NCBI RefSeq assembly: GCF_000266945.1
Contig: NC_018025.1
Location: 1,798,001-1,862,000, forward strand
Reading direction: 5' to 3'
DNA from: Desulfomonile tiedjei DSM 6799
Lineage (GTDB): Bacteria > Desulfobacterota > Desulfomonilia > Desulfomonilales > Desulfomonilaceae
Length of the DNA stretch: 64,000 nt
Part shown: in pieces, positions 1 through 64,000 of the stretch
Layout of the letters: every line of letters starts with the position of its first letter
How positions within the stretch are numbered: the first letter of the stretch is position 1
The notes under the pieces: model-generated
What the model saw: the letters and a program-made list of their open reading frames with translations, nothing else
Databases searched by the model: none
Told to the model about the DNA's origin: nothing
Position numbers and translations under genes: made by a program

Positions 1-2957
1 CCGTAAATGCGATCCCTGTCTCGCACTGCGTCCGAGAGCCGTTTCAGGACCATGATCCCCGCGCCCTCGCCCATGACGAATCCGTTTGCCCCCACGTCGA
101 AGGGCCTGCTGCCGTCCGGTGAAAGAGCGCCGACTTTGGAGAATTTCACGAAAGAAGACGGGTGCATGGCCGCATCCACTCCACCAGCTATTGCGAGATC
201 CACAGATTCATCCCGTAAAGCTGAAACCGCGTTCATCATCGCTGCCATAGAAGACGCACACGCTGCGTCCACGGTGAAGTTGGGGCCTTCGAGATTAAAA
301 ACGTTTGCGACCCGCCCGGAAATAACGTTGGCAAGCTCACCGGGAAGCGAGTCTTCTGTAATGGGCGGAAGCGCGCCAAGGTACTTGGATTTGAAATCTT
401 CCATCAATTGCTGCTTGGCATTGGGATCGAGGCCTAAGCGATCGAACGATTCTTCAAGGCATGCCAGTGCTCGCGGGAATGACACCCGTTCGGCATAAAG
501 ATCTGTTTTCTGGCCTCCCATGCTATTGCCAAGGACTATTCCCACGCGCCGACCTTTGAGCTGTTCGGGGGTCAGCCGTGCATCGGTAAGAGCATCTCCC
601 GTGCAGGCAACGGCCAACTGCTGAGTCCGATCCATGAGAGCAGCCACTGCAGGAGGAATGCGGTACTTCAATGGATCGAATTGAAAATCCGTAACAAACC
701 CGCCAATCCGGGAATAAGTCTTGTCCGGAGCTTTAGGGTCCGGATCGTAATAGAGATTCGGATCTCCCCACCGATCGCTCGGAACATCCACAATGCCGTT
801 TCTCTTGGTTTTTATGTTTTCCCAGAAGGAGTCAGGGTTGGCTGCACCCGGGAATCTGAGACCGATGCCGACTACTGCAATGGGTTCTCGTTCTACCGTC
901 ACTTCAATATTCTGCACTAAGACCTCTTCTTCAGGCGCATCAAGCTGTTTTTTGGTTTGAGACGCTTTCTCGAAAATTCTGCGGCCGTTTTCGACGATTT
1001 CGGCATGAAATTCTGCGATGGTCTGTTTTTGATCGAGGACGGAAACGACTTGTCCCATGAGGTACAAACCGCGGTCAAGCTGCTCTTCCGGCGTCAAATC
1101 GCAGAAAACAGGACAATCCCAGGTAGCGGTTTCCGGGTCGATTGCGCAGCCTTTGGATGCAAGGCGAAGCGCTCCGAGATTATCCTTTTCGTATTGTTCC
1201 TTTCGTTCGGTCAGTCCCACACCATTCCTGATGCGTTCATGTTCCCGGAACAACATCTGTGCGGCCATGGGCGAGTTGGCTGCTCTTGCCCTGATGTTTA
1301 CTGTGCGACCGACCACGGCGGTCTTCTGACTCTTGAAAATCAAATCCTGGTAAGTTTGTGTAATCGCGCATGTGGAGACGGCTTCTTTTGTCGTCAAATA
1401 TGCGGTCCCCATCTGAAGCCCAACGTTGAGGCCCTTTTCCACGAGATCCGCGACCATTCCGGCGACAAAAGCCGAAGCCCTTCCCGAACCGATTCCCCCA
1501 GCCAGGAGAACAGTCACTTCGCTCAAGAGAATACCTGCTGTAGCTGCGGCTTCCAGCTCGTTTAGATTGGCGCTCCAGAGGCTCAGGCTGTCGAACGTTC
1601 CTATGTGGCCGCCAGATTCGCAGCCTTCAAACACGAAACGCCTCAATCCCGCTTTTAAGCCTTCCGACAGAATTGCAGGAGAGGGGCAATGCAGATAGCA
1701 GCGGGTTCCGATTGCTTCAATGCGCTTGGCAAGATCGACGCTCCCTGCAGCGAGGATTGCGTAGGGTGGAGGATTCTCGGCCATGATCTCCAGATGCGGT
1801 TCATAATTCCTTCGGTTTATCTCCAGACCGATCAAGCCTACGCCGAATTTGCCTTTGGTTTTTTCTCTCGCCAGAGAGATTCCTTCCCTCGCAATAGGTG
1901 GCGGCATATTTCCCATTGCCAGAAAAGGCAAGGCTCCCTGTTCGGCCACTGCAGCAAGGAAATCAGGATTGTCGCTCACGTGCGCCATGGGTCCCTGCAC
2001 GAGGGGGAAACCGGTATCGTGATCCGTGCATACACGGGAATCCTTGGTGAAAGGCCATGACGATGCTGACAAGGTGCAACGGCGTCCGAATTCGGCGATG
2101 ATGTCTCGAGTTTTTCCGAACTTCCTGGCAAGCCTTTTTGCGAAGACAATGTCGTCTGAAAGCGGAAACAGTACATCTCCCGTATCCAGAGACTTTATCG
2201 GCGCTCGCAATGCAGTGCGAAGCTTTTCACGATACGCATCGAAATCCTCGGGATGTAGTGTGTCCTCAAATTTCTTTAATTCTCGGGTGATCTTTGTCGC
2301 CACCCGTGAGTAGACTCTCAACGGTGTGCTTGTGCTTTCCGCGAGGAGTGTGGTGGCCGGCATATTCAAAGCGCTCAGGAGTTCTTTGATAGAGGTATCC
2401 AAACCGGATTCAGGCATGAGCGAGAGATGCACGTCCAGAACAATTCCCAATGCACCGGCCGCAATCGCGCCTGCTGCGGTTCTGAAATCGATTCCACCCT
2501 GCAGGAAAACCGGCAAAGCGCAATTTCCGAGGATCTCCTGCAAAAGTACAAATCCAGCGGTCTCACTCACCCAGCCGGAACCTTCGTGGCCTTTTGCAAT
2601 AAGCGCAGTGGCGCCGGCTTTCTCAGCCGCTTTTGCCTGTGGAGCATCTGCAACTTCAGCCAGGACGGGAAAGGCAAACTGCGCAAAGAAATCAGGCGCA
2701 AGCTCAACCATGCGCTCTGCATCTTCAAGGCTGATTATTGCTGCAACAGGCTGCTGAACTGTCCCAAGATCGTCAAGACCGATCCTTACACCATACGGAA
2801 CGCCAGGCGGCATGGCGGCAGCAACCGGACCGGCTGTTGCATAATCGAAAAATCCCAGCCCTCCTGCACGCGTCACTTCCTCGACCAGAGTAGAGGTGTT
2901 ATTTGCCGGAGGATTGACGAACAGAACCGGTACCTTCAATGCAGAAAGCAATTTCAT
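1..2957 (-). CDS. PUFA/polyketide-type synthase: tandem PfaD-like barrels plus ketosynthase (C-terminus off window)
   Basis: One open frame of 985 codons runs from the ATG at 2955-2957 and leaves the window at base 1, so the C-terminal part is missing. Domain order seen: residues about 1-270, a nitronate-monooxygenase/PfaD-like FMN barrel (GHEGSGWV near 120). Residues about 320-560 form a second barrel (VQGPMAHVSD, FEGCESGGHIG, AGGIGSGRASAF). From about 690 a ketosynthase begins with EPIAVVGIGLRFPG and has its active-site Cys in VDAACASSMAAM (about 900). PfaD-type barrels are the enoyl reductases of polyunsaturated-fatty-acid synthases, so a secondary-lipid or polyketide product is inferred; the product itself cannot be read here. 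The start overlaps the TetR stop as ATGA, with AAGGTGG just upstream, implying translational coupling. Having the reductase barrels N-terminal to the ketosynthase on the same chain is unusual compared with separate pfaD genes. Confidence 0.87.
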   Translation of the reverse strand, partial: MKLLSALKVPVLFVNPPANNTSTLVEEVTRAGGLGFFDYATAGPVAAAMPPGVPYGVRIGLDDLGTVQQPVAAIISLEDAERMVELAPDFFAQFAFPVLAEVADAPQAKAAEKAGATALIAKGHEGSGWVSETAGFVLLQEILGNCALPVFLQGGIDFRTAAGAIAAGALGIVLDVHLSLMPESGLDTSIKELLSALNMPATTLLAESTSTPLRVYSRVATKITRELKKFEDTLHPEDFDAYREKLRTALRAPIKSLDTGDVLFPLSDDIVFAKRLARKFGKTRDIIAEFGRRCTLSASSWPFTKDSRVCTDHDTGFPLVQGPMAHVSDNPDFLAAVAEQGALPFLAMGNMPPPIAREGISLAREKTKGKFGVGLIGLEINRRNYEPHLEIMAENPPPYAILAAGSVDLAKRIEAIGTRCYLHCPSPAILSEGLKAGLRRFVFEGCESGGHIGTFDSLSLWSANLNELEAAATAGILLSEVTVLLAGGIGSGRASAFVAGMVADLVEKGLNVGLQMGTAYLTTKEAVSTCAITQTYQDLIFKSQKTAVVGRTVNIRARAANSPMAAQMLFREHERIRNGVGLTERKEQYEKDNLGALRLASKGCAIDPETATWDCPVFCDLTPEEQLDRGLYLMGQVVSVLDQKQTIAEFHAEIVENGRRIFEKASQTKKQLDAPEEEVLVQNIEVTVEREPIAVVGIGLRFPGAANPDSFWENIKTKRNGIVDVPSDRWGDPNLYYDPDPKAPDKTYSRIGGFVTDFQFDPLKYRIPPAVAALMDRTQQLAVACTGDALTDARLTPEQLKGRRVGIVLGNSMGGQKTDLYAERVSFPRALACLEESFDRLGLDPNAKQQLMEDFKSKYLGALPPITEDSLPGELANVISGRVANVFNLEGPNFTVDAACASSMAAMMNAVSALRDESVDLAIAGGVDAAMHPSSFVKFSKVGALSPDGSRPFDVGANGFVMGEGAGIMVLKRLSDAVRDRDRIY

Positions 2958-3907
2958 GAGACCACCTTCAATGAACTGATTTTTTCAGATTCTTTCTGAA
3001 CCACGAATCCGTAAAAGAGCACTTCTTTAACGGTTTCTATTTCGTGGATCAGGGATCCCTCGGCACCTTCGTGCAGCCATTTTTGGATGACGCCGTTGAG
3101 GAATCCGATAATTCCGTAAAACACGGTGAAATAATTCATCTGTTTGAGTCGGCCCGAACGGGATGCCTTCCAGCAACGCCTCTTCAGGCCGGGTAACCCG
3201 AGAATCAGCTCGCTGATGAACTTCTCGGAAAATTCTCTGCCGAATTCTTTGTGTTCCTGAATGATGACCTTGAAGAAAGCGGAATTGCTCTCGAAAAAGC
3301 TGAGATACATTCTGATGACGCTTTCGATGATTTTCAGGATGTCTTCTTCTGTGCTCAGGTCTTTCCTGGCAAGCTCGACGAATTCGGAAATAGTCGATTC
3401 CTTGAGAGCATTGAAGAGTCCTTCTTTAGTGCTGAAATAACGGTACACCGTGCCTTTGGCTATTCCTGCACGTTCAGCAATGGAATCGATGGTTGTCGCG
3501 TGGAACCCCTTTTCGGAGAATTCTTCAAGAGCCGCATGGAAGATTCTCTGCCTGGCATCCTTCTGTTTTTTTCGTTTGGATTTGTCAGGATCGCTTGGTT
3601 TACGGAGTGTTTGGAAAAGCAAGTCTTCCAGGATCGCAGCTTTTTGAATTCCCGAGGAGACCGCAGTGTCCAGCACGCTCCGGTACAATTCCCGCACGAG
3701 CGCATCCGAGTAAATCGGCGAAGCTGCGAGTGCTTCCGTTGCTTTTTCCACGAACAGCAAGACCAGTTCTTCCCGAGTGGTGTCTTCGTCTGGATTTTTT
3801 TGGAGTTCCGAGTTGAGAATCTTGATGAGCGCAGGAATAGCGAAGGTGTCCTTGTGGACTTTGGTTTTGGCAATAACCGTATTGATACGCTTTTCGAGGT
3901 CTTCCAT
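2954..3907 (-). CDS. TetR/AcrR-family regulator with an N-terminal extension of about 115 residues
   Basis: The protein has 317 residues. The ATG at 3905-3907 is preferred because CAGGAGA lies 8 bases upstream; a longer in-frame start exists 13 codons earlier. A typical TetR N-terminal helix-turn-helix (ARQRIFHAALEEFSEKGFHA, then TTIDSIAERAGIAKGTVYRY) lies at residues about 118-165 rather than at the extreme N-terminus, followed by a ligand-binding helical domain. Most TetR proteins are about 200 residues, so the leading part (residues 1-115, helical, charged, no recognised domain) is extra. The gene overlaps the following synthase by four bases (ATGA), so the two form one transcription unit. 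The natural inference is a repressor of the lipid/polyketide locus that senses an acyl-CoA or related product. A palindromic operator lies just upstream of the start. Confidence 0.85.
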   Translation of the reverse strand: MEDLEKRINTVIAKTKVHKDTFAIPALIKILNSELQKNPDEDTTREELVLLFVEKATEALAASPIYSDALVRELYRSVLDTAVSSGIQKAAILEDLLFQTLRKPSDPDKSKRKKQKDARQRIFHAALEEFSEKGFHATTIDSIAERAGIAKGTVYRYFSTKEGLFNALKESTISEFVELARKDLSTEEDILKIIESVIRMYLSFFESNSAFFKVIIQEHKEFGREFSEKFISELILGLPGLKRRCWKASRSGRLKQMNYFTVFYGIIGFLNGVIQKWLHEGAEGSLIHEIETVKEVLFYGFVVQKESEKISSLKVVS

Positions 3908-3947
3908 ACATGTCTCCTGACGGGATGCGCTCCCAAAAAAACACAAT

Positions 3948-3986
3948 GGTCAGTCAACGATTTTCGAGTGACTGACCGGCTAGTCA
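3948..3986. promoter_or_regulatory. Probable TetR operator palindromes
   Basis: GGTCAGTCA at 3948-3956 is the inverted complement of TGACTGACC at 3969-3977. The second arm continues into an 18-bp imperfect palindrome, TGACTGACCGGCTAGTCA (3969-3986, 14 of 18 positions symmetric). It sits 40-80 bases upstream of the TetR start, as expected for autorepression. The same half-site ACTGAC/GTCAGT occurs before the second TetR gene at 49778-49791. Confidence 0.6.
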
Positions 3987-4169
3987 TGAGTCTATTTTTA
4001 GTGAACTCGTGAGTACATTGTCAAGATGTTTGTCAACAAACCAACTCGACATTCAATAATGATGCGAATTTAGTGAATAATTTTTGAGGAATGCGGGATG
4101 TGAAAAACTGGTAGATGGCGGCGTAGACGTTCATATATCAAATGTGGTCCCCCTTTTTGTAAACGCATT

Positions 4170-4232
4170 GTGAATTACCGCAAAGTTAGCGCCGATGGAG
4201 GCGGGGGATTTTTCCACGAATAACTGATTGCA
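4170..4232. repeat. Partial family D repeat in the 3908-4289 gap
   Basis: The run around GGCGGGGGATTTTTCCACGA and AACTGATTGC matches one end of the C/G-tract element seen at 17549-17662 and 18261-18362 (there GGGGGATTTTTTCCACACAT, AACTGAATG). The rest of the gap holds the TetR operator and the arsR promoter; I see no gene in it. Confidence 0.4.
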
Positions 4233-4253
4233 TATTCTGTTATGGATTTTTTC

Positions 4254-4282
4254 TTGACACCCGAACACCAAGGTTTTATACT
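4254..4282 (+). promoter_or_regulatory. Near-consensus sigma70 promoter of the arsR operon
   Basis: TTGACA (4254-4259), a 17-base spacer and TATACT (4277-4282) make a near-perfect vegetative promoter. Transcription should begin about 7 bases after the -10 box, at about 4289-4290, which coincides with the ATG at 4290. The mRNA is therefore probably leaderless. Confidence 0.75.
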
Positions 4283-4297
4283 TCGAAATATGTCGAA
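4282..4297. promoter_or_regulatory. Candidate ArsR operator over the start site
   Basis: TTCGAAATATGTCGAA is a 16-bp near-perfect palindrome (14 of 16 positions symmetric). It overlaps the end of the -10 box and the predicted start codon, where a bound ArsR dimer would block polymerase. Confidence 0.5.
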
Positions 4298-4667
4298 CAA
4301 TAGAACCATAAATTTGGAGCGATTCGCCGACATGTTCAAGGCGCTGGGCAATTCTCATCGACTCGCCATTTTTCTCCGACTCATCTCCTGTTGTCCTCCG
4401 GGTACCAAGTGGGTGGCAGGGCCGGAATCACGACGTGTGGTAGGTCAACTGGGTGAAGACCTGGGCATTGCCCCGTCAACGCTTTCTCACCACATAAAGG
4501 AACTCCGTACAGCCGGACTCATCAGTGCAGAAAGGCGAGGCAAAAACATCGAATGCTGGATCGATGCAGAGGCGCTGAACACCTTGGTGGATTTATTGAC
4601 AGCTCAAGAATCGAACGATTCGGCTGCAGGTCAGATCCGTTGCTGTGCGTGCGAAGAGTCTGACTGA
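4290..4667 (+). CDS. arsR: ArsR-family metalloid-responsive repressor
   Basis: The protein has 125 residues from the ATG at 4290. An upstream in-frame ATG at 4242 would place the promoter inside the gene and is rejected. It is a winged-helix ArsR protein: MFKALGNSHRLAIFLRL begins the domain and the recognition helix is LGIAPSTLSHHIKELRTAGL. The classical ELCVCDL metal site is absent. Instead there is a Cys pair in LISCCPPG before the DNA-binding helices and a C-terminal RCCACEESD cluster, so inducer binding would use those thiols. This matches As(III) sensors that differ from the plasmid R773 type. It heads the operon with the C_GCAxxG_C_C protein and ArsM, so it most likely represses it until arsenite is present. 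Confidence 0.85.
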   Translation: MSNNRTINLERFADMFKALGNSHRLAIFLRLISCCPPGTKWVAGPESRRVVGQLGEDLGIAPSTLSHHIKELRTAGLISAERRGKNIECWIDAEALNTLVDLLTAQESNDSAAGQIRCCACEESD

Positions 4668-4827
4668 AGCCTAAGCCGCCAGGTCGCTCGACTCCTGAAG
4701 AGTCATCAACATTGATGGAGCAGGTTCTGACTAGCCTGGTCTCGTGGACATCTTCGTCCCTCTGAACAGTCTGTCAGAGCGCGAGAGTGGTTTGTCCTTA
4801 TCACATGAAAAAGGAGGATGATTCCCC

Positions 4828-5355
4828 ATGCTTTCAACAAATGCAGTGTCAGAGGACTTTGGTCGTATGATGGAACTTGCCCGACAAGGATTCCATTGCA
4901 GCGACATACTTGTCTCCATGGGCCTGGAGGCTCAGGCAAAGGTCAATCCCGACGCCGTTCGACTTGCGTCTGCCCTCGCCGGTGGAATCGGTTCGTCCGG
5001 TGATATCTGTGGAGCATTCACGGGTGGCGCTTGTCTTCTCGGTCTCTACGCCGGTAGGGGTGCACTGGATGAAGAAGAGGACCCGAGACTGAGAGTGATG
5101 ATCTCAGAGTTGATGGACTGGTTCTCGGCTGAGCAAGAAAAGAGATACGGCGGAATTCATTGCAGCGAAATCATCGGGGATGATCCGCAAAATATGCCCA
5201 TGAGATGCCCTCAGATTGTCGCGGCTGTTTACCGCAGGGTAAGGACAATTCTTGACCAGCATGGCTTCGACTGGAAGGCTGGACCCAAGCCGGTGAGACC
5301 AAAGAAAACTACGCACTCTTGCGACGCAGCCTGCCCGGTTGCAGCGAGGTTGTGA
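4828..5355 (+). CDS. C_GCAxxG_C_C family probable redox protein
   Basis: The protein has 175 residues; AAGGAGG ends about 10 bases before the ATG. The family pattern is visible: GFHCSDIL, then a helical segment, GDICGAFTGGACLLGLYAG, then HCSEIIG and RCPQIV, so cysteines are spaced as in the C_GCAxxG_C_C domain. A thiol-rich tail (HSCDAACPVA) is added. Members are thought to be redox or metal-binding proteins without a defined reaction. Its place between ArsR and ArsM suggests it handles arsenic or supplies reducing thiols to the methyltransferase; that is inference. Confidence 0.8.
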   Translation: MLSTNAVSEDFGRMMELARQGFHCSDILVSMGLEAQAKVNPDAVRLASALAGGIGSSGDICGAFTGGACLLGLYAGRGALDEEEDPRLRVMISELMDWFSAEQEKRYGGIHCSEIIGDDPQNMPMRCPQIVAAVYRRVRTILDQHGFDWKAGPKPVRPKKTTHSCDAACPVAARL

Positions 5356-5385
5356 CCGAGATCGATCATTTGAAGGGGGCACCGA

Positions 5386-6189
5386 ATGAAAGACAAAGAG
5401 CCGAGTGAAATCAGAGAAGCCGTGCGGAGAAGATACGGAGAAATAGCTAATCATAGGACATCATGCGGGTGCGGGCCGCCAAGCTGTTGTGGAGGCCCGG
5501 TAGCGGCGCCGGACGGTTTGTCAGCACTCCGAGTGGGATATTCGCTGCAGGATCTGGAAATTGCGCCAGAGGGGTCCGATTTGGGGCTTGGATGCGGCAA
5601 TCCGCAAGCTATAGCCGCCTTGCGGCCAGGAGAGACAGTTTTGGATCTTGGTAGCGGCGCAGGATTTGATAGTTTCTTGGCAGCCAGACAGGTTGGGAAA
5701 ACCGGACGCGTAATTGGGGTTGACATGACTCCGGAAATGCTTGCCAAAGCAAGAGAACTTGCGCGGGGAGCAGAGCACTCGAAGATCGAGTTCCGTCTCG
5801 GAGAAATCGAGAATCTACCTATTGCAGACTCAAGCGTGGATGTCATCATATCAAACTGCGTCATAAACCTCTCACCGGACAAACAAAGAGTGTTCCAAGA
5901 AGCCTTTCGAGTCCTGAAACCGGGAGGGCGATTGGCCATTTCGGACGTGATTGCTACTGCACCCTTGCCCGAAGCCGTCCGGAACGACTTGTCCCTGTAC
6001 TCCAGTTGCATTGGCGGAGCCGTTTCTGCAGATGAACTTGAAACGATGCTCCGTGAATCCGGTTTTGAGAGTATAAGGATTCAACCCAAAGACGAGAATC
6101 GTGAACTCATACGTGACTGGGCTCCGGAGCGCAATGTAGAAGACTACATCGCTTCTGCCATCATTGAAGCTGTAAAACCAAATTCTTGA
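5386..6189 (+). CDS. arsM: Arsenite S-adenosylmethionine methyltransferase
   Basis: The protein has 267 residues, the usual ArsM length, and follows the redox protein by 30 bases with AAGGGGGC before the ATG. SAM motif I is VLDLGSGAGFDSF. The N-terminal Cys run (TSCGCGPPSCCGG) and the later conserved cysteines NCVINLSPDK and SSCIGGAV correspond to the As(III)-binding cysteines of ArsM. The enzyme methylates arsenite stepwise to methyl, dimethyl and trimethyl arsenicals in the cytoplasm, releasing volatile products. It is the last gene of the arsR operon, and no arsB/acr3 efflux pump is present, so methylation is the only arsenic function here. Confidence 0.92.
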   Translation: MKDKEPSEIREAVRRRYGEIANHRTSCGCGPPSCCGGPVAAPDGLSALRVGYSLQDLEIAPEGSDLGLGCGNPQAIAALRPGETVLDLGSGAGFDSFLAARQVGKTGRVIGVDMTPEMLAKARELARGAEHSKIEFRLGEIENLPIADSSVDVIISNCVINLSPDKQRVFQEAFRVLKPGGRLAISDVIATAPLPEAVRNDLSLYSSCIGGAVSADELETMLRESGFESIRIQPKDENRELIRDWAPERNVEDYIASAIIEAVKPNS

Positions 6190-6269
6190 ATTAGAGCCCA
6201 ATTCGTGGATGCTTAGGACAGGAGACGAAATACGTTGGAGTATCTGTCACGTCGTTGCTCGGATAATAC

Positions 6270-7493
6270 CTAGTCGGGAATGAGCCGCTGATACAGTTCA
6301 AGAACCTTCTTGTGGTTGATTTCGGGATTGAACTGCTCCAGAACTCGCGTTCGGCCCTGCTCGGCCATGCGGGTTGCTGCAGATCTGTCTTCGGTCATCC
6401 TGAGTACGGCATCTGCAATGGCTTGAGCATTCTTTTCAGGTATAAGCAAACCTGTGACGCGATCCTCCACCAGCTCGGCTATCCCTGAAACGTCGGTGGC
6501 AATCACGGGCACTCTGTGCATGAGCGATTCCATCAGCACGGTTGGGATTCCGTCGCGATCCCCGGATTTGTGGATCACGCTGGGCATGATGAAGATATCA
6601 GTGGAGTAAAAGAGATCGGAGACCTTGTCATAGGGCAGGAATCCGGGAAACGACACGCATCCGTCCAGGCCGAGCTTGTTGGAAAGCCGCTTGAGCTGCA
6701 TTCCTCGAGGCCCTGCTCCAGCAAGTGTCAGATGAAAACGGATTCCTCCACCCTTCAGAATGCTGCAAGCCTGAAGCAGGAAATCATAGCCTTTTTTCCC
6801 CACGAATCTGCCAAGGGCTAGCAGTTGGTACGGCTGGTTCATTGTTACCGGGGCTTCGCGTTCGGACTTGAGTGGAACCCCGTTGTACGTGAGATACATT
6901 TTCTCAGAACCGGAGCCTGCAAACTCTGTCAGGTATTTGATATTTGCCCGGGTTTCGCTCCTGAGAAAAGTAGCGTCTCGGATCTTCTCTTTCAGCGCAC
7001 CATCCGGCGGATAAATGTCCCAGGCTCGTGCCGTGAAACTGAAAGGAATGCCGGTGAGCCGCGATGAAATCCATGCCGCTGTGGCAGGACCGTTGGCCCA
7101 GGGTGCATGAATATGGCGGACTCCTTCTACTTCAAATTTGCGGGCCAGAGTGAATCCGCAGAGAAAAGACCAGAGATTCTCCCCACCTTTTTCGAACCCG
7201 TTCCATCTGCGAAACGGGACGGTTCGCAGAAGTTCCGCTGTAAGCCGGCGGTTTCGTCTCCACCAGTATGCGACGTCTTTGAATGCATACTTGAGGAACG
7301 GGATGCCCAGACGATCCATCTTGTGGCTGACAGACTGCATTTCCGCGGACAGGTTCTTCGTATGTTCGCCATAGAGCGTATAGACTTTGAGATCCAAACC
7401 CATATTCCACAAATTCATGACTTCCCGGAAAATGAAAGTTTCCGAGGCCAAGGGGAACCAGAGAAGAATATAAGCAGTTTTCGGGCCTATCAT
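6270..7493 (-). CDS. GT4-family glycosyltransferase
   Basis: The protein has 407 residues and a GT-B fold. The N-terminal half contains AYILLWFPLASETFIFRE and HIHAPWANGPATAAW. The C-terminal half has the GT4 nucleotide-sugar site: LLALGRFVGKKGYDFLLQA, LAGAGPRGMQLKRL, then the EX7E-like stretch GIPTVLMESLMHRVPVIATD and GIAELVEDRVTGLL. Such enzymes transfer a sugar from a nucleotide or lipid donor in exopolysaccharide or LPS assembly; donor and acceptor cannot be read here. It stands alone, convergent with arsM and followed downstream on the minus strand by no other sugar gene. Confidence 0.88.
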   Translation of the reverse strand: MIGPKTAYILLWFPLASETFIFREVMNLWNMGLDLKVYTLYGEHTKNLSAEMQSVSHKMDRLGIPFLKYAFKDVAYWWRRNRRLTAELLRTVPFRRWNGFEKGGENLWSFLCGFTLARKFEVEGVRHIHAPWANGPATAAWISSRLTGIPFSFTARAWDIYPPDGALKEKIRDATFLRSETRANIKYLTEFAGSGSEKMYLTYNGVPLKSEREAPVTMNQPYQLLALGRFVGKKGYDFLLQACSILKGGGIRFHLTLAGAGPRGMQLKRLSNKLGLDGCVSFPGFLPYDKVSDLFYSTDIFIMPSVIHKSGDRDGIPTVLMESLMHRVPVIATDVSGIAELVEDRVTGLLIPEKNAQAIADAVLRMTEDRSAATRMAEQGRTRVLEQFNPEINHKKVLELYQRLIPD

Positions 7494-7525
7494 GGGATTG
7501 AGTGCTCCAAAACGGATTCAGGATA

Positions 7526-8263
7526 TTACCATAGATTCTTCACAGGACCTGCAGGTCTGGTAGGCAGCCCGCGAACGGGTTTTTTCATTCCGTCAGCGCT
7601 CTTAAGCAGTTTTTCGGTGTATTCTTCGATACGCCTGCGCCATTCCAAATCGGTTTCATTCGCAAGGGCTCGCTCGAAATAATTCATGGCTTCAACCGGT
7701 CTTTCACCGAGCATACAGGCGATACCCAGATTGCCCAGAGCATCGGGATTGTTCGGATTCAGTCGCAGAACAGTCTGATAGTCCTTAATGGCTTCACTGT
7801 ACCGTGTCAGTGCAGTAAAAGCGAGACCTCTGCCGAGAAAAGCTGATGAAGAAGACGGTGCGAGCTTAATGGCCGTATTGTAGTCGCTCAAAGCAGTTTC
7901 GTGATCGAGATTGAAATTGTGGGCATCGCCTCTTTCCACATACCCTGCAGCATCGGACGGTTTCAGCTCGATATACTGGTTGAAGTCCTTAATGGCAAGA
8001 TGAGGCATTCCCATAGCGAGTCGAGTCTTTCCTCGATACAAATAAGCTTGGGAGTTGTGTGGATCTTTTCGTAATGCAAGAGAAAGAGATCGAAGTGCCG
8101 CTGCGTAGAGCTTATTGCCAAACTGCTCTTTTCCCTGTCTCACATGAACTGCTGCGGATTGCTTTGCGCCGGCAGCCGGAGCTTGTGCCAAAGCATGCGT
8201 GCCGAACAATACGATCAACAATGCGATGCACGAGCAGCGCGTGAGGAAAAGAGTCTTCATCAT
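7526..8263 (-). CDS. Exported tetratricopeptide-repeat protein
   Basis: About 245 residues. An in-frame ATG also occurs at 8281, but the codon at 8263 gives a cleaner signal peptide (MMKTLFLTRCSCIALLIVLF, cleavage after HALA). Five or six TPR units follow: KLYAAALRSLSLALRKDPHN, SQAYLYRGKTRLAMGMPHLA, then AAGYVERGDAHNFNLDHETA, SSAFLGRGLAFTALTRYSEA and PDALGNLGIACMLGERPVEA. TPRs are protein-interaction scaffolds, here periplasmic; the partner is unknown. Confidence 0.8.
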   Translation of the reverse strand: MMKTLFLTRCSCIALLIVLFGTHALAQAPAAGAKQSAAVHVRQGKEQFGNKLYAAALRSLSLALRKDPHNSQAYLYRGKTRLAMGMPHLAIKDFNQYIELKPSDAAGYVERGDAHNFNLDHETALSDYNTAIKLAPSSSSAFLGRGLAFTALTRYSEAIKDYQTVLRLNPNNPDALGNLGIACMLGERPVEAMNYFERALANETDLEWRRRIEEYTEKLLKSADGMKKPVRGLPTRPAGPVKNLW

Positions 8264-8404
8264 CGTCATCCATTCCAGCATTGGAAGGCAGATTGTACGA
8301 AGAGAACACGTTTGTCAACGGTTGTAGAATGTAAGCCCGTGAACCCAATGGGCTTTCTCTTCTCGGGCATTGTGTGCTAATTTCCTGGTAGTCTCCTGAT
8401 GCGC

Positions 8405-8590
8405 TTTCAAAGCGTAATATCCGGGAACCTTTTTTGTAAAAAAGGTTCCCGGACCCTCCAAAAAACTTTTAGCACTCGCCCAAGCCCATAGTTTTTCGAT
8501 AGAAAAACCATGGGCTTGGGCGCATATTAAAAGTTCTTGGGAAGGGTCTGGGAAACACTTCTTACAAGAAGGGTTTCCCAGATTTTATCT
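8405..8590. repeat. Family G multi-hairpin element
   Basis: Three palindromes are nested in an outer inverted repeat. A perfect 15-bp hairpin with loop GT spans 8421-8452. A second hairpin built on CGCCCAAGCCCAT and ATGGGCTTGGGCG spans 8477-8522. A third spans 8549-8580 (TGGGAAACACTTCTT arm). The outer arms run from GGACCCTCC near 8451 to AAGGGTCTGG near 8550. A related element with different stem sequences but the same skeleton (AACTTTT, CACTCG) lies at 41100-41275. Confidence 0.7.
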
Positions 8591-8633
8591 CTTTGAATGC
8601 GCATCGGTATCAAATACGCTGCGGAGGTTCTCT

Positions 8634-9410
8634 ATGAACTATCAGAACATTCTGGTTGAAACTCAGGACGCGATCGGAACGCTTACGCTCAATTCACCCA
8701 AGACCTTCAATGCGCTTTCCAGGAACATGATCGGAGAAATCATCGCAGCTCTCGAGGATTTTGCATCCACTGATTCGGTGAAAGTGCTCATTGTCAAATC
8801 GAGCGCCAAGCACTTCTGTTCGGGTCACAATCTTTCGGAAATGATTGACGGCTCCCTTTCAGAGTACAAATTCATATTCGAGCAGTGCACCCGGATGATG
8901 ACGCTTGTTCACGAAATTCCTCAAACCGTGATAGCTCAGGTGCATGGTGTAGCAACAGCAGCCGGTTGTCAGCTCGTCGCAACCTGCGATCTTGCCATAG
9001 CCGACACAACTGCCAAGTTCGGGACTCCTGGTGTAAGAATCGGGCTCTTCTGCACTACTCCCATGGTTGCATTGTCCAGGGCAGTGGGCAGGAAGCGTGC
9101 TCTGGAAATGCTTCTCACCGGACGCCTCATTTCAGCGGAAGAAGCCGAAAATTACGGGCTCGTAAACAGGGTCGTTTCTGAAGAGGCGCTGGAGAGCACG
9201 TGCATGGATATGGCCAAAGCTATTGCTGAAGCGAGTCCTCTCGTGCTTCGCCTCGGGAAACGTGCGTTTTACGATCAGATCGAATTGGATGAACCAAGGG
9301 CGTACGATTATGCGACCAATCTTATTACTCTCAATCTCATGGCCGAAGATGCGCAGAACGGGATAAAGGCGTTTCTCGAGAAACGAAAGCCGGTCTGGAC
9401 AGGACGTTAA
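8634..9410 (+). CDS. Enoyl-CoA hydratase/isomerase family protein
   Basis: The protein has 258 residues; GCGGAGG lies upstream of the ATG. Crotonase fold: the oxyanion-hole motif SAKHFCSGHNLSEM and the second CoA/oxyanion motif HGVATAAGCQLVATCDLAIA are clear. The usual catalytic Glu positions (about 144/164 in rat crotonase) fall in TAKFGTPGVRIGLFCTTPMV, where the canonical glutamates are not obvious. It may therefore be an isomerase, hydrolase or specialised hydratase rather than a standard beta-oxidation hydratase. It is monocistronic between the family G and family A elements. Confidence 0.85.
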   Translation: MNYQNILVETQDAIGTLTLNSPKTFNALSRNMIGEIIAALEDFASTDSVKVLIVKSSAKHFCSGHNLSEMIDGSLSEYKFIFEQCTRMMTLVHEIPQTVIAQVHGVATAAGCQLVATCDLAIADTTAKFGTPGVRIGLFCTTPMVALSRAVGRKRALEMLLTGRLISAEEAENYGLVNRVVSEEALESTCMDMAKAIAEASPLVLRLGKRAFYDQIELDEPRAYDYATNLITLNLMAEDAQNGIKAFLEKRKPVWTGR

Positions 9411-9440
9411 CACCATGAAGAATCAACAATTTTATAACAA

Positions 9441-9610
9441 TTGCCAAAATTAATATCTGATTAAGGATGGGGGTATTGGTGGGTGCCGGCCTCCGTGCCG
9501 GCACATCTTCAATATAATAAATGATATCAATATAATAGATCGACAGAGACGCCGGTCCCCACTGATATCTTGAATTGGAGCGTAAGATAAAACGTCAGAA
9601 TTTTTGACAA
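9441..9610. mobile_element. Family A element (MITE-like), complete copy of 170 bp
   Basis: Begins TTGCCAAAAT and ends ATTTTTGACAA, imperfect terminal inverted repeats. Internal palindromes include GTGCCGGCCTCCGTGCCGGC and CGCCGGTCC. It has the same length and about the same sequence as 59851-60020 and 24841-25008. It has no coding capacity, so a transposase supplied elsewhere would be needed. Confidence 0.7.
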
Positions 9611-9630
9611 TCAGTATAAATGGGAAAAAT

Positions 9631-10308
9631 CTAGAGACTGCTTTCGGCTTCCTTCAAAAGATTTTGAAGATCCGATTCCCGACCGATCACTACGAGCACA
9701 TCACTGGGTTTTATCCTGAAACCCGGGCCCGGCAAGAAAATGAAACTTGGCGGAACCAATTCCTTCACCGCGATGACAAACACGCCGTATTTATCTCGAA
9801 CGTTCAGCTCTTGCAACGTATGCCCGTGGAAAGAGTCGGGCGGTGCAATATCCATGACGCGGAAATCCTCTGCAAGAGGAATAAAGTCGAGCAGATTCGG
9901 ATTGGCAATTTGTGCAGCAAGCCTTTGAGCAGTCTCACGTTCCGGGAAAATGGTCTCCGTAGCGCCAACCGCTCGAAGAATAGCTGCATGATCCTCTGTC
10001 ACAGCTTTTGCTCGGATGGTCTTTATTCCGATCCTTTTCAGATGGAGAGTGCAGAGAATACTTGCTTCCATACTTTCTCCCAGACTTACGATTGCCTCAT
10101 CGAAATCCGGGGTGACGAGCGAACTGAGGGTTTGGAAGTCTTTGGCATCAATAATGAGAGCGCGCTGCACTTCATCAACGATCAGGTTTACTCTCGCCTC
10201 ACTGCTATCAAGGGCCAAGACTTCGCAGTGCTGGGCCAATTCTCTGGCGATATGGCTTCCGAACTGACCCAATCCCACAACACAAATCAGTTTTTGTCCG
10301 GATTTCAT
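9631..10308 (-). CDS. KtrA/TrkA-type K+ uptake regulatory subunit (RCK)
   Basis: The protein has 225 residues. The N-terminal Rossmann RCK domain has GxGxxG in VVGLGQFGSHIARELA with an acidic ligand ALDSSEARV, which would bind NAD(H) or ATP/ADP. An RCK_C/TrkA_C domain follows (DFIPLAEDFRVMDI, KPSDVLVVIGRESDL). The single RCK pair and 225-residue length fit KtrA rather than the duplicated E. coli TrkA. Its start overlaps the stop of the channel gene by four bases, so the two are translated together. It forms a cytoplasmic ring that gates the channel. Confidence 0.9.
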   Translation of the reverse strand: MKSGQKLICVVGLGQFGSHIARELAQHCEVLALDSSEARVNLIVDEVQRALIIDAKDFQTLSSLVTPDFDEAIVSLGESMEASILCTLHLKRIGIKTIRAKAVTEDHAAILRAVGATETIFPERETAQRLAAQIANPNLLDFIPLAEDFRVMDIAPPDSFHGHTLQELNVRDKYGVFVIAVKELVPPSFIFLPGPGFRIKPSDVLVVIGRESDLQNLLKEAESSL

Positions 10309-11687
10309 CCGATCATTACTCTCCCTTTAGGGTAACTCACCTGAACAGGGGATCTGGGAAACATCCACAGAGTTATCGTAAGAGGTCCCAGTCTGCCCAT
10401 GAACATGGTTGCGCTGATCCACAACTTTCCCGCAATGGAAAGATTCGGCGTAACTCCAGTTGAAAGTCCCACAGTTCCAAATGCCGATATTTGTTCAAAA
10501 AACAGGTGCAACGAATCCACTCTTAAGTGGGTTTCAGTCTGATACAAGAGCAGAATACCGATAACATTCCAGACTGTCGCCACAGCAATCAACAGATCGG
10601 TACGTCCTACCAGTTCTTGAGACAAGCGCCGGTCCATCAAATGGACATCGGTGTCCCCGTACACTCCTGAACGCAGCCGTGCAAGCCAGATGGCCACGGA
10701 GGTGGTTTTGATCCCGCCCGCGCATGAACCAGGCGATCCTCCAACAAACATAAGCACAATGAGGATAAAGAGCGATCCGGAAGGCAGCAGACCAATATCG
10801 ACAGTGTTGAACCCGGCTGTCCGGGAAGTGACGGATTGGAAAACCGCATTCATTCCTTTGTCGTACCATGTAGTCTCCTCAGGGGTGAGACCCGAGGCCA
10901 TCAACATGAAAGTGCCACCCACAAGCAGAATTGAAGTGACGTACATGACCACTCTACTATGAAATGAAAACCGTCTCTCTCTATAGCGCATTACCGGAAA
11001 AAAACCGAAACGTCGGCCCCCGGCAATCCACAATTCATGAAGAACCATGTATCCGAGTCCGCCCAGCACAATGAGAGCCATAATTACGAACAGCACCACA
11101 AAATCGTGTCTCAGACCGATAAGGCTATCGCTACGAATGGAAAAACCGGCGTTACAGAAGGCCGATATGGAGTGAAATACAGAACTCCACAGAGCTTCGC
11201 CGAAATCCATGTTCGGAATGAAACGGATAAACAAGAAAAAAGCACCCAGAGCCTCAATGCCGAACGTGAGTAATAAAATTGTTGCGAATGTTCGTTTGAA
11301 CTCAGCACCCACATCTTGCTGAAAAAAAGAATCATGCACCACCGCCTGGGTTTGCAGGGAAAGCCTTCTGCCAAGAATCTGGAATGCGAGCGATGCGAAC
11401 GTCATGACCCCCAGACCGCCGATCTGAATAAGAAAGAGAATGACCGCCTGACCGAAGAATGTGTAGTCAGTGGCAGTATCGACTACTATCAACCCGGTGA
11501 CACAAACTGCAGATGTTGCAGTAAAGAGAGCATCCACGAATCCGATTTTATTCTGGGTTTGGGCCCAGGGAAGCATGAGGAACAGGGCTCCGATGAGGAT
11601 TACTCCCGCGAAGCTTCCCACCAGGATTGTCTGGGGCGATCCGAGAAATCTCAAGAACGGATTATTCATCTTGGAAAAGAAAGCCAT
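10305..11687 (-). CDS. KtrB/TrkH-type K+ (Na+) transporter membrane subunit
   Basis: The protein has 460 residues with about ten hydrophobic segments. The four pore-loop repeats of the superfamily of K+ transporters are visible, each with a central Gly: TSAVCVTGLIVV, SISAFCNAGFSIR, TSRTAGFNTVDIG and ISAFGTVGLSTGVTPN. It sits in the inner membrane and imports K+ for turgor and pH control. It is the first gene of the pair with the RCK subunit. Confidence 0.92.
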   Translation of the reverse strand: MAFFSKMNNPFLRFLGSPQTILVGSFAGVILIGALFLMLPWAQTQNKIGFVDALFTATSAVCVTGLIVVDTATDYTFFGQAVILFLIQIGGLGVMTFASLAFQILGRRLSLQTQAVVHDSFFQQDVGAEFKRTFATILLLTFGIEALGAFFLFIRFIPNMDFGEALWSSVFHSISAFCNAGFSIRSDSLIGLRHDFVVLFVIMALIVLGGLGYMVLHELWIAGGRRFGFFPVMRYRERRFSFHSRVVMYVTSILLVGGTFMLMASGLTPEETTWYDKGMNAVFQSVTSRTAGFNTVDIGLLPSGSLFILIVLMFVGGSPGSCAGGIKTTSVAIWLARLRSGVYGDTDVHLMDRRLSQELVGRTDLLIAVATVWNVIGILLLYQTETHLRVDSLHLFFEQISAFGTVGLSTGVTPNLSIAGKLWISATMFMGRLGPLTITLWMFPRSPVQVSYPKGRVMIG

Positions 11688-11721
11688 GCTCAGCGACCAT
11701 CCCTCATGGTTGCAGGTTGTT

Positions 11722-12912
11722 TCATTTCGGCAGGGAAGCCCTGGCAGAATCTTTTATAGGAAAACTCAATATTAGTCCAATGACAGGGAGTACCATAATG
11801 GACTGCAAAGCAGTCGGAACTCCGTATATATCGGCGATAGTACCGAGAATGGTAACTCCTATTCCGCCCGTTCCTATAGCGAATCCAACCATGAGGCCGG
11901 AAGCTACCCCAAGATTTTTGGGGAGAAGTTGCTGTGCCATGACAATCGTTACCGTGAAGCTTGAAATCAAGAGAGTCCCGAAAACTCCGAGAGCAATGAA
12001 CAGCATAATGCCGTCAGCCATAAAGACAACCGGAAAAAAGAGCGACGTCGCAGTCAAGGAAAGAATCAGGAATTTTCTGTGACCCCATCGATCGGCGAGC
12101 AAAGATCCGATTATCGTACCTACCACACCTCCAAGGAGGAACACCGAAACAAGCTTACCTGCATACATGGGATCGCCCTTGAGATAATCGATATAATAAA
12201 ACGGGATGTAGGTCATCAATCCTATCTGAGTCCAGGATCTCATGACCACGGTCATAATGAGGAGAAAGAGCGAAAAATGGGCCCCTGAAGGAGTGGGAAT
12301 CTCCAGAGCTTTTTCTTTCCCGGCACTGGACGAGGAATTCTCGGTCACTGTTCCCCATGTGTAACCGATCATCCCGAGAAAGACTAAAGAAAAGACAAAC
12401 ATTCCAGGAAGAAAACTGAATCCGTACGTTCCGATAACAAACAATGAGAGTAGCGGTCCCAGGGCAAATCCGAGATTTCCACCCACGGAAAACACGGACA
12501 TACCTGCTGCCATTTTGTCGCCGGTAAAGAAATGGGCAGTCTTGTATCCTTCGGGATGGAAAGAGGCAACTCCGAGACCGCTGACGATTACCAATGCAAT
12601 TACTGCCCAGTAGCTTGTGGGAATGGATAGCAATGACAATCCCAGTCCTGCACAAACGCAGCCTGCCGGCAGCAGGAAAGATTTTTCTTTTTTGTCCGAC
12701 AAGTACCCGAACAATGGCTGTATGACAGATGAAGTCAAATTGGATGCCAACATGATTGCGCCGGTCATCGTGTACGTGAGCGCCAATTTCTCCTTCAAAA
12801 AAGGAAGAATAGCGGGAAGGGCGCCCTGGTATATATCCGTGATTAGGTGCCCTGCAGACAAGATAAGAAGAATTTTCAGGTTGAAAACGCGGTGTTCGGT
12901 ATTCGATGTCAT
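11722..12912 (-). CDS. Major facilitator superfamily transporter, fosmidomycin-resistance (Fsr) type
   Basis: 396 residues from the ATG at 12910-12912, which has TTGGAG 7 bases upstream; a start nine codons earlier lacks such a site. About twelve transmembrane segments. LFGYLSDKKEKSFLLPAG matches the MFS loop 2-3 motif, and DIYQGALPAILPFLKEKLAL with FHPEGYKTAHFF resembles the Fsr branch. The role is probably drug or metabolite efflux; the substrate is unknown. It is monocistronic and reads toward the K+ transporter genes. Confidence 0.85.
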   Translation of the reverse strand: MTSNTEHRVFNLKILLILSAGHLITDIYQGALPAILPFLKEKLALTYTMTGAIMLASNLTSSVIQPLFGYLSDKKEKSFLLPAGCVCAGLGLSLLSIPTSYWAVIALVIVSGLGVASFHPEGYKTAHFFTGDKMAAGMSVFSVGGNLGFALGPLLSLFVIGTYGFSFLPGMFVFSLVFLGMIGYTWGTVTENSSSSAGKEKALEIPTPSGAHFSLFLLIMTVVMRSWTQIGLMTYIPFYYIDYLKGDPMYAGKLVSVFLLGGVVGTIIGSLLADRWGHRKFLILSLTATSLFFPVVFMADGIMLFIALGVFGTLLISSFTVTIVMAQQLLPKNLGVASGLMVGFAIGTGGIGVTILGTIADIYGVPTALQSIMVLPVIGLILSFPIKDSARASLPK

Positions 12913-13085
12913 ATTTCGCTCCAACGGGCAGTTATACACTATCCGCAGGAACCCCGAAAGGATCGCCTCTCTCTACTCGTGATCATGGGACATATCGTGA
13001 AAAGGGTAGGGATTTCAGTGTGGAAACTATGTTCGTTCTTGATAAGAGATAACTGACGGATAATTGGATTTCTTAAATTCGGCTG

Positions 13086-13745
13086 TTACATTTTTCTGGA
13101 TTCTGAATCCAATGTCTTGAGGAATGCGTGGAGAGAATACATGTCGTACTCTGAAATTTCGCTTATCTTGAAACCGGCTACCGGTCGTCCGAGATAGGTT
13201 GCCACCCACCTGCATTCCGCTTTCAACTCGAATGGGTCCAGAAGACCGAGGTCATCTCCCAGAACCGCGAGCTGCGTCATTTGCCCCACGACTGCATCCA
13301 TCCCTACCACTGCGAGACCGTTTTCGGCCACATCTTTGATTGTGCCCTTGTTGCGAGAATTCACTGAATCCTGCACAGGTACTGCAATTCCTATAGGACG
13401 TCGCTGTGCTTCTCTTCTATCCGCCGGGATCGAATCCTCCGTCCGACTGCGCCACCGGTCGATTTCATCTGCAGTGAGCAAGTTCTCCTGCAGGAGAACC
13501 TTAAGCGAAGCGCGCACTCCTTCTGAAGAGAGCTGATATTTTTCCATCAACTGTGAATCTTTTATTCCTGCCTGGATGTCCTGAGCAAGCGTACGAGCAA
13601 CATGAGACCGCTCGTCGAGAATTTGCTTAATCGTCTTGGCTATGCCTTTCTTGGAAATATTATACTTTTCCATGAGCTGATCCGGGGTCATGCCCGATTT
13701 AATATCGTCCATTATTTCTCGAGCCTTGATTTTGCGAATCGACAT
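13086..13745 (-). CDS. Tandem HTH-like repeats plus PilZ domain protein
   Basis: 219 residues from the ATG at 13743-13745, preceded by AAGGGGGAAG. Two similar helical units come first: IMDDIKSGMTPDQLMEKYNI followed by SKKGIAKTIKQIL, then TLAQDIQAGIKDSQLMEKYQ followed by LSSEGVRASLKVLL. Each resembles a small helix-turn-helix unit. The second half begins RREAQRRPIGIAVPV and continues IKDVAENGLAVVGMDAVVGQ, which has the RxxxR...(D/N)xSxxG pattern of PilZ c-di-GMP-binding domains in weakened form. It is probably a cyclic-di-GMP-responsive adaptor or DNA-binding protein. A divergent paralogue lies at 14234. Confidence 0.65.
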   Translation of the reverse strand: MSIRKIKAREIMDDIKSGMTPDQLMEKYNISKKGIAKTIKQILDERSHVARTLAQDIQAGIKDSQLMEKYQLSSEGVRASLKVLLQENLLTADEIDRWRSRTEDSIPADRREAQRRPIGIAVPVQDSVNSRNKGTIKDVAENGLAVVGMDAVVGQMTQLAVLGDDLGLLDPFELKAECRWVATYLGRPVAGFKISEISEYDMYSLHAFLKTLDSESRKM

Positions 13746-14233
13746 GACTTCCCCCTTCACTTCATCGCCACGTGGTTGAGAGCATCAACCGCTGAATGTA
13801 GTAATTAAAAAAACAATCTATAATTAGATCACGGTACCATTAACCAAAAACTTAAGTGAAACCAATCTGTACAGTACACCATAGGCTACGACGGCTCTCC
13901 CGTCAAGATTTCATTGTACAGATTTATTCGGAACGAGTCCGAGAATTCCATTGGCATCAGCAAAATCAGGACTAATTCCAATGCGTTTTCATGCGAGTAA
14001 TGTCGGGAAGCGGATCGGTTGCCGGCTCCGGTGGATCTCCTCCGCTACGGACGGCGCAGTCTTACTTCGCTTCAGAGACCCACCGCAGCCGGTTTGAGCA
14101 TTGTCTTCTTTGATAGCGCATTGGAATAACATGCCCGACCACGCGCTGCTCGAAAGATACTTTACAAGCTGCTTCAAATAGAAGAAACTAGGTTCCGAGC
14201 CGGTTTTTCAGCAGTTCCATAAGCGGGGGCCAA
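13746..14233. other. Gene-free gap with a family H palindrome
   Basis: The gap separates the divergent HTH-PilZ genes and presumably holds both promoters; I cannot pick them with confidence. At 14022-14092 CCGGCTCCGGTGGATCTC pairs with GAGACCCACCGCAGCCGG (16 of 18), a palindrome resembling 58391-58461. Confidence 0.5.
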
Positions 14234-14794
14234 ATGCGTACCTTGAAAGCTAAGCACGTTGTTGCTGATTTCCGAGCAAGATTGACTGATTTCGAATTGA
14301 TGGCGAAATATGACCTGTCTTTAGAAGAGCTCGAAAAAGTACTCGCGCAACTCGTCAAAGCAGGACTATTGAGACCGGCGGAACTGTACGAACGAGGACT
14401 TTTCTATGACGAGCCTCAAAATAGAGTGCTGACCAGGAGTAGCGGACGAGTCTATCTGAGGGTTCCCATTCCCATTTGTCTTCTGGACGATCCTACTCGC
14501 GCGGGGTTTCTTACGGATTTGTCATACAAAGGCTTTCGTACTCGCATGTTAAATATTCAAGAAGGGGAGGAGGCCACGTTTCTCGTGCGCGCAGATGAGG
14601 TAACTCAGCTCAAAGCATTCGAACTTACCGCAATATGCATATGGGTGAATCCGGGCGAAAGAAGACCCCAGGACTTTCAGGCCGGTTTTTCCATCACCCG
14701 GATCGAACCGGAAGAAGTGCAAAAAATTGACTCACTGATGACACTCTTGTCATTTGGCGATCGTAATCTCATGCGAAAGAAAACCAGCACTTGA
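14234..14794 (+). CDS. Single HTH-like unit plus PilZ-like domain protein
   Basis: The protein has 186 residues. The N-terminus HVVADFRARLTDFELMAKYD, then LSLEELEKVLAQLVKAGLL, aligns with the repeat units of the divergent neighbour, but only one copy is present. A PilZ-like half follows (SSGRVYLRVPIPICLLDD, FLTDLSYKGFRTRMLNI, FELTAICIWVNPGERRPQDF). The two genes look like diverged paralogues. Function not established; c-di-GMP binding is an inference from the fold and the residual DLSYKG motif. Confidence 0.65.
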   Translation: MRTLKAKHVVADFRARLTDFELMAKYDLSLEELEKVLAQLVKAGLLRPAELYERGLFYDEPQNRVLTRSSGRVYLRVPIPICLLDDPTRAGFLTDLSYKGFRTRMLNIQEGEEATFLVRADEVTQLKAFELTAICIWVNPGERRPQDFQAGFSITRIEPEEVQKIDSLMTLLSFGDRNLMRKKTST

Positions 14795-14856
14795 TACCGC
14801 GAAGAATTCCGGAATCTTGTTCAAAGCTGACCTGAAAATAACGAACTTAGACTGAA

Positions 14857-15110
14857 TGCCAAAGATTCTGACGTTTATACCGATTCTCGAAAGTAATCAC
14901 GGATTGTGAAGAGCAGTTCCCAGCAATTGGTAGCGCCGGCCTCTGTGCCGGCGAACAATTCACCAAACAAATCAATAAGTTCTTGCCGGCAGGGACGCCG
15001 GCGCTACTGATTCTTCTCATTGCAGGCATTGGATTCCGTCAAGATTTTCGATAACCGCTATATCTCACGCTCAGATTCAAGATATCAGTGGGGACCGGCA
15101 TCCCAGCGTC
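14857..15110. mobile_element. Family A element interrupted by a family B element, right end lost
   Basis: The left part, ATGCCAAAGATTCTGACGTT (14857-14875), and the right part, TCTCACGCTCAGATTCAAGA with AGTGGGGACCGGC (15063-15110), are the two sides of a family A sequence. A family B element is inserted at a TA. The intact junction TCTGACGTTTATCCCACGC can be read at 61566-61584. Confidence 0.6.
14876..15062. mobile_element. Family B element (MITE-like), 187 bp
   Basis: Bounded by TATA at both ends. The left terminus TATACCGATTCTCGAAAG and the right terminus read in reverse (TATAGCGGTTATCGAAAATC) are imperfect inverted repeats. Internal palindromes use GTAGCGCCGGC and GCCGGCGCTAC. A second copy in the opposite orientation is at 26593-26778. 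TA duplication on insertion would be typical of mariner-type or small TA-targeting elements. Confidence 0.65.
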
Positions 15111-15116
15111 CCGGAG

Positions 15117-15200
15117 GTGTCTCAAATCGAATACGCAACAAATCGTGCCACGATTCGCCATCGTTGTAGGGGTAGGTCTCGAAGGCTGCCTCAAAACTTT
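15117..15200. repeat. Partial family C element
   Basis: GTGTCTCAAAT and AAATCGTGCCACGATTCGCC match, in inverted order, the interior and end of the family C element at 43032-43253. The remainder of the 14795-15517 gap is occupied by family A, B and F repeats, with no gene. Confidence 0.5.
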
Positions 15201-15305
15201 CTAATCGTTTAGGATGTGGGTAAGCAGAAAAGTCAACACCAGAACGACTCGACAGTGAATAACAAGAATCCTTGGGGTCCTCATGGTTAGTGCGACTTTA
15301 GTGCT

Positions 15306-15394
15306 TGTCATTGCGAGCAAAGCGAAGCAATCGCCTGAAATTAAGCGCTTGAGGACTAGGCGATTGCCACGTCGCTGCGCTCCTCGCAATGACA
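15306..15394. repeat. Family F palindromic repeat
   Basis: TGTCATTGCGAGCAAAGCGA with AGCAATCGCCT is matched at the right end by AGGCGATTGCC and GCGCTCCTCGCAATGACA, giving a long imperfect hairpin. This kind of TGTCATTGCGAG palindrome is a common intergenic repeat in bacteria. It lies downstream of the CoA-transferase gene. Confidence 0.6.
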
Positions 15395-15517
15395 ACATTT
15401 GAGTACGATTTCGATGCTATTTCGTGGCAGAGGCATCCCGCGAAACGCCGAACGCGTGCCTACCCAAATTCGGGTAATCCCGACGCCAACCGAATGCAAA
15501 TGGCCCTTCTTTTCGGA

Positions 15518-17416
15518 TCACACGTCCATTGGTTTCGCCTGCATCGGAACTTGCTCTTCTTTCAACTCGTCGAATGCGAAGCGCACTGTCACAACGCCTT
15601 CAGAGTACGTCTTATGGAGTACGTACGGGAGCCGCTCAAATACTTTGAGCATCGGCTTATTTGAGAAGAGCACATCTGCGCAAAATCCCTTTACTCCTCG
15701 TGCTTTTGCTATCTCGATCATATATTGAACCAGAAACGTTGCTATGCCGCGTCCCTGATAGTTCTCATCGACCATGAAAGCAATATCCGGGTATCCTCCG
15801 TTGGGTTCGAACACGTACCTGGATTCCGCAATTATCCTGCGATTCTCACGCGGACCGATGGTTACGACCAGTGAAAGCCCCTGATCTTCCGTTATAGAGA
15901 CGTATTGTTGCACATTCGCATGGGGCATGCTTCTTCTCGGACTAAAATACCTGAAATAAACAGAACCTTGCGAAAGGGTATAGAAGAGATCTCGGATCAT
16001 AGATTCGTCGGTCGGTTTTATCACCCGTATATGCGCGAGAAGATCACCCTTGAACATGTGATCCATGCGCACACTCTTGCGCAGTTGGGGAGAAGCGGAC
16101 ATGAAATAGAATTGATCCGGATAAACATATCCCATTTCCCGGGCGTCTCTCATAAGGTCTTCCCGATGATTCGGGTGAGCAATCTCAATGAGTGCCATGG
16201 CCCGTTCCCTGATGGACTTGCCGCCGAGGTACGCAATCCCGTATTCCGTGACAATGTAGTTGACTTCTCCACGATTCATAATTACAGCGGATTTGGGACC
16301 AAATGACGGAACAATGGTAGATCTGCCGCTCTTGAGTGAAGTGGAGCGCAGGCACACGACCGACCTCCCATTCTTGGCCATGCCTGTGCCTATCATAAAA
16401 TCGTTGTCCCCTCCCGATCCCTCGAAGGCGGTCCATGTTGCTATTCCCTGGCGAATTTGACCTCTGAGATCGACCTGTAGCGCCAGATTTACCGCTACCA
16501 TATTGTCATTGGTCGCTATGGACATCGGGTTGAGCAGGACATCGGAGGGGTAGAATTCCACGAGTGCATTCTCATGCACGTAATCGTACAGCCGGCGTGT
16601 TCCCATGCAGGAAGTAGTGAGGCATTTTCCGCGGTATGTGCGTTTGGTGCTGTTAGTGATAACACCTCTTTCTATAAGATCTGCCAACGGATCGGTGAAG
16701 ATTTCCGTATGGATACCGAGATTCTTGTGATTCGTGAGAAAATCCAGGAGTCCATGAGAAATTCCGGCAAATCCGAGCTGCAGAATAGATCCGTCGTCAA
16801 TGAGTTCTGCAACAAACTTGCTTATGATTGCCTCGCGTTCGCCGAGAACCTCCGCTGGAGGCTCGCACAAGGGTTCCGGTCCATCCACGAGATAATGAAT
16901 CTTGTCGACGGGAACGAACGTGTCACCGTTTGTACGAGGCATGTAAGGATTAACCTGGGCAATGACGGTACGCGCGGATTCCACTGCGGCCATTGTAATG
17001 TCAACGGAAATGCCGAGACTGAATCTGCCGAATCTGTCTGGCGGCGCGACTTGAACGATTGCCACGTCGATGGGAATTCTACGGTTTCTCAGGAAAAATG
17101 GAATTTGGGAATGGAACAGGGGAACGTAATCGGCCTCTGATACTTGTTGTTCGTCGCCTTTCTTGCCACTCACAAAGAAAGTCTTCATACGAAATCGTCG
17201 AAGCCCTTTGGACGTGAGCTCAGAAGCTGCAGATCCGTTGATAAACTGCACAATCTCAACATCTTCCAGGTACGAGTCACCCAGCGCTTTGATGATGGAA
17301 ACGGGCTCGGAGCACATGCTCCCAAGGTAAATTCTGTCGCCGTTCTGTACTTTCGAAGCTGCTTCTTCCGTTGAGATTATTTTCGACCGATATGATGATT
17401 TCCAATCGCTCACCAT
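15518..17416 (-). CDS. Acetyl-CoA hydrolase/CoA-transferase fused to a GNAT acetyltransferase domain
   Basis: The protein has 632 residues; GGAGGGAG lies upstream of the ATG. Residues about 5-440 are a family I CoA-transferase/acetyl-CoA hydrolase (NGDRIYLGSMCSEPVSIIKA, VEFYPSDVLLNPMSIATNDN, GGDNDFMIGTGMAKNG, NYIVTEYGIAYLGG). Residues about 460-610 are a GNAT domain with the acetyl-CoA-binding signature YQGRGIATFLVQYMIEIAKA. The first part would move CoA between acyl groups or hydrolyse acetyl-CoA. The GNAT part may acetylate the enzyme itself or a partner, linking activity to acetyl-CoA level (inference). It is monocistronic, with repeats on both sides. Confidence 0.87.
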   Translation of the reverse strand: MVSDWKSSYRSKIISTEEAASKVQNGDRIYLGSMCSEPVSIIKALGDSYLEDVEIVQFINGSAASELTSKGLRRFRMKTFFVSGKKGDEQQVSEADYVPLFHSQIPFFLRNRRIPIDVAIVQVAPPDRFGRFSLGISVDITMAAVESARTVIAQVNPYMPRTNGDTFVPVDKIHYLVDGPEPLCEPPAEVLGEREAIISKFVAELIDDGSILQLGFAGISHGLLDFLTNHKNLGIHTEIFTDPLADLIERGVITNSTKRTYRGKCLTTSCMGTRRLYDYVHENALVEFYPSDVLLNPMSIATNDNMVAVNLALQVDLRGQIRQGIATWTAFEGSGGDNDFMIGTGMAKNGRSVVCLRSTSLKSGRSTIVPSFGPKSAVIMNRGEVNYIVTEYGIAYLGGKSIRERAMALIEIAHPNHREDLMRDAREMGYVYPDQFYFMSASPQLRKSVRMDHMFKGDLLAHIRVIKPTDESMIRDLFYTLSQGSVYFRYFSPRRSMPHANVQQYVSITEDQGLSLVVTIGPRENRRIIAESRYVFEPNGGYPDIAFMVDENYQGRGIATFLVQYMIEIAKARGVKGFCADVLFSNKPMLKVFERLPYVLHKTYSEGVVTVRFAFDELKEEQVPMQAKPMDV

Positions 17417-17548
17417 GAACGGGTACTCCCTCCGAATGCTTTAGATCACAACAACTGTTTGGATCGCAATAGCGTGTTCGACCATGTAACCGTTCAGTTA
17501 CGCGGGGTAGAGAAGATCTTCTCCTGTGATCATGGTACCACTAACTTT

Positions 17549-18362
17549 CAAAATCCCTCCTAATCCCCCTTTATTAAGAGGGGATTGGCACGTGCCTTCT
17601 TTACCCCCCCCTTTTTTTTTATAAAGGGGGGAAGGGGGGATTTTTTCCACACATAACTGAATGACTACTCGACTATGATATATGTTCGAGACAATTGCCC
17701 AGATCTCTTAACACTGAAAGAATTCTCCCGAATACCGGTGCGTTCTTCAGATGCCCCGAGCGGTACTTTTTCGATTCTATTGCATCCGATCTGCCAATCC
17801 CCGGGCAGCACGTTACCGTGAGATCGCCGAAGTGGCAATACCCCCGAGAATCTGCGTTGCTCATCAGCAAAATGAAACCAGTAGTAACCATTGGGTTACA
17901 TGGGTAGAGAGAATCTTTTCCCGCATCACGTTCCCTCCGACTTTATAAATTCCCCCCACCCCCATAGGCGCTAACTTTTCTGCCATTCTTTGTCCCGCAG
18001 GGACTAAAGAAAATAGCCCGGTAATTCAGAGACTGTCTCAAAAGTCGAAATTCATCCCATATCGTGGCACGATCTTCTCGCCGGCTTTCCGGCCTGATTG
18101 TAGGGGCGCCCCTCGTAGGTGCCCGGTAGTGACCGGCCTCCGTGCCGGTCATTGCGAGAGGGCAGGCACGAGACCTGTCCCTACAAGGATGATGAATCGC
18201 CGGCCTGTTATCAGTTGTTCCTCCGGAACAAACGACCAAAGATGCCATAAGTTAGCGCCTATGCCCCCCACCCCCCTTTTACTAAGGGGGAATTGCACGC
18301 TGCTACTTTACCCCCCTTTTATAAAGGGGGGCGGGGGGCATTTTACCCACGAATAACTGAAT
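17549..18362. repeat. Repeat-only region with two family D elements and a truncated family C element
   Basis: The 17417-18404 gap contains no gene I can support. Family D copies with opposed C and G tracts and the tail CACACATAACTGAATG or CACGAATAACTGAATG lie at 17549-17662 and 18261-18362. A family C element begins at 18029 with GAGACTGTCTCAA but lacks its right terminus. Between them, 17860-17945 carries GGTTACATGGGTAGAGAGA, which echoes sequence near 17490, so the whole gap is built of repeat fragments. Confidence 0.55.
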
Positions 18363-18404
18363 GGATACAACGAAAAGCTTTTCGTGCGAAACGAGACAAT
18401 GCTC

Positions 18405-19616
18405 TTACCTTGCTGATTGTTTCCTGGACGCCAAGAGTTCCAAGAAATTATCGATCTGCGACTCCAGAGATTCTATCGTGTACAAGCGCGGGTCATTGTG
18501 ATCCGCTTCCAGAATCAGACCTGGAATACCGGAACGCTCCGTTATGGCTCGCCGCACTTCCGGAATATCTTGTGAAACGAATTTACAGCTTCTATTTGAA
18601 TGATACAGAAATCCATCTAACTGATATTTAGCGGCAATCTCCAGGTAATCGTCTATTCTTTTCCCAAGGTGGAGATTCGCCAAATACAAGTACTGATTTG
18701 TCCAATCCGTGAGTGGATCTTCCTCACCAACTGCAAGCCGAGCCCAGGCCCATGTGTACAATGAAGTAACAAGGCTGCCCCCGCGCTCTTCCAGAAAGAG
18801 TGATAGACGTCTGAGCTCCGGCCAAATGGGCAAATTGTCCCAAAAGAGGCGGAAACGTTCGTTTTCGCATGCGCCGATTCCCTGATCGACCCGCGCCTGC
18901 AGTTCCGCGGCGAGATCGCGGTAAAAATCCACAGCAACCTGAGTGCCTCGTTGAGCCACAATGGGAGCCATTGATATGAACTGATCGAATACCGTTATAG
19001 GAGCCGGCCTGTGCATTCCGGATTCAAGTACACGAGTCCACAGGTCTGAAGCTTCTTTGGAAAGGCGAATAGCTTCTGTCAGACGATTCCGATCGAGCGA
19101 TTTGCCGGTGATTCTCTCGAGGAGAAGAATCAGGTCCTCCAGTTGCGTTCGGACGTATCTTTCTCCTGCAGGGTCCGGCTCGCCGTGACCGGAATGGGGC
19201 ACGTCGATGAGAAACATGGGGACATTGTAGAGTCTGCTCAGTACCTCGAACCATTTGGTGAGCGTACCGCATTGGCTGTTTGATATGAGAAGCAGATCGG
19301 GTTTCGGAAGTCCCCAGGTCGGACTCAGCCCCGTCTTTATGGACCCCAGATCGCACCGGGCGTACGAGCACAGGTCCATCGAGTAACCCATTCCCTCGGC
19401 CGCTGCTGCGACTTCCGTGGACATTTTGCGAGCGCCGATGATCACTGCATGATTCTCGGGATAGATCGGGATCACGTCCATTGCGTACAGAAGCTCAACC
19501 GGAGTAAATGCGTTTACATATGCAATGAACTTGTTGTTCTGTCGGGCTGCGTGTGCGCCGCCGTAATAATCGATGTTGATTTGCTTGAGCTGCTTGAGCG
19601 CTTCAATAGGCTGCAT
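18405..19616 (-). CDS. 2-hydroxyacyl-CoA dehydratase/benzoyl-CoA reductase-type subunit (HgdB/BcrC-like)
   Basis: The protein has 403 residues; GGAG lies 8 bases before the ATG. The family fold is recognisable from YVNAFTPVELLYAMDVIPIY near the start. Three cysteines at the usual [4Fe-4S] ligand positions are in MDLCSYARCDLG, SNSQCGTLTKWFE and HSNRSCKFVSQDI. These subunits carry out ATP-driven, radical-based dehydration of 2-hydroxyacyl-CoA or reduction of aromatic CoA thioesters. An ATPase activator (HgdC/BadF type) is required in known systems. It lies 18 bases downstream of a second subunit, forming a heterodimer-like operon. No activator gene is in this window. Confidence 0.87.
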   Translation of the reverse strand: MQPIEALKQLKQINIDYYGGAHAARQNNKFIAYVNAFTPVELLYAMDVIPIYPENHAVIIGARKMSTEVAAAAEGMGYSMDLCSYARCDLGSIKTGLSPTWGLPKPDLLLISNSQCGTLTKWFEVLSRLYNVPMFLIDVPHSGHGEPDPAGERYVRTQLEDLILLLERITGKSLDRNRLTEAIRLSKEASDLWTRVLESGMHRPAPITVFDQFISMAPIVAQRGTQVAVDFYRDLAAELQARVDQGIGACENERFRLFWDNLPIWPELRRLSLFLEERGGSLVTSLYTWAWARLAVGEEDPLTDWTNQYLYLANLHLGKRIDDYLEIAAKYQLDGFLYHSNRSCKFVSQDIPEVRRAITERSGIPGLILEADHNDPRLYTIESLESQIDNFLELLASRKQSAR

Positions 19617-19634
19617 CGTATTATCTCCTACATA

Positions 19635-20771
19635 TCACGGCAGGTCTTCTGCCAGCATTTCCCGAAACGCCTCGAGTCTCAGGCGAACCTGATCGATTGA
19701 AACGCCCCGTGCAGAGGTTTCCAGTATGAGTGACGGAATATTTTTCGCTGTAAGCGCCTTCTGAAAGTCGGGAGTATCGAATCCTGCCGCCTCGCAGAAT
19801 TTCGGATTCAGAAAGATCGCTCCTTGAGCACCGCTGTCCTTTACCCTGCGCACAAAGTTGTTTGCAGCCTTCGCTGGGTCGGTATGATATCCGGCGTATG
19901 GGGGCATGGCAAAATGACGATTTACAAGAGCCTTGAGTGGATCTCCCTCTTCATGGGCATCGATTTGTATTCCTCTGAATCCGGTTACTATCTCGTCGCT
20001 CGTCACAATCAACCCGAGATTATCCATGAGGTTCAATATTCCTGGGGGATCCCACACTTTCCCACGGACGTATACACGAGTTATTTCCTTTGCTGCGGAT
20101 TGGCCGTCGTTTTCCCAGGGGAGAGCTTCCATCCACTTCAGGTGCTCTTCCCGGGGAGTCCTCATGGCAGAGGCCACCAGGAGATTAATGCGTTCCGCAG
20201 TCCATTCCGGGGATTGTGCATGATACTTCTTGTAGGCTGCTCTCAGCTTCGATCTGCTCTGATTGTACAATCTTATGGATGCTTCCAGTGCGGAAAGATC
20301 CGCTGTTCGACCTGTTAAGCTGCAGGCCCATGCAAACAACCGCGAGAATTCGGCATGCAAATAGTCGCGTGCCGCTGCAAGATCGATCCGTTTCGGGAGC
20401 CGCAAGAATTCATTGTTCATCTGAGGAAAACAGGTATCCCAAATGTGAAAGAGGTTTCTCGTCGTATCGCACACGTACGGAATCACCATGCCGTCCAGCA
20501 CGTCGAGTTCCTCAGCCAATCCCATCTCCAGAGCGCCCATGGCATGGCTGCACGTATAACCGGGAATATGTGCCTGAGCCTGGGAGATGTGAATTCCCGC
20601 CCCTTCGATAGCTACAGGGAGCGCTCCGGACGCGTGGAGTATTTCTTCCGGAACGTCAGGCAGCAGGTGCCCAATGACGCGGCCGTGCACTGCAGATTTC
20701 CACTCTCCCGCTTTGGCCGCGGGAGACTGCATCATCTCCCTGAAAATGGTCCAGGGATCTTGAACACTCAT
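19635..20771 (-). CDS. 2-hydroxyacyl-CoA dehydratase/benzoyl-CoA reductase-type subunit (second partner)
   Basis: The protein has 378 residues with GGAGG 6 bases before the ATG. It shares the fold of its neighbour (DVPEEILHASGALPVAIEGA). Candidate Fe-S ligand cysteines are in GYTCSHAMGALEMGL, VIPYVCDTTRNLF and NPKFCEAAGFDTPD. Being the first gene of the pair, it probably forms a 1:1 complex with the 403-residue subunit. Substrate unknown; both lactate/glutamate-type 2-hydroxyacyl-CoA and aromatic CoA remain possible. Confidence 0.87.
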   Translation of the reverse strand: MSVQDPWTIFREMMQSPAAKAGEWKSAVHGRVIGHLLPDVPEEILHASGALPVAIEGAGIHISQAQAHIPGYTCSHAMGALEMGLAEELDVLDGMVIPYVCDTTRNLFHIWDTCFPQMNNEFLRLPKRIDLAAARDYLHAEFSRLFAWACSLTGRTADLSALEASIRLYNQSRSKLRAAYKKYHAQSPEWTAERINLLVASAMRTPREEHLKWMEALPWENDGQSAAKEITRVYVRGKVWDPPGILNLMDNLGLIVTSDEIVTGFRGIQIDAHEEGDPLKALVNRHFAMPPYAGYHTDPAKAANNFVRRVKDSGAQGAIFLNPKFCEAAGFDTPDFQKALTAKNIPSLILETSARGVSIDQVRLRLEAFREMLAEDLP

Positions 20772-21014
20772 AAGTTACCTCCGCTCGGCTCGATTCCCAC
20801 GCGTCTCCTTCGGCGCGCATTCGACCCCGAGGATTCATTCCCAAACAGTCGATCGCAAATCACCTCTCTTAAATCGCATTATTCACGTCATTTGGGAAGA
20901 AGTTAAATGGAGAGCACTTGAATTCAGACCGGATTGTGCGATTTGTGGTAATATGTTTCGCGAAAACTAACCCGAGTCGCCCCGCGAGAGGGAGAATAAT
21001 GGGAGCCCGGGCTG

Positions 21015-22283
21015 ATGATTACAGAAGCACTGCTTACGGCATATCTCAAACGAAAATACAATCAGACCCTTCAATTCGATCAAGTGGGACGCATTGAACC
21101 ACCGCGACCGCGTCAAGGAGCGGAATACCTCCTGTACGTTCATATTCCCTACTGTGAAGAACTGTGTCCGTATTGTTCCTTTAATCGATATCCTCTGGAC
21201 AGGAGCGTGGCACGGGAGTACTTTCGTAGCCTCACGGAAGAGATCCTCATCTACAGGAAACTCGGCTTCGAATTCACCTCGGTATACGTAGGGGGCGGAA
21301 CTCCAACGGTTCTCCCGGAGGAATTGGGCGCACTGTTAGATGATCTCAGAACGTGGTTTCAGATCAGGGAAATCTCAGTAGAAACCAATCCCAATCATCT
21401 CACGGATGAAATTCTGGAAATCCTTCAGAAGGGAGGGGTGAATCGACTATCAGTAGGTGTTCAGAGCTTTGATGACAATCTCCTGAAGCAAATGGAGCGG
21501 TATCACAAATACGGGAGTGGTGACGACATCAGGGCACGTCTTGCATCGATCATGGGGAGGTTTGACACTCTCAATGTGGATATGATCTTCAATTTTCCCA
21601 CACAAACCATGTCGATGCTGGAGCGTGATCTGGAAATAATCAGAGAAATGCAAGCGGATCAGGTTACGTTTTATCCACTCATGGTGTCCGAGATAACAAA
21701 GAAAGAATTGGCGAAAAGATTCGGTCCAATAAGCTATGAACAGGAACGAGCTTTTTATGAGAAAATTGCAGAAACGCTCGATAATGAATATGTATGTGGT
21801 ACAGCCTGGTGCTTTTCACGAAAAAAAAGCATGATAGACGAATACATTGTCGATTACGATGAATACGTCGGAGCGGGAAGCGGGTCCTTTGGATACGTTA
21901 ACGGCGCCTGCATAGCAAATACTTTTTCCATCCCTGAATATATGCATCAAGTAAGTACGGGAAATCTTCCCATATTGGCAAAGAAGAGCTTTTCCGCTAA
22001 AGAACAGATACACTATGATTTCATGATGAAGCTTTTCGGGACCTCGTTGAACATCAAAGACATTGAAGAGAAGTTCGACGGCAAATTTCGGAAAGTTCTG
22101 TGGAAAGAGATTCCATTGTTCAAGCTTCTCGGCGCTTTGATCAATGAGAACGGCTCATTACGATTGACCCGCAAAGGCAGATACTTTTGGGTTATCATGA
22201 TGCGAGAGTTCTTCACAGGAGTGAACAACTTCAGAGACATGTGCCGAGCCAAAATCAAAGTACCCAACGAATGTGGGCAGTGA
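21015..22283 (+). CDS. Coproporphyrinogen III oxidase-like radical SAM protein (HemN family)
   Basis: The protein has 422 residues. The radical SAM cluster motif CX3CX2C is in HIPYCEELCPYCSFNR. HemN-type features follow: YVGGGTPTVL, ISVETNPNHLTDE, NRLSVGVQSFDDNLLKQMER and FNFPTQT. True HemN enzymes form protoporphyrinogen anaerobically. This protein is close in layout, but the region after 300 is divergent, so it may be one of the haem-chaperone or haem-degrading homologues (HemW, HutW, ChuW). It is followed 20 bases later by the histidine kinase gene. Confidence 0.8.
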   Translation: MITEALLTAYLKRKYNQTLQFDQVGRIEPPRPRQGAEYLLYVHIPYCEELCPYCSFNRYPLDRSVAREYFRSLTEEILIYRKLGFEFTSVYVGGGTPTVLPEELGALLDDLRTWFQIREISVETNPNHLTDEILEILQKGGVNRLSVGVQSFDDNLLKQMERYHKYGSGDDIRARLASIMGRFDTLNVDMIFNFPTQTMSMLERDLEIIREMQADQVTFYPLMVSEITKKELAKRFGPISYEQERAFYEKIAETLDNEYVCGTAWCFSRKKSMIDEYIVDYDEYVGAGSGSFGYVNGACIANTFSIPEYMHQVSTGNLPILAKKSFSAKEQIHYDFMMKLFGTSLNIKDIEEKFDGKFRKVLWKEIPLFKLLGALINENGSLRLTRKGRYFWVIMMREFFTGVNNFRDMCRAKIKVPNECGQ

Positions 22284-22303
22284 ACTCACGGAGATCTAGT
22301 CTG

Positions 22304-24427
22304 ATGCCCAAACCAACATATGAACAACTGGAACGGCGGGTAAAAGAACTCGAACGAATAGCGGGCGATTTCATCGATAAGGAAATCGGATTCGAACAGG
22401 ACGAGGGATTTGAGCTCTCGATTTTGTTCAATATTTCTCAAGCCGTTGCCTCCACTATGGAAATGGACGAGCTTTTGGCCATCGTTTGCGATGAAGTCCG
22501 AAAGGCTCTATTGGCTGAAGGTGCCGGCGTGCTTCTGTATGACGAAAACCGCGGAGATCTTTACTGGAGGCAGGTACGCGATTCCAAGCACATACTCGCT
22601 CCCCAATCGGACGATTTGAGGTTGCCCATAGACGGAAGTATTGCAGGATGGGCATTCAAGCACAACAAACCTGCTCGCGTAAACGACGTATCCATAGATC
22701 CTCGTTACTATCCCGAGATGACAAAGAAAAGCGGGTTCCAGATCCGCAAAGTCTTACAAGTACCACTGAACACGAGAGATAAAACCATCGGCGTGCTCAT
22801 GGTTATGAACAAAATCGGAGGCGATTTCACCGAACAGGATGAAGCCCTGGCAATGTCCATGGGAGGGACTATTGCCCTCGCTATTGACAATGCGACAGTC
22901 TACAAAAAGCTCAAGAAATCCAAAGACGACCTTGAGATGATTTACAGAGCCAGTATGGCTCTTGCGACCACTCTTGATCTGGATCATTTGCTGTCCGTTG
23001 TCATCACCGAGCTTCGGGAAGCTCTGACGACTGAAGCAGCAGGATTGCTTCTGTATGACGAACGACGCGGAGATCTCTATTGGCGAGAAGTTCAGGATGA
23101 AAAGGGGGTAATCTCATCGAAAACCGCGGAACTGAGGCTTCCTTTGGATAAGAGTATCAGCGGCCAGGTCTTTCAGACCGGAGAGCCTGCTCTGCTGAAC
23201 GATCCGTCGAGCAATCCCCAATTCTTCAAGCCTTTTCAGGAGCGAAGCGGCTTCGCCATTCGCAATGAAATCATCGTTCCTCTGCATACGAGAGAGAAAA
23301 CCATCGGTGTCCTGGTTGTAATCAACAAGAAAGAAGGGAATTTTTCGGAAGAAGACGTCCATATCCTTACTTCCCTCGCGGGAGTTGTAGCCCTGGCTGT
23401 GGAAAACGCGCAATTCTTCGAGGAACTCCTCAGTTCCTACCGCGAATTGGAAAACCTGAACCGTGTCAAGTCCAAGATCCTCAATCATCTAAGCCATGAA
23501 TTGCGTACTCCCCTGGCAATAATCCGGGGCACGTTGGCAACTATGTGGAAACGTCTCAGGGATATGGGAATTAACGACTTCGATCGATCCATAGACCGCA
23601 TGAATCGACACGTTCAGAGCCTCAACCGACTGGAAGCCCAGGTCGAGAGCATCATGATGACCGGGTACACCTTTGAAAAACGATGGATAACGGATTTCCT
23701 GCAAAAAGCTCTCGATTTGATGGTGGTTCAGACCGAGTGGACACCAAAAATAAAAGAAGCAGCCGAAATCATCCACCATTGGCTCGAAAAAACATTTCCG
23801 ACGCGGCGCGATGAGCTTCAGCGGATAAATATTCGGGAATTCGGTACAAATGTATATCACCTCGTGTCATTCAAGGCTAAAGAGCAAAATCGCAAAGTGA
23901 ATATCCAGTTCAACCTGGAAGACGGCGTACTACTCATTCCCGGTCATGTCCTGACTGCGATTATGGAGGGACTGATCAGGAATGCTATTGAAGCAACCCC
24001 CGACAATGGCTCCGTGTTCGTAAACGGGGTCGTCAAAGGAGACTGGTATATTTTCACGGTCAAAGACACGGGAGTCGGAATTCCGGAATCTGACAAGAAA
24101 TTGATTTTTGAGGGTTTCTATCCTGTGCAGGAGACGGAGAATTACTCCAGCAGAAGACCGTATTCCTTTAACGCGGGAGGCAAAGGAATCGATCTCTTGC
24201 GCATCAGAATGTTTTCCGAATTGTACGGCTTCAAACTGTCGTTTACGACGAAACGTTGCCAGCACCTCGGTGAGGACGCCGAAATGCCGGGTGATACCGA
24301 GCGATGCGCTCATTGCTCGTCTCCGGAAGAATGTGCGAACCTGGGAGGCTCCGAATTTACGGTGGATTTCCCACTCGCAGACTCAAAAGCGAGTGTTCGG
24401 GGGCTGCAGGAAGAGGCAGCAGCATAA
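22304..24427 (+). CDS. GAF-GAF sensor histidine kinase
   Basis: 707 residues from the ATG at 22304 (GGAG about 10 bases upstream); longer in-frame starts overlap the previous gene. A short coiled coil (YEQLERRVKELERIAGDF) is followed by GAF 1 (about 50-200) and GAF 2 (about 225-375), which are clearly duplicated (EGAGVLLYDENRGDLYWRQV versus EAAGLLLYDERRGDLYWREV). The H-box is LSHELRTPLAIIRG, the N-box GLIRNAIEATPDNG, and the G-boxes KDTGVGIPESD and GGKGIDLLRIR. It is soluble, with no membrane segment. The ATP-binding domain carries a late Cys cluster (KRCQHLG, ERCAHCSSPEECANLGG) that could bind metal. No response regulator is adjacent. Confidence 0.9.
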   Translation: MPKPTYEQLERRVKELERIAGDFIDKEIGFEQDEGFELSILFNISQAVASTMEMDELLAIVCDEVRKALLAEGAGVLLYDENRGDLYWRQVRDSKHILAPQSDDLRLPIDGSIAGWAFKHNKPARVNDVSIDPRYYPEMTKKSGFQIRKVLQVPLNTRDKTIGVLMVMNKIGGDFTEQDEALAMSMGGTIALAIDNATVYKKLKKSKDDLEMIYRASMALATTLDLDHLLSVVITELREALTTEAAGLLLYDERRGDLYWREVQDEKGVISSKTAELRLPLDKSISGQVFQTGEPALLNDPSSNPQFFKPFQERSGFAIRNEIIVPLHTREKTIGVLVVINKKEGNFSEEDVHILTSLAGVVALAVENAQFFEELLSSYRELENLNRVKSKILNHLSHELRTPLAIIRGTLATMWKRLRDMGINDFDRSIDRMNRHVQSLNRLEAQVESIMMTGYTFEKRWITDFLQKALDLMVVQTEWTPKIKEAAEIIHHWLEKTFPTRRDELQRINIREFGTNVYHLVSFKAKEQNRKVNIQFNLEDGVLLIPGHVLTAIMEGLIRNAIEATPDNGSVFVNGVVKGDWYIFTVKDTGVGIPESDKKLIFEGFYPVQETENYSSRRPYSFNAGGKGIDLLRIRMFSELYGFKLSFTTKRCQHLGEDAEMPGDTERCAHCSSPEECANLGGSEFTVDFPLADSKASVRGLQEEAAA

Positions 24428-24482
24428 GAAATGCAAAGGCGAATGCCGAAGGTCCGACTTCAATACGGTAAAGGAGTTGATC

Positions 24483-24794
24483 ATGTATTTACCTGGAATA
24501 TTTAAACAGTTTCTCGAAGAGTACAAGGATATAGCTGACGCGTATCGAAAAGTGGGCGACCTCTGCGACCAGGCTGGTCCTTTGGATCCGAAAACACAGC
24601 ATCTCATTCAACTGGGAATCTCAATAGGTACGGAATCCAAGGGCGGAGTGCGTTCCCATGCGAGACGTGCGCTGAGCGCGGGTGCTACCGAACAGGAAGT
24701 GCTCCAGACAGTGCTCCTGTCCATGAGTATCGTTGGATTCCCGGCCATGATTGCCGCTTACGGATGGGTCAAAGAGGTTCTGGCCTCACGCTGA
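24483..24794 (+). CDS. Carboxymuconolactone decarboxylase/AhpD-like small protein
   Basis: The protein has 103 residues and is a single CMD/AhpD domain: DPKTQHLIQLGISIGTESKG, then VRSHARRALSAGATEQEVLQ. The position that carries the CxxC redox pair in AhpD is occupied by GGVRSHARRA without cysteines, so an AhpD-type peroxidase-reductase function is unlikely. The histidine is retained. It lies 55 bases after the kinase gene on the same strand and may be co-transcribed. Confidence 0.8.
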   Translation: MYLPGIFKQFLEEYKDIADAYRKVGDLCDQAGPLDPKTQHLIQLGISIGTESKGGVRSHARRALSAGATEQEVLQTVLLSMSIVGFPAMIAAYGWVKEVLASR

Positions 24795-24840
24795 TCCTGT
24801 CCGTTTTTCCACAAATATTCCAAATTCGCGCTTAGAACGA

Positions 24841-25008
24841 TTGCCGAAAATTCTGCCGCTTATCCTGCGCTTGAATACAAGATATTGGTGGGGACCGGCG
24901 TCCCTGCCGGCCATTCTATTGATATCATTGATTATATTGAAGATGTGCCGGCACGGAGGCACGGCACCCACCAATATTCCTATCCTCAATCGAGGTTAAT
25001 TTTGGCAA
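24841..25008. mobile_element. Family A element, complete copy of 168 bp (opposite orientation)
   Basis: Starts TTGCCGAAAATTCTG and ends ATTTTGGCAA. Its internal sequence GGACCGGCGTCCCTGCCGGC and GATGTGCCGGCACGGAGGCA is the reverse complement of the copies at 9441-9610 and 59851-60020. The region 25009-25206 between this and the next element contains nothing I recognise. Confidence 0.7.
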
Positions 25009-25380
25009 TTCCTACAACACCGACCCCTCTGTACGCAAGAAACTGGAGGCGATGCAATCGATCCGCCTCCAGCCTCATTCCGAGCTTCTTACCAACCAGA
25101 AATGGAAACGGCTGGCAAATCGAACCGCTCCGCTCATGAAGAGCTTTTGGAGGATGCGGTCTGCTGTTCCGAAAGCACCTTCGAACCAGGTGGCATATTA
25201 TAGTCAGTGCCAAGAATTCTGTCGTTTATCCCTCGTGTTCTCGTGTGAATTACAGGATATTGGGTAGGGACCGGCGTCCCTTGTATGTTTCTGTCCATGA
25301 AGTACTGAATCTCTGGAACCGGTACCGAGCTGAGGGGAGGGGCTGATACTGGATCAATGATACGAGGTACTTCAAAAAAT

Positions 25381-25590
25381 AGGACTCTTGGTTGCCAAGA
25401 TATAAGAGTCCTGATAGAGGGGGGATGCACGTCTGTCAGACTCTCTGCAGGAGTCGGGCAGAGGCACCGGTAGATCGTTCGTCCCTTGGTCCTCTGAGAC
25501 TGCCCGGCAGCTGGATCACCGGAGGCCTTCGTGTAAAAAGCCCGAACAGTCGCCTGGACTCGTTGAGAAGTCCGTATCCACAAGGGTGGG
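25381..25590 (+). ncRNA. Candidate bridge RNA of the IS110 element
   Basis: A 5' stem-loop pairs 25381-25389 with 25404-25412. A second stem (GGGCAG...CTGCCC, with CAGAGG...CCTCTG) encloses ACCGGTAG (25466-25473) and CGTCCCT (25480-25486). The first pairs with the right target flank CTGCCGGT using one G-U; the second is identical to the left flank CGTCCCT (25275-25281). A third structure has ACAGTCGC (25546-25553), a GGACT/AGTCC hairpin, then ACAAG (25580-25584). ACAGTCGC is identical to the element's right end with the first core base, and ACAAG is complementary to CTTGT at the left end. Target- and donor-binding loops are therefore both suggested. Exact RNA ends are not visible. Confidence 0.65.
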
Positions 25591-25599
25591 ATGTTACAC

Positions 25600-26541
25600 A
25601 TGCATGAAGAAGTTTTTGTTGGCATAGATATCTCTAAAGATCAGTTGGATGCGCATGTGCTGCCAAAAGGCATGCACACCACCGTCAAGAATGACACTCA
25701 AGGCATCGACTCGCTGATTGAGATCCTCCACGCAGAGCCCCCCATGGTAATCGTGATGGAAGCCACCGGAGGCTACGAGATAACCGTTGCGGCCCAGTTA
25801 GGTCTCGCCGGCCTGCCGATCGCTGTCGTCAACCCTGGTCAGGTGCGGGACTTTGCCAAAGGCATCGGAAAACTCGCCAAGACAGACGCCATCGATGCTT
25901 ATGTGCTGGCACGCTTTGCCCAAACGGTTAGGCCCATACCGAAGCCGCTGCCAACGGAGGACGAAAAGCAAATCAAGGAACTCGTAACACGTCGAAAGCA
26001 GCTTGTTGATTTGCGTGCATCAGAAAAGAATCGCCTCCATCGAGCCCGTTCCAATCGCGTGCAGCGCAGCATTCAAACGGTCATAGCAGCCCTAGATAAG
26101 GAAATCGAAGACATCGATAAAGATGTCGATGACCTTATCAGGAAATCGCCTCTGTGGCGTGAAACAGAGGAACTCCTCCGAACCTTCAAAGGCGTGGGCC
26201 CCATAACTGCCAGAGTGCTCATGGCAAAACTGCCCGAACTGGGACATGTCAGCCGTCATGAAATCAGTCGCCTCGTCGGCCTGGCGCCTCTCAACAAAGA
26301 CAGCGGAAAGAAGAAAGGCAAGCGCGAGATTTCGGGTGGACGGGCGGATGTACGCTCAACCCTGTATATGGCTGCAGTCGCGGCCATAACGTCCAATGTA
26401 GTCATCAAGCCTTTCTATCAACGCCTCATTGAGGCTGGAAAACCTTTCAAGGTTGCCATCACGGCTTGTATGCGTAAGATGATCGTCATCCTAAACGCAA
26501 TGCTCAAGAAAAAACAGCCTTTCCAGGTAGTTTTTTCTTGA
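25600..26541 (+). CDS. IS110-family transposase (DEDD RuvC-like plus serine transposase_20 domain)
   Basis: 313 residues from the ATG at 25600 (GGGTGGG upstream); an ATG three codons earlier is possible. The N-terminal RuvC-like domain starts FVGIDISKDQLDAHVLP with the first catalytic Asp, then MEATGGYE and KTDAIDAYVLARFA supply further acidic residues. A coiled-coil linker (KQLVDLRASEKNRLHRARSN) precedes the transposase_20 domain (LLRTFKGVGPITARVLMAKL, LVGLAPLNKDSGKKKG), which should hold the catalytic Ser. The frame looks intact. It would act with a bridge RNA to recombine the circular donor with a CT-centred target. Confidence 0.93.
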   Translation: MHEEVFVGIDISKDQLDAHVLPKGMHTTVKNDTQGIDSLIEILHAEPPMVIVMEATGGYEITVAAQLGLAGLPIAVVNPGQVRDFAKGIGKLAKTDAIDAYVLARFAQTVRPIPKPLPTEDEKQIKELVTRRKQLVDLRASEKNRLHRARSNRVQRSIQTVIAALDKEIEDIDKDVDDLIRKSPLWRETEELLRTFKGVGPITARVLMAKLPELGHVSRHEISRLVGLAPLNKDSGKKKGKREISGGRADVRSTLYMAAVAAITSNVVIKPFYQRLIEAGKPFKVAITACMRKMIVILNAMLKKKQPFQVVFS

Positions 26542-26592
26542 CAAGAAACACAGTCGCTGCCGGTCCATTCTATCGATATCATTGATCATATT

Positions 26593-26778
26593 TATAGCTG
26601 TTATCGAAAGTCTTGACGGAATCCAATGCCTGCAATGGGAAGAATCAGTAGCGCCGGCGTCCCTGCCGGCGATAACTTATTGCTTTGTTTGGTGAATTGT
26701 TCGCCGGCACGGAGGCCGGCGCTACCAATTGCTGGGAACTGCTCTTCACAATCCGTGATTACTTCGAGAATCGGTATA
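26593..26778. mobile_element. Family B element (MITE-like), 186 bp, inverted relative to 14876-15062
   Basis: Begins TATAGCTGTTATCGAAAG and ends CGAGAATCGGTATA. The interior GTAGCGCCGGCGTCCCTGCC and GCCGGCGCTACCAATTGC mirrors the other copy. A third fragment of the same end (TATAGCAGTTCTCGAAAGC) begins at 26844 and stops near 26874. Confidence 0.65.
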
Positions 26779-26925
26779 AGATGTGCCGGCACGGAGGCAC
26801 GGCACCTACCAATCTTCAATCGGTCACTAATTTTGGCAACTGATATAGCAGTTCTCGAAAGCAATCACGGATTGACTTCACGTGCGGCTATTTTTTCTCG
26901 GTTGCTCGTTTCGCAATTCTGACAG

Positions 26926-26969
26926 TCGGGTGCCACTGACCTGAGCGTGCTCAGGTCAGTGGCACCCGA
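26926..26969. repeat. Perfect 21-bp inverted repeat with a 2-nt spacer
   Basis: The arm at 26926-26946 (TCGGGTGCCACTGACCTGAG plus C) is exactly complementary to 26949-26969, separated only by GT. There is no T-run after it, so it is not a typical intrinsic terminator. It lies between the repeat cluster and the Cys-rich protein gene. Confidence 0.7.
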
Positions 26970-27083
26970 GACACGACCTTGCCTCTTGCTGAATGTTAGG
27001 CGCAAAACGCAAAAACTTTTCAGAACCGTCATAGTACATACTGAAATTACAGCATAAAAATCTTCCCTGCCGTATTTCGGTCA

Positions 27084-27165
27084 TTTCTTGTCAGATTTGC
27101 TTCCAGGTTACGAATCATTATTCAAGCCGGTCGAAACAGACCGGAAACACAAACCTGACAAGAAA
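27084..27165 (+). promoter_or_regulatory. Structured leader before the Cys-rich protein gene
   Basis: TTTCTTGTCAG (27084-27094) pairs perfectly with CTGACAAGAAA (27155-27165). An inner stem GCCGGTC/GACCGG lies at about 27126-27142. The closing arm ends five bases before AAGGAGG, so folding could affect ribosome access. A cis-regulatory role is inferred. Confidence 0.45.
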
Positions 27166-27182
27166 TGTCAAGGAGGATTTAG

Positions 27183-27404
27183 ATGAAAAGGTTCTTGTAT
27201 CTTCTGACGTTGGCAGCCTTCCTGTTGTCTGCACCCCTGGCTATGGCAGGCGAGGGAACTCTCCCAGTAGGAAAGGCAGCCAATGTCGGCGACAAACCCG
27301 CCGTAAACTGTTGCGTGAAGGGCAAATGCAAGCAGGCCGGTACGGAAGCGGATTGCGCCAAAGAAGGCGGGAAAATCGTCAAAGATTGCAAGGAATGCAA
27401 GTAA
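27183..27404 (+). CDS. Small exported Cys-rich protein
   Basis: The protein has 73 residues; AAGGAGG is 6 bases upstream. A signal peptide (MKRFLYLLTLAAFLLSAPLA, cleaved after AMA) leads to a mature chain of about 50 residues with six cysteines: VNCCVKGKCKQ, ADCAKEGG and KDCKECK. Lysines are abundant. I do not recognise a family. The Cys spacing would suit disulfides, metal binding or haem-free redox chemistry in the periplasm. A terminator follows at 27431. Confidence 0.7.
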   Translation: MKRFLYLLTLAAFLLSAPLAMAGEGTLPVGKAANVGDKPAVNCCVKGKCKQAGTEADCAKEGGKIVKDCKECK

Positions 27405-27430
27405 TCTCTATCTCTTGAATCTTGGAACGT

Positions 27431-27461
27431 CGGGGCGGGGGCCCGCCTCGATGTTTTCTTT
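27431..27461 (+). terminator. Intrinsic terminator after the Cys-rich protein gene
   Basis: CGGGGCGGG (27431-27439) pairs with CCCGCCTCG (27442-27450), with one G-U, followed by the T-rich run ATGTTTTCTTT. It is 27 bases past the stop codon. Confidence 0.65.
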
Positions 27462-27647
27462 ACAGGGGTCAGATCAAACTTACCGTGGACAAGACTTGAA
27501 GGCATGCTATCATAAGCGAGGCTCTTGATCCATTCCTTCAGTCCATGCAGGGCGACAGGAGTTGCCGTCAGGAGCCGGATTAAGATCTTGGTGCTCTCGG
27601 TGACATCATTGTGAGCAGACACCTAAGCTGGCTGGAGCTGTCTGGGC

Positions 27648-28265
27648 ATGTCGCTTTACGGTAAGACTCCTGACATAGACTTGGTACAGGAATGTCTCAA
27701 AGGATCTCAAACCGCATGGAACGAGTTCTATACTCGCTTCCTGGGATTGGTCAAAAACATCGTGAGGAGAAATACGGGATCTTCTCCACAAGATATAGAG
27801 GACTTGACGCAATCGGCTTTTCTGGAGCTCGCATCCGCGTTGAAGAGTTTCGTTCCGGGGAATTCTTTGACGGGATTCATTTGCACAGTCGCTCAGAGAG
27901 TGGCCGTTGACGAGTTCAGGAAAACTAAAGCCTCCAAGAGGGATGCTCGCACTGAACCTGTCGATCATCATGATGGGGAAGATGAAAATTCTACTATCGT
28001 GATTTCGAATTCGGTGTCTCAGGACAGGCAATTAGAAAGAGCGCAGCTTGCCGCACAGCTCAGAAGAGCATTGACCGGGCTGGATCCCAGGTGTCGCGAG
28101 CTGATCGAACTGAGATATATGCAAGAGCTGCCCTTTAGCGAGGTCTCCCAGCTCATGGGAGCAACTGAAAACACCGTCACCGTTCAGACGAAAAGATGTC
28201 TGGACAAGCTCAAGACGGCGTACAAGGACATGGAACTGAGAGGGACTTCTCGTGAAAACACCTGA
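27648..28265 (+). CDS. ECF-type RNA polymerase sigma factor
   Basis: The protein has 205 residues. The region 2 core is WNEFYTRFLGLVKNIVRRNT followed by QDIEDLTQSAFLELASAL and a DNA-melting segment GFICTVAQRVAVDEFRKTKA. Region 4 is the helix-turn-helix ELRYMQELPFSEVSQLMGAT with VTVQTKRCLDKLK. Its last 14 bases overlap the start of the anti-sigma gene, as is usual for ECF/anti-sigma pairs. Regulon and inducing signal are unknown. The linker between regions 2 and 4 is long and charged (TEPVDHHDGEDENSTIVIS). Confidence 0.9.
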   Translation: MSLYGKTPDIDLVQECLKGSQTAWNEFYTRFLGLVKNIVRRNTGSSPQDIEDLTQSAFLELASALKSFVPGNSLTGFICTVAQRVAVDEFRKTKASKRDARTEPVDHHDGEDENSTIVISNSVSQDRQLERAQLAAQLRRALTGLDPRCRELIELRYMQELPFSEVSQLMGATENTVTVQTKRCLDKLKTAYKDMELRGTSRENT

Positions 28266-29241
28266 ACCACCCCACAATATGGAACACCCGAAAGACTTGC
28301 TTCTGCAGTATCTGGACGATACTCTGAGCCCGGAGCAGAAACTGGAGCTTGAAAGGCATATAGACGCGTGCTCGACGTGCGCATTGGAACTGAAGGACCT
28401 GGCAAAGATCACGGGTGCACTCAGGGAAAACAAGGAGATCTATTGTCCCGATTCCCTCGAAATAGAAGAATTCGTACGTGAAAACCGAGACCCTGCAGGC
28501 CGTATTGCCGCACACCTGGAAGTGTGCCCGGCCTGTTCCGCATTCGCGGAGTCACTACGACAGGAAGACTATGCGCGAGAAATGCCGGTGGAACTCTGGC
28601 ACGGCATTCAAGAGCGACTCGAAATCCCCTCTGAGAAACGCTCTGCACCGGTTCAACCCCAACCGGAAGCCGGGCTGTTTGAGCGATTCTTCAACCGGTT
28701 CAGAATTCCGTCCTTTGCTGCGGCTGCCGTTGTTGCTGCGGTTCTGCTGCTGATCGTGGTTCTTCCCAGGGATACAACCTCGCCCCTTGTCGGACTGAGC
28801 TCCGTTGCATGGGAGAATGTACCAAAACCAAAAGTTATGCGTCCGCGAGCCGCATTTCTGGTCACTTTCCCCAGTACGACACAACACCTGTCCCAGAAAC
28901 AGGTGGACTCTATATATGCAGCTTTACAGCCTGATCTGGACCTACTTGAAAAATATGAAATAGTTCCTCCATCGGAACTGAAGAGTGCAGCGAAATCCGG
29001 TGAGGTAACCATCAACCCCGAACAACCAAAAGAAATGTTCGAGAGCCTCAATAGCAAACTTGGCGTATCAATAATCTCACTGGTTGAAGTAAGCCGCACT
29101 GACGGCCTATTCCGCATTAAAGTGGACGTTGTGGATACGCAAAAAGGCAGCAGCATGCGAGAGAATACTCGCTCCGGAATATCCGAAGAAGCGCTGCCGA
29201 AGGCTATCCGAGAAATGGTCTTTGCAGCTCTGCAGCCCTGA
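28252..29241 (+). CDS. Membrane anti-sigma factor with two HxxxCxxC zinc-finger motifs
   Basis: 329 residues from a GTG overlapping the sigma gene by 14 bases. Two anti-sigma zinc-finger motifs are present in tandem: ERHIDACSTCALEL (about 35-50) and AAHLEVCPACSAFAE (about 80-95). One hydrophobic segment (SFAAAAVVAAVLLLIVVLP) lies near 150-170, so the N-terminus is cytoplasmic and binds the sigma factor. The periplasmic part of about 155 residues (AAFLVTFPSTTQHL, LGVSIISLVEVSRTDGLFRI) resembles lipoprotein-like nucleoside-binding folds but is not recognised with confidence. It presumably senses an envelope signal and releases the sigma factor. Confidence 0.82.
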   Translation: MKTPEPPHNMEHPKDLLLQYLDDTLSPEQKLELERHIDACSTCALELKDLAKITGALRENKEIYCPDSLEIEEFVRENRDPAGRIAAHLEVCPACSAFAESLRQEDYAREMPVELWHGIQERLEIPSEKRSAPVQPQPEAGLFERFFNRFRIPSFAAAAVVAAVLLLIVVLPRDTTSPLVGLSSVAWENVPKPKVMRPRAAFLVTFPSTTQHLSQKQVDSIYAALQPDLDLLEKYEIVPPSELKSAAKSGEVTINPEQPKEMFESLNSKLGVSIISLVEVSRTDGLFRIKVDVVDTQKGSSMRENTRSGISEEALPKAIREMVFAALQP

Positions 29242-29249
29242 GCAAACCA

Positions 29250-30509
29250 TCAATTTGTGATAATTGGGCGGAATCTGCGAATGACGAGGAGAAGAGCCAC
29301 TCCCGCCGCGAATGCCACGCAAGCAATCACGAAGAAGAAGACGTCCCGGGGCAGCTTTTCCCAGTATCGGCCAAGATAGCCGGCTCCGTAGTTCCCTGCG
29401 AAAGATGCAAGGAACCAGACTCCCATCATTGTTGAGACAATCCGTGCCGGCGACACTTTGGTAACGAAAGACAATCCGATTGGCGATAGATACAGTTCGC
29501 CTAATGTGATCAGGAACGTAAACGCTCCCAGCCACAGAAAACTTACGGGCGCACCGCTTGTCGCATGCAACCTTGCAGGAACGATCATAACCAGAAACCC
29601 TGCAGAAAGCAGAAAGCATCCGATAGCCATCTTTGTCGGTGCCGAGGGCTCGTTCCCTCTACGGGACTGTCTCGACCAGAAGGAAGTCAGGAACGGTGTG
29701 AGCAGAAATATCAGCGCCGGATTGAGTGCCTGAAACCAGGATGCAGGAAATTCCCAGCCGAGAATCCTTCGATCTGTATTCACGTCAGCCCACAAGGCCA
29801 TGGTATTTCCCTGCTGTTCGTAAGCAGCCCAAAAAGCGATGCTCACGAGGCATACCGCAATGAGTCCCCACAGTCGATCCTTCTCTTCCGGAGTAAAAGC
29901 CCGCTCGGGTTGCACGGTCTGATTTTTGATATTCTCCAAGGCGTCGGGCGGCAGCAAATGGTTACCGAGAAGATAGATAACCAGCCCTGTCACCATGCCT
30001 ACTCCCGCTGCAGCAAAGCCATAATGCCATCCGTACAGTTCTCCCAGGGTTCCGCATATGAGAGGAGAGAAGAAAGCTCCGATGTTGATTCCAACATAAA
30101 AGATGCTGAACGCTCTGTCGCGGCGGGGATCTCCCGGAGAATACAGATTGCCTACCTGGGTGGAGATATTCGGCTTGAACGCACCATTGCCCAGGATCAG
30201 AAGCGCGAGGGCAGGCAAGAACAACGATTCCCAGGCCATGGTGAAATGGCCGATAGACATAAGGACACAACCGATTATGACTGCCTTGTGCTGTCCTATC
30301 ACTCTGTCTGCGAGCATTCCGCCGAAGAACGGGGTCAGGTACACAAGCCCGGTATAAAGACCGTAGATGTGGGAAGCCTGATCCTGGGGAATTCTGAGAT
30401 GTCTGACCATGTAATAGACGAGCAAAGCTCGCATACCATAATAGGAAAAACGTTCCCACATTTCCGTGAAAAACAGTACGAACAAACCCTTTGGATGACC
30501 TGAAAACAT
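29250..30509 (-). CDS. POT-family proton-dependent oligopeptide transporter
   Basis: 419 residues from the ATG at 30507-30509 (GGGGTG upstream); an earlier TTG is less likely. Signature sequences: LFFTEMWERFSYYGMRALLV in helix 1 (ExxERFxYY proton-coupling motif) and FSIFYVGINIGAFFSPLICG (FYxxIN motif). About 12-14 hydrophobic segments. It imports di- and tripeptides with protons across the inner membrane. The stop is nine bases from the end of the anti-sigma gene on the opposite strand, so the genes are convergent. Confidence 0.92.
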   Translation of the reverse strand: MFSGHPKGLFVLFFTEMWERFSYYGMRALLVYYMVRHLRIPQDQASHIYGLYTGLVYLTPFFGGMLADRVIGQHKAVIIGCVLMSIGHFTMAWESLFLPALALLILGNGAFKPNISTQVGNLYSPGDPRRDRAFSIFYVGINIGAFFSPLICGTLGELYGWHYGFAAAGVGMVTGLVIYLLGNHLLPPDALENIKNQTVQPERAFTPEEKDRLWGLIAVCLVSIAFWAAYEQQGNTMALWADVNTDRRILGWEFPASWFQALNPALIFLLTPFLTSFWSRQSRRGNEPSAPTKMAIGCFLLSAGFLVMIVPARLHATSGAPVSFLWLGAFTFLITLGELYLSPIGLSFVTKVSPARIVSTMMGVWFLASFAGNYGAGYLGRYWEKLPRDVFFFVIACVAFAAGVALLLVIRRFRPIITN

Positions 30510-30736
30510 TCGGGTAAGCACCCCGCAAGACAATTTCGTAATCAATAATATAATGGGCGATGAGGAAGATGTGGATATTTGATTACATCGCTCTGCAGCG
30601 CGGATACGTCATCCACTCGACTGTACTGTTCAAGGATACAAAATAAGGTATGGGGCGTAGCGGGTGACAAACAGGACCTGCCTGTCCTCGCAGCAGTAAG
30701 ATCCAAAGTAATCAAAAGCGTATTACAGAATAGCAG

Positions 30737-31201
30737 CTATCGTGTAGGCCCCTTATCCGATTTGAGCTTTACAAATACTTCATCAGGATCTTGTTCCGCA
30801 AGTGGGACCATATTTCGACCATGATGCAGCACCATGCGATCGGGATCGCTGTTTTGGACCAGCAGCGTCGAAATCGCGCCGGAATCCCAATGCATATTCA
30901 GGACCGGCGGCCGGAAAGAAAAGCCTCCCTGGCCTGCTCGAACCCATTTTTGCGATTCGTCCCCGCGATACTCGGCGCGGAATGTCCCGTCGGGATTAAA
31001 GGCTAACCTCATGAATCTCTGAGTTACCGGGTTTTCCGCCTCGTTTTCGACACGAGCTTTCAGATCCCAAATCCCTGCCAAAGCGATTCCTTGATCGCTT
31101 CGCTGAGGTGCATTGGACTGTCCCAAACAAGCGGTTAGAAAGAGGGCCATCGTTACGAGAATGGCAAATCTGGCTGCAAAACGGAAGAGAATTACGTGCA
31201 T
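30737..31201 (-). CDS. Putative lipoprotein
   Basis: The protein has 154 residues. Signal peptide with lipobox: FAILVTMALFLTACLGQ, lipidated Cys at about 25. The mature part starts with a linker, then a beta-rich domain (GIALAGIWDLKARVENEAEN, MRLAFNPDGTFRAEYRGDES) that resembles the lipocalin-like or META-like domains of small lipoproteins. Function unknown. It follows the Ser-repeat gene on the same strand, beyond a hairpin. Confidence 0.75.
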   Translation of the reverse strand: MHVILFRFAARFAILVTMALFLTACLGQSNAPQRSDQGIALAGIWDLKARVENEAENPVTQRFMRLAFNPDGTFRAEYRGDESQKWVRAGQGGFSFRPPVLNMHWDSGAISTLLVQNSDPDRMVLHHGRNMVPLAEQDPDEVFVKLKSDKGPTR

Positions 31202-31223
31202 TTTTCCTGGCTGTAAAATGCGC

Positions 31224-31255
31224 GAGGCGATTACCCCTGAGGGATTAATCGCCTC
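31224..31255 (-). terminator. Hairpin terminator downstream of the Ser-rich repeat gene
   Basis: GAGGCGATTA (31224-31233) pairs perfectly with TAATCGCCTC (31246-31255). On the minus strand the hairpin is followed by GCGCATTTTA, a weak T-run. It separates the repeat protein gene from the lipoprotein gene. Confidence 0.5.
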
Positions 31256-31295
31256 GTTCAGTTGCGACCACCAATGGTGTTCGGTTTAAATCTTT

Positions 31296-31679
31296 TTAGA
31301 ACCAGCCGCTGGATGAGCTGCTTGCAGGATAGTATCCGCTGCTGGAAGAAGAAGCCGGCCAATAACCGCTGCTGCTGCTGGATGCAGGCACGCAGCAATA
31401 ATTGTAGCCGCTGCTGCTGCTGGATGCGGGCATACAATTGTAGTTGTAGCCGCTGCTGCTGCTGGATGCGGGCATACAATTGTAGTTGTAGCCGCTGCTG
31501 CTGCTGGATGCCGCAGGCCAGTAACCGCTGCTTGAGGAACTTGCCGGTTGATAGCCGCTGGATGAGCTGCTAGCGCCACCCCAAGAAGAATAGGGGGCCC
31601 ATGCGTAGAAGCCCACAGCAAATGATGCGAACAGCGTAACCATACCGACAACCGCAAGCGCCACTGCAAATCTTTTCAT
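31296..31679 (-). CDS. Exported Ser-rich tandem-repeat protein
   Basis: The protein has 127 residues; GAGGAGG lies 10 bases upstream. A signal peptide (MKRFAVALAVVGMVTLFASF) is followed by nothing but repeats of the form PASSSSSGY with short spacers: QPASSSSSGYWPAASSSSSG, then three units of the type YNYNCMPASSSSSG, then WPASSSSSGYYPASSSSSG and a final WF. Serine, Tyr, Gly and Pro dominate, with one or two Cys in three spacers. I know no family for it. It may be a cell-surface, spore-coat-like or adhesive polypeptide, cross-linked by Tyr or Cys, or a glycosylation target. The reverse strand is also open through the repeats, a by-product of the composition. Confidence 0.72.
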   Translation of the reverse strand: MKRFAVALAVVGMVTLFASFAVGFYAWAPYSSWGGASSSSSGYQPASSSSSGYWPAASSSSSGYNYNCMPASSSSSGYNYNCMPASSSSSGYNYCCVPASSSSSGYWPASSSSSGYYPASSSSSGWF

Positions 31680-31928
31680 TTAAATGAAACCTCCTCATGG
31701 AATAAACGTCACATTCTCTGTTCTCTAAATCGAAAACAGTTACTCCCTCGTATTAATGCAAAAGATTTACCTATTCGCTACCACGAAAAAATGCTTTTGT
31801 CAAATCATTTTTCCGTTATAAAGCCCTTGGTGCGAGTGCCTGTAACGTGTACATCCAAAAGACTTGACTCACCCAAGTTGTCTGCTAGGATTCTCCTAAT
31901 TTCATTTGTTGTCAAGGAAATTTTCGCA

Positions 31929-33944
31929 ATGATCCAAAAACATAGTCTGACACAAGCTTTATCGCTACTTCAGGTACGTAAACAATTCGTAAGAAACTGT
32001 CTTACACGAAGGATAGTCTCTTGGGGGTGCATAATTCTATTCTGCGTCCCGGCAAGCGCTTACCCACAGGGCTCAGCTTCTCTCGATTACCTGAATGTTC
32101 AGACTTCTCTATTGAGTGATACCAAGGATTCCTGGTCGCCGACACATCCTGCCAAGGCCGGTGAAGAAATCTCGGCTGGATTCCGGCCCGATTCCGTTGC
32201 AGAGCAAATCCGCAGCGCAGGAGAACTCCTGGGGAAAGGGGAGACTGCTCGCGCCAGAGAAGCTGTGAATAACGCGCTAAAACAGTGCGAGTCCGTGAAT
32301 GCACCTCAGGACTGTGCAGAGTGGGCTGAAGCAATTCGCGGGCTCAAGAACGCCCTGCCGAAATCGTCGGAACGGATTACTCTAACCAATTCAATAGGAA
32401 TGAAACTCGTCCGTATTCCCGCTTCCGAGTACATGATGGGGAGTCCCAAGCAAGAAATGGACTGGATACGACTTACCTTCAAGAAAATATGGAGAGAAGG
32501 ACATAAACAGTGGTTTCAGGACGAATTGCCCCTCCATCCCGTACGCATAACCAAACCCTTCTACATGAATTCCACCGAGATCACGGTAGGTCAGTTCCGC
32601 CAATTTGTTAAAGAGACAAACCATAAGACGGATGCCGAAAAAGGCGACGGAGGCATGATCTATAGCAAGAAGGAGGAGCGCTGGGTACCTCAGAAAGGTA
32701 TGAAGTGGGACAATGTCCCCTGGCAGATCGCAGACGATCAGCCGGCGGTCTTTATATCCTGGAATGACGCGCAAGCGTTCTGCCGCTGGCTGAGCCGAAA
32801 AGAAAAGCGGACGTACAGACTTCCCACAGAAGCTGAATGGGAAATGGGGTGCAGAGGTGGCTCCGCGTGGGTCCGGTTTCCCTGGGGAGACAGGCTTCCG
32901 GGAGATAGGGATCTGAATTTCGGAGACGGTAACCCGAAACTCCCCGAGAGCATGACAACCGTGAATGACGGGTACGAATACGTATCTCCTGTCGGAAGTT
33001 TCCCCCCGAATGGGCTGGGCCTCTACGACATGGAAGGCAATGTCATGGAATGGGTGGAAGACCGGTACGAGCGTAATTATTACGAAACGTCTCCTATAGA
33101 GGATCCGAAGGGCCCCGCTTCGGGAACATCGAGAATCAACAAAGGCGGAAACTGGTATGCAAGTCCCGCTGACTGCAGATGCGCTTTCAGAGGATTCTCG
33201 GGCCCGGAGATGAGTTTTTTCAATCTTGGTTTCAGGGTAGTCCTGGAGGACGAGAATCAGCTTAAGACCGATCTCGCTGCGCGGTCCGACGACCGCGGAA
33301 CCCGGTCTTCTCAAGCAACTTTGCCACCCAGCGAAGAAGATGGGCTTCGCCTGTTCCGGGAAGCCATGTTTGCTGCACAACAGCAGCAATGGGATCAGGC
33401 AATCAGAGACCTGGAGGAGGCCCTCAAACTGTATGAACGACGTGAGGATCAGAAGTGGATCCCAAGGGTCAAGGCCACACTTGCCGGATTGTATGCAGAA
33501 AGGAACCGCACGTACAAGAGCAAGGAATTATATACCCAATCTCTCGCGGAATTCAGAAAGATAGGGGATTTCAACAGCGCTCGCGTCATCTTGGGTCGCC
33601 TGCAGGAACTTGAAACGTCTCCGGGCGTGAAAGTGGATGAAGTGAAAAAGGGCGGGATTGCAGATCGGGCCGGAATAGTCAAAGGCGATCTTATAGTAGA
33701 ATATGCCGGAGAGACCGGTTTCCGGGTAATAGGTTTCAAGAAGCTCGTCGAGGATTTCGCCCGGGCGGATCAGGTTACCATCAGCGTGATGAACAACAAC
33801 GAGATCACCACTACGGTGGTTCGGGGCGGACTGTTGGGTGTGGCGGTGGAGGATATTAAAAGGCCGCCGCGACCGGCACGGCCTCAAGAAGAGGACCGCC
33901 GACGGGATCGTCCGCGACAAAGGCAGCGTCCCAACAGACGTTAA
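31929..33944 (+). CDS. Exported FGE/SUMF1-like protein with TPR-like and PDZ domains
   Basis: 671 residues from the ATG at 31929 (AAGGA upstream); an earlier in-frame ATG at 31791 would put 46 residues before the signal sequence. Signal peptide: TRRIVSWGCIILFCVPASAY. Residues about 150-440 are a formylglycine-generating-enzyme-like domain (NSIGMKLVRIPASEYMMGSP, RLPTEAEWEMGCRGGSAWVR, GLYDMEGNVMEWVEDRYERN, GGNWYASPADCRCAFRGF). A helical TPR-like stretch (about 460-570) and a PDZ domain (VKVDEVKKGGIADRAGIVKG) follow, with a basic Pro/Arg tail (RRRDRPRQRQRPNRR). FGE-fold proteins may oxidise sulfatase Cys or act as binding scaffolds. The FGE catalytic Cys pair is not obvious, so a structural role is likely. 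Confidence 0.8.
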   Translation: MIQKHSLTQALSLLQVRKQFVRNCLTRRIVSWGCIILFCVPASAYPQGSASLDYLNVQTSLLSDTKDSWSPTHPAKAGEEISAGFRPDSVAEQIRSAGELLGKGETARAREAVNNALKQCESVNAPQDCAEWAEAIRGLKNALPKSSERITLTNSIGMKLVRIPASEYMMGSPKQEMDWIRLTFKKIWREGHKQWFQDELPLHPVRITKPFYMNSTEITVGQFRQFVKETNHKTDAEKGDGGMIYSKKEERWVPQKGMKWDNVPWQIADDQPAVFISWNDAQAFCRWLSRKEKRTYRLPTEAEWEMGCRGGSAWVRFPWGDRLPGDRDLNFGDGNPKLPESMTTVNDGYEYVSPVGSFPPNGLGLYDMEGNVMEWVEDRYERNYYETSPIEDPKGPASGTSRINKGGNWYASPADCRCAFRGFSGPEMSFFNLGFRVVLEDENQLKTDLAARSDDRGTRSSQATLPPSEEDGLRLFREAMFAAQQQQWDQAIRDLEEALKLYERREDQKWIPRVKATLAGLYAERNRTYKSKELYTQSLAEFRKIGDFNSARVILGRLQELETSPGVKVDEVKKGGIADRAGIVKGDLIVEYAGETGFRVIGFKKLVEDFARADQVTISVMNNNEITTTVVRGGLLGVAVEDIKRPPRPARPQEEDRRRDRPRQRQRPNRR

Positions 33945-33956
33945 AGAAGCAAAGGC

Positions 33957-35399
33957 TCAGCCTTCGCCTCGAATTTTCTTAATGAGCGATGTTGTGGAAA
34001 TTCCGGGGACAAACTTTGCGAACTGCACTCTACCGCCCCGGGCATTGACCACATCTGAGCCCACGACTTCTTTGCCGGCCCAGTCTTCCCCTTTGACCAG
34101 CACGTCAGGCTGAACTTCCTGAATGAGTTTGAGCGGGGTATCTTCCGAAAAAGGTACGATGTAATCGACGAAATTTAATGCAGCCAGAACTGCAATGCGA
34201 TCCGGGAGTGCGATGATCGGCCGGCTCGGTCCTTTCAGCCGCCGCACGGATTCGTCGGAGTTGATCCCAACAACTGTAACTTCGCCGAGAGAAGATGTCT
34301 GCCTCAGGAGATCCAGATGCCCGGCATGGAACAGGTCAAAACAACCGTTGGTGAAAACGATTTTGTGACCTGCGATACGGTGGTTGCGCAATACGGACGA
34401 AATGTCCTCGAAGGAGATGCACTTATTGTCCCGAACCTGGCCGTTGAGAGAATCGACCATCTCATCCAGGGTCACGGAAGCTGCTCCAAAACGGGCCACC
34501 ACGAGAGACGCCGCAAGATTCGCAAGGCCGGCCGCACTTTCAATGGACAATCCGTTTGCAACCGCAAGGGCCATGGTAGCAATCACCGTGTCTCCAGCGC
34601 CGGTAACGTCCACAATTTCCACCTGACGGGCTGAAAAATCCTGCGCCTTCTTCCGGGTGACCAGAGTACTTCCGTCTCTCCCGCGTGTGATAATTACAGC
34701 CTGAACGTCTGCCTGCTCCAGGAGCGCCTTGCCCGCGTTTACAAGCGATTCTTCAGAATGGATCTCTATTCCGGAAGCGAGAGAAGCTTCCTTCAAATTG
34801 GGTGTGATGTATGTGGCCCCTCTGTATCGCCGGAAATCCATGCCTTTGGGATCGACGATGATGGGAATCCCCTGTGCTCTCGCACCTGAAATAAGGGCTT
34901 CCAGGATACGCGGAGTGAGAAACCCCTTTCCATAATCCGATATAACCACTGCTCTCACCTGGGTGATGGCAGAGCCGATTTCCTTGACTATCAGATTTTC
35001 AAGCTCTGTGGGAAGCGGCCCCACATGTTCTTCGTCGATACGCACAATCTGTTGATTCCGAGCTACCACCCGAGTCTTGATCGTGGTCGGACGAGAGGCA
35101 TCTTCTTTCACCCAAAAACTTTCCACACCTATGTGCTCGCAATAATTCTTGAACCACTTTCCGGGGTTGTCCTTTCCGACCGTGGCAAAAAGAGCGACTT
35201 CTCCTCCCATTGTGACAATATTCTGAACCACATTGCCCGCTCCACCCGGCTTCCGCAGACGATCTCTGGCCACGAGAACCGGAACGGGAGATTCCGGCGA
35301 AATGCGTTCCACATCCCCAATAATGTATTCATCTACCATAACGTCTCCCGCAACGAGGATAGGCGCGGGTTTCAGTTTTCTAATAAGCATTTCGTTCAA
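33957..35399 (-). CDS. hldE: Bifunctional D-glycero-beta-D-manno-heptose-7-phosphate kinase/1-phosphate adenylyltransferase
   Basis: 480 residues. The TTG at 35397-35399 is chosen because GGAGG lies 7 bases upstream; the next ATG (35388-35390) has the same site 16 bases away. Residues about 1-325 are a PfkB-type sugar kinase (GDVMVDEYIIGDVERISPES, DPKGMDFRRYRG, catalytic DVTGAGDTVIATMALAVA). Residues about 345-480 are a nucleotidylyltransferase with TNGCFDLFHAGHLDLLRQ (HxGH) and VLVKGEDWAGKEVVGSD. Together they make ADP-heptose for the LPS inner core. It is convergent with the FGE-like gene, 12 bases apart. Confidence 0.94.
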   Translation of the reverse strand: MNEMLIRKLKPAPILVAGDVMVDEYIIGDVERISPESPVPVLVARDRLRKPGGAGNVVQNIVTMGGEVALFATVGKDNPGKWFKNYCEHIGVESFWVKEDASRPTTIKTRVVARNQQIVRIDEEHVGPLPTELENLIVKEIGSAITQVRAVVISDYGKGFLTPRILEALISGARAQGIPIIVDPKGMDFRRYRGATYITPNLKEASLASGIEIHSEESLVNAGKALLEQADVQAVIITRGRDGSTLVTRKKAQDFSARQVEIVDVTGAGDTVIATMALAVANGLSIESAAGLANLAASLVVARFGAASVTLDEMVDSLNGQVRDNKCISFEDISSVLRNHRIAGHKIVFTNGCFDLFHAGHLDLLRQTSSLGEVTVVGINSDESVRRLKGPSRPIIALPDRIAVLAALNFVDYIVPFSEDTPLKLIQEVQPDVLVKGEDWAGKEVVGSDVVNARGGRVQFAKFVPGISTTSLIKKIRGEG

Positions 35400-35571
35400 A
35401 ACAAGTCCTCCGAGTCTGCGGGATAATAGAAGAAAGTCATGCCAGGGGCGGGTTGTTGAAGCCGGCGGCACCGGCGCATGAAAAATATAAAGAAGTGATA
35501 CATTATGGGAAATTAAGACAAAATCTTAAACTAAAAAAAGATTAAATGCAGCCTGCATTTTGGAATTATTA

Positions 35572-35600
35572 TTGATTTAAGCTCATTTTTCTGGTATACA
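35572..35600 (+). promoter_or_regulatory. Sigma70 promoter before the 35.6 kb structured region
   Basis: TTGATT (35572-35577), a 17-base spacer and TATACA (35595-35600), preceded by very AT-rich DNA. The expected start is about 35607, more than 340 bases before the next start codon. Confidence 0.6.
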
Positions 35601-35606
35601 CACTGC

Positions 35607-35880
35607 GGCGAACCTTCCAATGCCTGCTGTATCCTCCGGAAAACGGATGCGGCAGATCGGTTCGTTACACCAGAGAGACAAGCGGGTATAGCCCGTTATC
35701 GAATCTGAGGAATCCGAACTGGAGCCGTTACTCATGTTGTACCGGCTCGAATTCGGTTGCCAAGCAGTTTAACGTCATGCCCGGGACGGGGTTTGGCATC
35801 CTTCTTTGCAGTGACTAACCCTTGGAACCATGAATCTTTTCAAGGGAGCCTCCTTTCCCTCAAGAGAGGATCGCTGATCG
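35607..35880 (+). ncRNA. Candidate structured RNA (small RNA or long leader)
   Basis: No coding frame is credible here. Strong hairpins follow one another: CGGG(TATAG)CCCG near 35675, an extended stem with CCGAA (35714-35718) and GAGCCG (35722-35727) pairing with CGGCTC (35743-35748) and TTCGG (35752-35756), ATGCC/GGCAT near 35780-35803, and CCCTTG/CAAGGG near 35818-35846. Together with the promoter this suggests a transcribed structured RNA. I looked for 6S, RNase P and tmRNA hallmarks and could not establish any. Confidence 0.4.
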
Positions 35881-35954
35881 GTCGTTTATAATTATTCACC
35901 CAGACCCGGCATTGTCAAGCCTTATGCAATGGATTCAACGAAAGCGGTCATGGC

Positions 35955-38012
35955 ATGAGCAGCAAACTTTTCAGATGGAGCATATCAGCAGAGTCGATCC
36001 GTTCGATGTACGGTTGGCGGCTTATTCTTGCCATTCTCATTGGGTCGTCAGCGGCTTGGCTTATAGCCGCATTCGCTATTCATTTCGGGACCATTGCTCC
36101 GCTTCGTGCAGGATTAATTTCGGATCGCGCAAATGCTCTTGCGAGACAAATCGACTCTGTCATAAAAGTCAGGTCTACCCTGATTTCGTCCGCTGTAAAC
36201 GATCAGCATCTCGAAAAAATCTTGGATTCGGCACAATTGGAGGCCTTGGTAAAGCACATAGAAAACCGTTTTTCCGATTTCATAAGCCTCGAGGTCATGA
36301 ATCACAGGGGAGAGATTCTGGCAATCGTCGGGGAAGTTGCTCTTTCCAAGGGCAATCTCGCTCCATTGGATATCAGAGAGGCCCTTTTCAACTTGGATGC
36401 TCGGACAGGAAATACCGGCCTTCTTCGGGATGACCCGGAGAATGACAGCTTTTTTATAACATGTCGGCATCGAAATTCCGACGGGACTCTTTGGTATTCG
36501 AGAAGCAGATTCGGCCGGAGTACACTGGAAAATATTCTGAATCACGAAAAAGACAAGGGATCGGCTTCTCTTGTTCCGATTTCGGGCGTCAGTTCCGATG
36601 TGCGGCAGATTGCCGAGAACCGTAACCGAATCTACAATAGCTGGTGGTCAGGTCTTCAGGCTATAGAGGTATCCCTGGAAAGTCCGGGATGGATGTTGAA
36701 AATGGTTCCGAACAGCTCCGGATCTCCTGTTCGGCGTGCGTCCGTGATAATTCCCGGACTCCTTCTCTTGCTCTTCGCTGCAGCTTATCTCATCTTCGCA
36801 CGTCGCGAGAATACGTACGATGCGCCGGACGATCATTCATCACGGACACCAAGCACCGTCGATAAGAAGTCCTTGACACCCATTGTAATTCCGGAGCAAA
36901 AGACGGAAGAAGAATTTATCGAGAAATCACCCGAGCCCGTCAGTCCAGCGGTTGTTGCTGCCGCTCATGCGATTCCTCCTTCAGTCTTGTCCCCCTTAGC
37001 CGTGGCTAAGCTGGTTCCCGTGACAAATCTCCCTCCATCGTATGATGTGGACCGGGAGCACGAAAGCTCTGAGGTATACAGCGAACTCCTGTGTCCGCCT
37101 CAACTTGTCTTCGCGCCGATGCCCGATACGTTCGGTTTGCCTTGCCAAGATCCGAATCCGAAGAATACTCAGGAGCAGCAAACGCCCGAGATCGAAAAAG
37201 AAGCGGAATGCCCTTCTGAAGAGTATTTTTGTCAGGGGCCGGAGAAGGTCGAACCGGATCGTGCAGACACTGAGCCGTATTTGGCAGAGGAGCGCATGAG
37301 CGCTTTGTTGGAGTGGTCAGAAGACGACCGCACCATGGAACCAATCTTCGAAGCTATTCCTGAATGCCGTGTCGAAGAGACAATCCCGTCCGAACCCGAA
37401 AAGGACATGCTGTTGCTCGAAGCGGTTGACATCGACGAACAACCGACCGCTTTCGCTCCTGTGGATGAAACAGAATCTCTTGTCATAGGTGAAGAAGAAT
37501 GCTGGGTTCTTGAAGACGAGGACGTAGAAGTGTCGGATTACAGAGCAGCCGATGACACACTTGTGGAAATCGCATCGGAAGAACCTGAGAATTGTGAAGA
37601 AGAAGAGATTATCTTTCCCGATTATTGTATCCGGGTAGATTCGGTGCAGCCCGAAATAGATTCAGGAAGCTCCTGGAAAAGCATCGATTTAGGACCGGTT
37701 ACGGAACTGCTCGTAACTCAAGATGAGTACTGGATTGTGTCTGATGACGAGCGTCAAGAGGATGCGACGCTTGAAGCTCAGATCGCCCCCGAAATACCTG
37801 AAGAATTGACTGTCGAGTGGGACGACGAAATTGTAGTTCCGACTCTTCCTGAGATTCCGCGTGATACGGTTTACGCTGTCCTCGCGACGCCGGACACAGG
37901 GATTCCCGAAGTGCTCGAAGTAGAATGGAACGAACCCGTTGCTGAAGAAGAATCCGAAAATCCCCGAAAAGAGCGAGAGGTCATCCTGTTCTCGGAATTC
38001 TTCAATTTCTAA
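35955..38012 (+). CDS. Two-TM protein with an extracytoplasmic sensor-like domain and a long acidic tail
   Basis: The protein has 685 residues. TM1 (about 22-46, LILAILIGSSAAWLIAAFAI) and TM2 (about 262-285, VIIPGLLLLLFAAAYLIFA) flank a periplasmic domain of about 210 residues with Cache-like features (LARQIDSVIKVRSTLIS, RFSDFISLEVMNHRGEILAI, RSRFGRSTLENIL). The remaining 400 residues are highly acidic (Glu/Asp and Pro), low in complexity, with recurring motifs such as EEECWVLEDEDVEVSD, TQDEYWIVSDDE and VEWDDEIVVPTLPE. No kinase, GGDEF or MCP output domain is present. The tail could be a disordered docking or cation-binding region. Function unknown. Confidence 0.72.
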   Translation: MSSKLFRWSISAESIRSMYGWRLILAILIGSSAAWLIAAFAIHFGTIAPLRAGLISDRANALARQIDSVIKVRSTLISSAVNDQHLEKILDSAQLEALVKHIENRFSDFISLEVMNHRGEILAIVGEVALSKGNLAPLDIREALFNLDARTGNTGLLRDDPENDSFFITCRHRNSDGTLWYSRSRFGRSTLENILNHEKDKGSASLVPISGVSSDVRQIAENRNRIYNSWWSGLQAIEVSLESPGWMLKMVPNSSGSPVRRASVIIPGLLLLLFAAAYLIFARRENTYDAPDDHSSRTPSTVDKKSLTPIVIPEQKTEEEFIEKSPEPVSPAVVAAAHAIPPSVLSPLAVAKLVPVTNLPPSYDVDREHESSEVYSELLCPPQLVFAPMPDTFGLPCQDPNPKNTQEQQTPEIEKEAECPSEEYFCQGPEKVEPDRADTEPYLAEERMSALLEWSEDDRTMEPIFEAIPECRVEETIPSEPEKDMLLLEAVDIDEQPTAFAPVDETESLVIGEEECWVLEDEDVEVSDYRAADDTLVEIASEEPENCEEEEIIFPDYCIRVDSVQPEIDSGSSWKSIDLGPVTELLVTQDEYWIVSDDERQEDATLEAQIAPEIPEELTVEWDDEIVVPTLPEIPRDTVYAVLATPDTGIPEVLEVEWNEPVAEEESENPRKEREVILFSEFFNF

Positions 38013-38451
38013 GTGTAGAAAGATACTTTTGTTCGCCTGCCAGCATGTGATAAAGTCACTCACAATGGATGGATTGGTCCGGACGGATCGAAGCTTGTGG
38101 AGATCGTACACGGTTTACGTGGCACAGGTCTGACAAGGTCGCCTCTGTCTGTGGTTGAATGGTTTTTGCCGAAAGAGATGTTTCGAGATCGTTCTTGAAC
38201 GCAAACCGGCGATGATTGACTCGCGAGGTCGATCCGACCGATCTAACCGGACCTCCTTCAATAGATCGTAAGCCAAAGATGTCGGCAAGATTAATGAGAG
38301 CGTGCCGGTAGGTGGCACAGCAACGTCTTGAGATTTTTCTCTTGTCGAGAAAATTGCGAGGTCATTCAGAGAATCACGAGAAAGTATGCGCATTCAAACC
38401 GACGCGCTTTCGAGTGATAAGATGTGGTACCAATTTGCTTTCAAAGTTGGA

Positions 38452-38502
38452 TGAAAATCCCCTCTAACCCCCTTTATTAAAGAGGAGAATGGAGGGATTT
38501 TG
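38452..38502. repeat. Partial family D element in the 38013-38611 gap
   Basis: AAAATCCCCTCTAACCCCCT and AGAGGAGAATGGAGGGATTT form a short palindromic family D fragment. The rest of the 600-base gap contains no gene I can support and no recognisable TPP riboswitch, despite the thiamine gene downstream. Confidence 0.5.
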
Positions 38503-38611
38503 AATGCAAATTGCTACGAGGAATATTGAAGAGAAAGGGTTCTCGGTCTTATCCTCTTAATTGTGAATCTGTGTATCGATCGGGAGCATACACGAGTGTA
38601 GTGGGGATGCT

Positions 38612-39934
38612 ATGCAAAAAATTCTCACCATTGCAGGTTCTGATTCCGGTGGCGGATCGGGTATTCAGGGAGATCTGAAAACAATTCTCTCACTCGGCGG
38701 CTATGGCATGAGCGTGATTACCGCTGTCACAGCCCAAAACACCATGGGAATTCAGGGAATCGTTCCCATGGATCCGGATTTTGTAGCACTTCAACTTGAA
38801 TCAGTGCTGAGCGACATAGGAGCAGACGCAGTAAAGACGGGCATGTTGGCCAATGCGGATATAGTCTCTGTTGTTGCAGAAATTCTCTCCAAATATAAGA
38901 TCGACAAACTCGTTGTGGACCCTGTTCTGGTTTCGGAAAGCGGAAAAGAGCTTCTGGAAAAAGAAGGCATTTCCAGACTTGTTGATAAGCTGTTTCCCAT
39001 GACGTATCTGCTGACACCTAACATTCCTGAAGCTGAAGCTCTGACCGGAAAGAGCGTGACCACCGTCTCGGACATGATCAAGGCCGGAAAAAAGCTCCAG
39101 AAGATGGGCCCCAAATATGTACTCGTAAAAGGAGGCCATCTACAGGACTCTCCTGTGGACGTTCTTCATGACGGTTCGCAGTATTATGAGTTTGCGACAC
39201 AAAGGGTGCGGACCCGACACACGCACGGTACGGGATGTACGCTTGCTTCCGCAATTGCCACACTCATGGGACGAGGGCTTCCTCTCATGGAATCCATCGA
39301 TCAGGCCAAACGGTACCTGTACCGTGCTCTCAGATTTTCTCTGAGGATCGGCAGTGGCATCGGCCCGACAAACCATCTGGCCTCAATTACCCGGGAAATG
39401 GCCAGGACTCAGACAATTGAGGAACTGGACAAAGCACTGGAACGACTGAAACGGCTCAACATAGGACATTTGATTCCTGAAGTTCAATCCAATCTTGCCT
39501 ATGCCATTCCCTTCGCGGAATCCGTGGAAGACGTTGCATCCTTTCCGGGTAGGATCATCCGGATGATTCACACGGTGGCTACCATGACCGGCGCGAAATT
39601 CGGAGCATCCCGGCAAATTCATCATCTCGTGCTTGCCGCAATGGATTACGACCCGGAAAGACGCGCAGCCATGAATATCGCTTTCTCGGACGTCCTGGTG
39701 AGGAGGATCCGCTCACTTGGATTCACCGTGGCGGAATTCGATCGGAATCGCACGCCTCCGGATCTTCAGGAAGAGGAGGGCAGCACGTTGGCCTGGGGTG
39801 TGCAAGATGTCATGGAAGAGCTGGGACGGGTTCCGGACGCTATTTTCGATAGGGGAGCAGTCGGAAAAGTTGCCATGATCCGTCTGTTCGGCAAAGATCC
39901 GGGCTCCATTGTCGATCTGATTGCCAAACTGTGA
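38612..39934 (+). CDS. ThiD-ThiN fusion: HMP/HMP-P kinase and thiamine-phosphate synthase
   Basis: The protein has 440 residues with GGGG upstream of the ATG. Residues 1-260 are ThiD (TIAGSDSGGGSGIQGDLKTI, VVDPVLVSESGKELLEKEGI, KGGHLQDSPVDVL, and HTHGTGCTLASAIATLMGRG with the catalytic Cys/anion hole). Residues about 275-440 are ThiN (IPEVQSNLAYAIPFAESVED, FPGRIIRMIHTVATMTGA, ARQIHH-like SRQIHHLVLAAM). ThiN replaces ThiE in many archaea and some bacteria and joins HMP-PP with thiazole phosphate. The fused enzyme would run two consecutive thiamine steps in the cytoplasm. Confidence 0.92.
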   Translation: MQKILTIAGSDSGGGSGIQGDLKTILSLGGYGMSVITAVTAQNTMGIQGIVPMDPDFVALQLESVLSDIGADAVKTGMLANADIVSVVAEILSKYKIDKLVVDPVLVSESGKELLEKEGISRLVDKLFPMTYLLTPNIPEAEALTGKSVTTVSDMIKAGKKLQKMGPKYVLVKGGHLQDSPVDVLHDGSQYYEFATQRVRTRHTHGTGCTLASAIATLMGRGLPLMESIDQAKRYLYRALRFSLRIGSGIGPTNHLASITREMARTQTIEELDKALERLKRLNIGHLIPEVQSNLAYAIPFAESVEDVASFPGRIIRMIHTVATMTGAKFGASRQIHHLVLAAMDYDPERRAAMNIAFSDVLVRRIRSLGFTVAEFDRNRTPPDLQEEEGSTLAWGVQDVMEELGRVPDAIFDRGAVGKVAMIRLFGKDPGSIVDLIAKL

Positions 39935-40009
39935 TCCCGAGATTCCTCTTTTCATGGTTTTCCGTTTACATCCCGGCCTCGTACTTGAATTTCGTGAGGA
40001 TACCACTAT

Positions 40010-40015
40010 TATAAT
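40010..40015 (+). promoter_or_regulatory. -10 box (TATAAT) of a probable moaA promoter
   Basis: A perfect TATAAT with TTGAAT at 39985-39990, but the spacer is 19 bases, so the -35 assignment is weak. Transcription would start just before the small upstream frame at 40037. Confidence 0.4.
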
Positions 40016-40036
40016 GAGTGACCGGAGGGGCAACAT

Positions 40037-40084
40037 ATGAGCGACAATACAATCGGGTTACCGGTCCCTGCCGAAATGCGTTAG
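40037..40084 (+). CDS. Possible 15-residue leader peptide upstream of moaA
   Basis: ATG at 40037 with an excellent site GGAGGGG (40024-40030) encodes MSDNTIGLPVPAEMR and stops at 40082-40084, 26 bases before the moaA start. It is too short to judge as a protein. It may be a regulatory leader, or the ribosome site may be fortuitous. Confidence 0.35.
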   Translation: MSDNTIGLPVPAEMR

Positions 40085-40110
40085 GTTTCCCGTTAGTTGT
40101 GGGGAATGTT

Positions 40111-41097
40111 ATGTCAAATAGTTTAATGGATGCGTACGGACGTACGATTCAATACCTTCGAGTTTCCATAACGGACCTGTGCAATCTTCGATGCATCTAT
40201 TGCCGTCCCCCTGAAGGTGTCCCCCTCGTTACCCACGAAGAGATCCTCCGATATGAAGAAATCCTCGCGATAGTCGGCATTTTCCGGGATCTTGGCATAA
40301 AGAAGATACGGGTCACCGGAGGTGAGCCTCTCGTCCGTCGCGGTGTTCGGGAATTTATCGCGAGACTGGCGGCAATGAAGGGCATAGAAGATGTCGGTTT
40401 GACTACCAACGGGGTTCTGCTTGCTTCCATGGCCAAGGATCTTCGGGCTGCCGGACTCAAAAGAGTAAACGTAAGCCTCGATTCCATGGATAGGGAAAAC
40501 TTCAGGAGAATTACGGGGTCCGACAAGCTGGAGCTTGTCCTGAAAGGGATCCGGGAGGCTCTTGCTGTAGGTTTTTCTCCGGTAAAGATTAATGTGGTCC
40601 TTCTTCAAGGCATAAACGAAACAGATGTTGCAGAATTTGCAAGGCTAACAATCCATGAACCGGTATACGTGAGGTTTATCGAACGCATGCCATTTGGCTC
40701 CGAGTCCCTACCGAGTTCGCCCGATTCATTCAGCGCCCACAGGGTCTTGGAGATGATCCGGAAAGAAGTAGGGGAACTCAAAATAATGGATCGTGAACCC
40801 CTCGACGGGCCGGCAACTATGTATACCCTCAAAGGGGCTGCCGGACGCATTGGAATTATCGATCCGGTTACAGGTCATTTCTGCGGCACGTGCAATCGCA
40901 TGAGGCTGACGGCGAGAGGAACCTTACGACCCTGTCTTCTCGGTTCAGCGGAAATCGATGTGAAGACTCCTCTGAGACACGGCGCAACCCCTGCGGAGCT
41001 CACAGAAATCGTTCGATCCGCTGTTCTCGCCAAACCGGTCGGACATCCGGGTGAACCCCAACGTATGTGCGACGGTATGAATACCATCGGCGGCTGA
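40111..41097 (+). CDS. moaA: GTP 3',8-cyclase (molybdenum cofactor biosynthesis)
   Basis: 328 residues from the ATG at 40111 (GGGGAA upstream). The radical SAM site CX3CX2C is in RVSITDLCNLRCIYCRPPEG and the second cluster site in GIIDPVTGHFCGTCNRMRLTARGT with a later Cys in RPCLLGSAEID. The C-terminus ends with an extended form of the GG motif (MCDGMNTIGG). MoaA with MoaC converts GTP to cyclic pyranopterin phosphate. Mo/W enzymes such as formate dehydrogenases would be the users. No other moa genes are close by. Confidence 0.95.
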   Translation: MSNSLMDAYGRTIQYLRVSITDLCNLRCIYCRPPEGVPLVTHEEILRYEEILAIVGIFRDLGIKKIRVTGGEPLVRRGVREFIARLAAMKGIEDVGLTTNGVLLASMAKDLRAAGLKRVNVSLDSMDRENFRRITGSDKLELVLKGIREALAVGFSPVKINVVLLQGINETDVAEFARLTIHEPVYVRFIERMPFGSESLPSSPDSFSAHRVLEMIRKEVGELKIMDREPLDGPATMYTLKGAAGRIGIIDPVTGHFCGTCNRMRLTARGTLRPCLLGSAEIDVKTPLRHGATPAELTEIVRSAVLAKPVGHPGEPQRMCDGMNTIGG

Positions 41098-41099
41098 AG

Positions 41100-41275
41100 G
41101 AAAATCGGGGAGGAACTTCTTGTAAGAAGTTCCTCCCCGAACCCCACCTCAAGAACTTTTGACACTCGCCGGAACCGGATTTCCGGGACGGAAATCTCCG
41201 TTCCGGTGAATGATAAAAGTTTCTTGGAGGGGGATTGGGGGGCACATTCTTTACAGAGAAGGTCCACCCAATTTT
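41100..41275. repeat. Family G multi-hairpin element after moaA
   Basis: A perfect hairpin TCGGGGAGGAACTTCTT-GT-AAGAAGTTCC... spans 41105-41140, eight bases after the moaA stop, so it can also act as a terminator. It is followed by AAGAACTTTTGACACTCGCC, a second stem around 41170-41210, and TAAAAGTTTCTTGGAGGGGG. The layout matches 8405-8590 although the stem sequences differ. Confidence 0.65.
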
Positions 41276-41294
41276 AACTTCTTCAAGGATTTAG

Positions 41295-42254
41295 ATGGAT
41301 TACAATCGGGAGACTGTTGTCAGTTTTGTCGTGGTAAACCGCAACACGGCTGCCTTACTCATTCGTTGTCTCAATCACATTTTTCAATCAAGACTGCCTC
41401 AAATTCCCCAGGTAATTGTGGTGGACAACGGGTCTACTGACGATTCCGTGGCTCAGGTTCGGAATGCGTACCCTGATGTGGAAATCATCGAAGCAGGCCG
41501 AAATCTTGGGTTTGCAGCGGCGAATAACCGCGCTTTTAGGATCTCCCGGGGGCAATTCCTCATGCTCGTCAATACAGATGCTATGCTGGAGCCGGAGTGT
41601 GCGGGCAGACTCTTGGATCTCATGAAAGCCGATCCTCAGATCGGCATGGCAGGACCTCAGTTACTGAATAACGACGGAACTCCCCAGACTTCGTTTGAAG
41701 CGGTGCCGACTCTTGCAACGGAGACACTAAACAGAAGCCTTTTGAAAAGACTCTTTCCCGGGAGATTTCCGGGAAAACGAGTACGTCTCGAGTGTTCCAC
41801 GCAGGTAGAGGCGTTGATCGGCGCGGTTATGATGATTCGCAGGAAAGCTATCGAAGAAATCGGTGAGTTTGATGAGAATTATTTCTTCTTCCTCGAGGAA
41901 ACGGATCTTGCGGTACGGATGAGAAAAGCCGGGTGGAAAGTGGTACACGATCCGTCTTCAAAGGCGGTTCATCTTCAAGGTGCGACCGCGAAAACCTACA
42001 GGGCCGATGCGCGAATAGAATTCTACCGATCGAGGTATCTCTTTTTCAGAAAACATTACGGATTAGTTGCTGAGAGCATTCTAAGGGCTGTTATCGCGGT
42101 GAATCTCAGCTTGAACGTGATCGGACTCGGACTGGCCACTGCCGTAACGTTCGGAAAATCTCGATCTGTTGCGGGAAATTTCCATGTTCGCAATGAACTG
42201 TGGAAATGGCATCTTCATGGATGTCCCGATGGAAAGGGGCTTCCGAGAACATGA
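41295..42254 (+). CDS. GT2-family (rhamnosyltransferase-like) glycosyltransferase
   Basis: The protein has 319 residues; AAGGA lies 6 bases upstream. GT-A fold: VSFVVVNRNTAALLIRCLNH, VVDNGSTDDSVAQVR, NLGFAAANNRAF, and the metal site LMLVNTDAMLEPECAG. The acceptor-side motif is GEFDENYFFFLEETDLAVRM. The C-terminal hydrophobic segment (SILRAVIAVNLSLNVIGLGL) suggests membrane association. The role is probably cell-surface polysaccharide or LPS assembly, with nucleotide-sugar donor unknown. No other sugar gene adjoins it. Confidence 0.9.
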   Translation: MDYNRETVVSFVVVNRNTAALLIRCLNHIFQSRLPQIPQVIVVDNGSTDDSVAQVRNAYPDVEIIEAGRNLGFAAANNRAFRISRGQFLMLVNTDAMLEPECAGRLLDLMKADPQIGMAGPQLLNNDGTPQTSFEAVPTLATETLNRSLLKRLFPGRFPGKRVRLECSTQVEALIGAVMMIRRKAIEEIGEFDENYFFFLEETDLAVRMRKAGWKVVHDPSSKAVHLQGATAKTYRADARIEFYRSRYLFFRKHYGLVAESILRAVIAVNLSLNVIGLGLATAVTFGKSRSVAGNFHVRNELWKWHLHGCPDGKGLPRT

Positions 42255-42390
42255 AGAAACAACTCACAATAAATACAGTACGAAATCTTTTATCATTTAA
42301 TTTATTTCTTTAGTAAAATTCTCATGACTCTCCGCACCCGAGTGGTAGAATGTACTTACTGCATGGCATTCCCCTCACCGGAGGTGCTTG

Positions 42391-42966
42391 ATGTCTGTAT
42401 TGCGAGTCGCAAGTCTGATGCTGCCTCTATCGGAGTGCGCTACCGTTCCGGAGACTGCCACCTTACGAGAGACAATCTCGGTCATGGAAGCGACACGTAT
42501 GATGTTTCAACGCTGGGATTATCGTCCCAGAATCGTCCTGGTATTCGACAAGAATCATAAGATCGTAGGGAGCTTGAGACACTTCGACGTTTTGCGCGGA
42601 CTGGAGCCGAAGTACAAACAACTGGGAGAGATGAGAAGCCTTGCGCGGCTGGGATTCAGCCCCGAATCCGTGGTTTCGATCAAAGAGAACTTCAGGTTAT
42701 GGAATCATTCTTTGGAAACTCTCTGCAAGAACCTGTCTGAAATCAGTGTCGGAGAGATCATGAGCACCATAACCGAGCAAGAGACGATCCACAAAGGTGC
42801 TTTGATTACTGATGCGATCCATCGCATGCTCATGGGCAATTATCCTTCGCTTTTTGTACGGGAGAAATCAGAAATCCAGGGGATATTGCGCATGTGCGAC
42901 GTGGGAGAGCATGTATTCAAAGAAATAAAGAGAACCAATCAGTTTCGGGAAGTTAAGTCCGGATAA
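42391..42966 (+). CDS. Two-CBS-domain protein
   Basis: 191 residues from the ATG at 42391, with GGAGG 6 bases upstream. Two CBS modules: MLPLSECATVPETATLRETI, then RPRIVLVFDKNHKIVGSLRH (about 10-75), and ISVGEIMSTITEQETIHKGA, then PSLFVREKSEIQGILRMCDV (about 120-185). CBS pairs bind adenine nucleotides and act as energy or ionic-strength sensors. As a stand-alone protein it probably regulates a partner not encoded here. Confidence 0.85.
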   Translation: MSVLRVASLMLPLSECATVPETATLRETISVMEATRMMFQRWDYRPRIVLVFDKNHKIVGSLRHFDVLRGLEPKYKQLGEMRSLARLGFSPESVVSIKENFRLWNHSLETLCKNLSEISVGEIMSTITEQETIHKGALITDAIHRMLMGNYPSLFVREKSEIQGILRMCDVGEHVFKEIKRTNQFREVKSG

Positions 42967-42998
42967 GTACTGGTTATCGATCGTAATGGTTATAACGA

Positions 42999-43345
42999 TT
43001 GTTCAAAATTCTGGCGCTTATCCCGCGTCCCGAGACTGTCTCAACAGTCGAAATTTATCCCAGATCGTGGCACGATTTTCTCATCAACTTCCGGCCTTAT
43101 TGTAGGGGCGCCCCTTGTGGGTGCCCGGTAGTGACCGGCCTCCGTGCCGGTCATTGCGGAAGGGCAGGCATCCCGCGTGTTCGCGGGACCCCTATCAAGG
43201 ATGGCGAATCGTGGCACGATTTGTTATGTATTCGAGAATTTTGAAACAGTCTCTCCCTGCCGGTCCATTCTATCGATATCATTGATCATATTGAAGATGT
43301 GCCGGCACGGAGGCACGGCACCCACCAATATTCCTAATCTTCGAT
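42999..43345. mobile_element. Family A element interrupted by a family C element
   Basis: The left part TTGTTCAAAATTCTGGCGCT (from 42999) and the right part TCCCTGCCGGTCCATTCTAT through GATGTGCCGGCACGGAGGCA (43254-43345) belong to one family A copy, broken by the family C element. The remainder of the 42967-43471 gap (43346-43471) contains no gene; GGCGTGTCTCCGTGCCGGTC near 43442 is a further repeat scrap. Confidence 0.55.
43032..43253. mobile_element. Family C element (MITE-like), 222 bp
   Basis: Terminal inverted repeats GAGACTGTCTCAA (43032-43044) and TTGAAACAGTCTC (43241-43253). The interior has two copies of a GATCGTGGCACGAT-like palindrome and GTAGGGGCGCCCC. Related copies: 18029 onward (right end lost) and 15117-15200 (fragment). 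No coding capacity. Confidence 0.65.
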
Positions 43346-43471
43346 CGGAAAGGGACTTTCATCGTTCGCTGTGGCAGTTTCTGCCTTGGGCGTTGCTGTA
43401 AACAAAGCCGAGGTTCACACCAGAGACGCCGAACCATAGCGGGCGTGTCTCCGTGCCGGTCATTCGGAATA

Positions 43472-45034
43472 TCAACAAATAGTAATCTCGTATTGTTCCT
43501 GGAACAGGTTGGGGTCGGGGTTCAGCAGGATCTTTGTGTTGTATTTTCTCTGGATTTCTTCGAGTTCATCATTCTCCTGCTCGAACAGGAGCTTCAACAC
43601 TTCGGGATTTGCCGTGACCTGCAGGCATTCGGAATATTCATCCGCCAGCTCTCTGCCGATAGCTCTTAGTATTTCATAACACACGGTAGTTTGCGATTTC
43701 AGAAAACCTTTGCCCTCGCAGTACGGACACTGCTCACAGAGAGTGCGAGTCAGGCTCTCTCTGGTGCGTTTTCGGGTCATCTGGACAAGGCCCAGTTCGG
43801 AGATCTTCAGAATGTTCGTCTTCTGCTTGTCTTTGCGCAGGGCTTCCTGGAGCGCATTGAATACCTTGTCCCGGTCCGTCGGACGATCCATATCGATGAA
43901 ATCCACGATAATGATTCCACCGATGTTCCTGAGACGCAATTGGTAGGCGATTTCGCGAGCTGCCTCAAGGTTCGTCTTTAGAATGGTTTCCTGGAGATTT
44001 CTTTTGCCGACGAATCGACCGGTATTTACGTCAATGGCCACCAGCGCCTCGGTGAAATCGATGTTGATGTACCCGCCTGATTTCAGCCATACCTTTCGAC
44101 CCAGGGCTTTGTTCAATTCCATCTCGATACCGAAATAGTCGAAGATGGGCTCCTCACCCTCATAGAGTTCGACCTGAGCTTTGAGGGACGGCATGAACGT
44201 GTCCATGAATTCGATAACGCGATTATAGTATTCACGAGAATCCACGATGAGGCGCGATACGTTTTCCGTGAACAGGTCTCGTACTCCGCGCAGGCAAAGG
44301 TCCAGGTCTTCGTAGATCAGTGAGGGGGCTGGGACTTTCTTTTCCTTTTCCAGGATCCGTTCCCATGAGCCCTGAAGAAACGTCAAATCGGCCTGAAGCT
44401 TTTCCTGGGTCTCGTGTTCGCTCACCGTTCGTACGATGATGCCGCAGGACGGCGGTTTAATTTCAGCGATAATATCTTTGAGCCGCTGCCGTTCCACTTC
44501 ATTTTCTATTCTGCGCGATATTCCGATATGATCCACTGTAGGCATGAACACGAGATGCCTTCCGGGTATGGATATGTGCGAAGTGATCCGAGCCCCCTTA
44601 CTGCCGAGAGGCTCTTTGGAGATCTGCACCAGGACGTCTTCACCTTCCTGAATCAACTCTTCGATTGGGGTATACGAGGGAATAGTGTCATGAATGCCGT
44701 CAGGTAAGCCGTTTTCCTCTTCCTGCTGCGCCTCGGACTCCTCTTCGTTCATCATGAAATCCAGGTCGTGAATGTGATGATGAATGTCCCCAACATACAG
44801 GAAAGCAGCTCTTGGGAGTCCAATATCCACAAACGCTGCCTGCATTCCCGGCAATACTTTGATAACCCGACCTTTATATATGTTTCCTACAATGCCTCGT
44901 TCGCCCTTGCGTTCGAGGTGGAGCTCCACAACCTGACCGCTTTCGATCATGGCCAGACGCGTCTCCCGCTTCGTGGTATTCATCACGATTTCACTTGTCA
45001 AAGCGGAAGCTCTTGCCGTATCAGTCACATTCAT
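43472..45034 (-). CDS. rng: Ribonuclease G/E
   Basis: 520 residues from the ATG at 45032-45034 (CAGGA upstream), overlapping the end of the radical SAM gene by 14 bases; an ATG at 44981-44983 is the alternative. The S1 domain begins GIVGNIYKGRVIKVLPGMQA and contains an acidic insertion (MNEEESEAQQEEENG). Catalytic residues lie in GGIIIVDFIDMDRPTDRDKV (Mg-binding Asp) and the Zn-link follows in LCEQCPYCEGKGF. It is an endoribonuclease for 5S/16S rRNA and mRNA turnover. Coupling with the B12-type radical SAM gene is a common arrangement; rplU-rpmA do not follow here. Confidence 0.93.
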   Translation of the reverse strand: MNVTDTARASALTSEIVMNTTKRETRLAMIESGQVVELHLERKGERGIVGNIYKGRVIKVLPGMQAAFVDIGLPRAAFLYVGDIHHHIHDLDFMMNEEESEAQQEEENGLPDGIHDTIPSYTPIEELIQEGEDVLVQISKEPLGSKGARITSHISIPGRHLVFMPTVDHIGISRRIENEVERQRLKDIIAEIKPPSCGIIVRTVSEHETQEKLQADLTFLQGSWERILEKEKKVPAPSLIYEDLDLCLRGVRDLFTENVSRLIVDSREYYNRVIEFMDTFMPSLKAQVELYEGEEPIFDYFGIEMELNKALGRKVWLKSGGYINIDFTEALVAIDVNTGRFVGKRNLQETILKTNLEAAREIAYQLRLRNIGGIIIVDFIDMDRPTDRDKVFNALQEALRKDKQKTNILKISELGLVQMTRKRTRESLTRTLCEQCPYCEGKGFLKSQTTVCYEILRAIGRELADEYSECLQVTANPEVLKLLFEQENDELEEIQRKYNTKILLNPDPNLFQEQYEITIC

Positions 45035-47540
45035 GGGTTCCTGCATCTGTCTTGATAACGTGCAGATCTCTTGCAAGCTCTTTGTCTATGCCCAGTACTG
45101 CCGCAACCGCATCCAGAGGATGCACCGATCCGGACGCATCTGCCCTGATGGTAACAGTGAGAGCACCGTCCGACAAATCCAAGCGCTTGATCCATTCCTT
45201 GAGATCTTTGGTCTTGAATTTGCCTTTGTGCTTTCTGACAAGCGGGAACTCAGGCGCACTCCAAAACTGGTCGATCCGTTCCTGCGCTTGCTCGGGCTCC
45301 AGTGTGTCCAACAACTTAATTTTGTAGGAAAACTGCCGAATTCTAGCAGAAAGAAGCGGTTCGTTCAACAAAATTTCCTGCAATTTTAAGGGTGTTATCC
45401 CGTTTGGAAGATTTTTCGTCAGGATAACCATGATTTCATCAGGCTTTAATTCAACATTCACGAGATCGAAATCCAGGAATTCCGCAACACTTTCCACGCC
45501 AAGAGCTAAAGGAGCAGAGAACCTGAGTCGAGGATGCGGATGGAAACCGTTGGAAAAATCCAGGGTCATGCGGGAACGCCGAAAACTCCGCTCGAAGAGT
45601 CTGATGAGATCTTGATGCCCGAGGAAACGCATTCGTCCGACTTTTCCGTACTGAAGACGAAATCGGCGAACGGTTCGGTCGGATGCTTCAGCGGACAACG
45701 CCGACTGCGGTTCCGTATTTCCGGGAGCGACGCGAGCATCAGGAGCAAGAGTCGGAGCCAATTTGGAGAAATCGCACACACCGCATGCCTGGCACCATCC
45801 TTTGCGGCAATCCACCGTGCTTTCTTCCCTCAGGGCTTTATCGCATTCTTTTGAGAGGTATTCTTCAGTAACCCCTCCGTGGATGAACCCCCAGGGTAAC
45901 GGATCCGCTTTTACGCGTGCAGCGAGATAACGTTCCGGATCGATTCCGGATTCGCTGAATGCATCCATCCAGATATCGAATTTGAGTTGATCGTCCCATC
46001 CATCGAACCGGGCGCCTTTCCTAAAGGCGATTTCGATCGCATCAGACACTTTTTCATCCGCCCGGGCGAAGACTCCTTCGAGAAAAGAGACTCTGGGATC
46101 GTGAAACTTTACTTGAATTCTACCTCTGCCGAAGCTCTTTCTGATGTGCTGTTGTCTGCGTACGGTCTCCTCGATGGATATCTGCTCTGCCCATTGAAAA
46201 GGAGTGTGTGCTTTGGGCACGAACGTGGAAATGGAAGCCGTTACTTTGCCTCCTTTTGCCCATTTGAAGGCTTTTCTGACAAGCGTCACAATTCCATCCA
46301 GGTCTTCATCCGTTTCATGAGGCAGTCCGATCATGAAATAGAGCTTTACCGATTGCCAACCCAGGTCGAATGCGGCAGTGATCGCCCGTTGCAGGTCTTC
46401 TTCCGTATTCCCTTTGTTTATAATTTTTCGCAGTCTTTCTGTTCCTGCTTCCGGCGCCAGAGTAAAACCGGTCTTGCGCACTCTTCTGATCTGCTCTCCC
46501 ATGTCCGTATTGAAGGTATCGGTACGCAGCGACGGGAGCGATACTGCAATCTTTTCGGAACCGAATTTCTGCACCATGCAACCGATAAGATCTGAAATGC
46601 AGCTATGATCCCCGGTGGAAAGCGAGAGAAGGGCCACTTCTTCCCAGCCTGTGCTTCGAAGATTCTGCTCGGCCAGATGGAGGACGCGTTGAACGGATTT
46701 TTCTCGAACCGGCCGGTAAATCATCCCGGCCTGACAGAATCGGCATCCTCGTGTGCACCCCCGCGCCACTTCCACTCCGATGCGGTCGTGAACTGTTTCA
46801 CAGAACGGCACAATGAAGGCTGAAGGAAAATCGGATTTTTCCAGATCGGTGGTGACGCGGCGCTGGATAATATCTCTCGGTGTGTGCAGAGAAGGGACGA
46901 ATACTCCGGGAATTTCTTTCCACATGCGGAGCAGTTCTTCTCTCGGGGCATTGCGTTGCTTCCACACGCAATGAGCTGCCGAGACTTCCAGGATGGCTTC
47001 TTCTCCGTCTCCTATGACGAATGCATCGAAAAACGGTGACAGAGGAACCGGATTAAACGCTACAGGTCCTCCTCCGATCACGAACGGATGATCTGATGTT
47101 CGGTCATTCGCTCGTAAGGGAATACCCGCAAGATCGAGTATCTGCAAAACGGTAGTCGCGCAGAGCTCATATTGAAGAGAAAAACCCACCAAATCCAGAT
47201 CCGCCACAGGAGTTCCGGTTTCCAGGGTCACCAGTTTGAGACCGTTGCGTCTCATCTGGTCTTCCATATCGGGCCACGGAGCGAAAACTCTTTCAGCGTA
47301 CAGATCGGTCCGGGCGTTCACGATGGAATACAGGATCTTCAACCCAAGATGGGACATTCCCACTTCGTACACGTCAGGAAAACACAGTCCGATCCTCAGA
47401 TTGACTTTGCTGACATCCTTTCGAATCGCATTAATTTCTTCTCCGATATATCGTGCAGGCTTTTGCACGTGGACCAGTATTTTTTCTAAGTCATGAGAAT
47501 TGCTGTCTGTTTCAACACTATTCACTTCACGGTCTTTCAT
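45021..47540 (-). CDS. B12-binding-type radical SAM protein fused to DUF2344 (TIGR03960-TIGR03936)
   Basis: 839 residues from the ATG at 47538-47540; an upstream TTG at 47561 is possible. The N-terminal part (about 20-230) resembles a cobalamin-binding-like Rossmann domain (LRIGLCFPDVYEVGMSHLGL, VGFSLQYELCATTVLQIL). The radical SAM core has GVEVARGCTRGCRFCQAGMI (CX3CX2C) and later TLAPEAGTERLRKIINKGNT. The C-terminal 220 residues are DUF2344: QYGKVGRMRFLGHQDLIRLF, then FSNGFHPHPRLRFSAPLALG. In many bacteria the two parts are separate adjacent genes next to rng and a tRNA/rRNA-modification role has been suggested; the reaction is not established. Confidence 0.9.
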   Translation of the reverse strand: MKDREVNSVETDSNSHDLEKILVHVQKPARYIGEEINAIRKDVSKVNLRIGLCFPDVYEVGMSHLGLKILYSIVNARTDLYAERVFAPWPDMEDQMRRNGLKLVTLETGTPVADLDLVGFSLQYELCATTVLQILDLAGIPLRANDRTSDHPFVIGGGPVAFNPVPLSPFFDAFVIGDGEEAILEVSAAHCVWKQRNAPREELLRMWKEIPGVFVPSLHTPRDIIQRRVTTDLEKSDFPSAFIVPFCETVHDRIGVEVARGCTRGCRFCQAGMIYRPVREKSVQRVLHLAEQNLRSTGWEEVALLSLSTGDHSCISDLIGCMVQKFGSEKIAVSLPSLRTDTFNTDMGEQIRRVRKTGFTLAPEAGTERLRKIINKGNTEEDLQRAITAAFDLGWQSVKLYFMIGLPHETDEDLDGIVTLVRKAFKWAKGGKVTASISTFVPKAHTPFQWAEQISIEETVRRQQHIRKSFGRGRIQVKFHDPRVSFLEGVFARADEKVSDAIEIAFRKGARFDGWDDQLKFDIWMDAFSESGIDPERYLAARVKADPLPWGFIHGGVTEEYLSKECDKALREESTVDCRKGWCQACGVCDFSKLAPTLAPDARVAPGNTEPQSALSAEASDRTVRRFRLQYGKVGRMRFLGHQDLIRLFERSFRRSRMTLDFSNGFHPHPRLRFSAPLALGVESVAEFLDFDLVNVELKPDEIMVILTKNLPNGITPLKLQEILLNEPLLSARIRQFSYKIKLLDTLEPEQAQERIDQFWSAPEFPLVRKHKGKFKTKDLKEWIKRLDLSDGALTVTIRADASGSVHPLDAVAAVLGIDKELARDLHVIKTDAGTHECD

Positions 47541-47602
47541 AGAAAACGATTGATCTCCCAATCAACTAGGTTTGCGTCCACAGAGATGATACCATACAAA
47601 CC

Positions 47603-47851
47603 ATGACACGTACACGCCTGGCAGGTTTGATCGTTGGAGCAATCGTTACAATCGCAGTCTTCTGGGGACTGCTCTATTTGATGCTCTATGGGGGCTATGT
47701 CGAATCAGATCACATCATGCTGTTCGTATCGATTTCACTCGGGCCGGTAGCTGCGGTCTCGGTAATTGCCGGATATTTGGTGTGGTGGCTTGTCGTATTC
47801 TTGCTTACCCTCTTGAGTCCGGATTCAACTGACCGATCCGACCCCCAATGA
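47603..47851 (+). CDS. Small two-TM membrane protein
   Basis: The protein has 82 residues. Two hydrophobic segments: LIVGAIVTIAVFWGLLYLML and LGPVAAVSVIAGYLVWWLVV. Short polar tail ending TDRSDPQ. No family recognised. It lies 39 bases upstream of the acyl-CoA synthetase-like gene on the same strand. The ribosome site is weak, so the start is uncertain. Confidence 0.55.
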   Translation: MTRTRLAGLIVGAIVTIAVFWGLLYLMLYGGYVESDHIMLFVSISLGPVAAVSVIAGYLVWWLVVFLLTLLSPDSTDRSDPQ

Positions 47852-47890
47852 ACGCATGCTATGAAAAAGTTGTTTCTTGGAGGTTTGTTC

Positions 47891-49378
47891 GTGAACGGAT
47901 ATTCAGATAACCCACTGTACAAGGTGATGCATCCGGAAAGTGTAGCATTCTGGGGCGCATCAAGCAATCCTCTCGGTATGGGGAGTGTCCAGCTTTCTCA
48001 ACTCGTTGCTATGAAGTTTCCCGGCGCTGTCTTTCCTATGCACCCAAGGGAGACGGAGATCATGGGGTACAAAGCGTACCGGCACGTAAAGGACCTTCCC
48101 GTTGTCCCGGACCTGGCAGTTTTTGTGCTGCCCACTAAAGTTGTGCCTGAAGTCCTCGAAGAATGCGGACAGGGAGGAATAAAGTACGTTGTCATCGTAT
48201 CCGCCGGATTCGCAGAAATGGGATCTGAAGGCAAACAGATGCAAGATCGATTGGTCGAGATCGCCAGGAAATACGGCATCGTGTTCCTCGGACCCAACTG
48301 CATAGGGGTTATTAACTCCCACTGGAAGCTCAATACCACGTTCTTCCCGTACGACGCTCAACCGGGATTCATCGGAATCGCCTCCCAGAGCGGGAGCTTC
48401 GTGACGCAGATGTTCGTGCACCTCGAGACCTTCGGCATGGGATTCAGCCAGGGATTCAGTATCGGCAACGAAGCCATGGTCGATATAGCGGATTGTTTGG
48501 AATATCTCGGGGGCTGCCCGGATACGAAAGTCATCGCGTTGTACATCGAGAGCATCAGGCGCGGCCGCGAGTTTTTCCGGGTCGCACGGAAAGTATCGAA
48601 AAAGAAACCCATTGTCGCGTTCTATGTAGGCGGGTCTGAATCGGGAAAGAAAGCCGCTATGTCCCATACCGGCGCGATGGCGGGGCCGGACTCTCTGTAC
48701 GATGGCATCCTGAAACAGGCCGGTATTATCAGAGCCCATTCCATTCAGGAGATGTTCGATTTCTGCTTTGTCATGGGAAGTCAGCCGCTCCCAAACGGGA
48801 ATCGCATCGCCATCTTGACGCATTCCGGTGGCCCTGGAGCAGCCGCGGCGGATGCAGCAGAACGAAACGGCCTGCAGCTTGCCACGCTTTCGCCAAAGAC
48901 CGTCGATGCTCTGAGAGAACTGGTTCCCCATACGGCAAGTATCGGGAATCCCGTGGATTTGACATTCAACAAGGATCCCAACGATTACACGAAAACCATG
49001 CCGTCAATTCTGCTCCAGGACGATAATGTGGACAGCCTTTTCATGTATCTGCTCATCCCGGTAGGCAGGGTTATGCAAGCCCTGGCGGCCACCGGGGCAA
49101 ATCACGAGCAAGCAACCATCCTTGCGGACCAGTTCCTTGACAGTCAATGTCATGCGGTTGTAGGTCTTTCCGGCAAATTCGGGAAACCTGTTGCAGGAGG
49201 ATCGTTTTGCACGCGCAATGAACCGTTCATACGAAAACTGCAGGATGCAGGTTTTCCGGTGCTTACCAGCCCGGAACGCGCTGTGAGAGCACTGGCAGGG
49301 CTAAGCCGGTACGCGAAAGCAAGGCAAGCCATTCTAGCAGAGGATCGGAAACATGGCGTAGACCAAACTGCGGAGTGA
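47891..49378 (+). CDS. ADP-forming acyl-CoA synthetase alpha-type protein (CoA-binding)
   Basis: 495 residues from a GTG at 47891 with GGAGG 7 bases upstream; an ATG ten codons earlier lacks a site. Three domains in order: CoA-binding Rossmann (SVAFWGASSNPLGMGSVQLS), ligase-CoA domain (GIASQSGSFVTQMFVHLETF), then a second CoA-ligase domain with the phosphohistidine in KKAAMSHTGAMAGPDSLYDG and the glycine loop ILTHSGGPGAAAADAAERNG. The beta subunit (ATP-grasp) is not fused or adjacent. It would interconvert acyl-CoA and acid with ADP phosphorylation when joined to a beta subunit. Confidence 0.85.
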   Translation: MNGYSDNPLYKVMHPESVAFWGASSNPLGMGSVQLSQLVAMKFPGAVFPMHPRETEIMGYKAYRHVKDLPVVPDLAVFVLPTKVVPEVLEECGQGGIKYVVIVSAGFAEMGSEGKQMQDRLVEIARKYGIVFLGPNCIGVINSHWKLNTTFFPYDAQPGFIGIASQSGSFVTQMFVHLETFGMGFSQGFSIGNEAMVDIADCLEYLGGCPDTKVIALYIESIRRGREFFRVARKVSKKKPIVAFYVGGSESGKKAAMSHTGAMAGPDSLYDGILKQAGIIRAHSIQEMFDFCFVMGSQPLPNGNRIAILTHSGGPGAAAADAAERNGLQLATLSPKTVDALRELVPHTASIGNPVDLTFNKDPNDYTKTMPSILLQDDNVDSLFMYLLIPVGRVMQALAATGANHEQATILADQFLDSQCHAVVGLSGKFGKPVAGGSFCTRNEPFIRKLQDAGFPVLTSPERAVRALAGLSRYAKARQAILAEDRKHGVDQTAE

Positions 49379-49484
49379 TCCGTCCCAGAAAATAGTACCA
49401 ACGTCCTATTTGATCGAACAATGGTCTTTTTGTCTGGACGATGTAACGAGTCACTGATTCACTTCGCGCGTGGTTATGGCTGTT

Positions 49485-49560
49485 TTTCAGTTCGTAGGCA
49501 AAAATCCCCCCAGCCCCCCTTTATAAAAGGGGGGTAAAAGGTGCGTGCAATCAACCCTTT
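49485..49560. repeat. Partial family D element
   Basis: TTTCAGTTCGTAGGCAAAAA followed by CCCCCCAGCCCCCCTTTATA and AAAGGGGGGTAAAAGGTGCG matches the left half of the family D element at 58013-58120. Confidence 0.55.
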
Positions 49561-49564
49561 AGCA

Positions 49565-49650
49565 TGTAGGATGTGATGAGCGAAGCGAATCGCATCGGTC
49601 GCGAAAGACCTCGACTGATGCGGTTCGCTTCGCTCACCGGCATCCTACGT
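49565..49650. repeat. Family E hairpin element
   Basis: TGTAGGATGTGATGAGCGAA and GCGAATCGCATC on one side pair with GATGCGGTTCGCTTCGCTCA and GGCATCCTACG on the other, around GGTCGCGAAAGACC. A second copy at 61648-61739 shares the left arm but has a replaced right arm. Confidence 0.65.
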
Positions 49651-49777
49651 ACCAATTCATCTAAGGCTTTGCCCTTCGTCCCGTTTCTACAGGAAGACCA
49701 TGGCGAAAATGTGAGTATCTATGCCATGTCATAGTACCTTATCCATTGACAGCCGTTCCATTCTCATGTCATTGTAG

Positions 49778-49791
49778 ACTGACCAGTCAGT
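49778..49791. promoter_or_regulatory. Operator palindrome before the second TetR gene
   Basis: ACTGAC-CA-GTCAGT is a perfect 6+6 inverted repeat ending 14 bases before the ATG at 49806. It shares half-sites with the operator at 3948-3986. Confidence 0.6.
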
Positions 49792-49805
49792 ACGAAAGGA
49801 CCTGT

Positions 49806-50402
49806 ATGCCGTCCAAAGGCGATATTACCCGAGCGCGAATCATTGACGCTGCACGAAGACTATTTCGTCTCCAGGGATATGCTCGGACCAGCATCGACGA
49901 TATCTGCAGCGAATCCGGTGTCAAAAGAGGCAATCTCTATTTCTACTTTAAATCAAAGGAAGAAGTGGCGGATGCTGCTATCAAGGATGCTCTGGACAAG
50001 CAGATCCCTTTTTTCGAGCAGATGATGGCAGACGAGACGGACCCTTTGAGAAGGATCGAATTGCTCATTGATGGCATCGTCGGATATCACGTAGCTCGCG
50101 GCTGCAATGCATGCTGACTGTTCGGCAACATCGCCCAGGAGCTGGGCGACAGCAATCGGGTGCTTGCTCAATCAGCCAATCGTTTTTTCGTGTTATGGGG
50201 CGAATTGCTTCGTTCTCATTTCGATCGGGCCAAAGCTCAAGGATGTCTCGAGCCCGATGCGGATACGGATGGACTCAGCAGACTGGTAATGAGTACCATT
50301 GAAGGGGCGCTTCTGCTCTGCAAAGCATCCAAGGATACGGAAGCTTTTAAGAAGACGGCAGAGGCTCTCAAGCAGGCAATCAGACCGGGAAGAGGAGCAT
50401 AA
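49806..50402 (+). CDS. TetR-family regulator with an in-frame TGA: candidate selenoprotein (or nonsense pseudogene)
   Basis: Read conventionally, the frame stops after 103 residues. Read through the TGA at 50115-50117 it continues in the same frame to 50402, giving a normal 198-residue TetR protein. The helix-turn-helix is RIIDAARRLFRLQGYARTSI, then DDICSESGVKRGNLYFYFKS. The C-terminal domain (LFGNIAQELGDSNRVLAQSA, SRLVMSTIEGALLLCKASKD) lies after the TGA. Many TetR relatives have a conserved Cys directly before L(F/I)GNxAxE; here that position is TGA, in the context GCNAC-X-LFGN. A SECIS-like hairpin follows at 50131-50149. Selenocysteine is therefore likely, though a recent nonsense mutation cannot be excluded. 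It probably regulates the three genes downstream. Confidence 0.7.
50131..50149 (+). promoter_or_regulatory. Candidate bacterial SECIS hairpin
   Basis: TCGCCCAG-GAG-CTGGGCGA forms a perfect 8-bp stem with a 3-nt loop beginning with G. The loop starts 22 bases after the TGA. Known bacterial SECIS elements have an apical loop about 16-37 nt past UGA with a G in its first two positions, which this satisfies. Confidence 0.65.
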
Positions 50403-50472
50403 GGCAGCGATCCGGCGTGCATGAGCATGCGTAAGAAATAGACTTTACAGTCAGTCAAAAAAAGGAGCAGTC

Positions 50473-51231
50473 ATGAGTTCCCACATGCTTACCGAATCAC
50501 TTACTGCATTTTTCAAGAACTTCAACGTCCCGGTTTTCGGGATCTCCGCGGCCGAAGCACTGGAGACGGAGCCCGCAGGCTCGAGACCCTCGGACCGCCT
50601 TGAAAGAGCACAAAGCCTGGTGAGCTTGGGAATGCCGGTACCAAAAGGGGTATTTCGCGCGAAAGAGGGGAGTGAAGCGCTGTACTGGCGTACGGCTAAT
50701 ATCTACTATCGTCAGATTGACGCTCTGGTCCTGAGAACGGCCATTTTCCTCGAGGAACACGGAGAAACCGCGGTTCCTGTGTACGGTTGTTTTCCGTATG
50801 CAATACGGGGAAAAGGCGACATGGTCGGAGATCTCGATCTCATCAAGGTCGGCGTTGCGACAGGAATAGGCGCAAAAGGTAAGAATGGACTGCTCTATCA
50901 CACGATGTACGGTCCCAGGCTGATTCTCGGCGGAATTATTACCACAGCGAATCTGGAAAGCTTCGCATGGCCCGAATGCGATCAGAAGGGATGTCCTGTA
51001 GATTGTTTCGATTGTCAGGATCGGTGTCCTGTTTCGGCCATTGAAAAGGATGGGAAGGTGAACGGGCCCCGTTGCACCAAGCAGTCGTCTGTGAGCCCAC
51101 TCTTTTCCCATATGATGAAGTCCGGCAAACCCCAGCCGAAGGAGCTTCAGATGCTTAACCACGTCACGGCTGTGGACGACCATTCCTGGTATTCATGTAT
51201 AGCCTGCGTGGCGGTATGCCCGCACATGTGA
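50473..51231 (+). CDS. 4Fe-4S cluster protein, epoxyqueuosine-reductase-like
   Basis: The protein has 252 residues with AAAGGAG upstream. The middle (VGVATGIGAKGKNGLLYHTM, then YGPRLILGGIITTANLE) matches the QueG-type region. Two cluster motifs follow: KGCPVDCFDCQDRCPVSAIE and, at the C-terminus, YSCIACVAVCPHM. It is shorter than QueG and stops at the last cluster. Its setting beside acyl-CoA enzymes argues for an electron-transfer or reductase role rather than tRNA modification. Function not established. Confidence 0.7.
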   Translation: MSSHMLTESLTAFFKNFNVPVFGISAAEALETEPAGSRPSDRLERAQSLVSLGMPVPKGVFRAKEGSEALYWRTANIYYRQIDALVLRTAIFLEEHGETAVPVYGCFPYAIRGKGDMVGDLDLIKVGVATGIGAKGKNGLLYHTMYGPRLILGGIITTANLESFAWPECDQKGCPVDCFDCQDRCPVSAIEKDGKVNGPRCTKQSSVSPLFSHMMKSGKPQPKELQMLNHVTAVDDHSWYSCIACVAVCPHM

Positions 51232-51284
51232 TTACCGACGATTGAAGTTGCCTTAATCAACAAGTCTTTATTGAGGAGGTGAGC

Positions 51285-52034
51285 ATGCAGTACGTGGAGT
51301 TGTTGCAGGAGGAAAATCTTGCCCTGGTCGCATTAAATCGAGGCAAGGTGAATGCGTTAAACGATGAAGTTGTCGGGGAACTGACTTCGTGTCTTGAGAA
51401 GCTTGCAGCGGACGTTTCCGTTGCTGCGGTTATCCTGACGGGGAAAGGAAAGTTCTTCTCGTTCGGTTTTGATATTCCCCACTTCATGAGCTACTCAAAG
51501 GAAGACTTTACCAGGTATCTGGAGAGCTTTTCCTTCCTGTATACCAAGGTGTACCTGTTTCCTAAACCGGTGATTGCAGCACTCAACGGTCATGCTATCG
51601 CAGGTGGATGTATGCTGGCAAACGCATGCGACTACCGGATAATGACCGAAGGAAAGGGAAAGATTTCCCTCAATGAGGTTACGTTCGGATCGTCCGTGTT
51701 TGCCGGAGCGGTGGACATTTTGAAAGCCCTGGTGGGATCGAGGAACGCTGAAACCATTCTTCTGGGTGGAAACATGTACAGCGCGGAACAGGCAGAAACT
51801 CTGGGGCTTATCGATCGGAGGACATCCGAAGAGAACCTGATGAGTGAAGCAAAGAGAATTGCCCGGGATTGCGGACGGCTGGATCGCAGAGCGTTTGAAA
51901 GCATAAAGAGGCTGCTCAGATATGAACTGGTAGAGCGATACAAGGAACGAGAGGCAGCGTCAATTTCGGAATTCGTCGAGATCTGGTATTCGGAAGAAAC
52001 GCGAAATCAGATAAAAAACATTGCTATTCGTTAA
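51285..52034 (+). CDS. Enoyl-CoA hydratase/isomerase family protein
   Basis: 249 residues from the ATG at 51285, with GAGGAGG upstream; two codons earlier a GTG is possible. Crotonase fold: ILTGKGKFFSFGFDIPHFM (oxyanion loop) and LNGHAIAGGCMLANACDYRI. The next segment, ISLNEVTFGSSVFAGAVDIL, has one Glu near the catalytic position. It is about 30% or so like the other hydratase by eye but clearly not the same gene. Part of the tetR-FeS-hydratase-MBL run; substrate unknown. Confidence 0.85.
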   Translation: MQYVELLQEENLALVALNRGKVNALNDEVVGELTSCLEKLAADVSVAAVILTGKGKFFSFGFDIPHFMSYSKEDFTRYLESFSFLYTKVYLFPKPVIAALNGHAIAGGCMLANACDYRIMTEGKGKISLNEVTFGSSVFAGAVDILKALVGSRNAETILLGGNMYSAEQAETLGLIDRRTSEENLMSEAKRIARDCGRLDRRAFESIKRLLRYELVERYKEREAASISEFVEIWYSEETRNQIKNIAIR

Positions 52035-52071
52035 AGGACCGCCATAGCGGAATTCATTCCCGGAGCACATT

Positions 52072-52995
52072 ATGCAACCACTTGAAATACTACCCGATCT
52101 ATTTTTTATCCAGCGTGGTTACCTTAACGGAAATCATTTCGTGTACAGGTCGGATAAGTCAATCCTGATAGACACTGCCTATATTAGGGATTTCAGGGAT
52201 ACCGAAAAAGCGTTGAACGACCTGGGAGTAAACCTTTCCCGGGTCGAGATGATCGTCAATACGCATTGTCACTGCGATCACGTCGGTGGGAACAGGATTA
52301 TTCAGGAGAGATCCGATTGCCGAATCGCCATGCATGAGATAGGCAAGTACTTCATTGATATGAAAGATTCATGGTCCACGTGGTGGAAATATTACATGCA
52401 GGAGGCGGATTTCTTCAGATGCGATGTGGGGCTGAAAGATGAAGACGTGCTTGCGGTCGGTCCTTACGAGTTTCGGGTATTGCATACTCCGGGGCATTCC
52501 GCGGACGGAATGGTTTTGTACCACGAAGCCGAGAAACTCCTCATTTCGTCGGACACTCTATGGGAAAACGATATGGCGGTTATGACCATGAGAGTCGAAG
52601 GTTCCACTGCGATTTTTTCCATGCTCGAATCTTTGAAAAAGCTCTCATCGCTTGACATCAAGATGGTTTTTCCGGGACATGGAGACCCCTTTTACGATGC
52701 TCAGGGAGCTATACAGAAAACCAAAGAAAGACTTTTCGATTTTCTGGAAAATCCGAAACGGGTCGGCAACGACTTGATCAAGAAGATTATTATCTACACC
52801 TTGATGATGAAGAGGAGCATCGACGAGGAAACCTTTTACGACTATCTCATGACAACGCCCTGGTTTGTTGAAACCGTGGATCTCTATTTCGACGGCAAGT
52901 ACGAGAAGAAATATCACGATACCATGCAGGGCTTTTTCAGGCGAGGGATTGTGAAACGAAATTGCGGCACACTTTTTACCACTGTCAAACCGTGA
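52072..52995 (+). CDS. Metallo-beta-lactamase-fold hydrolase
   Basis: The protein has 307 residues. The metal motif HxHxDH is NTHCHCDHVGGN. Further ligands are in LHTPGHSADGMVLYH, SSDTLWENDMAVM and FPGHGDPFYDA. The C-terminal 100 residues are helical. This is the lactonase/thioesterase-like branch. It is the last gene of the apparent operon with the enoyl-CoA hydratase, so an acyl-CoA or thioester hydrolase is a reasonable guess. Confidence 0.85.
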   Translation: MQPLEILPDLFFIQRGYLNGNHFVYRSDKSILIDTAYIRDFRDTEKALNDLGVNLSRVEMIVNTHCHCDHVGGNRIIQERSDCRIAMHEIGKYFIDMKDSWSTWWKYYMQEADFFRCDVGLKDEDVLAVGPYEFRVLHTPGHSADGMVLYHEAEKLLISSDTLWENDMAVMTMRVEGSTAIFSMLESLKKLSSLDIKMVFPGHGDPFYDAQGAIQKTKERLFDFLENPKRVGNDLIKKIIIYTLMMKRSIDEETFYDYLMTTPWFVETVDLYFDGKYEKKYHDTMQGFFRRGIVKRNCGTLFTTVKP

Positions 52996-53149
52996 ACTCC
53001 GAAAAAAATCTTGTCCGCACCAGTTGCCGGAAACGAATCAACCTATTATTATCACACATAGTATCGCATCCTTTTAGTGCTTGACTGCGATCTCCTGCTG
53101 AAGTATTGTTCGACCACTTTAGAAGCCCCCTCTTCTGTGGGTGAAATCC

Positions 53150-53692
53150 ATGGCTGAACGTGAAGATGACGATCTTACAGTGCAATTGCTGACACAGTTA
53201 AGAGATGAAATGCGCGCAATGCGTGACTCCGTCGATATGAGGTTCGACTCACTTGATAACCGCATGAAATCTCTTGAAACGAGAATGATATCGCTTGAAG
53301 GAGCAGTTGGTTCCCTTCAGACGCAAGTTGATTCTCTTCAGACTCAAGTTGGTTCCCTTCAGACTCAAGTTGGTTCCCTTCAGACTCAAGTTGGTTCCCT
53401 TCAGACTCAAGTTGGTTCCCTTCAGACTCAAGTTGATTCCCTTCAGACACAAGCTGATTTCTTTCAGCGTCGATTGGACCATTTCGAAGCCAGACTCGAC
53501 AGCATGGAGGAACGAAACGAGACCCGTAATCAGGACCTTTTGCGTCGTTTCGGTCTCCTGGAATCAGACCTCAAGAAATTCGCCTCTGTTGCCAATGAAG
53601 CCATCCTGCATTATGCTGGGGAAATGGACTCTGTTAGGGACCGCGTACTGTACATAGAAAACAAACTCGGAATCCCCTACCCCAATGACTAA
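53150..53692 (+). CDS. Coiled-coil protein with perfect heptad repeats
   Basis: 180 residues from the ATG at 53150; a GTG three codons earlier is possible. The whole chain is predicted helical with heptads: MRDSVDMRFDSLDNRMKSLE, then seven units of (G/D)SLQTQV(A), then FFQRRLDHFEARLDSMEERN. A C-terminal part (DLKKFASVANEAILHYAGEM) is less regular. No signal peptide. It resembles small coiled-coil proteins related to chromosome or phage-tail scaffolds, but no partner is indicated. Confidence 0.75.
   Translation: MAEREDDDLTVQLLTQLRDEMRAMRDSVDMRFDSLDNRMKSLETRMISLEGAVGSLQTQVDSLQTQVGSLQTQVGSLQTQVGSLQTQVGSLQTQVDSLQTQADFFQRRLDHFEARLDSMEERNETRNQDLLRRFGLLESDLKKFASVANEAILHYAGEMDSVRDRVLYIENKLGIPYPND
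53309..53455 (+). repeat. Seven 21-bp tandem repeats in the coiled-coil gene
   Basis: Units of the type GGTTCCCTTCAGACTCAAGTT begin at 53309, 53330, 53351, 53372, 53393, 53414 and 53435. The central four are identical, the outer ones differ at a few bases, which suggests recent expansion by slippage. Because 21 is a multiple of three and seven, copy-number change preserves both reading frame and heptad phase. Confidence 0.85.
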
Positions 53693-53715
53693 CTAGAACA
53701 TATTCGGATCACACA

Positions 53716-54354
53716 ATGAATCTCCAGGGTCATCTCCGGCGATACATGGAATTGGTCGCTCGGGCGGATAGACTGTTCGATACTGTTGCGCACTCTCACG
53801 GTAATCTCATGGCCTGCAAAGCAGGATGCGACGACTGCTGTCACGTATATTTCAGAGTGACGCTGATTGAAGCGTTTGTTATCAACCAGGCCTTCAAACA
53901 GAATGTCTCCGATGGCTTTCGATCTAGGGCCATTTCCAGGGCCGAGCAGGTCGAACCGCTTTTTCGGCAGGCCGAGCAACTCATCGCACTGGCAGATGAA
54001 AAAGGGCAGGCAATTGAGACCGCTTCCCGGATCAAGATTCGATGCCCTCTCAACGAAGACCATGCCTGCATATTGTACGAGTATCGGCCCATAACCTGCC
54101 GTCTGTACGGTACTCCCCAGAAAATGGCCGGCAAAGTTGTCTCCTGTCCAAGGAACGGATTTCTGGCGGGAACCAAGTACACGACTATCGATATCGATGA
54201 CATACAGAAGCGTTTATCCCGGTATTCACGCGATTTGCTCGTGGATTTAGTGGGGATCGATCCTCAGCCGCCGGGACCTCTGTACTGCATTTCGGATGTC
54301 ATCAGAACCACCTTCGACAAAAACTACTTTCTCTCATTGAGCGAATCGCTTTGA
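53716..54354 (+). CDS. YkgJ-family Cys-cluster (zinc- or Fe-S-binding) protein
   Basis: The protein has 212 residues. CxxxCxxCC pattern in LMACKAGCDDCCHVYF, then IRCPLNEDHACILYEYRPITC followed by RLYGTP, and VSCPRNGF. These are the eight Cys-type positions of the family. The middle is helical. The family is poorly characterised; metal binding is expected. Its stop overlaps the start of the methyltransferase gene (TTGA), so they are co-translated. Confidence 0.82.
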   Translation: MNLQGHLRRYMELVARADRLFDTVAHSHGNLMACKAGCDDCCHVYFRVTLIEAFVINQAFKQNVSDGFRSRAISRAEQVEPLFRQAEQLIALADEKGQAIETASRIKIRCPLNEDHACILYEYRPITCRLYGTPQKMAGKVVSCPRNGFLAGTKYTTIDIDDIQKRLSRYSRDLLVDLVGIDPQPPGPLYCISDVIRTTFDKNYFLSLSESL

Positions 54355-54995
54355 AGCGTAAATCTCGAAAAACTCAGCCCGGCGCAACAGGCTGCCTTGA
54401 TGTAGGAGAGCGACTGAGGCTTGTTCCTTATTGGGAGCGGGGTATTCACAAGACAGACAGATTGGAAATTGTTCTGGACCCCGGACCGGCATTCGGCATC
54501 GGCGACCATCCGACAACAATAATAGCACTGGAATACCTTGAAAAGGCAGTGCATGTCATTGGAAGTAGGCCATTCTCTTTACTGGACGTGGGGACCGGCA
54601 CAGGAGTGCTGGCCCTGGCGGGAATAGCTATGGGATCGCATCTTACCCTGGGCCTGGATATCGATTGCGCTTCCGTCTATGTGGCTCGATGGAATCTCAA
54701 GTGTAACAGCCCTGACCGAGAAAGCTCCGCCTCATTTGTGGTGGGCGGGGTGGAATGTGCCAGGGGGAAGTTCGATATAGTCACTGCAAATCTGGCAGCT
54801 CCCACGCTCCTGAGAATTCGAGATCAATTATCTGCTTGCGTAGGAAAAGTCCTTGTCCTTTCCGGAATTGCAGAAGTGATGAAAGAACAGGTTCTGGACG
54901 TTTATTCGGCTCTGGGGCTTGTTCTGAAAGAGAGTGATGGAAGACAAGAGTGGAATGGGGCGCTTTTTGTAAAGGCGTCTGATGCGCTTCTCTGA
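54351..54995 (+). CDS. PrmA-like SAM-dependent methyltransferase
   Basis: 214 residues from a TTG that overlaps the stop of the YkgJ gene. SAM motif I is LLDVGTGTGVLALAGIAMGS, acidic motif II LGLDIDCASVYVA, and motif IV NLAAPTLLRIRDQL. Upstream, PGPAFGIGDHPTT is the PrmA GTGxHPTT substrate/SAM region in altered form. PrmA is normally about 290 residues with an N-terminal L11-recognition domain; that domain is missing, so the substrate may not be ribosomal protein L11. Confidence 0.8.
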   Translation: MKRKSRKTQPGATGCLDVGERLRLVPYWERGIHKTDRLEIVLDPGPAFGIGDHPTTIIALEYLEKAVHVIGSRPFSLLDVGTGTGVLALAGIAMGSHLTLGLDIDCASVYVARWNLKCNSPDRESSASFVVGGVECARGKFDIVTANLAAPTLLRIRDQLSACVGKVLVLSGIAEVMKEQVLDVYSALGLVLKESDGRQEWNGALFVKASDALL

Positions 54996-55002
54996 AGCGA
55001 AG

Positions 55003-55029
55003 CAGGGGAGGGGCACTGCCCCTCCCCTG
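55003..55029. terminator. Bidirectional terminator between the PrmA-like gene and dsrD
   Basis: CAGGGGAGGGGC-ACT-GCCCCTCCCCTG is a perfect 12-bp hairpin in the 79-base gap between convergent genes. T-runs are poor on both sides. Confidence 0.6.
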
Positions 55030-55074
55030 AACCCGAAGCTCGGTCAAAGGATCCGGTTCAACCAGCCGAAGGGA

Positions 55075-55314
55075 CTAGTCCTCTTCCAGATGCTGCTTTC
55101 CCATGCCCTTCAGGCCGATCAAGGTCGTGCTTCCACTTGACCAATACTCGAGAGTTCCTTCCTGGACCATCTTGTTGACCAGGTTTTTGATGTCCCGGTT
55201 TTTCCATTCGGGAACCATCGAGTAAAAGTCCTTCAGATAGAACTTTGATTTGGTTTTGCTCTTGGTTGTAAGAGTGTCTACTATAGCTTTTTTTGCTTCA
55301 TCTTCGGTCATCAT
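55075..55314 (-). CDS. dsrD: Dissimilatory sulfite reductase-associated protein DsrD
   Basis: The protein has 79 residues with GGAG upstream. Winged-helix-like: KKAIVDTLTTKSKTKSKFYL, then FYSMVPEWKNRDIKNLVNKM and GTLEYWSSGSTTLIGLKGMG. DsrD is the small basic protein that follows dsrB in sulfate reducers and stimulates sulfite reduction; it marks the reductive, not the oxidative, Dsr type. It is the third gene of the operon. Confidence 0.93.
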   Translation of the reverse strand: MMTEDEAKKAIVDTLTTKSKTKSKFYLKDFYSMVPEWKNRDIKNLVNKMVQEGTLEYWSSGSTTLIGLKGMGKQHLEED

Positions 55315-55337
55315 GGAAAAAAACTCCTTTTGACCAA

Positions 55338-56456
55338 CTAGAACTTGAATTGGGTCGACTGCCGCCAGGTTGTATAGGCAAAGCGATAATCATCAATGAG
55401 ATGATGGGTGAACGGAATCTGGGTTTTCTCGAAGAAGCGTTCCCAACCGATTCTTTCAGCCCAATCGCCAAGTCGCTCGTACTTGCGTGCGTCTTTCGCG
55501 TACACGTCCACAATGTTCTTCACTGCTGCGACGGTGCTGCCCCAACGCGGCGGCTCATTGGGGATGAACGGGATAACGACTTTGGAGAACTTCGGCTTGC
55601 TGATTCTGTTGGAAAGCTTGCCGCCGACGAGGATGGCGATTCCGCTTCCGACTTCATCCGCCAGAGGCATGGCTGCGCACATGGTGTAGCAGTTACCGCA
55701 GAACATGCAGCGCTCACCGTTTACTTCGAGGCTCTTCAAGCCACCTGCAGACTTGGCCGGCTTAATGGCTGCCGTGGGGCAGGCCGCAATTGCGAGGGGG
55801 AGTTCGCACAGCTTGTCGATCCACTCACCATCGATCATGGGCGGTTTGCGGTGAATTCCGAGGATCGCTATGTCCGAACAATGGACTGCGCCGCACATAT
55901 TCAGACAGCAAGCCAGAGAGACTCGCACGGGTGCGGGCATGTTCATGGAACCGAATTCTTCGAACAGACCGTCCATAACCGCCTTGACCACGCCGGAAGC
56001 GTCGATCGCGGGGGTGTGGCAATGAGCCCAACCCTGGGTATGAACGATGTTGGTGATACCGGAACCGGTTCCACCGATCGGGAACTTGTAAGAGCCCGCG
56101 GCGAACTTACGGCCCTTGAGATCGTCGATCAAGGGTTTCACCTTGCTCTTATCACTCACCAGGAACTCGATATTGTTTCTTGTCGTAAATCTCAGGTAAC
56201 CGTCGCAATACTTATCCGCTATCTCGCAGATTTCGCGAAGGTGCTCGACACTCATGAGGCGGCAGCCGCCTACACGGACCGTGTACACTTCATCGCCACC
56301 TTCAGCGACGTGTACCAGGACACCGGGCTCCAGGATTTCATGATATTCCCATTTGCCGAAATTCTTTTCGATAACGGGCGGGAAAAATTCTCTAAAATAC
56401 CTTGGGCCTATATCTGTAATTCTATCCTGTAGAGGATTGCTGGGATCGTAAGGCAT
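55338..56456 (-). CDS. dsrB: Dissimilatory sulfite reductase beta subunit
   Basis: The protein has 372 residues; AGGAGGTCAC lies before the ATG. Sirohaem/[4Fe-4S] Cys ligands lie in [17 protein letters not shown]. The inserted ferredoxin domain has [14 protein letters not shown] and [20 protein letters not shown], two [4Fe-4S] motifs. Substrate-side sequence [17 protein letters not shown] is conserved. With DsrA it forms the alpha2beta2 enzyme that reduces sulfite to the DsrC trisulfide, the terminal step of sulfate respiration in the cytoplasm. 14 bases separate it from dsrA. Confidence 0.97.
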
Positions 56457-56470
56457 CTGTGACCTCCTGT

Positions 56471-57760
56471 TTACCTTGGGTGTTTCGTTCGGTAGACTTC
56501 GATGTCTCGGGTCCAGCCGCCCTCGACCTCTTCCTCTTTCCAGAAGATGTACGGGTTGGATCTGGGCTCGTCCACCATTCTCGGATCGGGCTCCAGTTCG
56601 ATCACACGCAGGAATTCCTGCATGCTCTTTCTCTGGATCAACTCGCCGAGACGTTCACGGTTCTTGCCTTCTTCCATCCACCAATCCCAAACTTTTTCGA
56701 TCAACTCTTTCAGCTCATCGAACGGCGGCTCCATCTTCATGAACGGAACGGTGAGTGTGGACATCTGTGCACCTTCAAGAATCGGAGCTTTTGCGCCGAA
56801 CAGTATGCTCGCTCCGCGATCTTCACCGATCCTGAGGGCTCGAGGCATAACATTGAGGCAATGCATGCAGCGCACGCATTCTGCATTGTTGATCTCAAGC
56901 TTGCTGCCGTCCCAGCACATGCAGTTTGTCGGACAGAGATTAATGACTTCAGCAATAATATCGAACTTGCCCCAGTCTCTGCTGGAATGTGCACCCGCAT
57001 TGGGTTTCAGCTCGCCGCCCACATATGCTTTCACGGCTTCCTGGTTGATACGAATATCGTCTCTCCAGGTACCGATGACAGACATATCCGAACGAGCGAT
57101 GGAGGCCACGCAACCATTGGGGCATGCGTCAAATTTGAACTTGAACTTGTAAGGGAATGCAGGTCTGTGGAGTTCTTCCTGATAGGCATTGGTCATCTGA
57201 TGGCAAGCTTCCTGGCTGTCATAGCAGGCGAACTCGCAACGAGACATACCGAGGCAGCACTCGGGGGTTCTCAGGTTCGATCCCGAACCGCCCAGGTCCT
57301 GATTCAATTCATGGGTCATGTCGTAGAAGAGGGGCTCGAGATGATCGGTGGTAGTTCCCAAGAAGACGATATCACCGGTCGATCCGTGCATGTTCGTCAA
57401 ACCGCTTCCGTGTCTGTCCCACAGATCACAGAGTTCGCGCAGGAACTTGGTGGTGTAATACTTGCTTGAGGGCTGGTTCACACGAACAGTATGGAAATGA
57501 GCAACACCAGGGAACTGCTGCGGCTGATCGCAGTATCTTCCGATGATCCCTCCGCCGTATCCGAAAACACCCACGATTCCGCCGTGTTTCCAATGGGTGA
57601 CTTTGTCCTCGTAAGACATTTCCAGGACGCCAAGCAGGTCGTCAGGCGCGTCTTTCAGGATATGTTTCCCTTTTTCGACTTGCTGCTTGATATCGGAAAC
57701 GAAACTAGGCCACGGTCCATTTTCCAACTCATCAAGCATGGGAGTCTTGTGTTTTCCCAT
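56471..57760 (-). CDS. dsrA: Dissimilatory sulfite reductase alpha subunit
   Basis: The protein has 429 residues; AAGGAGG lies 7 bases upstream of the ATG. Sirohaem-cluster ligands: [20 protein letters not shown] and [12 protein letters not shown]. The ferredoxin insert has [15 protein letters not shown] and [18 protein letters not shown]. Length and the [10 protein letters not shown] signature are those of sulfate reducers. It is the first gene of the dsrABD operon, and the best evidence that the host respires sulfate or sulfite. dsrC and dsrMKJOP are not in the window. Confidence 0.97.
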
Positions 57761-57957
57761 TAAGGTTCCTCCTTCTTTACTTCGGGTTTTTGTTTGTCCA
57801 TTTCATCGAGATCAGGCTAACTGCAGTGAACAAAAAAACAATTCCTCCAAAGAGCATTTTACCCTCTTTTTATGCTCCACTGAGGGAATAGTTTCGAATT
57901 TGCAGCGGGTTAAGTGAACGGGGAATTCTCCGGTCACCCGAACCTAGATTCGATCAA

Positions 57958-57986
57958 GTCTATCGCACAGCCCTTAACCAAGTCAA
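57958..57986 (-). promoter_or_regulatory. Possible dsrA promoter
   Basis: On the minus strand TTGACT (57986-57981), a 17-base spacer and ATAGAC (57963-57958). The -35 is strong, the -10 weak. It would leave a 5' untranslated leader of about 190 bases that includes a GAGCAT...ATGCTC stem. Confidence 0.4.
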
Positions 57987-58012
57987 GAAAAAACATGGAT
58001 TTTTCGCATCCA

Positions 58013-58120
58013 TTCAGTTATTCGCGGACAAAATCCCCCTGCCGCCCTTTCTAAAAGGGGAGGTAAAGAAGCAACGTGCAATTCTCTCCTTAGTAAGGGG
58101 GGGTTAGAGAGGATTTATAA
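58013..58120. repeat. Family D element in the 57761-58540 gap
   Basis: CATTCAGTTATTCGCGGACA, C tracts and G tracts around GGTAAAGAAGCAACGTGCAA, and GAGGATTTATAAAGTC form the inverse of 18261-18362. The gap also holds the dsrA promoter and, at 58391-58461, a family H palindrome (GGCTGGAGGTATCC and GGACACCTCAGCC). I see no gene in it. Confidence 0.6.
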
Positions 58121-58540
58121 AGTCGGAGCGACCGACATCGCAGGAAAAGATTTTCTCTGCTCCGTGTCAGTGAATGATTATGATTTTGCATGACAAATGA
58201 ATCGGCTGTTATCCCTTTGTGACAAAGCAAAAAAGGCTTTCTCTGTGAACTCCCGATTCATCCGATTTCCAACCATTTACAGCAGAGGACCCCGGCACCG
58301 TCAATAAAACGATTCGAATTGACGAATATCGTCGAGCCGATTATAGACCAAATTCTCTGATACCGATTCGCTTTTCTTCTCATAATCTGGGGGGCTGGAG
58401 GTATCCTTCGCTCCGGACGACGCAAAGCCCGTCTAATCACCCGCTCAGGACACCTCAGCCTTCGCTATCTTATAGGCACGACTGCCAAATGGTATGGGCA
58501 TTTCCCTATTGAGGTTGCGGTTTTTGAAATCGGAGAAGAG

Positions 58541-59785
58541 TTGCGGTATCATCTGCCGAGAAATGTCTCGCACGTCTATCCGATCGACAGATATGGCATT
58601 CACATGATTCTTGCAGGAAAAGATGTTCCGTCCCACTTTTGCTATTCAACCCCCAATGGACCTGCCGTCTTCGAGCAGTCGCAGCTAAACGAATTTCTGC
58701 CGACGAATCGCTCTGAGGCGCTATCCGGAGCTGCTTCCGGAATCGCCTACGGTTCTTATCTTAGCGCTATCGAGCATTTTCTTGCCGAACATGAAGCGGA
58801 CCTGGCGCAGGCTTTAGAAAAATGTCTCTCAGGCAATTCCTTATTTGTGGAAGAAGTGGAAATCATTGCAGAAAAACATGGCAGCGATTATCATCCGGCC
58901 AGGGTAAATGTTCTCTATGCAGACCGAAAAATCTCATTCGTCGTAAATGTCGCCTTGAGCGAACGCGGAAAGCAGAGACTTCTCGGAGATTTTTTCGTAC
59001 TCCGGAGCCTTGCCGGGTATATTCGGCCCAGCTTTGTTCCGGAAGCATATTTTTCGGGCAGCACAATGATTGAATCCGCGGACGGACCGGTTTTCGCGGA
59101 GATGTTTTTGGCAGAATGGTTCGATAATTTTCACGAATTCCATCTGAAAGAATCAGACGAAGGTGTGCCCGGACTGGAACTCTGGGATTTTTCACAAGGC
59201 TGCCGCATGATGTCCCGGGTCGAAGAAGAGGAAATTTATCGTCAGGCGGCGTATATTCTCACGTGGTACTACAATCCGGGATCCTTCGAGGAAATTTTTC
59301 CCTGGCATCATGCGTCGGGGGATTTCGTCGTCCGATCGGACCACAGCACTATTGACGTGCGATTGATAACGGTCCGGCAATATGCTTCACGGCTGGAAAT
59401 CCCGGAAGATGCGCGACCGGACCCGCTTCAACCGCTTCTCTTCTTTTTGGCAAATTTGACGGTGAGAATGCGACTGGACAGATTCGACGGAATAGGGAAT
59501 GTGGCATTTGCAGGATCTCACGCAGTGCATGCGTGTGTTCGCGGCTTCATGGACGCATTGCAGGTGAAGTGTGCTCAGGGTTTCTGCGATCCCGAGTTGA
59601 TCCGTGAGTTCTTTCGCGCTGTACGCGAATTGTCGCCTGGAGATTTGGCGGAGATATTTTCCTGTGTAGTGGGCGCTTATCACGAAGACGCTCCGGATGT
59701 TCCCATCATTCTGGCTAATCTTCCCGATCATATATTGGCCGTATATTTCGCGTTGCAGGAAATCGCCGCTCATCCGAGCGCTTGA
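58541..59785 (+). CDS. Conserved-looking protein of unknown function
   Basis: 414 residues from a TTG with CGGAG 5 bases upstream; the frame stays open for 180 bases before it but has no ATG or GTG. No signal peptide or membrane segment. Composition is normal for a soluble enzyme. Segments such as SGIAYGSYLSAIEHFLAEHE, EYFLAEWFDNFHEF-like AEMFLAEWFDNFHEFHLKES, and DFVVRSDHSTIDVRLITVRQ suggest a protein-kinase-like or phosphotransferase fold, but I cannot match catalytic residues. It lies between dsrA and the CbiA/DsrN-like gene, reading away from dsr. Confidence 0.65.
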   Translation: MRYHLPRNVSHVYPIDRYGIHMILAGKDVPSHFCYSTPNGPAVFEQSQLNEFLPTNRSEALSGAASGIAYGSYLSAIEHFLAEHEADLAQALEKCLSGNSLFVEEVEIIAEKHGSDYHPARVNVLYADRKISFVVNVALSERGKQRLLGDFFVLRSLAGYIRPSFVPEAYFSGSTMIESADGPVFAEMFLAEWFDNFHEFHLKESDEGVPGLELWDFSQGCRMMSRVEEEEIYRQAAYILTWYYNPGSFEEIFPWHHASGDFVVRSDHSTIDVRLITVRQYASRLEIPEDARPDPLQPLLFFLANLTVRMRLDRFDGIGNVAFAGSHAVHACVRGFMDALQVKCAQGFCDPELIREFFRAVRELSPGDLAEIFSCVVGAYHEDAPDVPIILANLPDHILAVYFALQEIAAHPSA

Positions 59786-59850
59786 GTTGCGCCTTGCATC
59801 GAGAAACGTTACAATTCTTTGGTTCGATCAAGGTTGGATGTATATACCTA

Positions 59851-60020
59851 TTGCCAAAATTAACATCCATTTGAGGATAAGAGTGTTGGTGGGTGCCGGC
59901 CTCCGTGCCGGCACATCTTCAATATAACAAATGATATCAGTAGAATGGACCGGCAGGGACGCCGGTCTCCACTGATATCTTGGTATTGGAGCGTGAGACA
60001 GACGTCAACATTTTTGGCAA
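59851..60020. mobile_element. Family A element, complete copy of 170 bp
   Basis: TTGCCAAAAT at the left and ATTTTTGGCAA at the right are near-perfect inverted termini. The interior is nearly the same as 9441-9610, in the same orientation (GTGCCGGCCTCCGTGCCGGC, GACGCCGGTC). Confidence 0.75.
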
Positions 60021-60074
60021 TCAGTCTAAATCTGCCCATCAGCGTATTCAATAGTGTACGAGAGAGATAGGGAA

Positions 60075-61499
60075 ATGGCGTCATCCATTAGAACGCCCAG
60101 AATAGTGCTGGCCGCACTCAGGGGAGGGGCAGGAAAAACCCTCCTGAGTGTCGGGATTGTCGCGGCTCTGCGAAAGCGGGGATGCAGGATCGGCGTTTTC
60201 AAGAAAGGGCCGGATTATATCGATGCGGGCTGGCTCGGGCTTGCAGCCGATGCGGTGTGTCATAATCTCGATCCGTACCTGTTTTCCAGAGAAACGCTGT
60301 TGAGCTCCTTCCTGGAGAAATCCCAGGGCATGGAAATCGCCATAATAGAAGGAAACAGAGGCCTTTTCGACGGAGTTGACGCTCAGGGTAGCTTCAGTAC
60401 CGCGGAACTGTCAAAAACACTGAAAGCTCCCGCGATCTTGATAATAGATACCACGAAGATGACCCGAACGGCTGCTGCACTGGCACTCGGTTGTTGCGCT
60501 CTGGACCCGAGCCTGGAACTAAAGGGAATCATCCTTAATCGTGTGGGCGGATCACGGCATGAGCGAGTGGTTACCGAAGCGATCGAGCACGCAGTCTCCG
60601 TCCCGGTCATAGGATGTGTGAGAAAGCTGTCCCTGGACAACTTTCCCCAGCGACATCTCGGCCTGCTGCCTCTTCACGAGCATCCCGGAGCATTGGATTT
60701 CATCCGCGATGCCGCCGCGGTAGCGGAACAGAGCATTAATCTGGACAGACTTGTGGACATTGCCGGGCAAGCCGGAGAACTGGCTTTGGAACAGCTCTCG
60801 CTGCCGAACAGGAGATCCGACCATTATTCGGGAATAAGAATCGGAGTAATCAGAGATTCCGCGTTTCAGTTCTATTATCCTGAGAATCTGGAAGCCCTGA
60901 GCAATCAAGGAGCGGAACTCGTTTTCATAAGTGCGCTGAAACCCGAGGCGTTACCGGATGTTCACGCCGTGTATATTGGCGGAGGATTTCCGGAAACCCA
61001 CGCGGAGCAGTTGGCTGAAAACACCATTTTCAAACGATCTTTGTATGAAGCTGTGGAGAGAGGGCTGCCCGTTTATGCAGAATGCGGCGGTTTGATGTAT
61101 CTTTGCAGGACTCTCCGAATAGACGAAAGAGTCTACCCGATGACAGGCGTGTTTCAGGTTGACACGGTTCTCGAAAGAAAGCCACAGGGTCTGGGGTACA
61201 TTCAGGTTGAAGTCACCGGGGCGAATCCATTTTTTCGCAAAGGAGACCGCCTCACCGGGCATGAGTTTCATTACTCTTCACTAAGAGGGAGACTTCCGGA
61301 TTGGATGTATTCGTTTGCAGTGCTGAGAGGGCAAGGAATGGATGGACGGCGTGACGGACTTTGCAGATTGAATGCCCTGGGAACTTACATGCACCTTCAT
61401 GCTCTCGGAGAACCACGCTGGGCGCAGGGTCTTTTGCGCAAAGCTGCTGAATTCAAGATTTCATGCGAAGATTCCCGTCGGCTCGCGATGACCCTTTAA
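60075..61499 (+). CDS. Cobyrinate/sirohydrochlorin a,c-diamide synthase family amidase (CbiA or DsrN)
   Basis: 474 residues from the ATG at 60075; a GTG seven codons earlier is possible. N-terminal P-loop ATPase IVLAALRGGAGKTLLSVGIV with DYIDAGWLG and IIEGNRGLFDG. C-terminal class I glutamine amidotransferase with the catalytic Cys in GLPVYAECGGLMYLC and the His in TGHEFHYSSLRG. CbiA amidates cobyrinate a,c side chains for B12. The paralogue DsrN amidates sirohaem in sulfate reducers and is often found next to dsrABD. Distance from dsrA (2.3 kb, divergent) leaves both possible. No other cbi gene is nearby, which slightly favours DsrN. Confidence 0.85.
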   Translation: MASSIRTPRIVLAALRGGAGKTLLSVGIVAALRKRGCRIGVFKKGPDYIDAGWLGLAADAVCHNLDPYLFSRETLLSSFLEKSQGMEIAIIEGNRGLFDGVDAQGSFSTAELSKTLKAPAILIIDTTKMTRTAAALALGCCALDPSLELKGIILNRVGGSRHERVVTEAIEHAVSVPVIGCVRKLSLDNFPQRHLGLLPLHEHPGALDFIRDAAAVAEQSINLDRLVDIAGQAGELALEQLSLPNRRSDHYSGIRIGVIRDSAFQFYYPENLEALSNQGAELVFISALKPEALPDVHAVYIGGGFPETHAEQLAENTIFKRSLYEAVERGLPVYAECGGLMYLCRTLRIDERVYPMTGVFQVDTVLERKPQGLGYIQVEVTGANPFFRKGDRLTGHEFHYSSLRGRLPDWMYSFAVLRGQGMDGRRDGLCRLNALGTYMHLHALGEPRWAQGLLRKAAEFKISCEDSRRLAMTL

Positions 61500-61556
61500 A
61501 TCCGGATCGGTACGGCCGAATGTGCGAAATAATGGGATGATATTTGGGGAGCGATA

Positions 61557-61739
61557 GACCAAAAACTCTGACGTTTATCCCACGCTTCAATACAAAATGT
61601 TAGTGGGGACCGGCGTCTGTCTCCCCCCGACCTTTCAGCTCACGCAGCGATGTGATGAGCGAAGCGAATCGCATCGGTCGCGAAAGACCTCGACTGATGC
61701 GGTGAACCCGCGCTGATCGCGGGTTCACCACATCCTACG
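61557..61739. repeat. Truncated family A element followed by a family E hairpin element
   Basis: 61557-61618 (GACCAAAAACTCTGACGTTT, then CCACGCTTCAATAC and TAGTGGGGACCGGCGTC) is the first third of a family A copy. 61648-61739 is family E: its left arm equals that of 49565-49650, but the right arm is replaced by a new palindrome, GGTGAACCCGCG...CGCGGGTTCACC. This fills most of the 61500-61777 gap. Confidence 0.6.
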
Positions 61740-61777
61740 CTGGCTTCAGTTTCATCATACAAGTTTGCTTCCTAAGT

Positions 61778-63112
61778 TCATCTCTTGAATGACAATGCAA
61801 GAGGATGCAAAAGCAGTTTGTCCCGGATGCAGCGTGCTATTACCTTATGACCTTCAACATTCGGGTGGTTGTCAGGCGTAATTTTGTAAGGCTGTTTTCC
61901 AGAAGTGACGGCTTCTCTCAGATAGGGAAGCGTATCGATATACGCTATCCCGTTCTTGCGGAAATAGTCGAACGCTCGCTCCCTTACGTTGGACTCGTTT
62001 TCAACAATTGCCGAGTATGCCTGTGGAACGATCTTTTCTAAGTTGGCCGAGTATTTGGTTACCGCTCCCTTGAATACGGTATGTTTTGTCGGAATCACAA
62101 GGACACAGAAACGAATCCCTTGCGACTCAGCTTTGGACTTCATCAAGCGAAATGCGTCCAATGAAAAAGCAAGTCCTCGTTTAATCCAATCGTTCTGCAT
62201 GTCCAGCCCACTGAAGACTCTCTTGGTGGAAAACACCGTGCAGTTCGTGCCATCATCAAAAAAGAACGCGTCGTTCGAAAACGAACACAGGAAATTGATG
62301 AAACATCTCAGGCCGTTTCCAATCAAACCGCTATCGGGAGTGTCGAGGAAAGCGTATTCAGACATAGCGTACATGGCGCGGATCAGAGCAACCAGTTTCA
62401 GTCCGGCGCGGTTCGCGGGCACCACTGCGTTCTCGAAATTCGCTCGTGCCTGTCTTGTCACCCTGGGAACCATATGGAGAAATTCCATCGATTCTTCGAG
62501 AGTGCACTGCGTCGGGGGACGCTTCGTCTGCCCTGAAAAATAATGGAAGTCCACCAGGTGAAATGAGTCAAACAAGTCGTTGCCCGTGTAGAACGTTGCG
62601 ATCATGACACGAGGCTTCCTTTCGATCGCCTGATCGGAAAGGAGCAGATAGTGAACGGGACCGTATCCCGGACAGGAGACGTTCACCACCTCATGCGAGA
62701 AATCCGGGGCCGAATCCGAAGACGGTCGTTCGCACTCCGAGACCAAATTAACCTTGCCCGAGTAGAATTCCGGGACCCGTTGTACGGCAATAAGAGGATC
62801 TTCAAAGAATGAACTGAGTATTTCAGGCCACGCTTCACGGGGACTTACTCCCGATCCGTACGTTATGGAATCGCCCAGAGCCAGGAGTTCGGGGCTGCGT
62901 CTGAGGTTTGGAGAACTGCTCAATCCAGGGCTGTCAGAAACGAACCGGTATTCGAGATCCGCATCGGGGACGACTTCAGATGGAAAAATAAGACTGTTCA
63001 GTTGGGGAAAAATCCACGTACCTACAGTTAAGACTAGTTCCATTAACAGCAGGCCGAGAAGAATAGCCAAACAAGTATGGGGAAGAGTCTTGCTTTTCTT
63101 GAGCAGCAGCAT
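61778..63112 (-). CDS. SGNH/GDSL-hydrolase-like membrane-anchored protein
   Basis: The protein has 444 residues. N-terminal membrane anchor CLAILLGLLLMELVLTVGTW. GDSL block I is ELLALGDSITYGSGVSPREA with the nucleophile Ser. Block III-like TFYTGNDLFDSFHLVDF supplies an Asn. The catalytic Asp-His is in ITPDNHPNVEGHKVIARC. The catalytic domain is extracytoplasmic. Relatives with this layout acetylate or deacetylate cell-surface polysaccharides (AlgJ/AlgX-like) or act as esterases. No sugar-polymer operon adjoins it. Confidence 0.8.
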   Translation of the reverse strand: MLLLKKSKTLPHTCLAILLGLLLMELVLTVGTWIFPQLNSLIFPSEVVPDADLEYRFVSDSPGLSSSPNLRRSPELLALGDSITYGSGVSPREAWPEILSSFFEDPLIAVQRVPEFYSGKVNLVSECERPSSDSAPDFSHEVVNVSCPGYGPVHYLLLSDQAIERKPRVMIATFYTGNDLFDSFHLVDFHYFSGQTKRPPTQCTLEESMEFLHMVPRVTRQARANFENAVVPANRAGLKLVALIRAMYAMSEYAFLDTPDSGLIGNGLRCFINFLCSFSNDAFFFDDGTNCTVFSTKRVFSGLDMQNDWIKRGLAFSLDAFRLMKSKAESQGIRFCVLVIPTKHTVFKGAVTKYSANLEKIVPQAYSAIVENESNVRERAFDYFRKNGIAYIDTLPYLREAVTSGKQPYKITPDNHPNVEGHKVIARCIRDKLLLHPLALSFKR

Positions 63113-63287
63113 CGGGGAGTCCGCAGCGCAAGTCGATTAGTCAGTGCTGATATTATTAATAGCATATAATCGGTATGTTATCAAAATTAAAATGAAGTGA
63201 AATGAATAATATGTTCTAACTATCCAGGATATATGAGATATATAAATCTATGAGGCTTCTTTCAGCAACGGAGAAGGGGAGAATTCG

Positions 63288-63497
63288 TCACAACTGCGGT
63301 CTTCCTTCGTAACGGGTCTTGCAGTCGGAAACACAACTCGCGTAGGCTCCCGGATTGAGCACGGGATCGTATGCTACCCTGCATTGCATAATGCAGTTGT
63401 CCATTTCATAATTTGACTGGGTTGTGGCCGGAAAGGCAGCCAAGAGCAAGGTAGCGGCCAGCACTATAAGCAGGACTTTCGCACGGTTGCGTTTCAT
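63288..63497 (-). CDS. Small exported twin-CX3C protein
   Basis: 69 residues from the ATG at 63495-63497, with CGGAGG 6 bases upstream; longer in-frame starts lack a site. The signal peptide is KVLLIVLAATLLLAAF with cleavage near ATTQS. The mature chain of about 45 residues has two CX3C motifs, NCIMQCRVAYD and ASCVSDCKTRYEG, spaced as in helical-hairpin twin-CX3C proteins, so two disulfides between antiparallel helices are expected. Function unknown. Confidence 0.72.
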   Translation of the reverse strand: MKRNRAKVLLIVLAATLLLAAFPATTQSNYEMDNCIMQCRVAYDPVLNPGAYASCVSDCKTRYEGRPQL

Positions 63498-63598
63498 ACG
63501 TGACCTCCGCTCTTCTTTTCTCGTTTCTGACTGTATCTTAAGGAGAGGTGAAAATTCTGCCTCTACACCTTTATAGATGCAAGATGAGGCGAACCGGA

Positions 63599-64000
63599 TC
63601 ACTTGATCGTGATCGTAAGAATGTTTTTGCCATTTTCTCGCAGATAGTTCATCGAATGCGCAGTTTGCCGCACAAGGTAAATCCCCAGTCCGCCTTCAGT
63701 ACAATCCATAATTGAATCATGGAGTTGTGGCGGCGGAAGTGAGAGCGGGTCGAACGCACAGCCGTCGTCTTCGCATCTGATGGTAACTTCAGACTCCTGC
63801 AAAGAGAGCATCAACTGTATTTCGTGCGCCCATTCGTCCTTGAACGCATATTTGATTACGTTCGTAACCACCTCTTCCAGAATGAGGTTTACACAGTAGA
63901 TAGTCCGCTCCGGAATTTGCCTTGAACGGAGAAAATCCTCCGCGGACGACATTAAACGAGTGAGTTCGTCGAAATTATTCGCCAAACTGAAGTGTATCGT
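63599..64000 (-). CDS. RsbW-like anti-sigma regulatory factor (HATPase_c), N-terminus off window
   Basis: The frame is still open at the window end, so the first few residues are missing; the visible part covers about 133 residues. N-box EEVVTNVIKYAFKDEW, G1 box EDDGCAFDPLSLPPPQ and G2-like GGLGIYLVRQTAHSMNYLRE identify the GHKL ATPase of serine-kinase anti-sigma factors (RsbW/SpoIIAB type). Such proteins control sigma or anti-anti-sigma partners by phosphorylation. A phosphatase or STAS partner may lie just outside the window. Confidence 0.85.
   Translation of the reverse strand, partial: TIHFSLANNFDELTRLMSSAEDFLRSRQIPERTIYCVNLILEEVVTNVIKYAFKDEWAHEIQLMLSLQESEVTIRCEDDGCAFDPLSLPPPQLHDSIMDCTEGGLGIYLVRQTAHSMNYLRENGKNILTITIK

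Follow-up and report, generated by a model that had tools for sequence, protein, structure and literature searches.

A TetR-family regulator gene with a predicted selenocysteine codon at a conserved cysteine position

Is the in-frame TGA in a TetR-family regulator gene a stop codon, or does it encode selenocysteine (Sec), and what might a transcription factor do with selenium? The gene lies at 49806..50402 on the + strand of the window, which is the whole 64,000-nucleotide stretch of DNA that we analysed (G000:C1:1798001-1862000, where G000 is the window's genome, with 6,527,027 bases in 2 contigs). The TGA is codon 104, at 50115..50117 on the + strand. We propose that the gene encodes a TetR repressor in which UGA 104 would be read as Sec by the host's machinery and a hairpin, and that the selenolate would be an oxidant or electrophile sensor for a small acyl-CoA operon. 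We put the probability of this reading at roughly 0.7.

The initial annotation held that the frame is otherwise complete, and we agree: 49806-50402 encodes one protein of 198 residues in which codon 104 is the only TGA. If the TGA is not recoded, the list of open reading frames contains a 123-amino-acid stub (from an upstream TTG start) and a separate 80-amino-acid fragment instead. Annotation with the standard code will therefore split this type of gene into a stub and a fragment.

The protein has both parts of a TetR-family regulator. In Pfam, the HTH domain TetR_N (PF00440) matches residues 12-57 (E = 4.5e-17) and TetR_C_13 (PF16925) matches residues 80-187, bridging the TGA (E = 2.6e-14); both matches are over their cut-offs. 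An AlphaFold2 model, with Cys replacing Sec, has the TetR fold with a helical C-terminal domain (mean pLDDT of 92.7), and its Foldseek matches are TetR regulators, with reduced NemR (4yze) at rank 27 (TM 0.78/0.82). Domain family and fold are shared with the Cys-type TetR_C_13 regulators (such as 3bru, 3qbm, and AcuR-like proteins), which differ in lacking the TGA and mostly have Cys in the codon-104 column. In the model, residue 104 immediately precedes the helix at 105-113. Thiols and selenols at such a pre-helix position usually have a lowered pKa.

If UGA 104 encodes Sec, then homologous proteins should have Cys at this position, as was first suggested from the sequence of this gene. Using tblastn against fetched loci, with hits required to span residues 97-112 and identical 39-base sites merged, we found 111 distinct sites: Cys at 98, TGA at 10, and another residue at 3. 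In other words, 98 of the 101 non-TGA sites have Cys, and UGA faces Cys in the homologues, as for bacterial selenoproteins. The motif at this column is typically U/C-[LFIP]-x-G-N-x-A-x-E.

The annotation also asked whether other genomes have TGA at the same codon, and they do. There are ten TGA genes in eight genomes from two families (one each in G000, G012, G017, G006, G016, and G075, and two each in G011 and G007). In a search of 42 genomes from the class, the closest genes with one TGA each were in G011 (82%), G012 (68%), G007 (59%), and G017 (57%); we will call these the main clade, along with the window gene. The main-clade orthologue in G016 (57%) has TGC, not TGA. A second, paralogous clade has TGA in G011, G007, G006, and G016 (the copies from G007 and G016 are broken off at contig ends). 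A third case, in G075, is from a different family of the same phylum; it came from a search of 395 genomes of the phylum, in which 19 matched with E <= 1e-24. Within the named collection, the nearest relative (82% identical) is from a MAG labelled Desulfomonile tiedjei, which fits the expectation that the host is a sulfate-reducing deltaproteobacterium. The genome searches covered the host's own phylum, and other phyla are represented by 80 loci that were kept from the search of the named collection.

We also considered that the TGA might be a true stop, so that the gene would be a pseudogene or would deliberately encode a truncated HTH protein of 103 residues. TGA is formally a stop codon, and a complete HTH domain lies within the first 60 residues. 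But the same TGA recurs at the Cys column in ten genes. A profile search of the 395 phylum genomes (E <= 1e-32) matched 75, with TGA at the site in G000, G012, G017, and G075; the only other stop-bearing genes among the matches listed were from G042 (TGA) and G092 (TAG). We dropped both as cases: in G042, the TGA precedes the start codon and the column is Cys, and in G092, the stop is TAG and lies elsewhere in the gene.

Nei-Gojobori counts for three pairs of genes show that purifying selection is similar on both sides of the TGA. For the window gene and its relative in G011, pN/pS was 0.107/0.955 before the TGA and 0.148/0.700 after it; for the window gene and G012, 0.185/0.751 before and 0.193/0.673 after; and for G017 and G007, 0.195/0.791 before and 0.204/0.788 after (the ratios are rough because synonymous sites are near saturation). 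So, the part after the TGA is plainly under purifying selection. Together with the hairpin described below, which also recurs, these observations make a true stop very improbable.

Bacterial selenoprotein genes carry a hairpin (the bSECIS element) downstream of the UGA, and a perfect 8-bp hairpin with a G-first loop of 3 nt had been noticed here. It is at 50131..50149 on the + strand (TCGCCCAG-GAG-CTGGGCGA). As first reported, the stem starts 13 nt past the TGA, on the 14th base, and the GAG loop starts 21 nt past it, on the 22nd base. Published limits for bSECIS elements are a loop of 3-9 nt, a stem of 4-16 bp, G in the first two loop positions, a spacing of 16-37 nt, and a minimum free energy of at most -7.5 kcal/mol (PMC13188914, consulted in part). 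We applied these limits by script, and the window gene (spacing 21, stem 8, loop GAG, -14.8 kcal/mol) is within all of them. On its own, the hairpin is unusual without being conclusive: counting both strands, the window has 2284 TGA triplets, and 12 of them (0.5%, including codon 104) are followed by a perfect 8-bp hairpin that starts 8-21 nt after the TGA and has a loop of 3-8 nt.

A stronger argument is that the hairpin recurs in the other TGA genes, always at one fixed distance. The published limits hold for nine of the ten TGA genes, as compared to 20 of the 101 non-TGA sites (the other 81 lack a hairpin inside the limits). The exception among the TGA genes, at L101, is a weak case. The hairpin sits within conserved codons. 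We compared Watson-Crick pairing in the fixed register to a null of uniform synonymous-codon choice. Pairing exceeded the null (p < 0.05) in all ten TGA genes and, among the 98 Cys genes, in 7. On average, 6.5 of the 8 positions pair in TGA genes (3.27 under the null), versus 3.72 in Cys genes (3.25 under the null). The ten TGA genes are related to one another, and the window gene's own p value is not independent because the register was taken from the window. With nine genes inside the limits and ten above the null, the stem does appear to be conserved where TGA is kept, which was a stated test of the Sec prediction.

Formal covariation is thin, because four of the six pairs of the core stem are invariant across the ten TGA genes and only one is changed on both sides. 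In the alignment of these ten sequences, 93.3% of cells are paired, and pair 21-31 is C-G in five genes, U-A in four, and unpaired in one, which is one compensatory change. Of 500 shuffles, 12 reached the observed covariation score, 44 reached the percentage paired, and 400 reached the number of doubly changed pairs. Despite this, the double change is telling. Where the codon on the 3' side is AGC (Ser), it faces the Ala codon GCT, with which it pairs, in four of five TGA genes (three from the second clade and the one from G075). Among the nine Cys genes with AGC, none has GCT as the facing Ala codon (eight have GCC and one has GCG).

Does the host decode UGA as Sec? The annotation had asked for selA, selB, selC, and selD, and all four are in the host's genome: selA (599 bits), selB (404.5 bits), selD (367.6 bits), and selC, a tRNA-Sec with anticodon TCA (69.5 bits). 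We checked 18 further genomes, comprising the seven other TGA hosts (G006, G007, G011, G012, G016, G017, and G075) and 11 family members, for selB and tRNA-Sec only. SelB was over the cut-off in all 18 and tRNA-Sec in 16, including 7/7 for both genes in the TGA hosts; the two without tRNA-Sec (G003 and G008) have no TGA copy in our set. Anticodons were read in the host's own genome only. Among 14 well-known control genomes, selB passes in two and the tRNA-Sec model passes in five, so the tRNA-Sec model overcalls.

The conservation after the TGA demands read-through, which could in principle insert another amino acid such as Trp, or reflect a general change in the genetic code. But the aligned residue is Cys at 98 of 101 non-TGA sites, the host has the Sec machinery, the gene has a SECIS-like hairpin, and neighbouring genes are full-length under table 11. 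We consider this explanation even less probable than a true stop. Overall, we reject a pseudogene, a true stop, and Trp read-through because of selection, the identity of the column, and the hairpin, and the gene and RNA evidence strongly favours the prediction that UGA 104 is decoded as Sec. The annotation had named three results that would count against Sec (no selB or selC in the host, sense codons other than Cys in close relatives, and loss of the stem where TGA is kept); we checked for all three, and none of the outcomes refutes it.

We noticed two other features of Sec decoding in these genomes. First, a second tRNA-Sec-like gene in the host, with anticodon GCA (for Cys codons), is directly 5' of another selB copy, whose frame is open (G000:C1:3562734-3564838; L002, L184). 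There is a similar pair in G011 (G011:C38:573-1894), where the selB match is partial. Some bacteria use Cys codons with anticodon variants of tRNA-Sec (PMC8124441, consulted in part). We rejected this second SelB and tRNA as the decoder of TGA 104, as such a tRNA reads Cys codons. Second, the host's selD (L149, G000:C1:3873142-3874065) has an in-frame TGA with a hairpin-folding stretch downstream, so SelD is itself likely to contain Sec.

How often did TGA arise at this column? We mapped the TGA label onto a maximum-likelihood tree of 109 proteins. It requires four changes there (the mean for shuffled labels is 9.6), and the starred branches force at least three. The simplest reading is three gains (in the main clade, in the paralogous clade, and in G075) plus a single reversion to Cys in G016, but gains and losses could also be combined in other ways. 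G016 carries selB and tRNA-Sec, so the TGC in its main-clade gene is not due to lost Sec decoding. G016 thus has two paralogues of opposite kind, a main-clade gene with TGC and a second-clade gene with TGA. Natural Sec and Cys versions, including these paralogues, offer a ready comparison.

A clue to the role of residue 104 is NemR from E. coli (sequence from NC_000913.3). NemR is similar to the window protein from end to end, with a profile match of E = 1.1e-25, although the identity is only 17%. NemR responds to HOCl via a bond between Cys106 and Lys175, while its Cys21 and Cys116 serve electrophiles (PMC7464077, consulted in part). By positions counted on our alignment, Sec104 aligns with Cys106 and Lys173 aligns with Lys175, so the window protein has a predicted Sec in place of the reactive Cys and retains the Lys. 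In contrast, the window protein has Phe opposite Cys21 and Gly opposite Cys116. From this alignment, we infer that the window protein may be a redox sensor.

Sec104 has two potential partners. The main clade and G075 retain Lys173; the three second-clade members that are long enough have Arg instead. Cys100, which could form a CxxxU pair with Sec104, is present in the five Sec genes of the main clade and in G075, and is replaced by Ser in the Cys-type orthologue from G016 and by Phe in the second clade. So, neither partner accounts for all of the Sec proteins.

NemR and the window gene also resemble each other upstream. A candidate palindromic operator, TAGACTGACCAGTCAGTAC, lies at 49775..49793 (+ strand), just 5' of the gene, and resembles the palindrome 5' of E. 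coli nemR (TAGACCGACTGGTCTA). Reading by eye, we saw similar palindromes 5' of the relatives. With up to three mismatches, the TAGACTGACCAGTCAGTAC pattern has a single match in the window and in the whole of the host's genome, which hints that the repressor is local and autoregulating (a looser operator could escape this search, and a reversed control pattern also has one match in this genome). TTGACA at 49746..49751 (+ strand), found by eye, is a possible -35 element, and main-clade relatives have a like placement; this assignment is weak because a promoter scan listed no promoter at either the operator or the TTGACA site.

The neighbouring genes set the window gene apart from nemR, which adjoins nemA-gloA in E. 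coli. Those described here for the window are all on the + strand. The next gene (50473..51231) encodes a protein of 252 amino acids with a 4Fe-4S double-cluster domain (Fer4_16, scoring 29.5 bits where the cut-off is 30), and is probably co-transcribed with the TetR gene. It is followed by an enoyl-CoA hydratase/isomerase (ECH_1, 51279..52034) and a metallo-beta-lactamase-fold hydrolase (Lactamase_B, 52072..52995). Because these neighbours are not nemA or gloA, we do not classify the window gene as NemR.

The neighbouring genes vary between genomes. In G012, the hydratase and the hydrolase are retained near the TetR gene (59% and 60% identical), behind a DUF3795 protein. In G007, the TetR gene adjoins an enoyl-CoA hydratase, and in G017, it is near two 2-hydroxyglutaryl-CoA dehydratase D-component proteins. 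In the second clade, the Sec-TetR of G011 precedes a fusion of VTT and pyridine-nucleotide-disulphide reductase (L119:5632-8701, G011:C203), which is possibly a different target for this paralogue. Acyl-CoA chemistry and redox recur among these neighbours, which makes reactive unsaturated acyl-CoAs or quinones plausible as the signals. By eye, we also noticed a small reading frame resembling glutaredoxin after the Sec-TetR of G075 (L147, about 2112-2290).

We propose the following mechanism. UGA 104 would be translated as Sec through SelA, SelB, SelC, SelD, and the hairpin that starts 13 nt downstream. The repressor would bind the candidate palindrome just 5' of its own gene and would repress that gene along with those for the 4Fe-4S protein, the enoyl-CoA hydratase, and the metallo-beta-lactamase-fold hydrolase. 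The selenolate of Sec104, at the start of a helix, would be the sensing residue for oxidants or reactive electrophiles, as NemR and residue conservation suggest. Its reaction could yield a bond to Lys173 (Se-N; compare to Cys106-Lys175 of NemR) or to Cys100 (Se-S), or else a covalent adduct. By the same reasoning, the modified repressor would leave the DNA and the operon would turn on. Under selenium starvation, UGA would terminate translation, and from the structure of the gene, the predicted product is a fragment of 103 residues that lacks most of the C-terminal domain.

Alternatively, UGA 104 might encode Sec that has no role in sensing. In this scenario, Sec would be a neutral replacement for Cys in Sec-rich anaerobes, and the ligand would be an ordinary one such as an acyl-CoA. 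Acyl-CoA enzymes do adjoin the TetR genes of G000, G012, G007, and G017. Also, models for AcuR and FadR matched the window protein, both far below their own cut-offs, and FadR structures were among the structural matches. The absence of Lys173 and Cys100 from some of the Sec proteins fits as well. However, at least three separate changes of label at one column, and the near-invariance of Cys in that column, suit a reactive residue better than drift. We think that a non-sensing Sec is rather unlikely, and prefer the sensor. A broader proposal, which we make only tentatively, is that these proteins form a class of selenium-dependent TetR factors with at least three origins at one column, which would sense oxidants or electrophiles (perhaps unsaturated acyl-CoAs or quinones). 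An Se-N switch with Lys173 or an Se-S switch with Cys100 would turn the operon on upon oxidation, and selenium shortage would do so as well, because the UGA would couple repression to the selenium supply.

Are Sec-containing regulators already known? A 2022 catalogue has 87 selenoprotein families (PMC9312934), and Table 1 of a 2026 catalogue has 119 prokaryotic families or subfamilies (PMC13188914). In the parts of these catalogues that we consulted, the entries are enzymes, redox proteins, transporters, and proteins of unknown function; there is no TetR or other HTH regulator, and the nearest name, and the only "regulatory" entry, is "putative regulatory protein, FmdB family". The window gene has the Sec/Cys pair, the bSECIS element, and the Sec-decoding host in common with the catalogued bacterial selenoproteins (PMC13188914, in part), but they lack a regulator of this kind. 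Neither deep-Sep (PMC12013277) nor a survey of 5200 genomes (PMC5029168) mentions TetR in its main text, and PMC8318568 does not mention it either. No report of a Sec-containing TetR was among the matches listed in the literature search, which covered main texts in part, with few subscription papers and without bioRxiv preprints.

A related precedent is a cluster of TetR proteins from Methanosarcina (MA2902), which also have a conserved in-frame stop codon (PMC1914089 and PMC3639795, both consulted in part). There, the codon is TAG and the candidate residue is pyrrolysine, in an archaeon, as opposed to TGA and Sec in bacteria; pyrrolysine in MA2902 is stated to be uncertain (PMC1914089, same portion). 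Given that there was no match for a Sec-TetR in the catalogues or the literature searched, we view the window protein, relative to that literature, as a new predicted family of selenoproteins: a regulator like the TetR thiol switches, with Sec for Cys. If the residue is Sec, as it appears to be, this would be the first selenium-based DNA-binding regulator as compared to the published catalogues, in the parts examined. A Sec-based repressor, if true, would bring selenium chemistry into gene control. It also raises the question of why a sensor, and not a catalyst, needs Sec: for a faster reaction, for resistance to over-oxidation, or for coupling to the selenium supply.

We also noticed two other features of the window. 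Upstream (5') of the TetR gene, at 49577-49636, is an inverted repeat with arms of 25 nt that are 92% complementary and 10 nt apart; perhaps it is a small mobile or REP-like element. And an open reading frame at 53141-53692 has tandem seven-residue repeats (SLQTQVG) and is likely to form a coiled coil.
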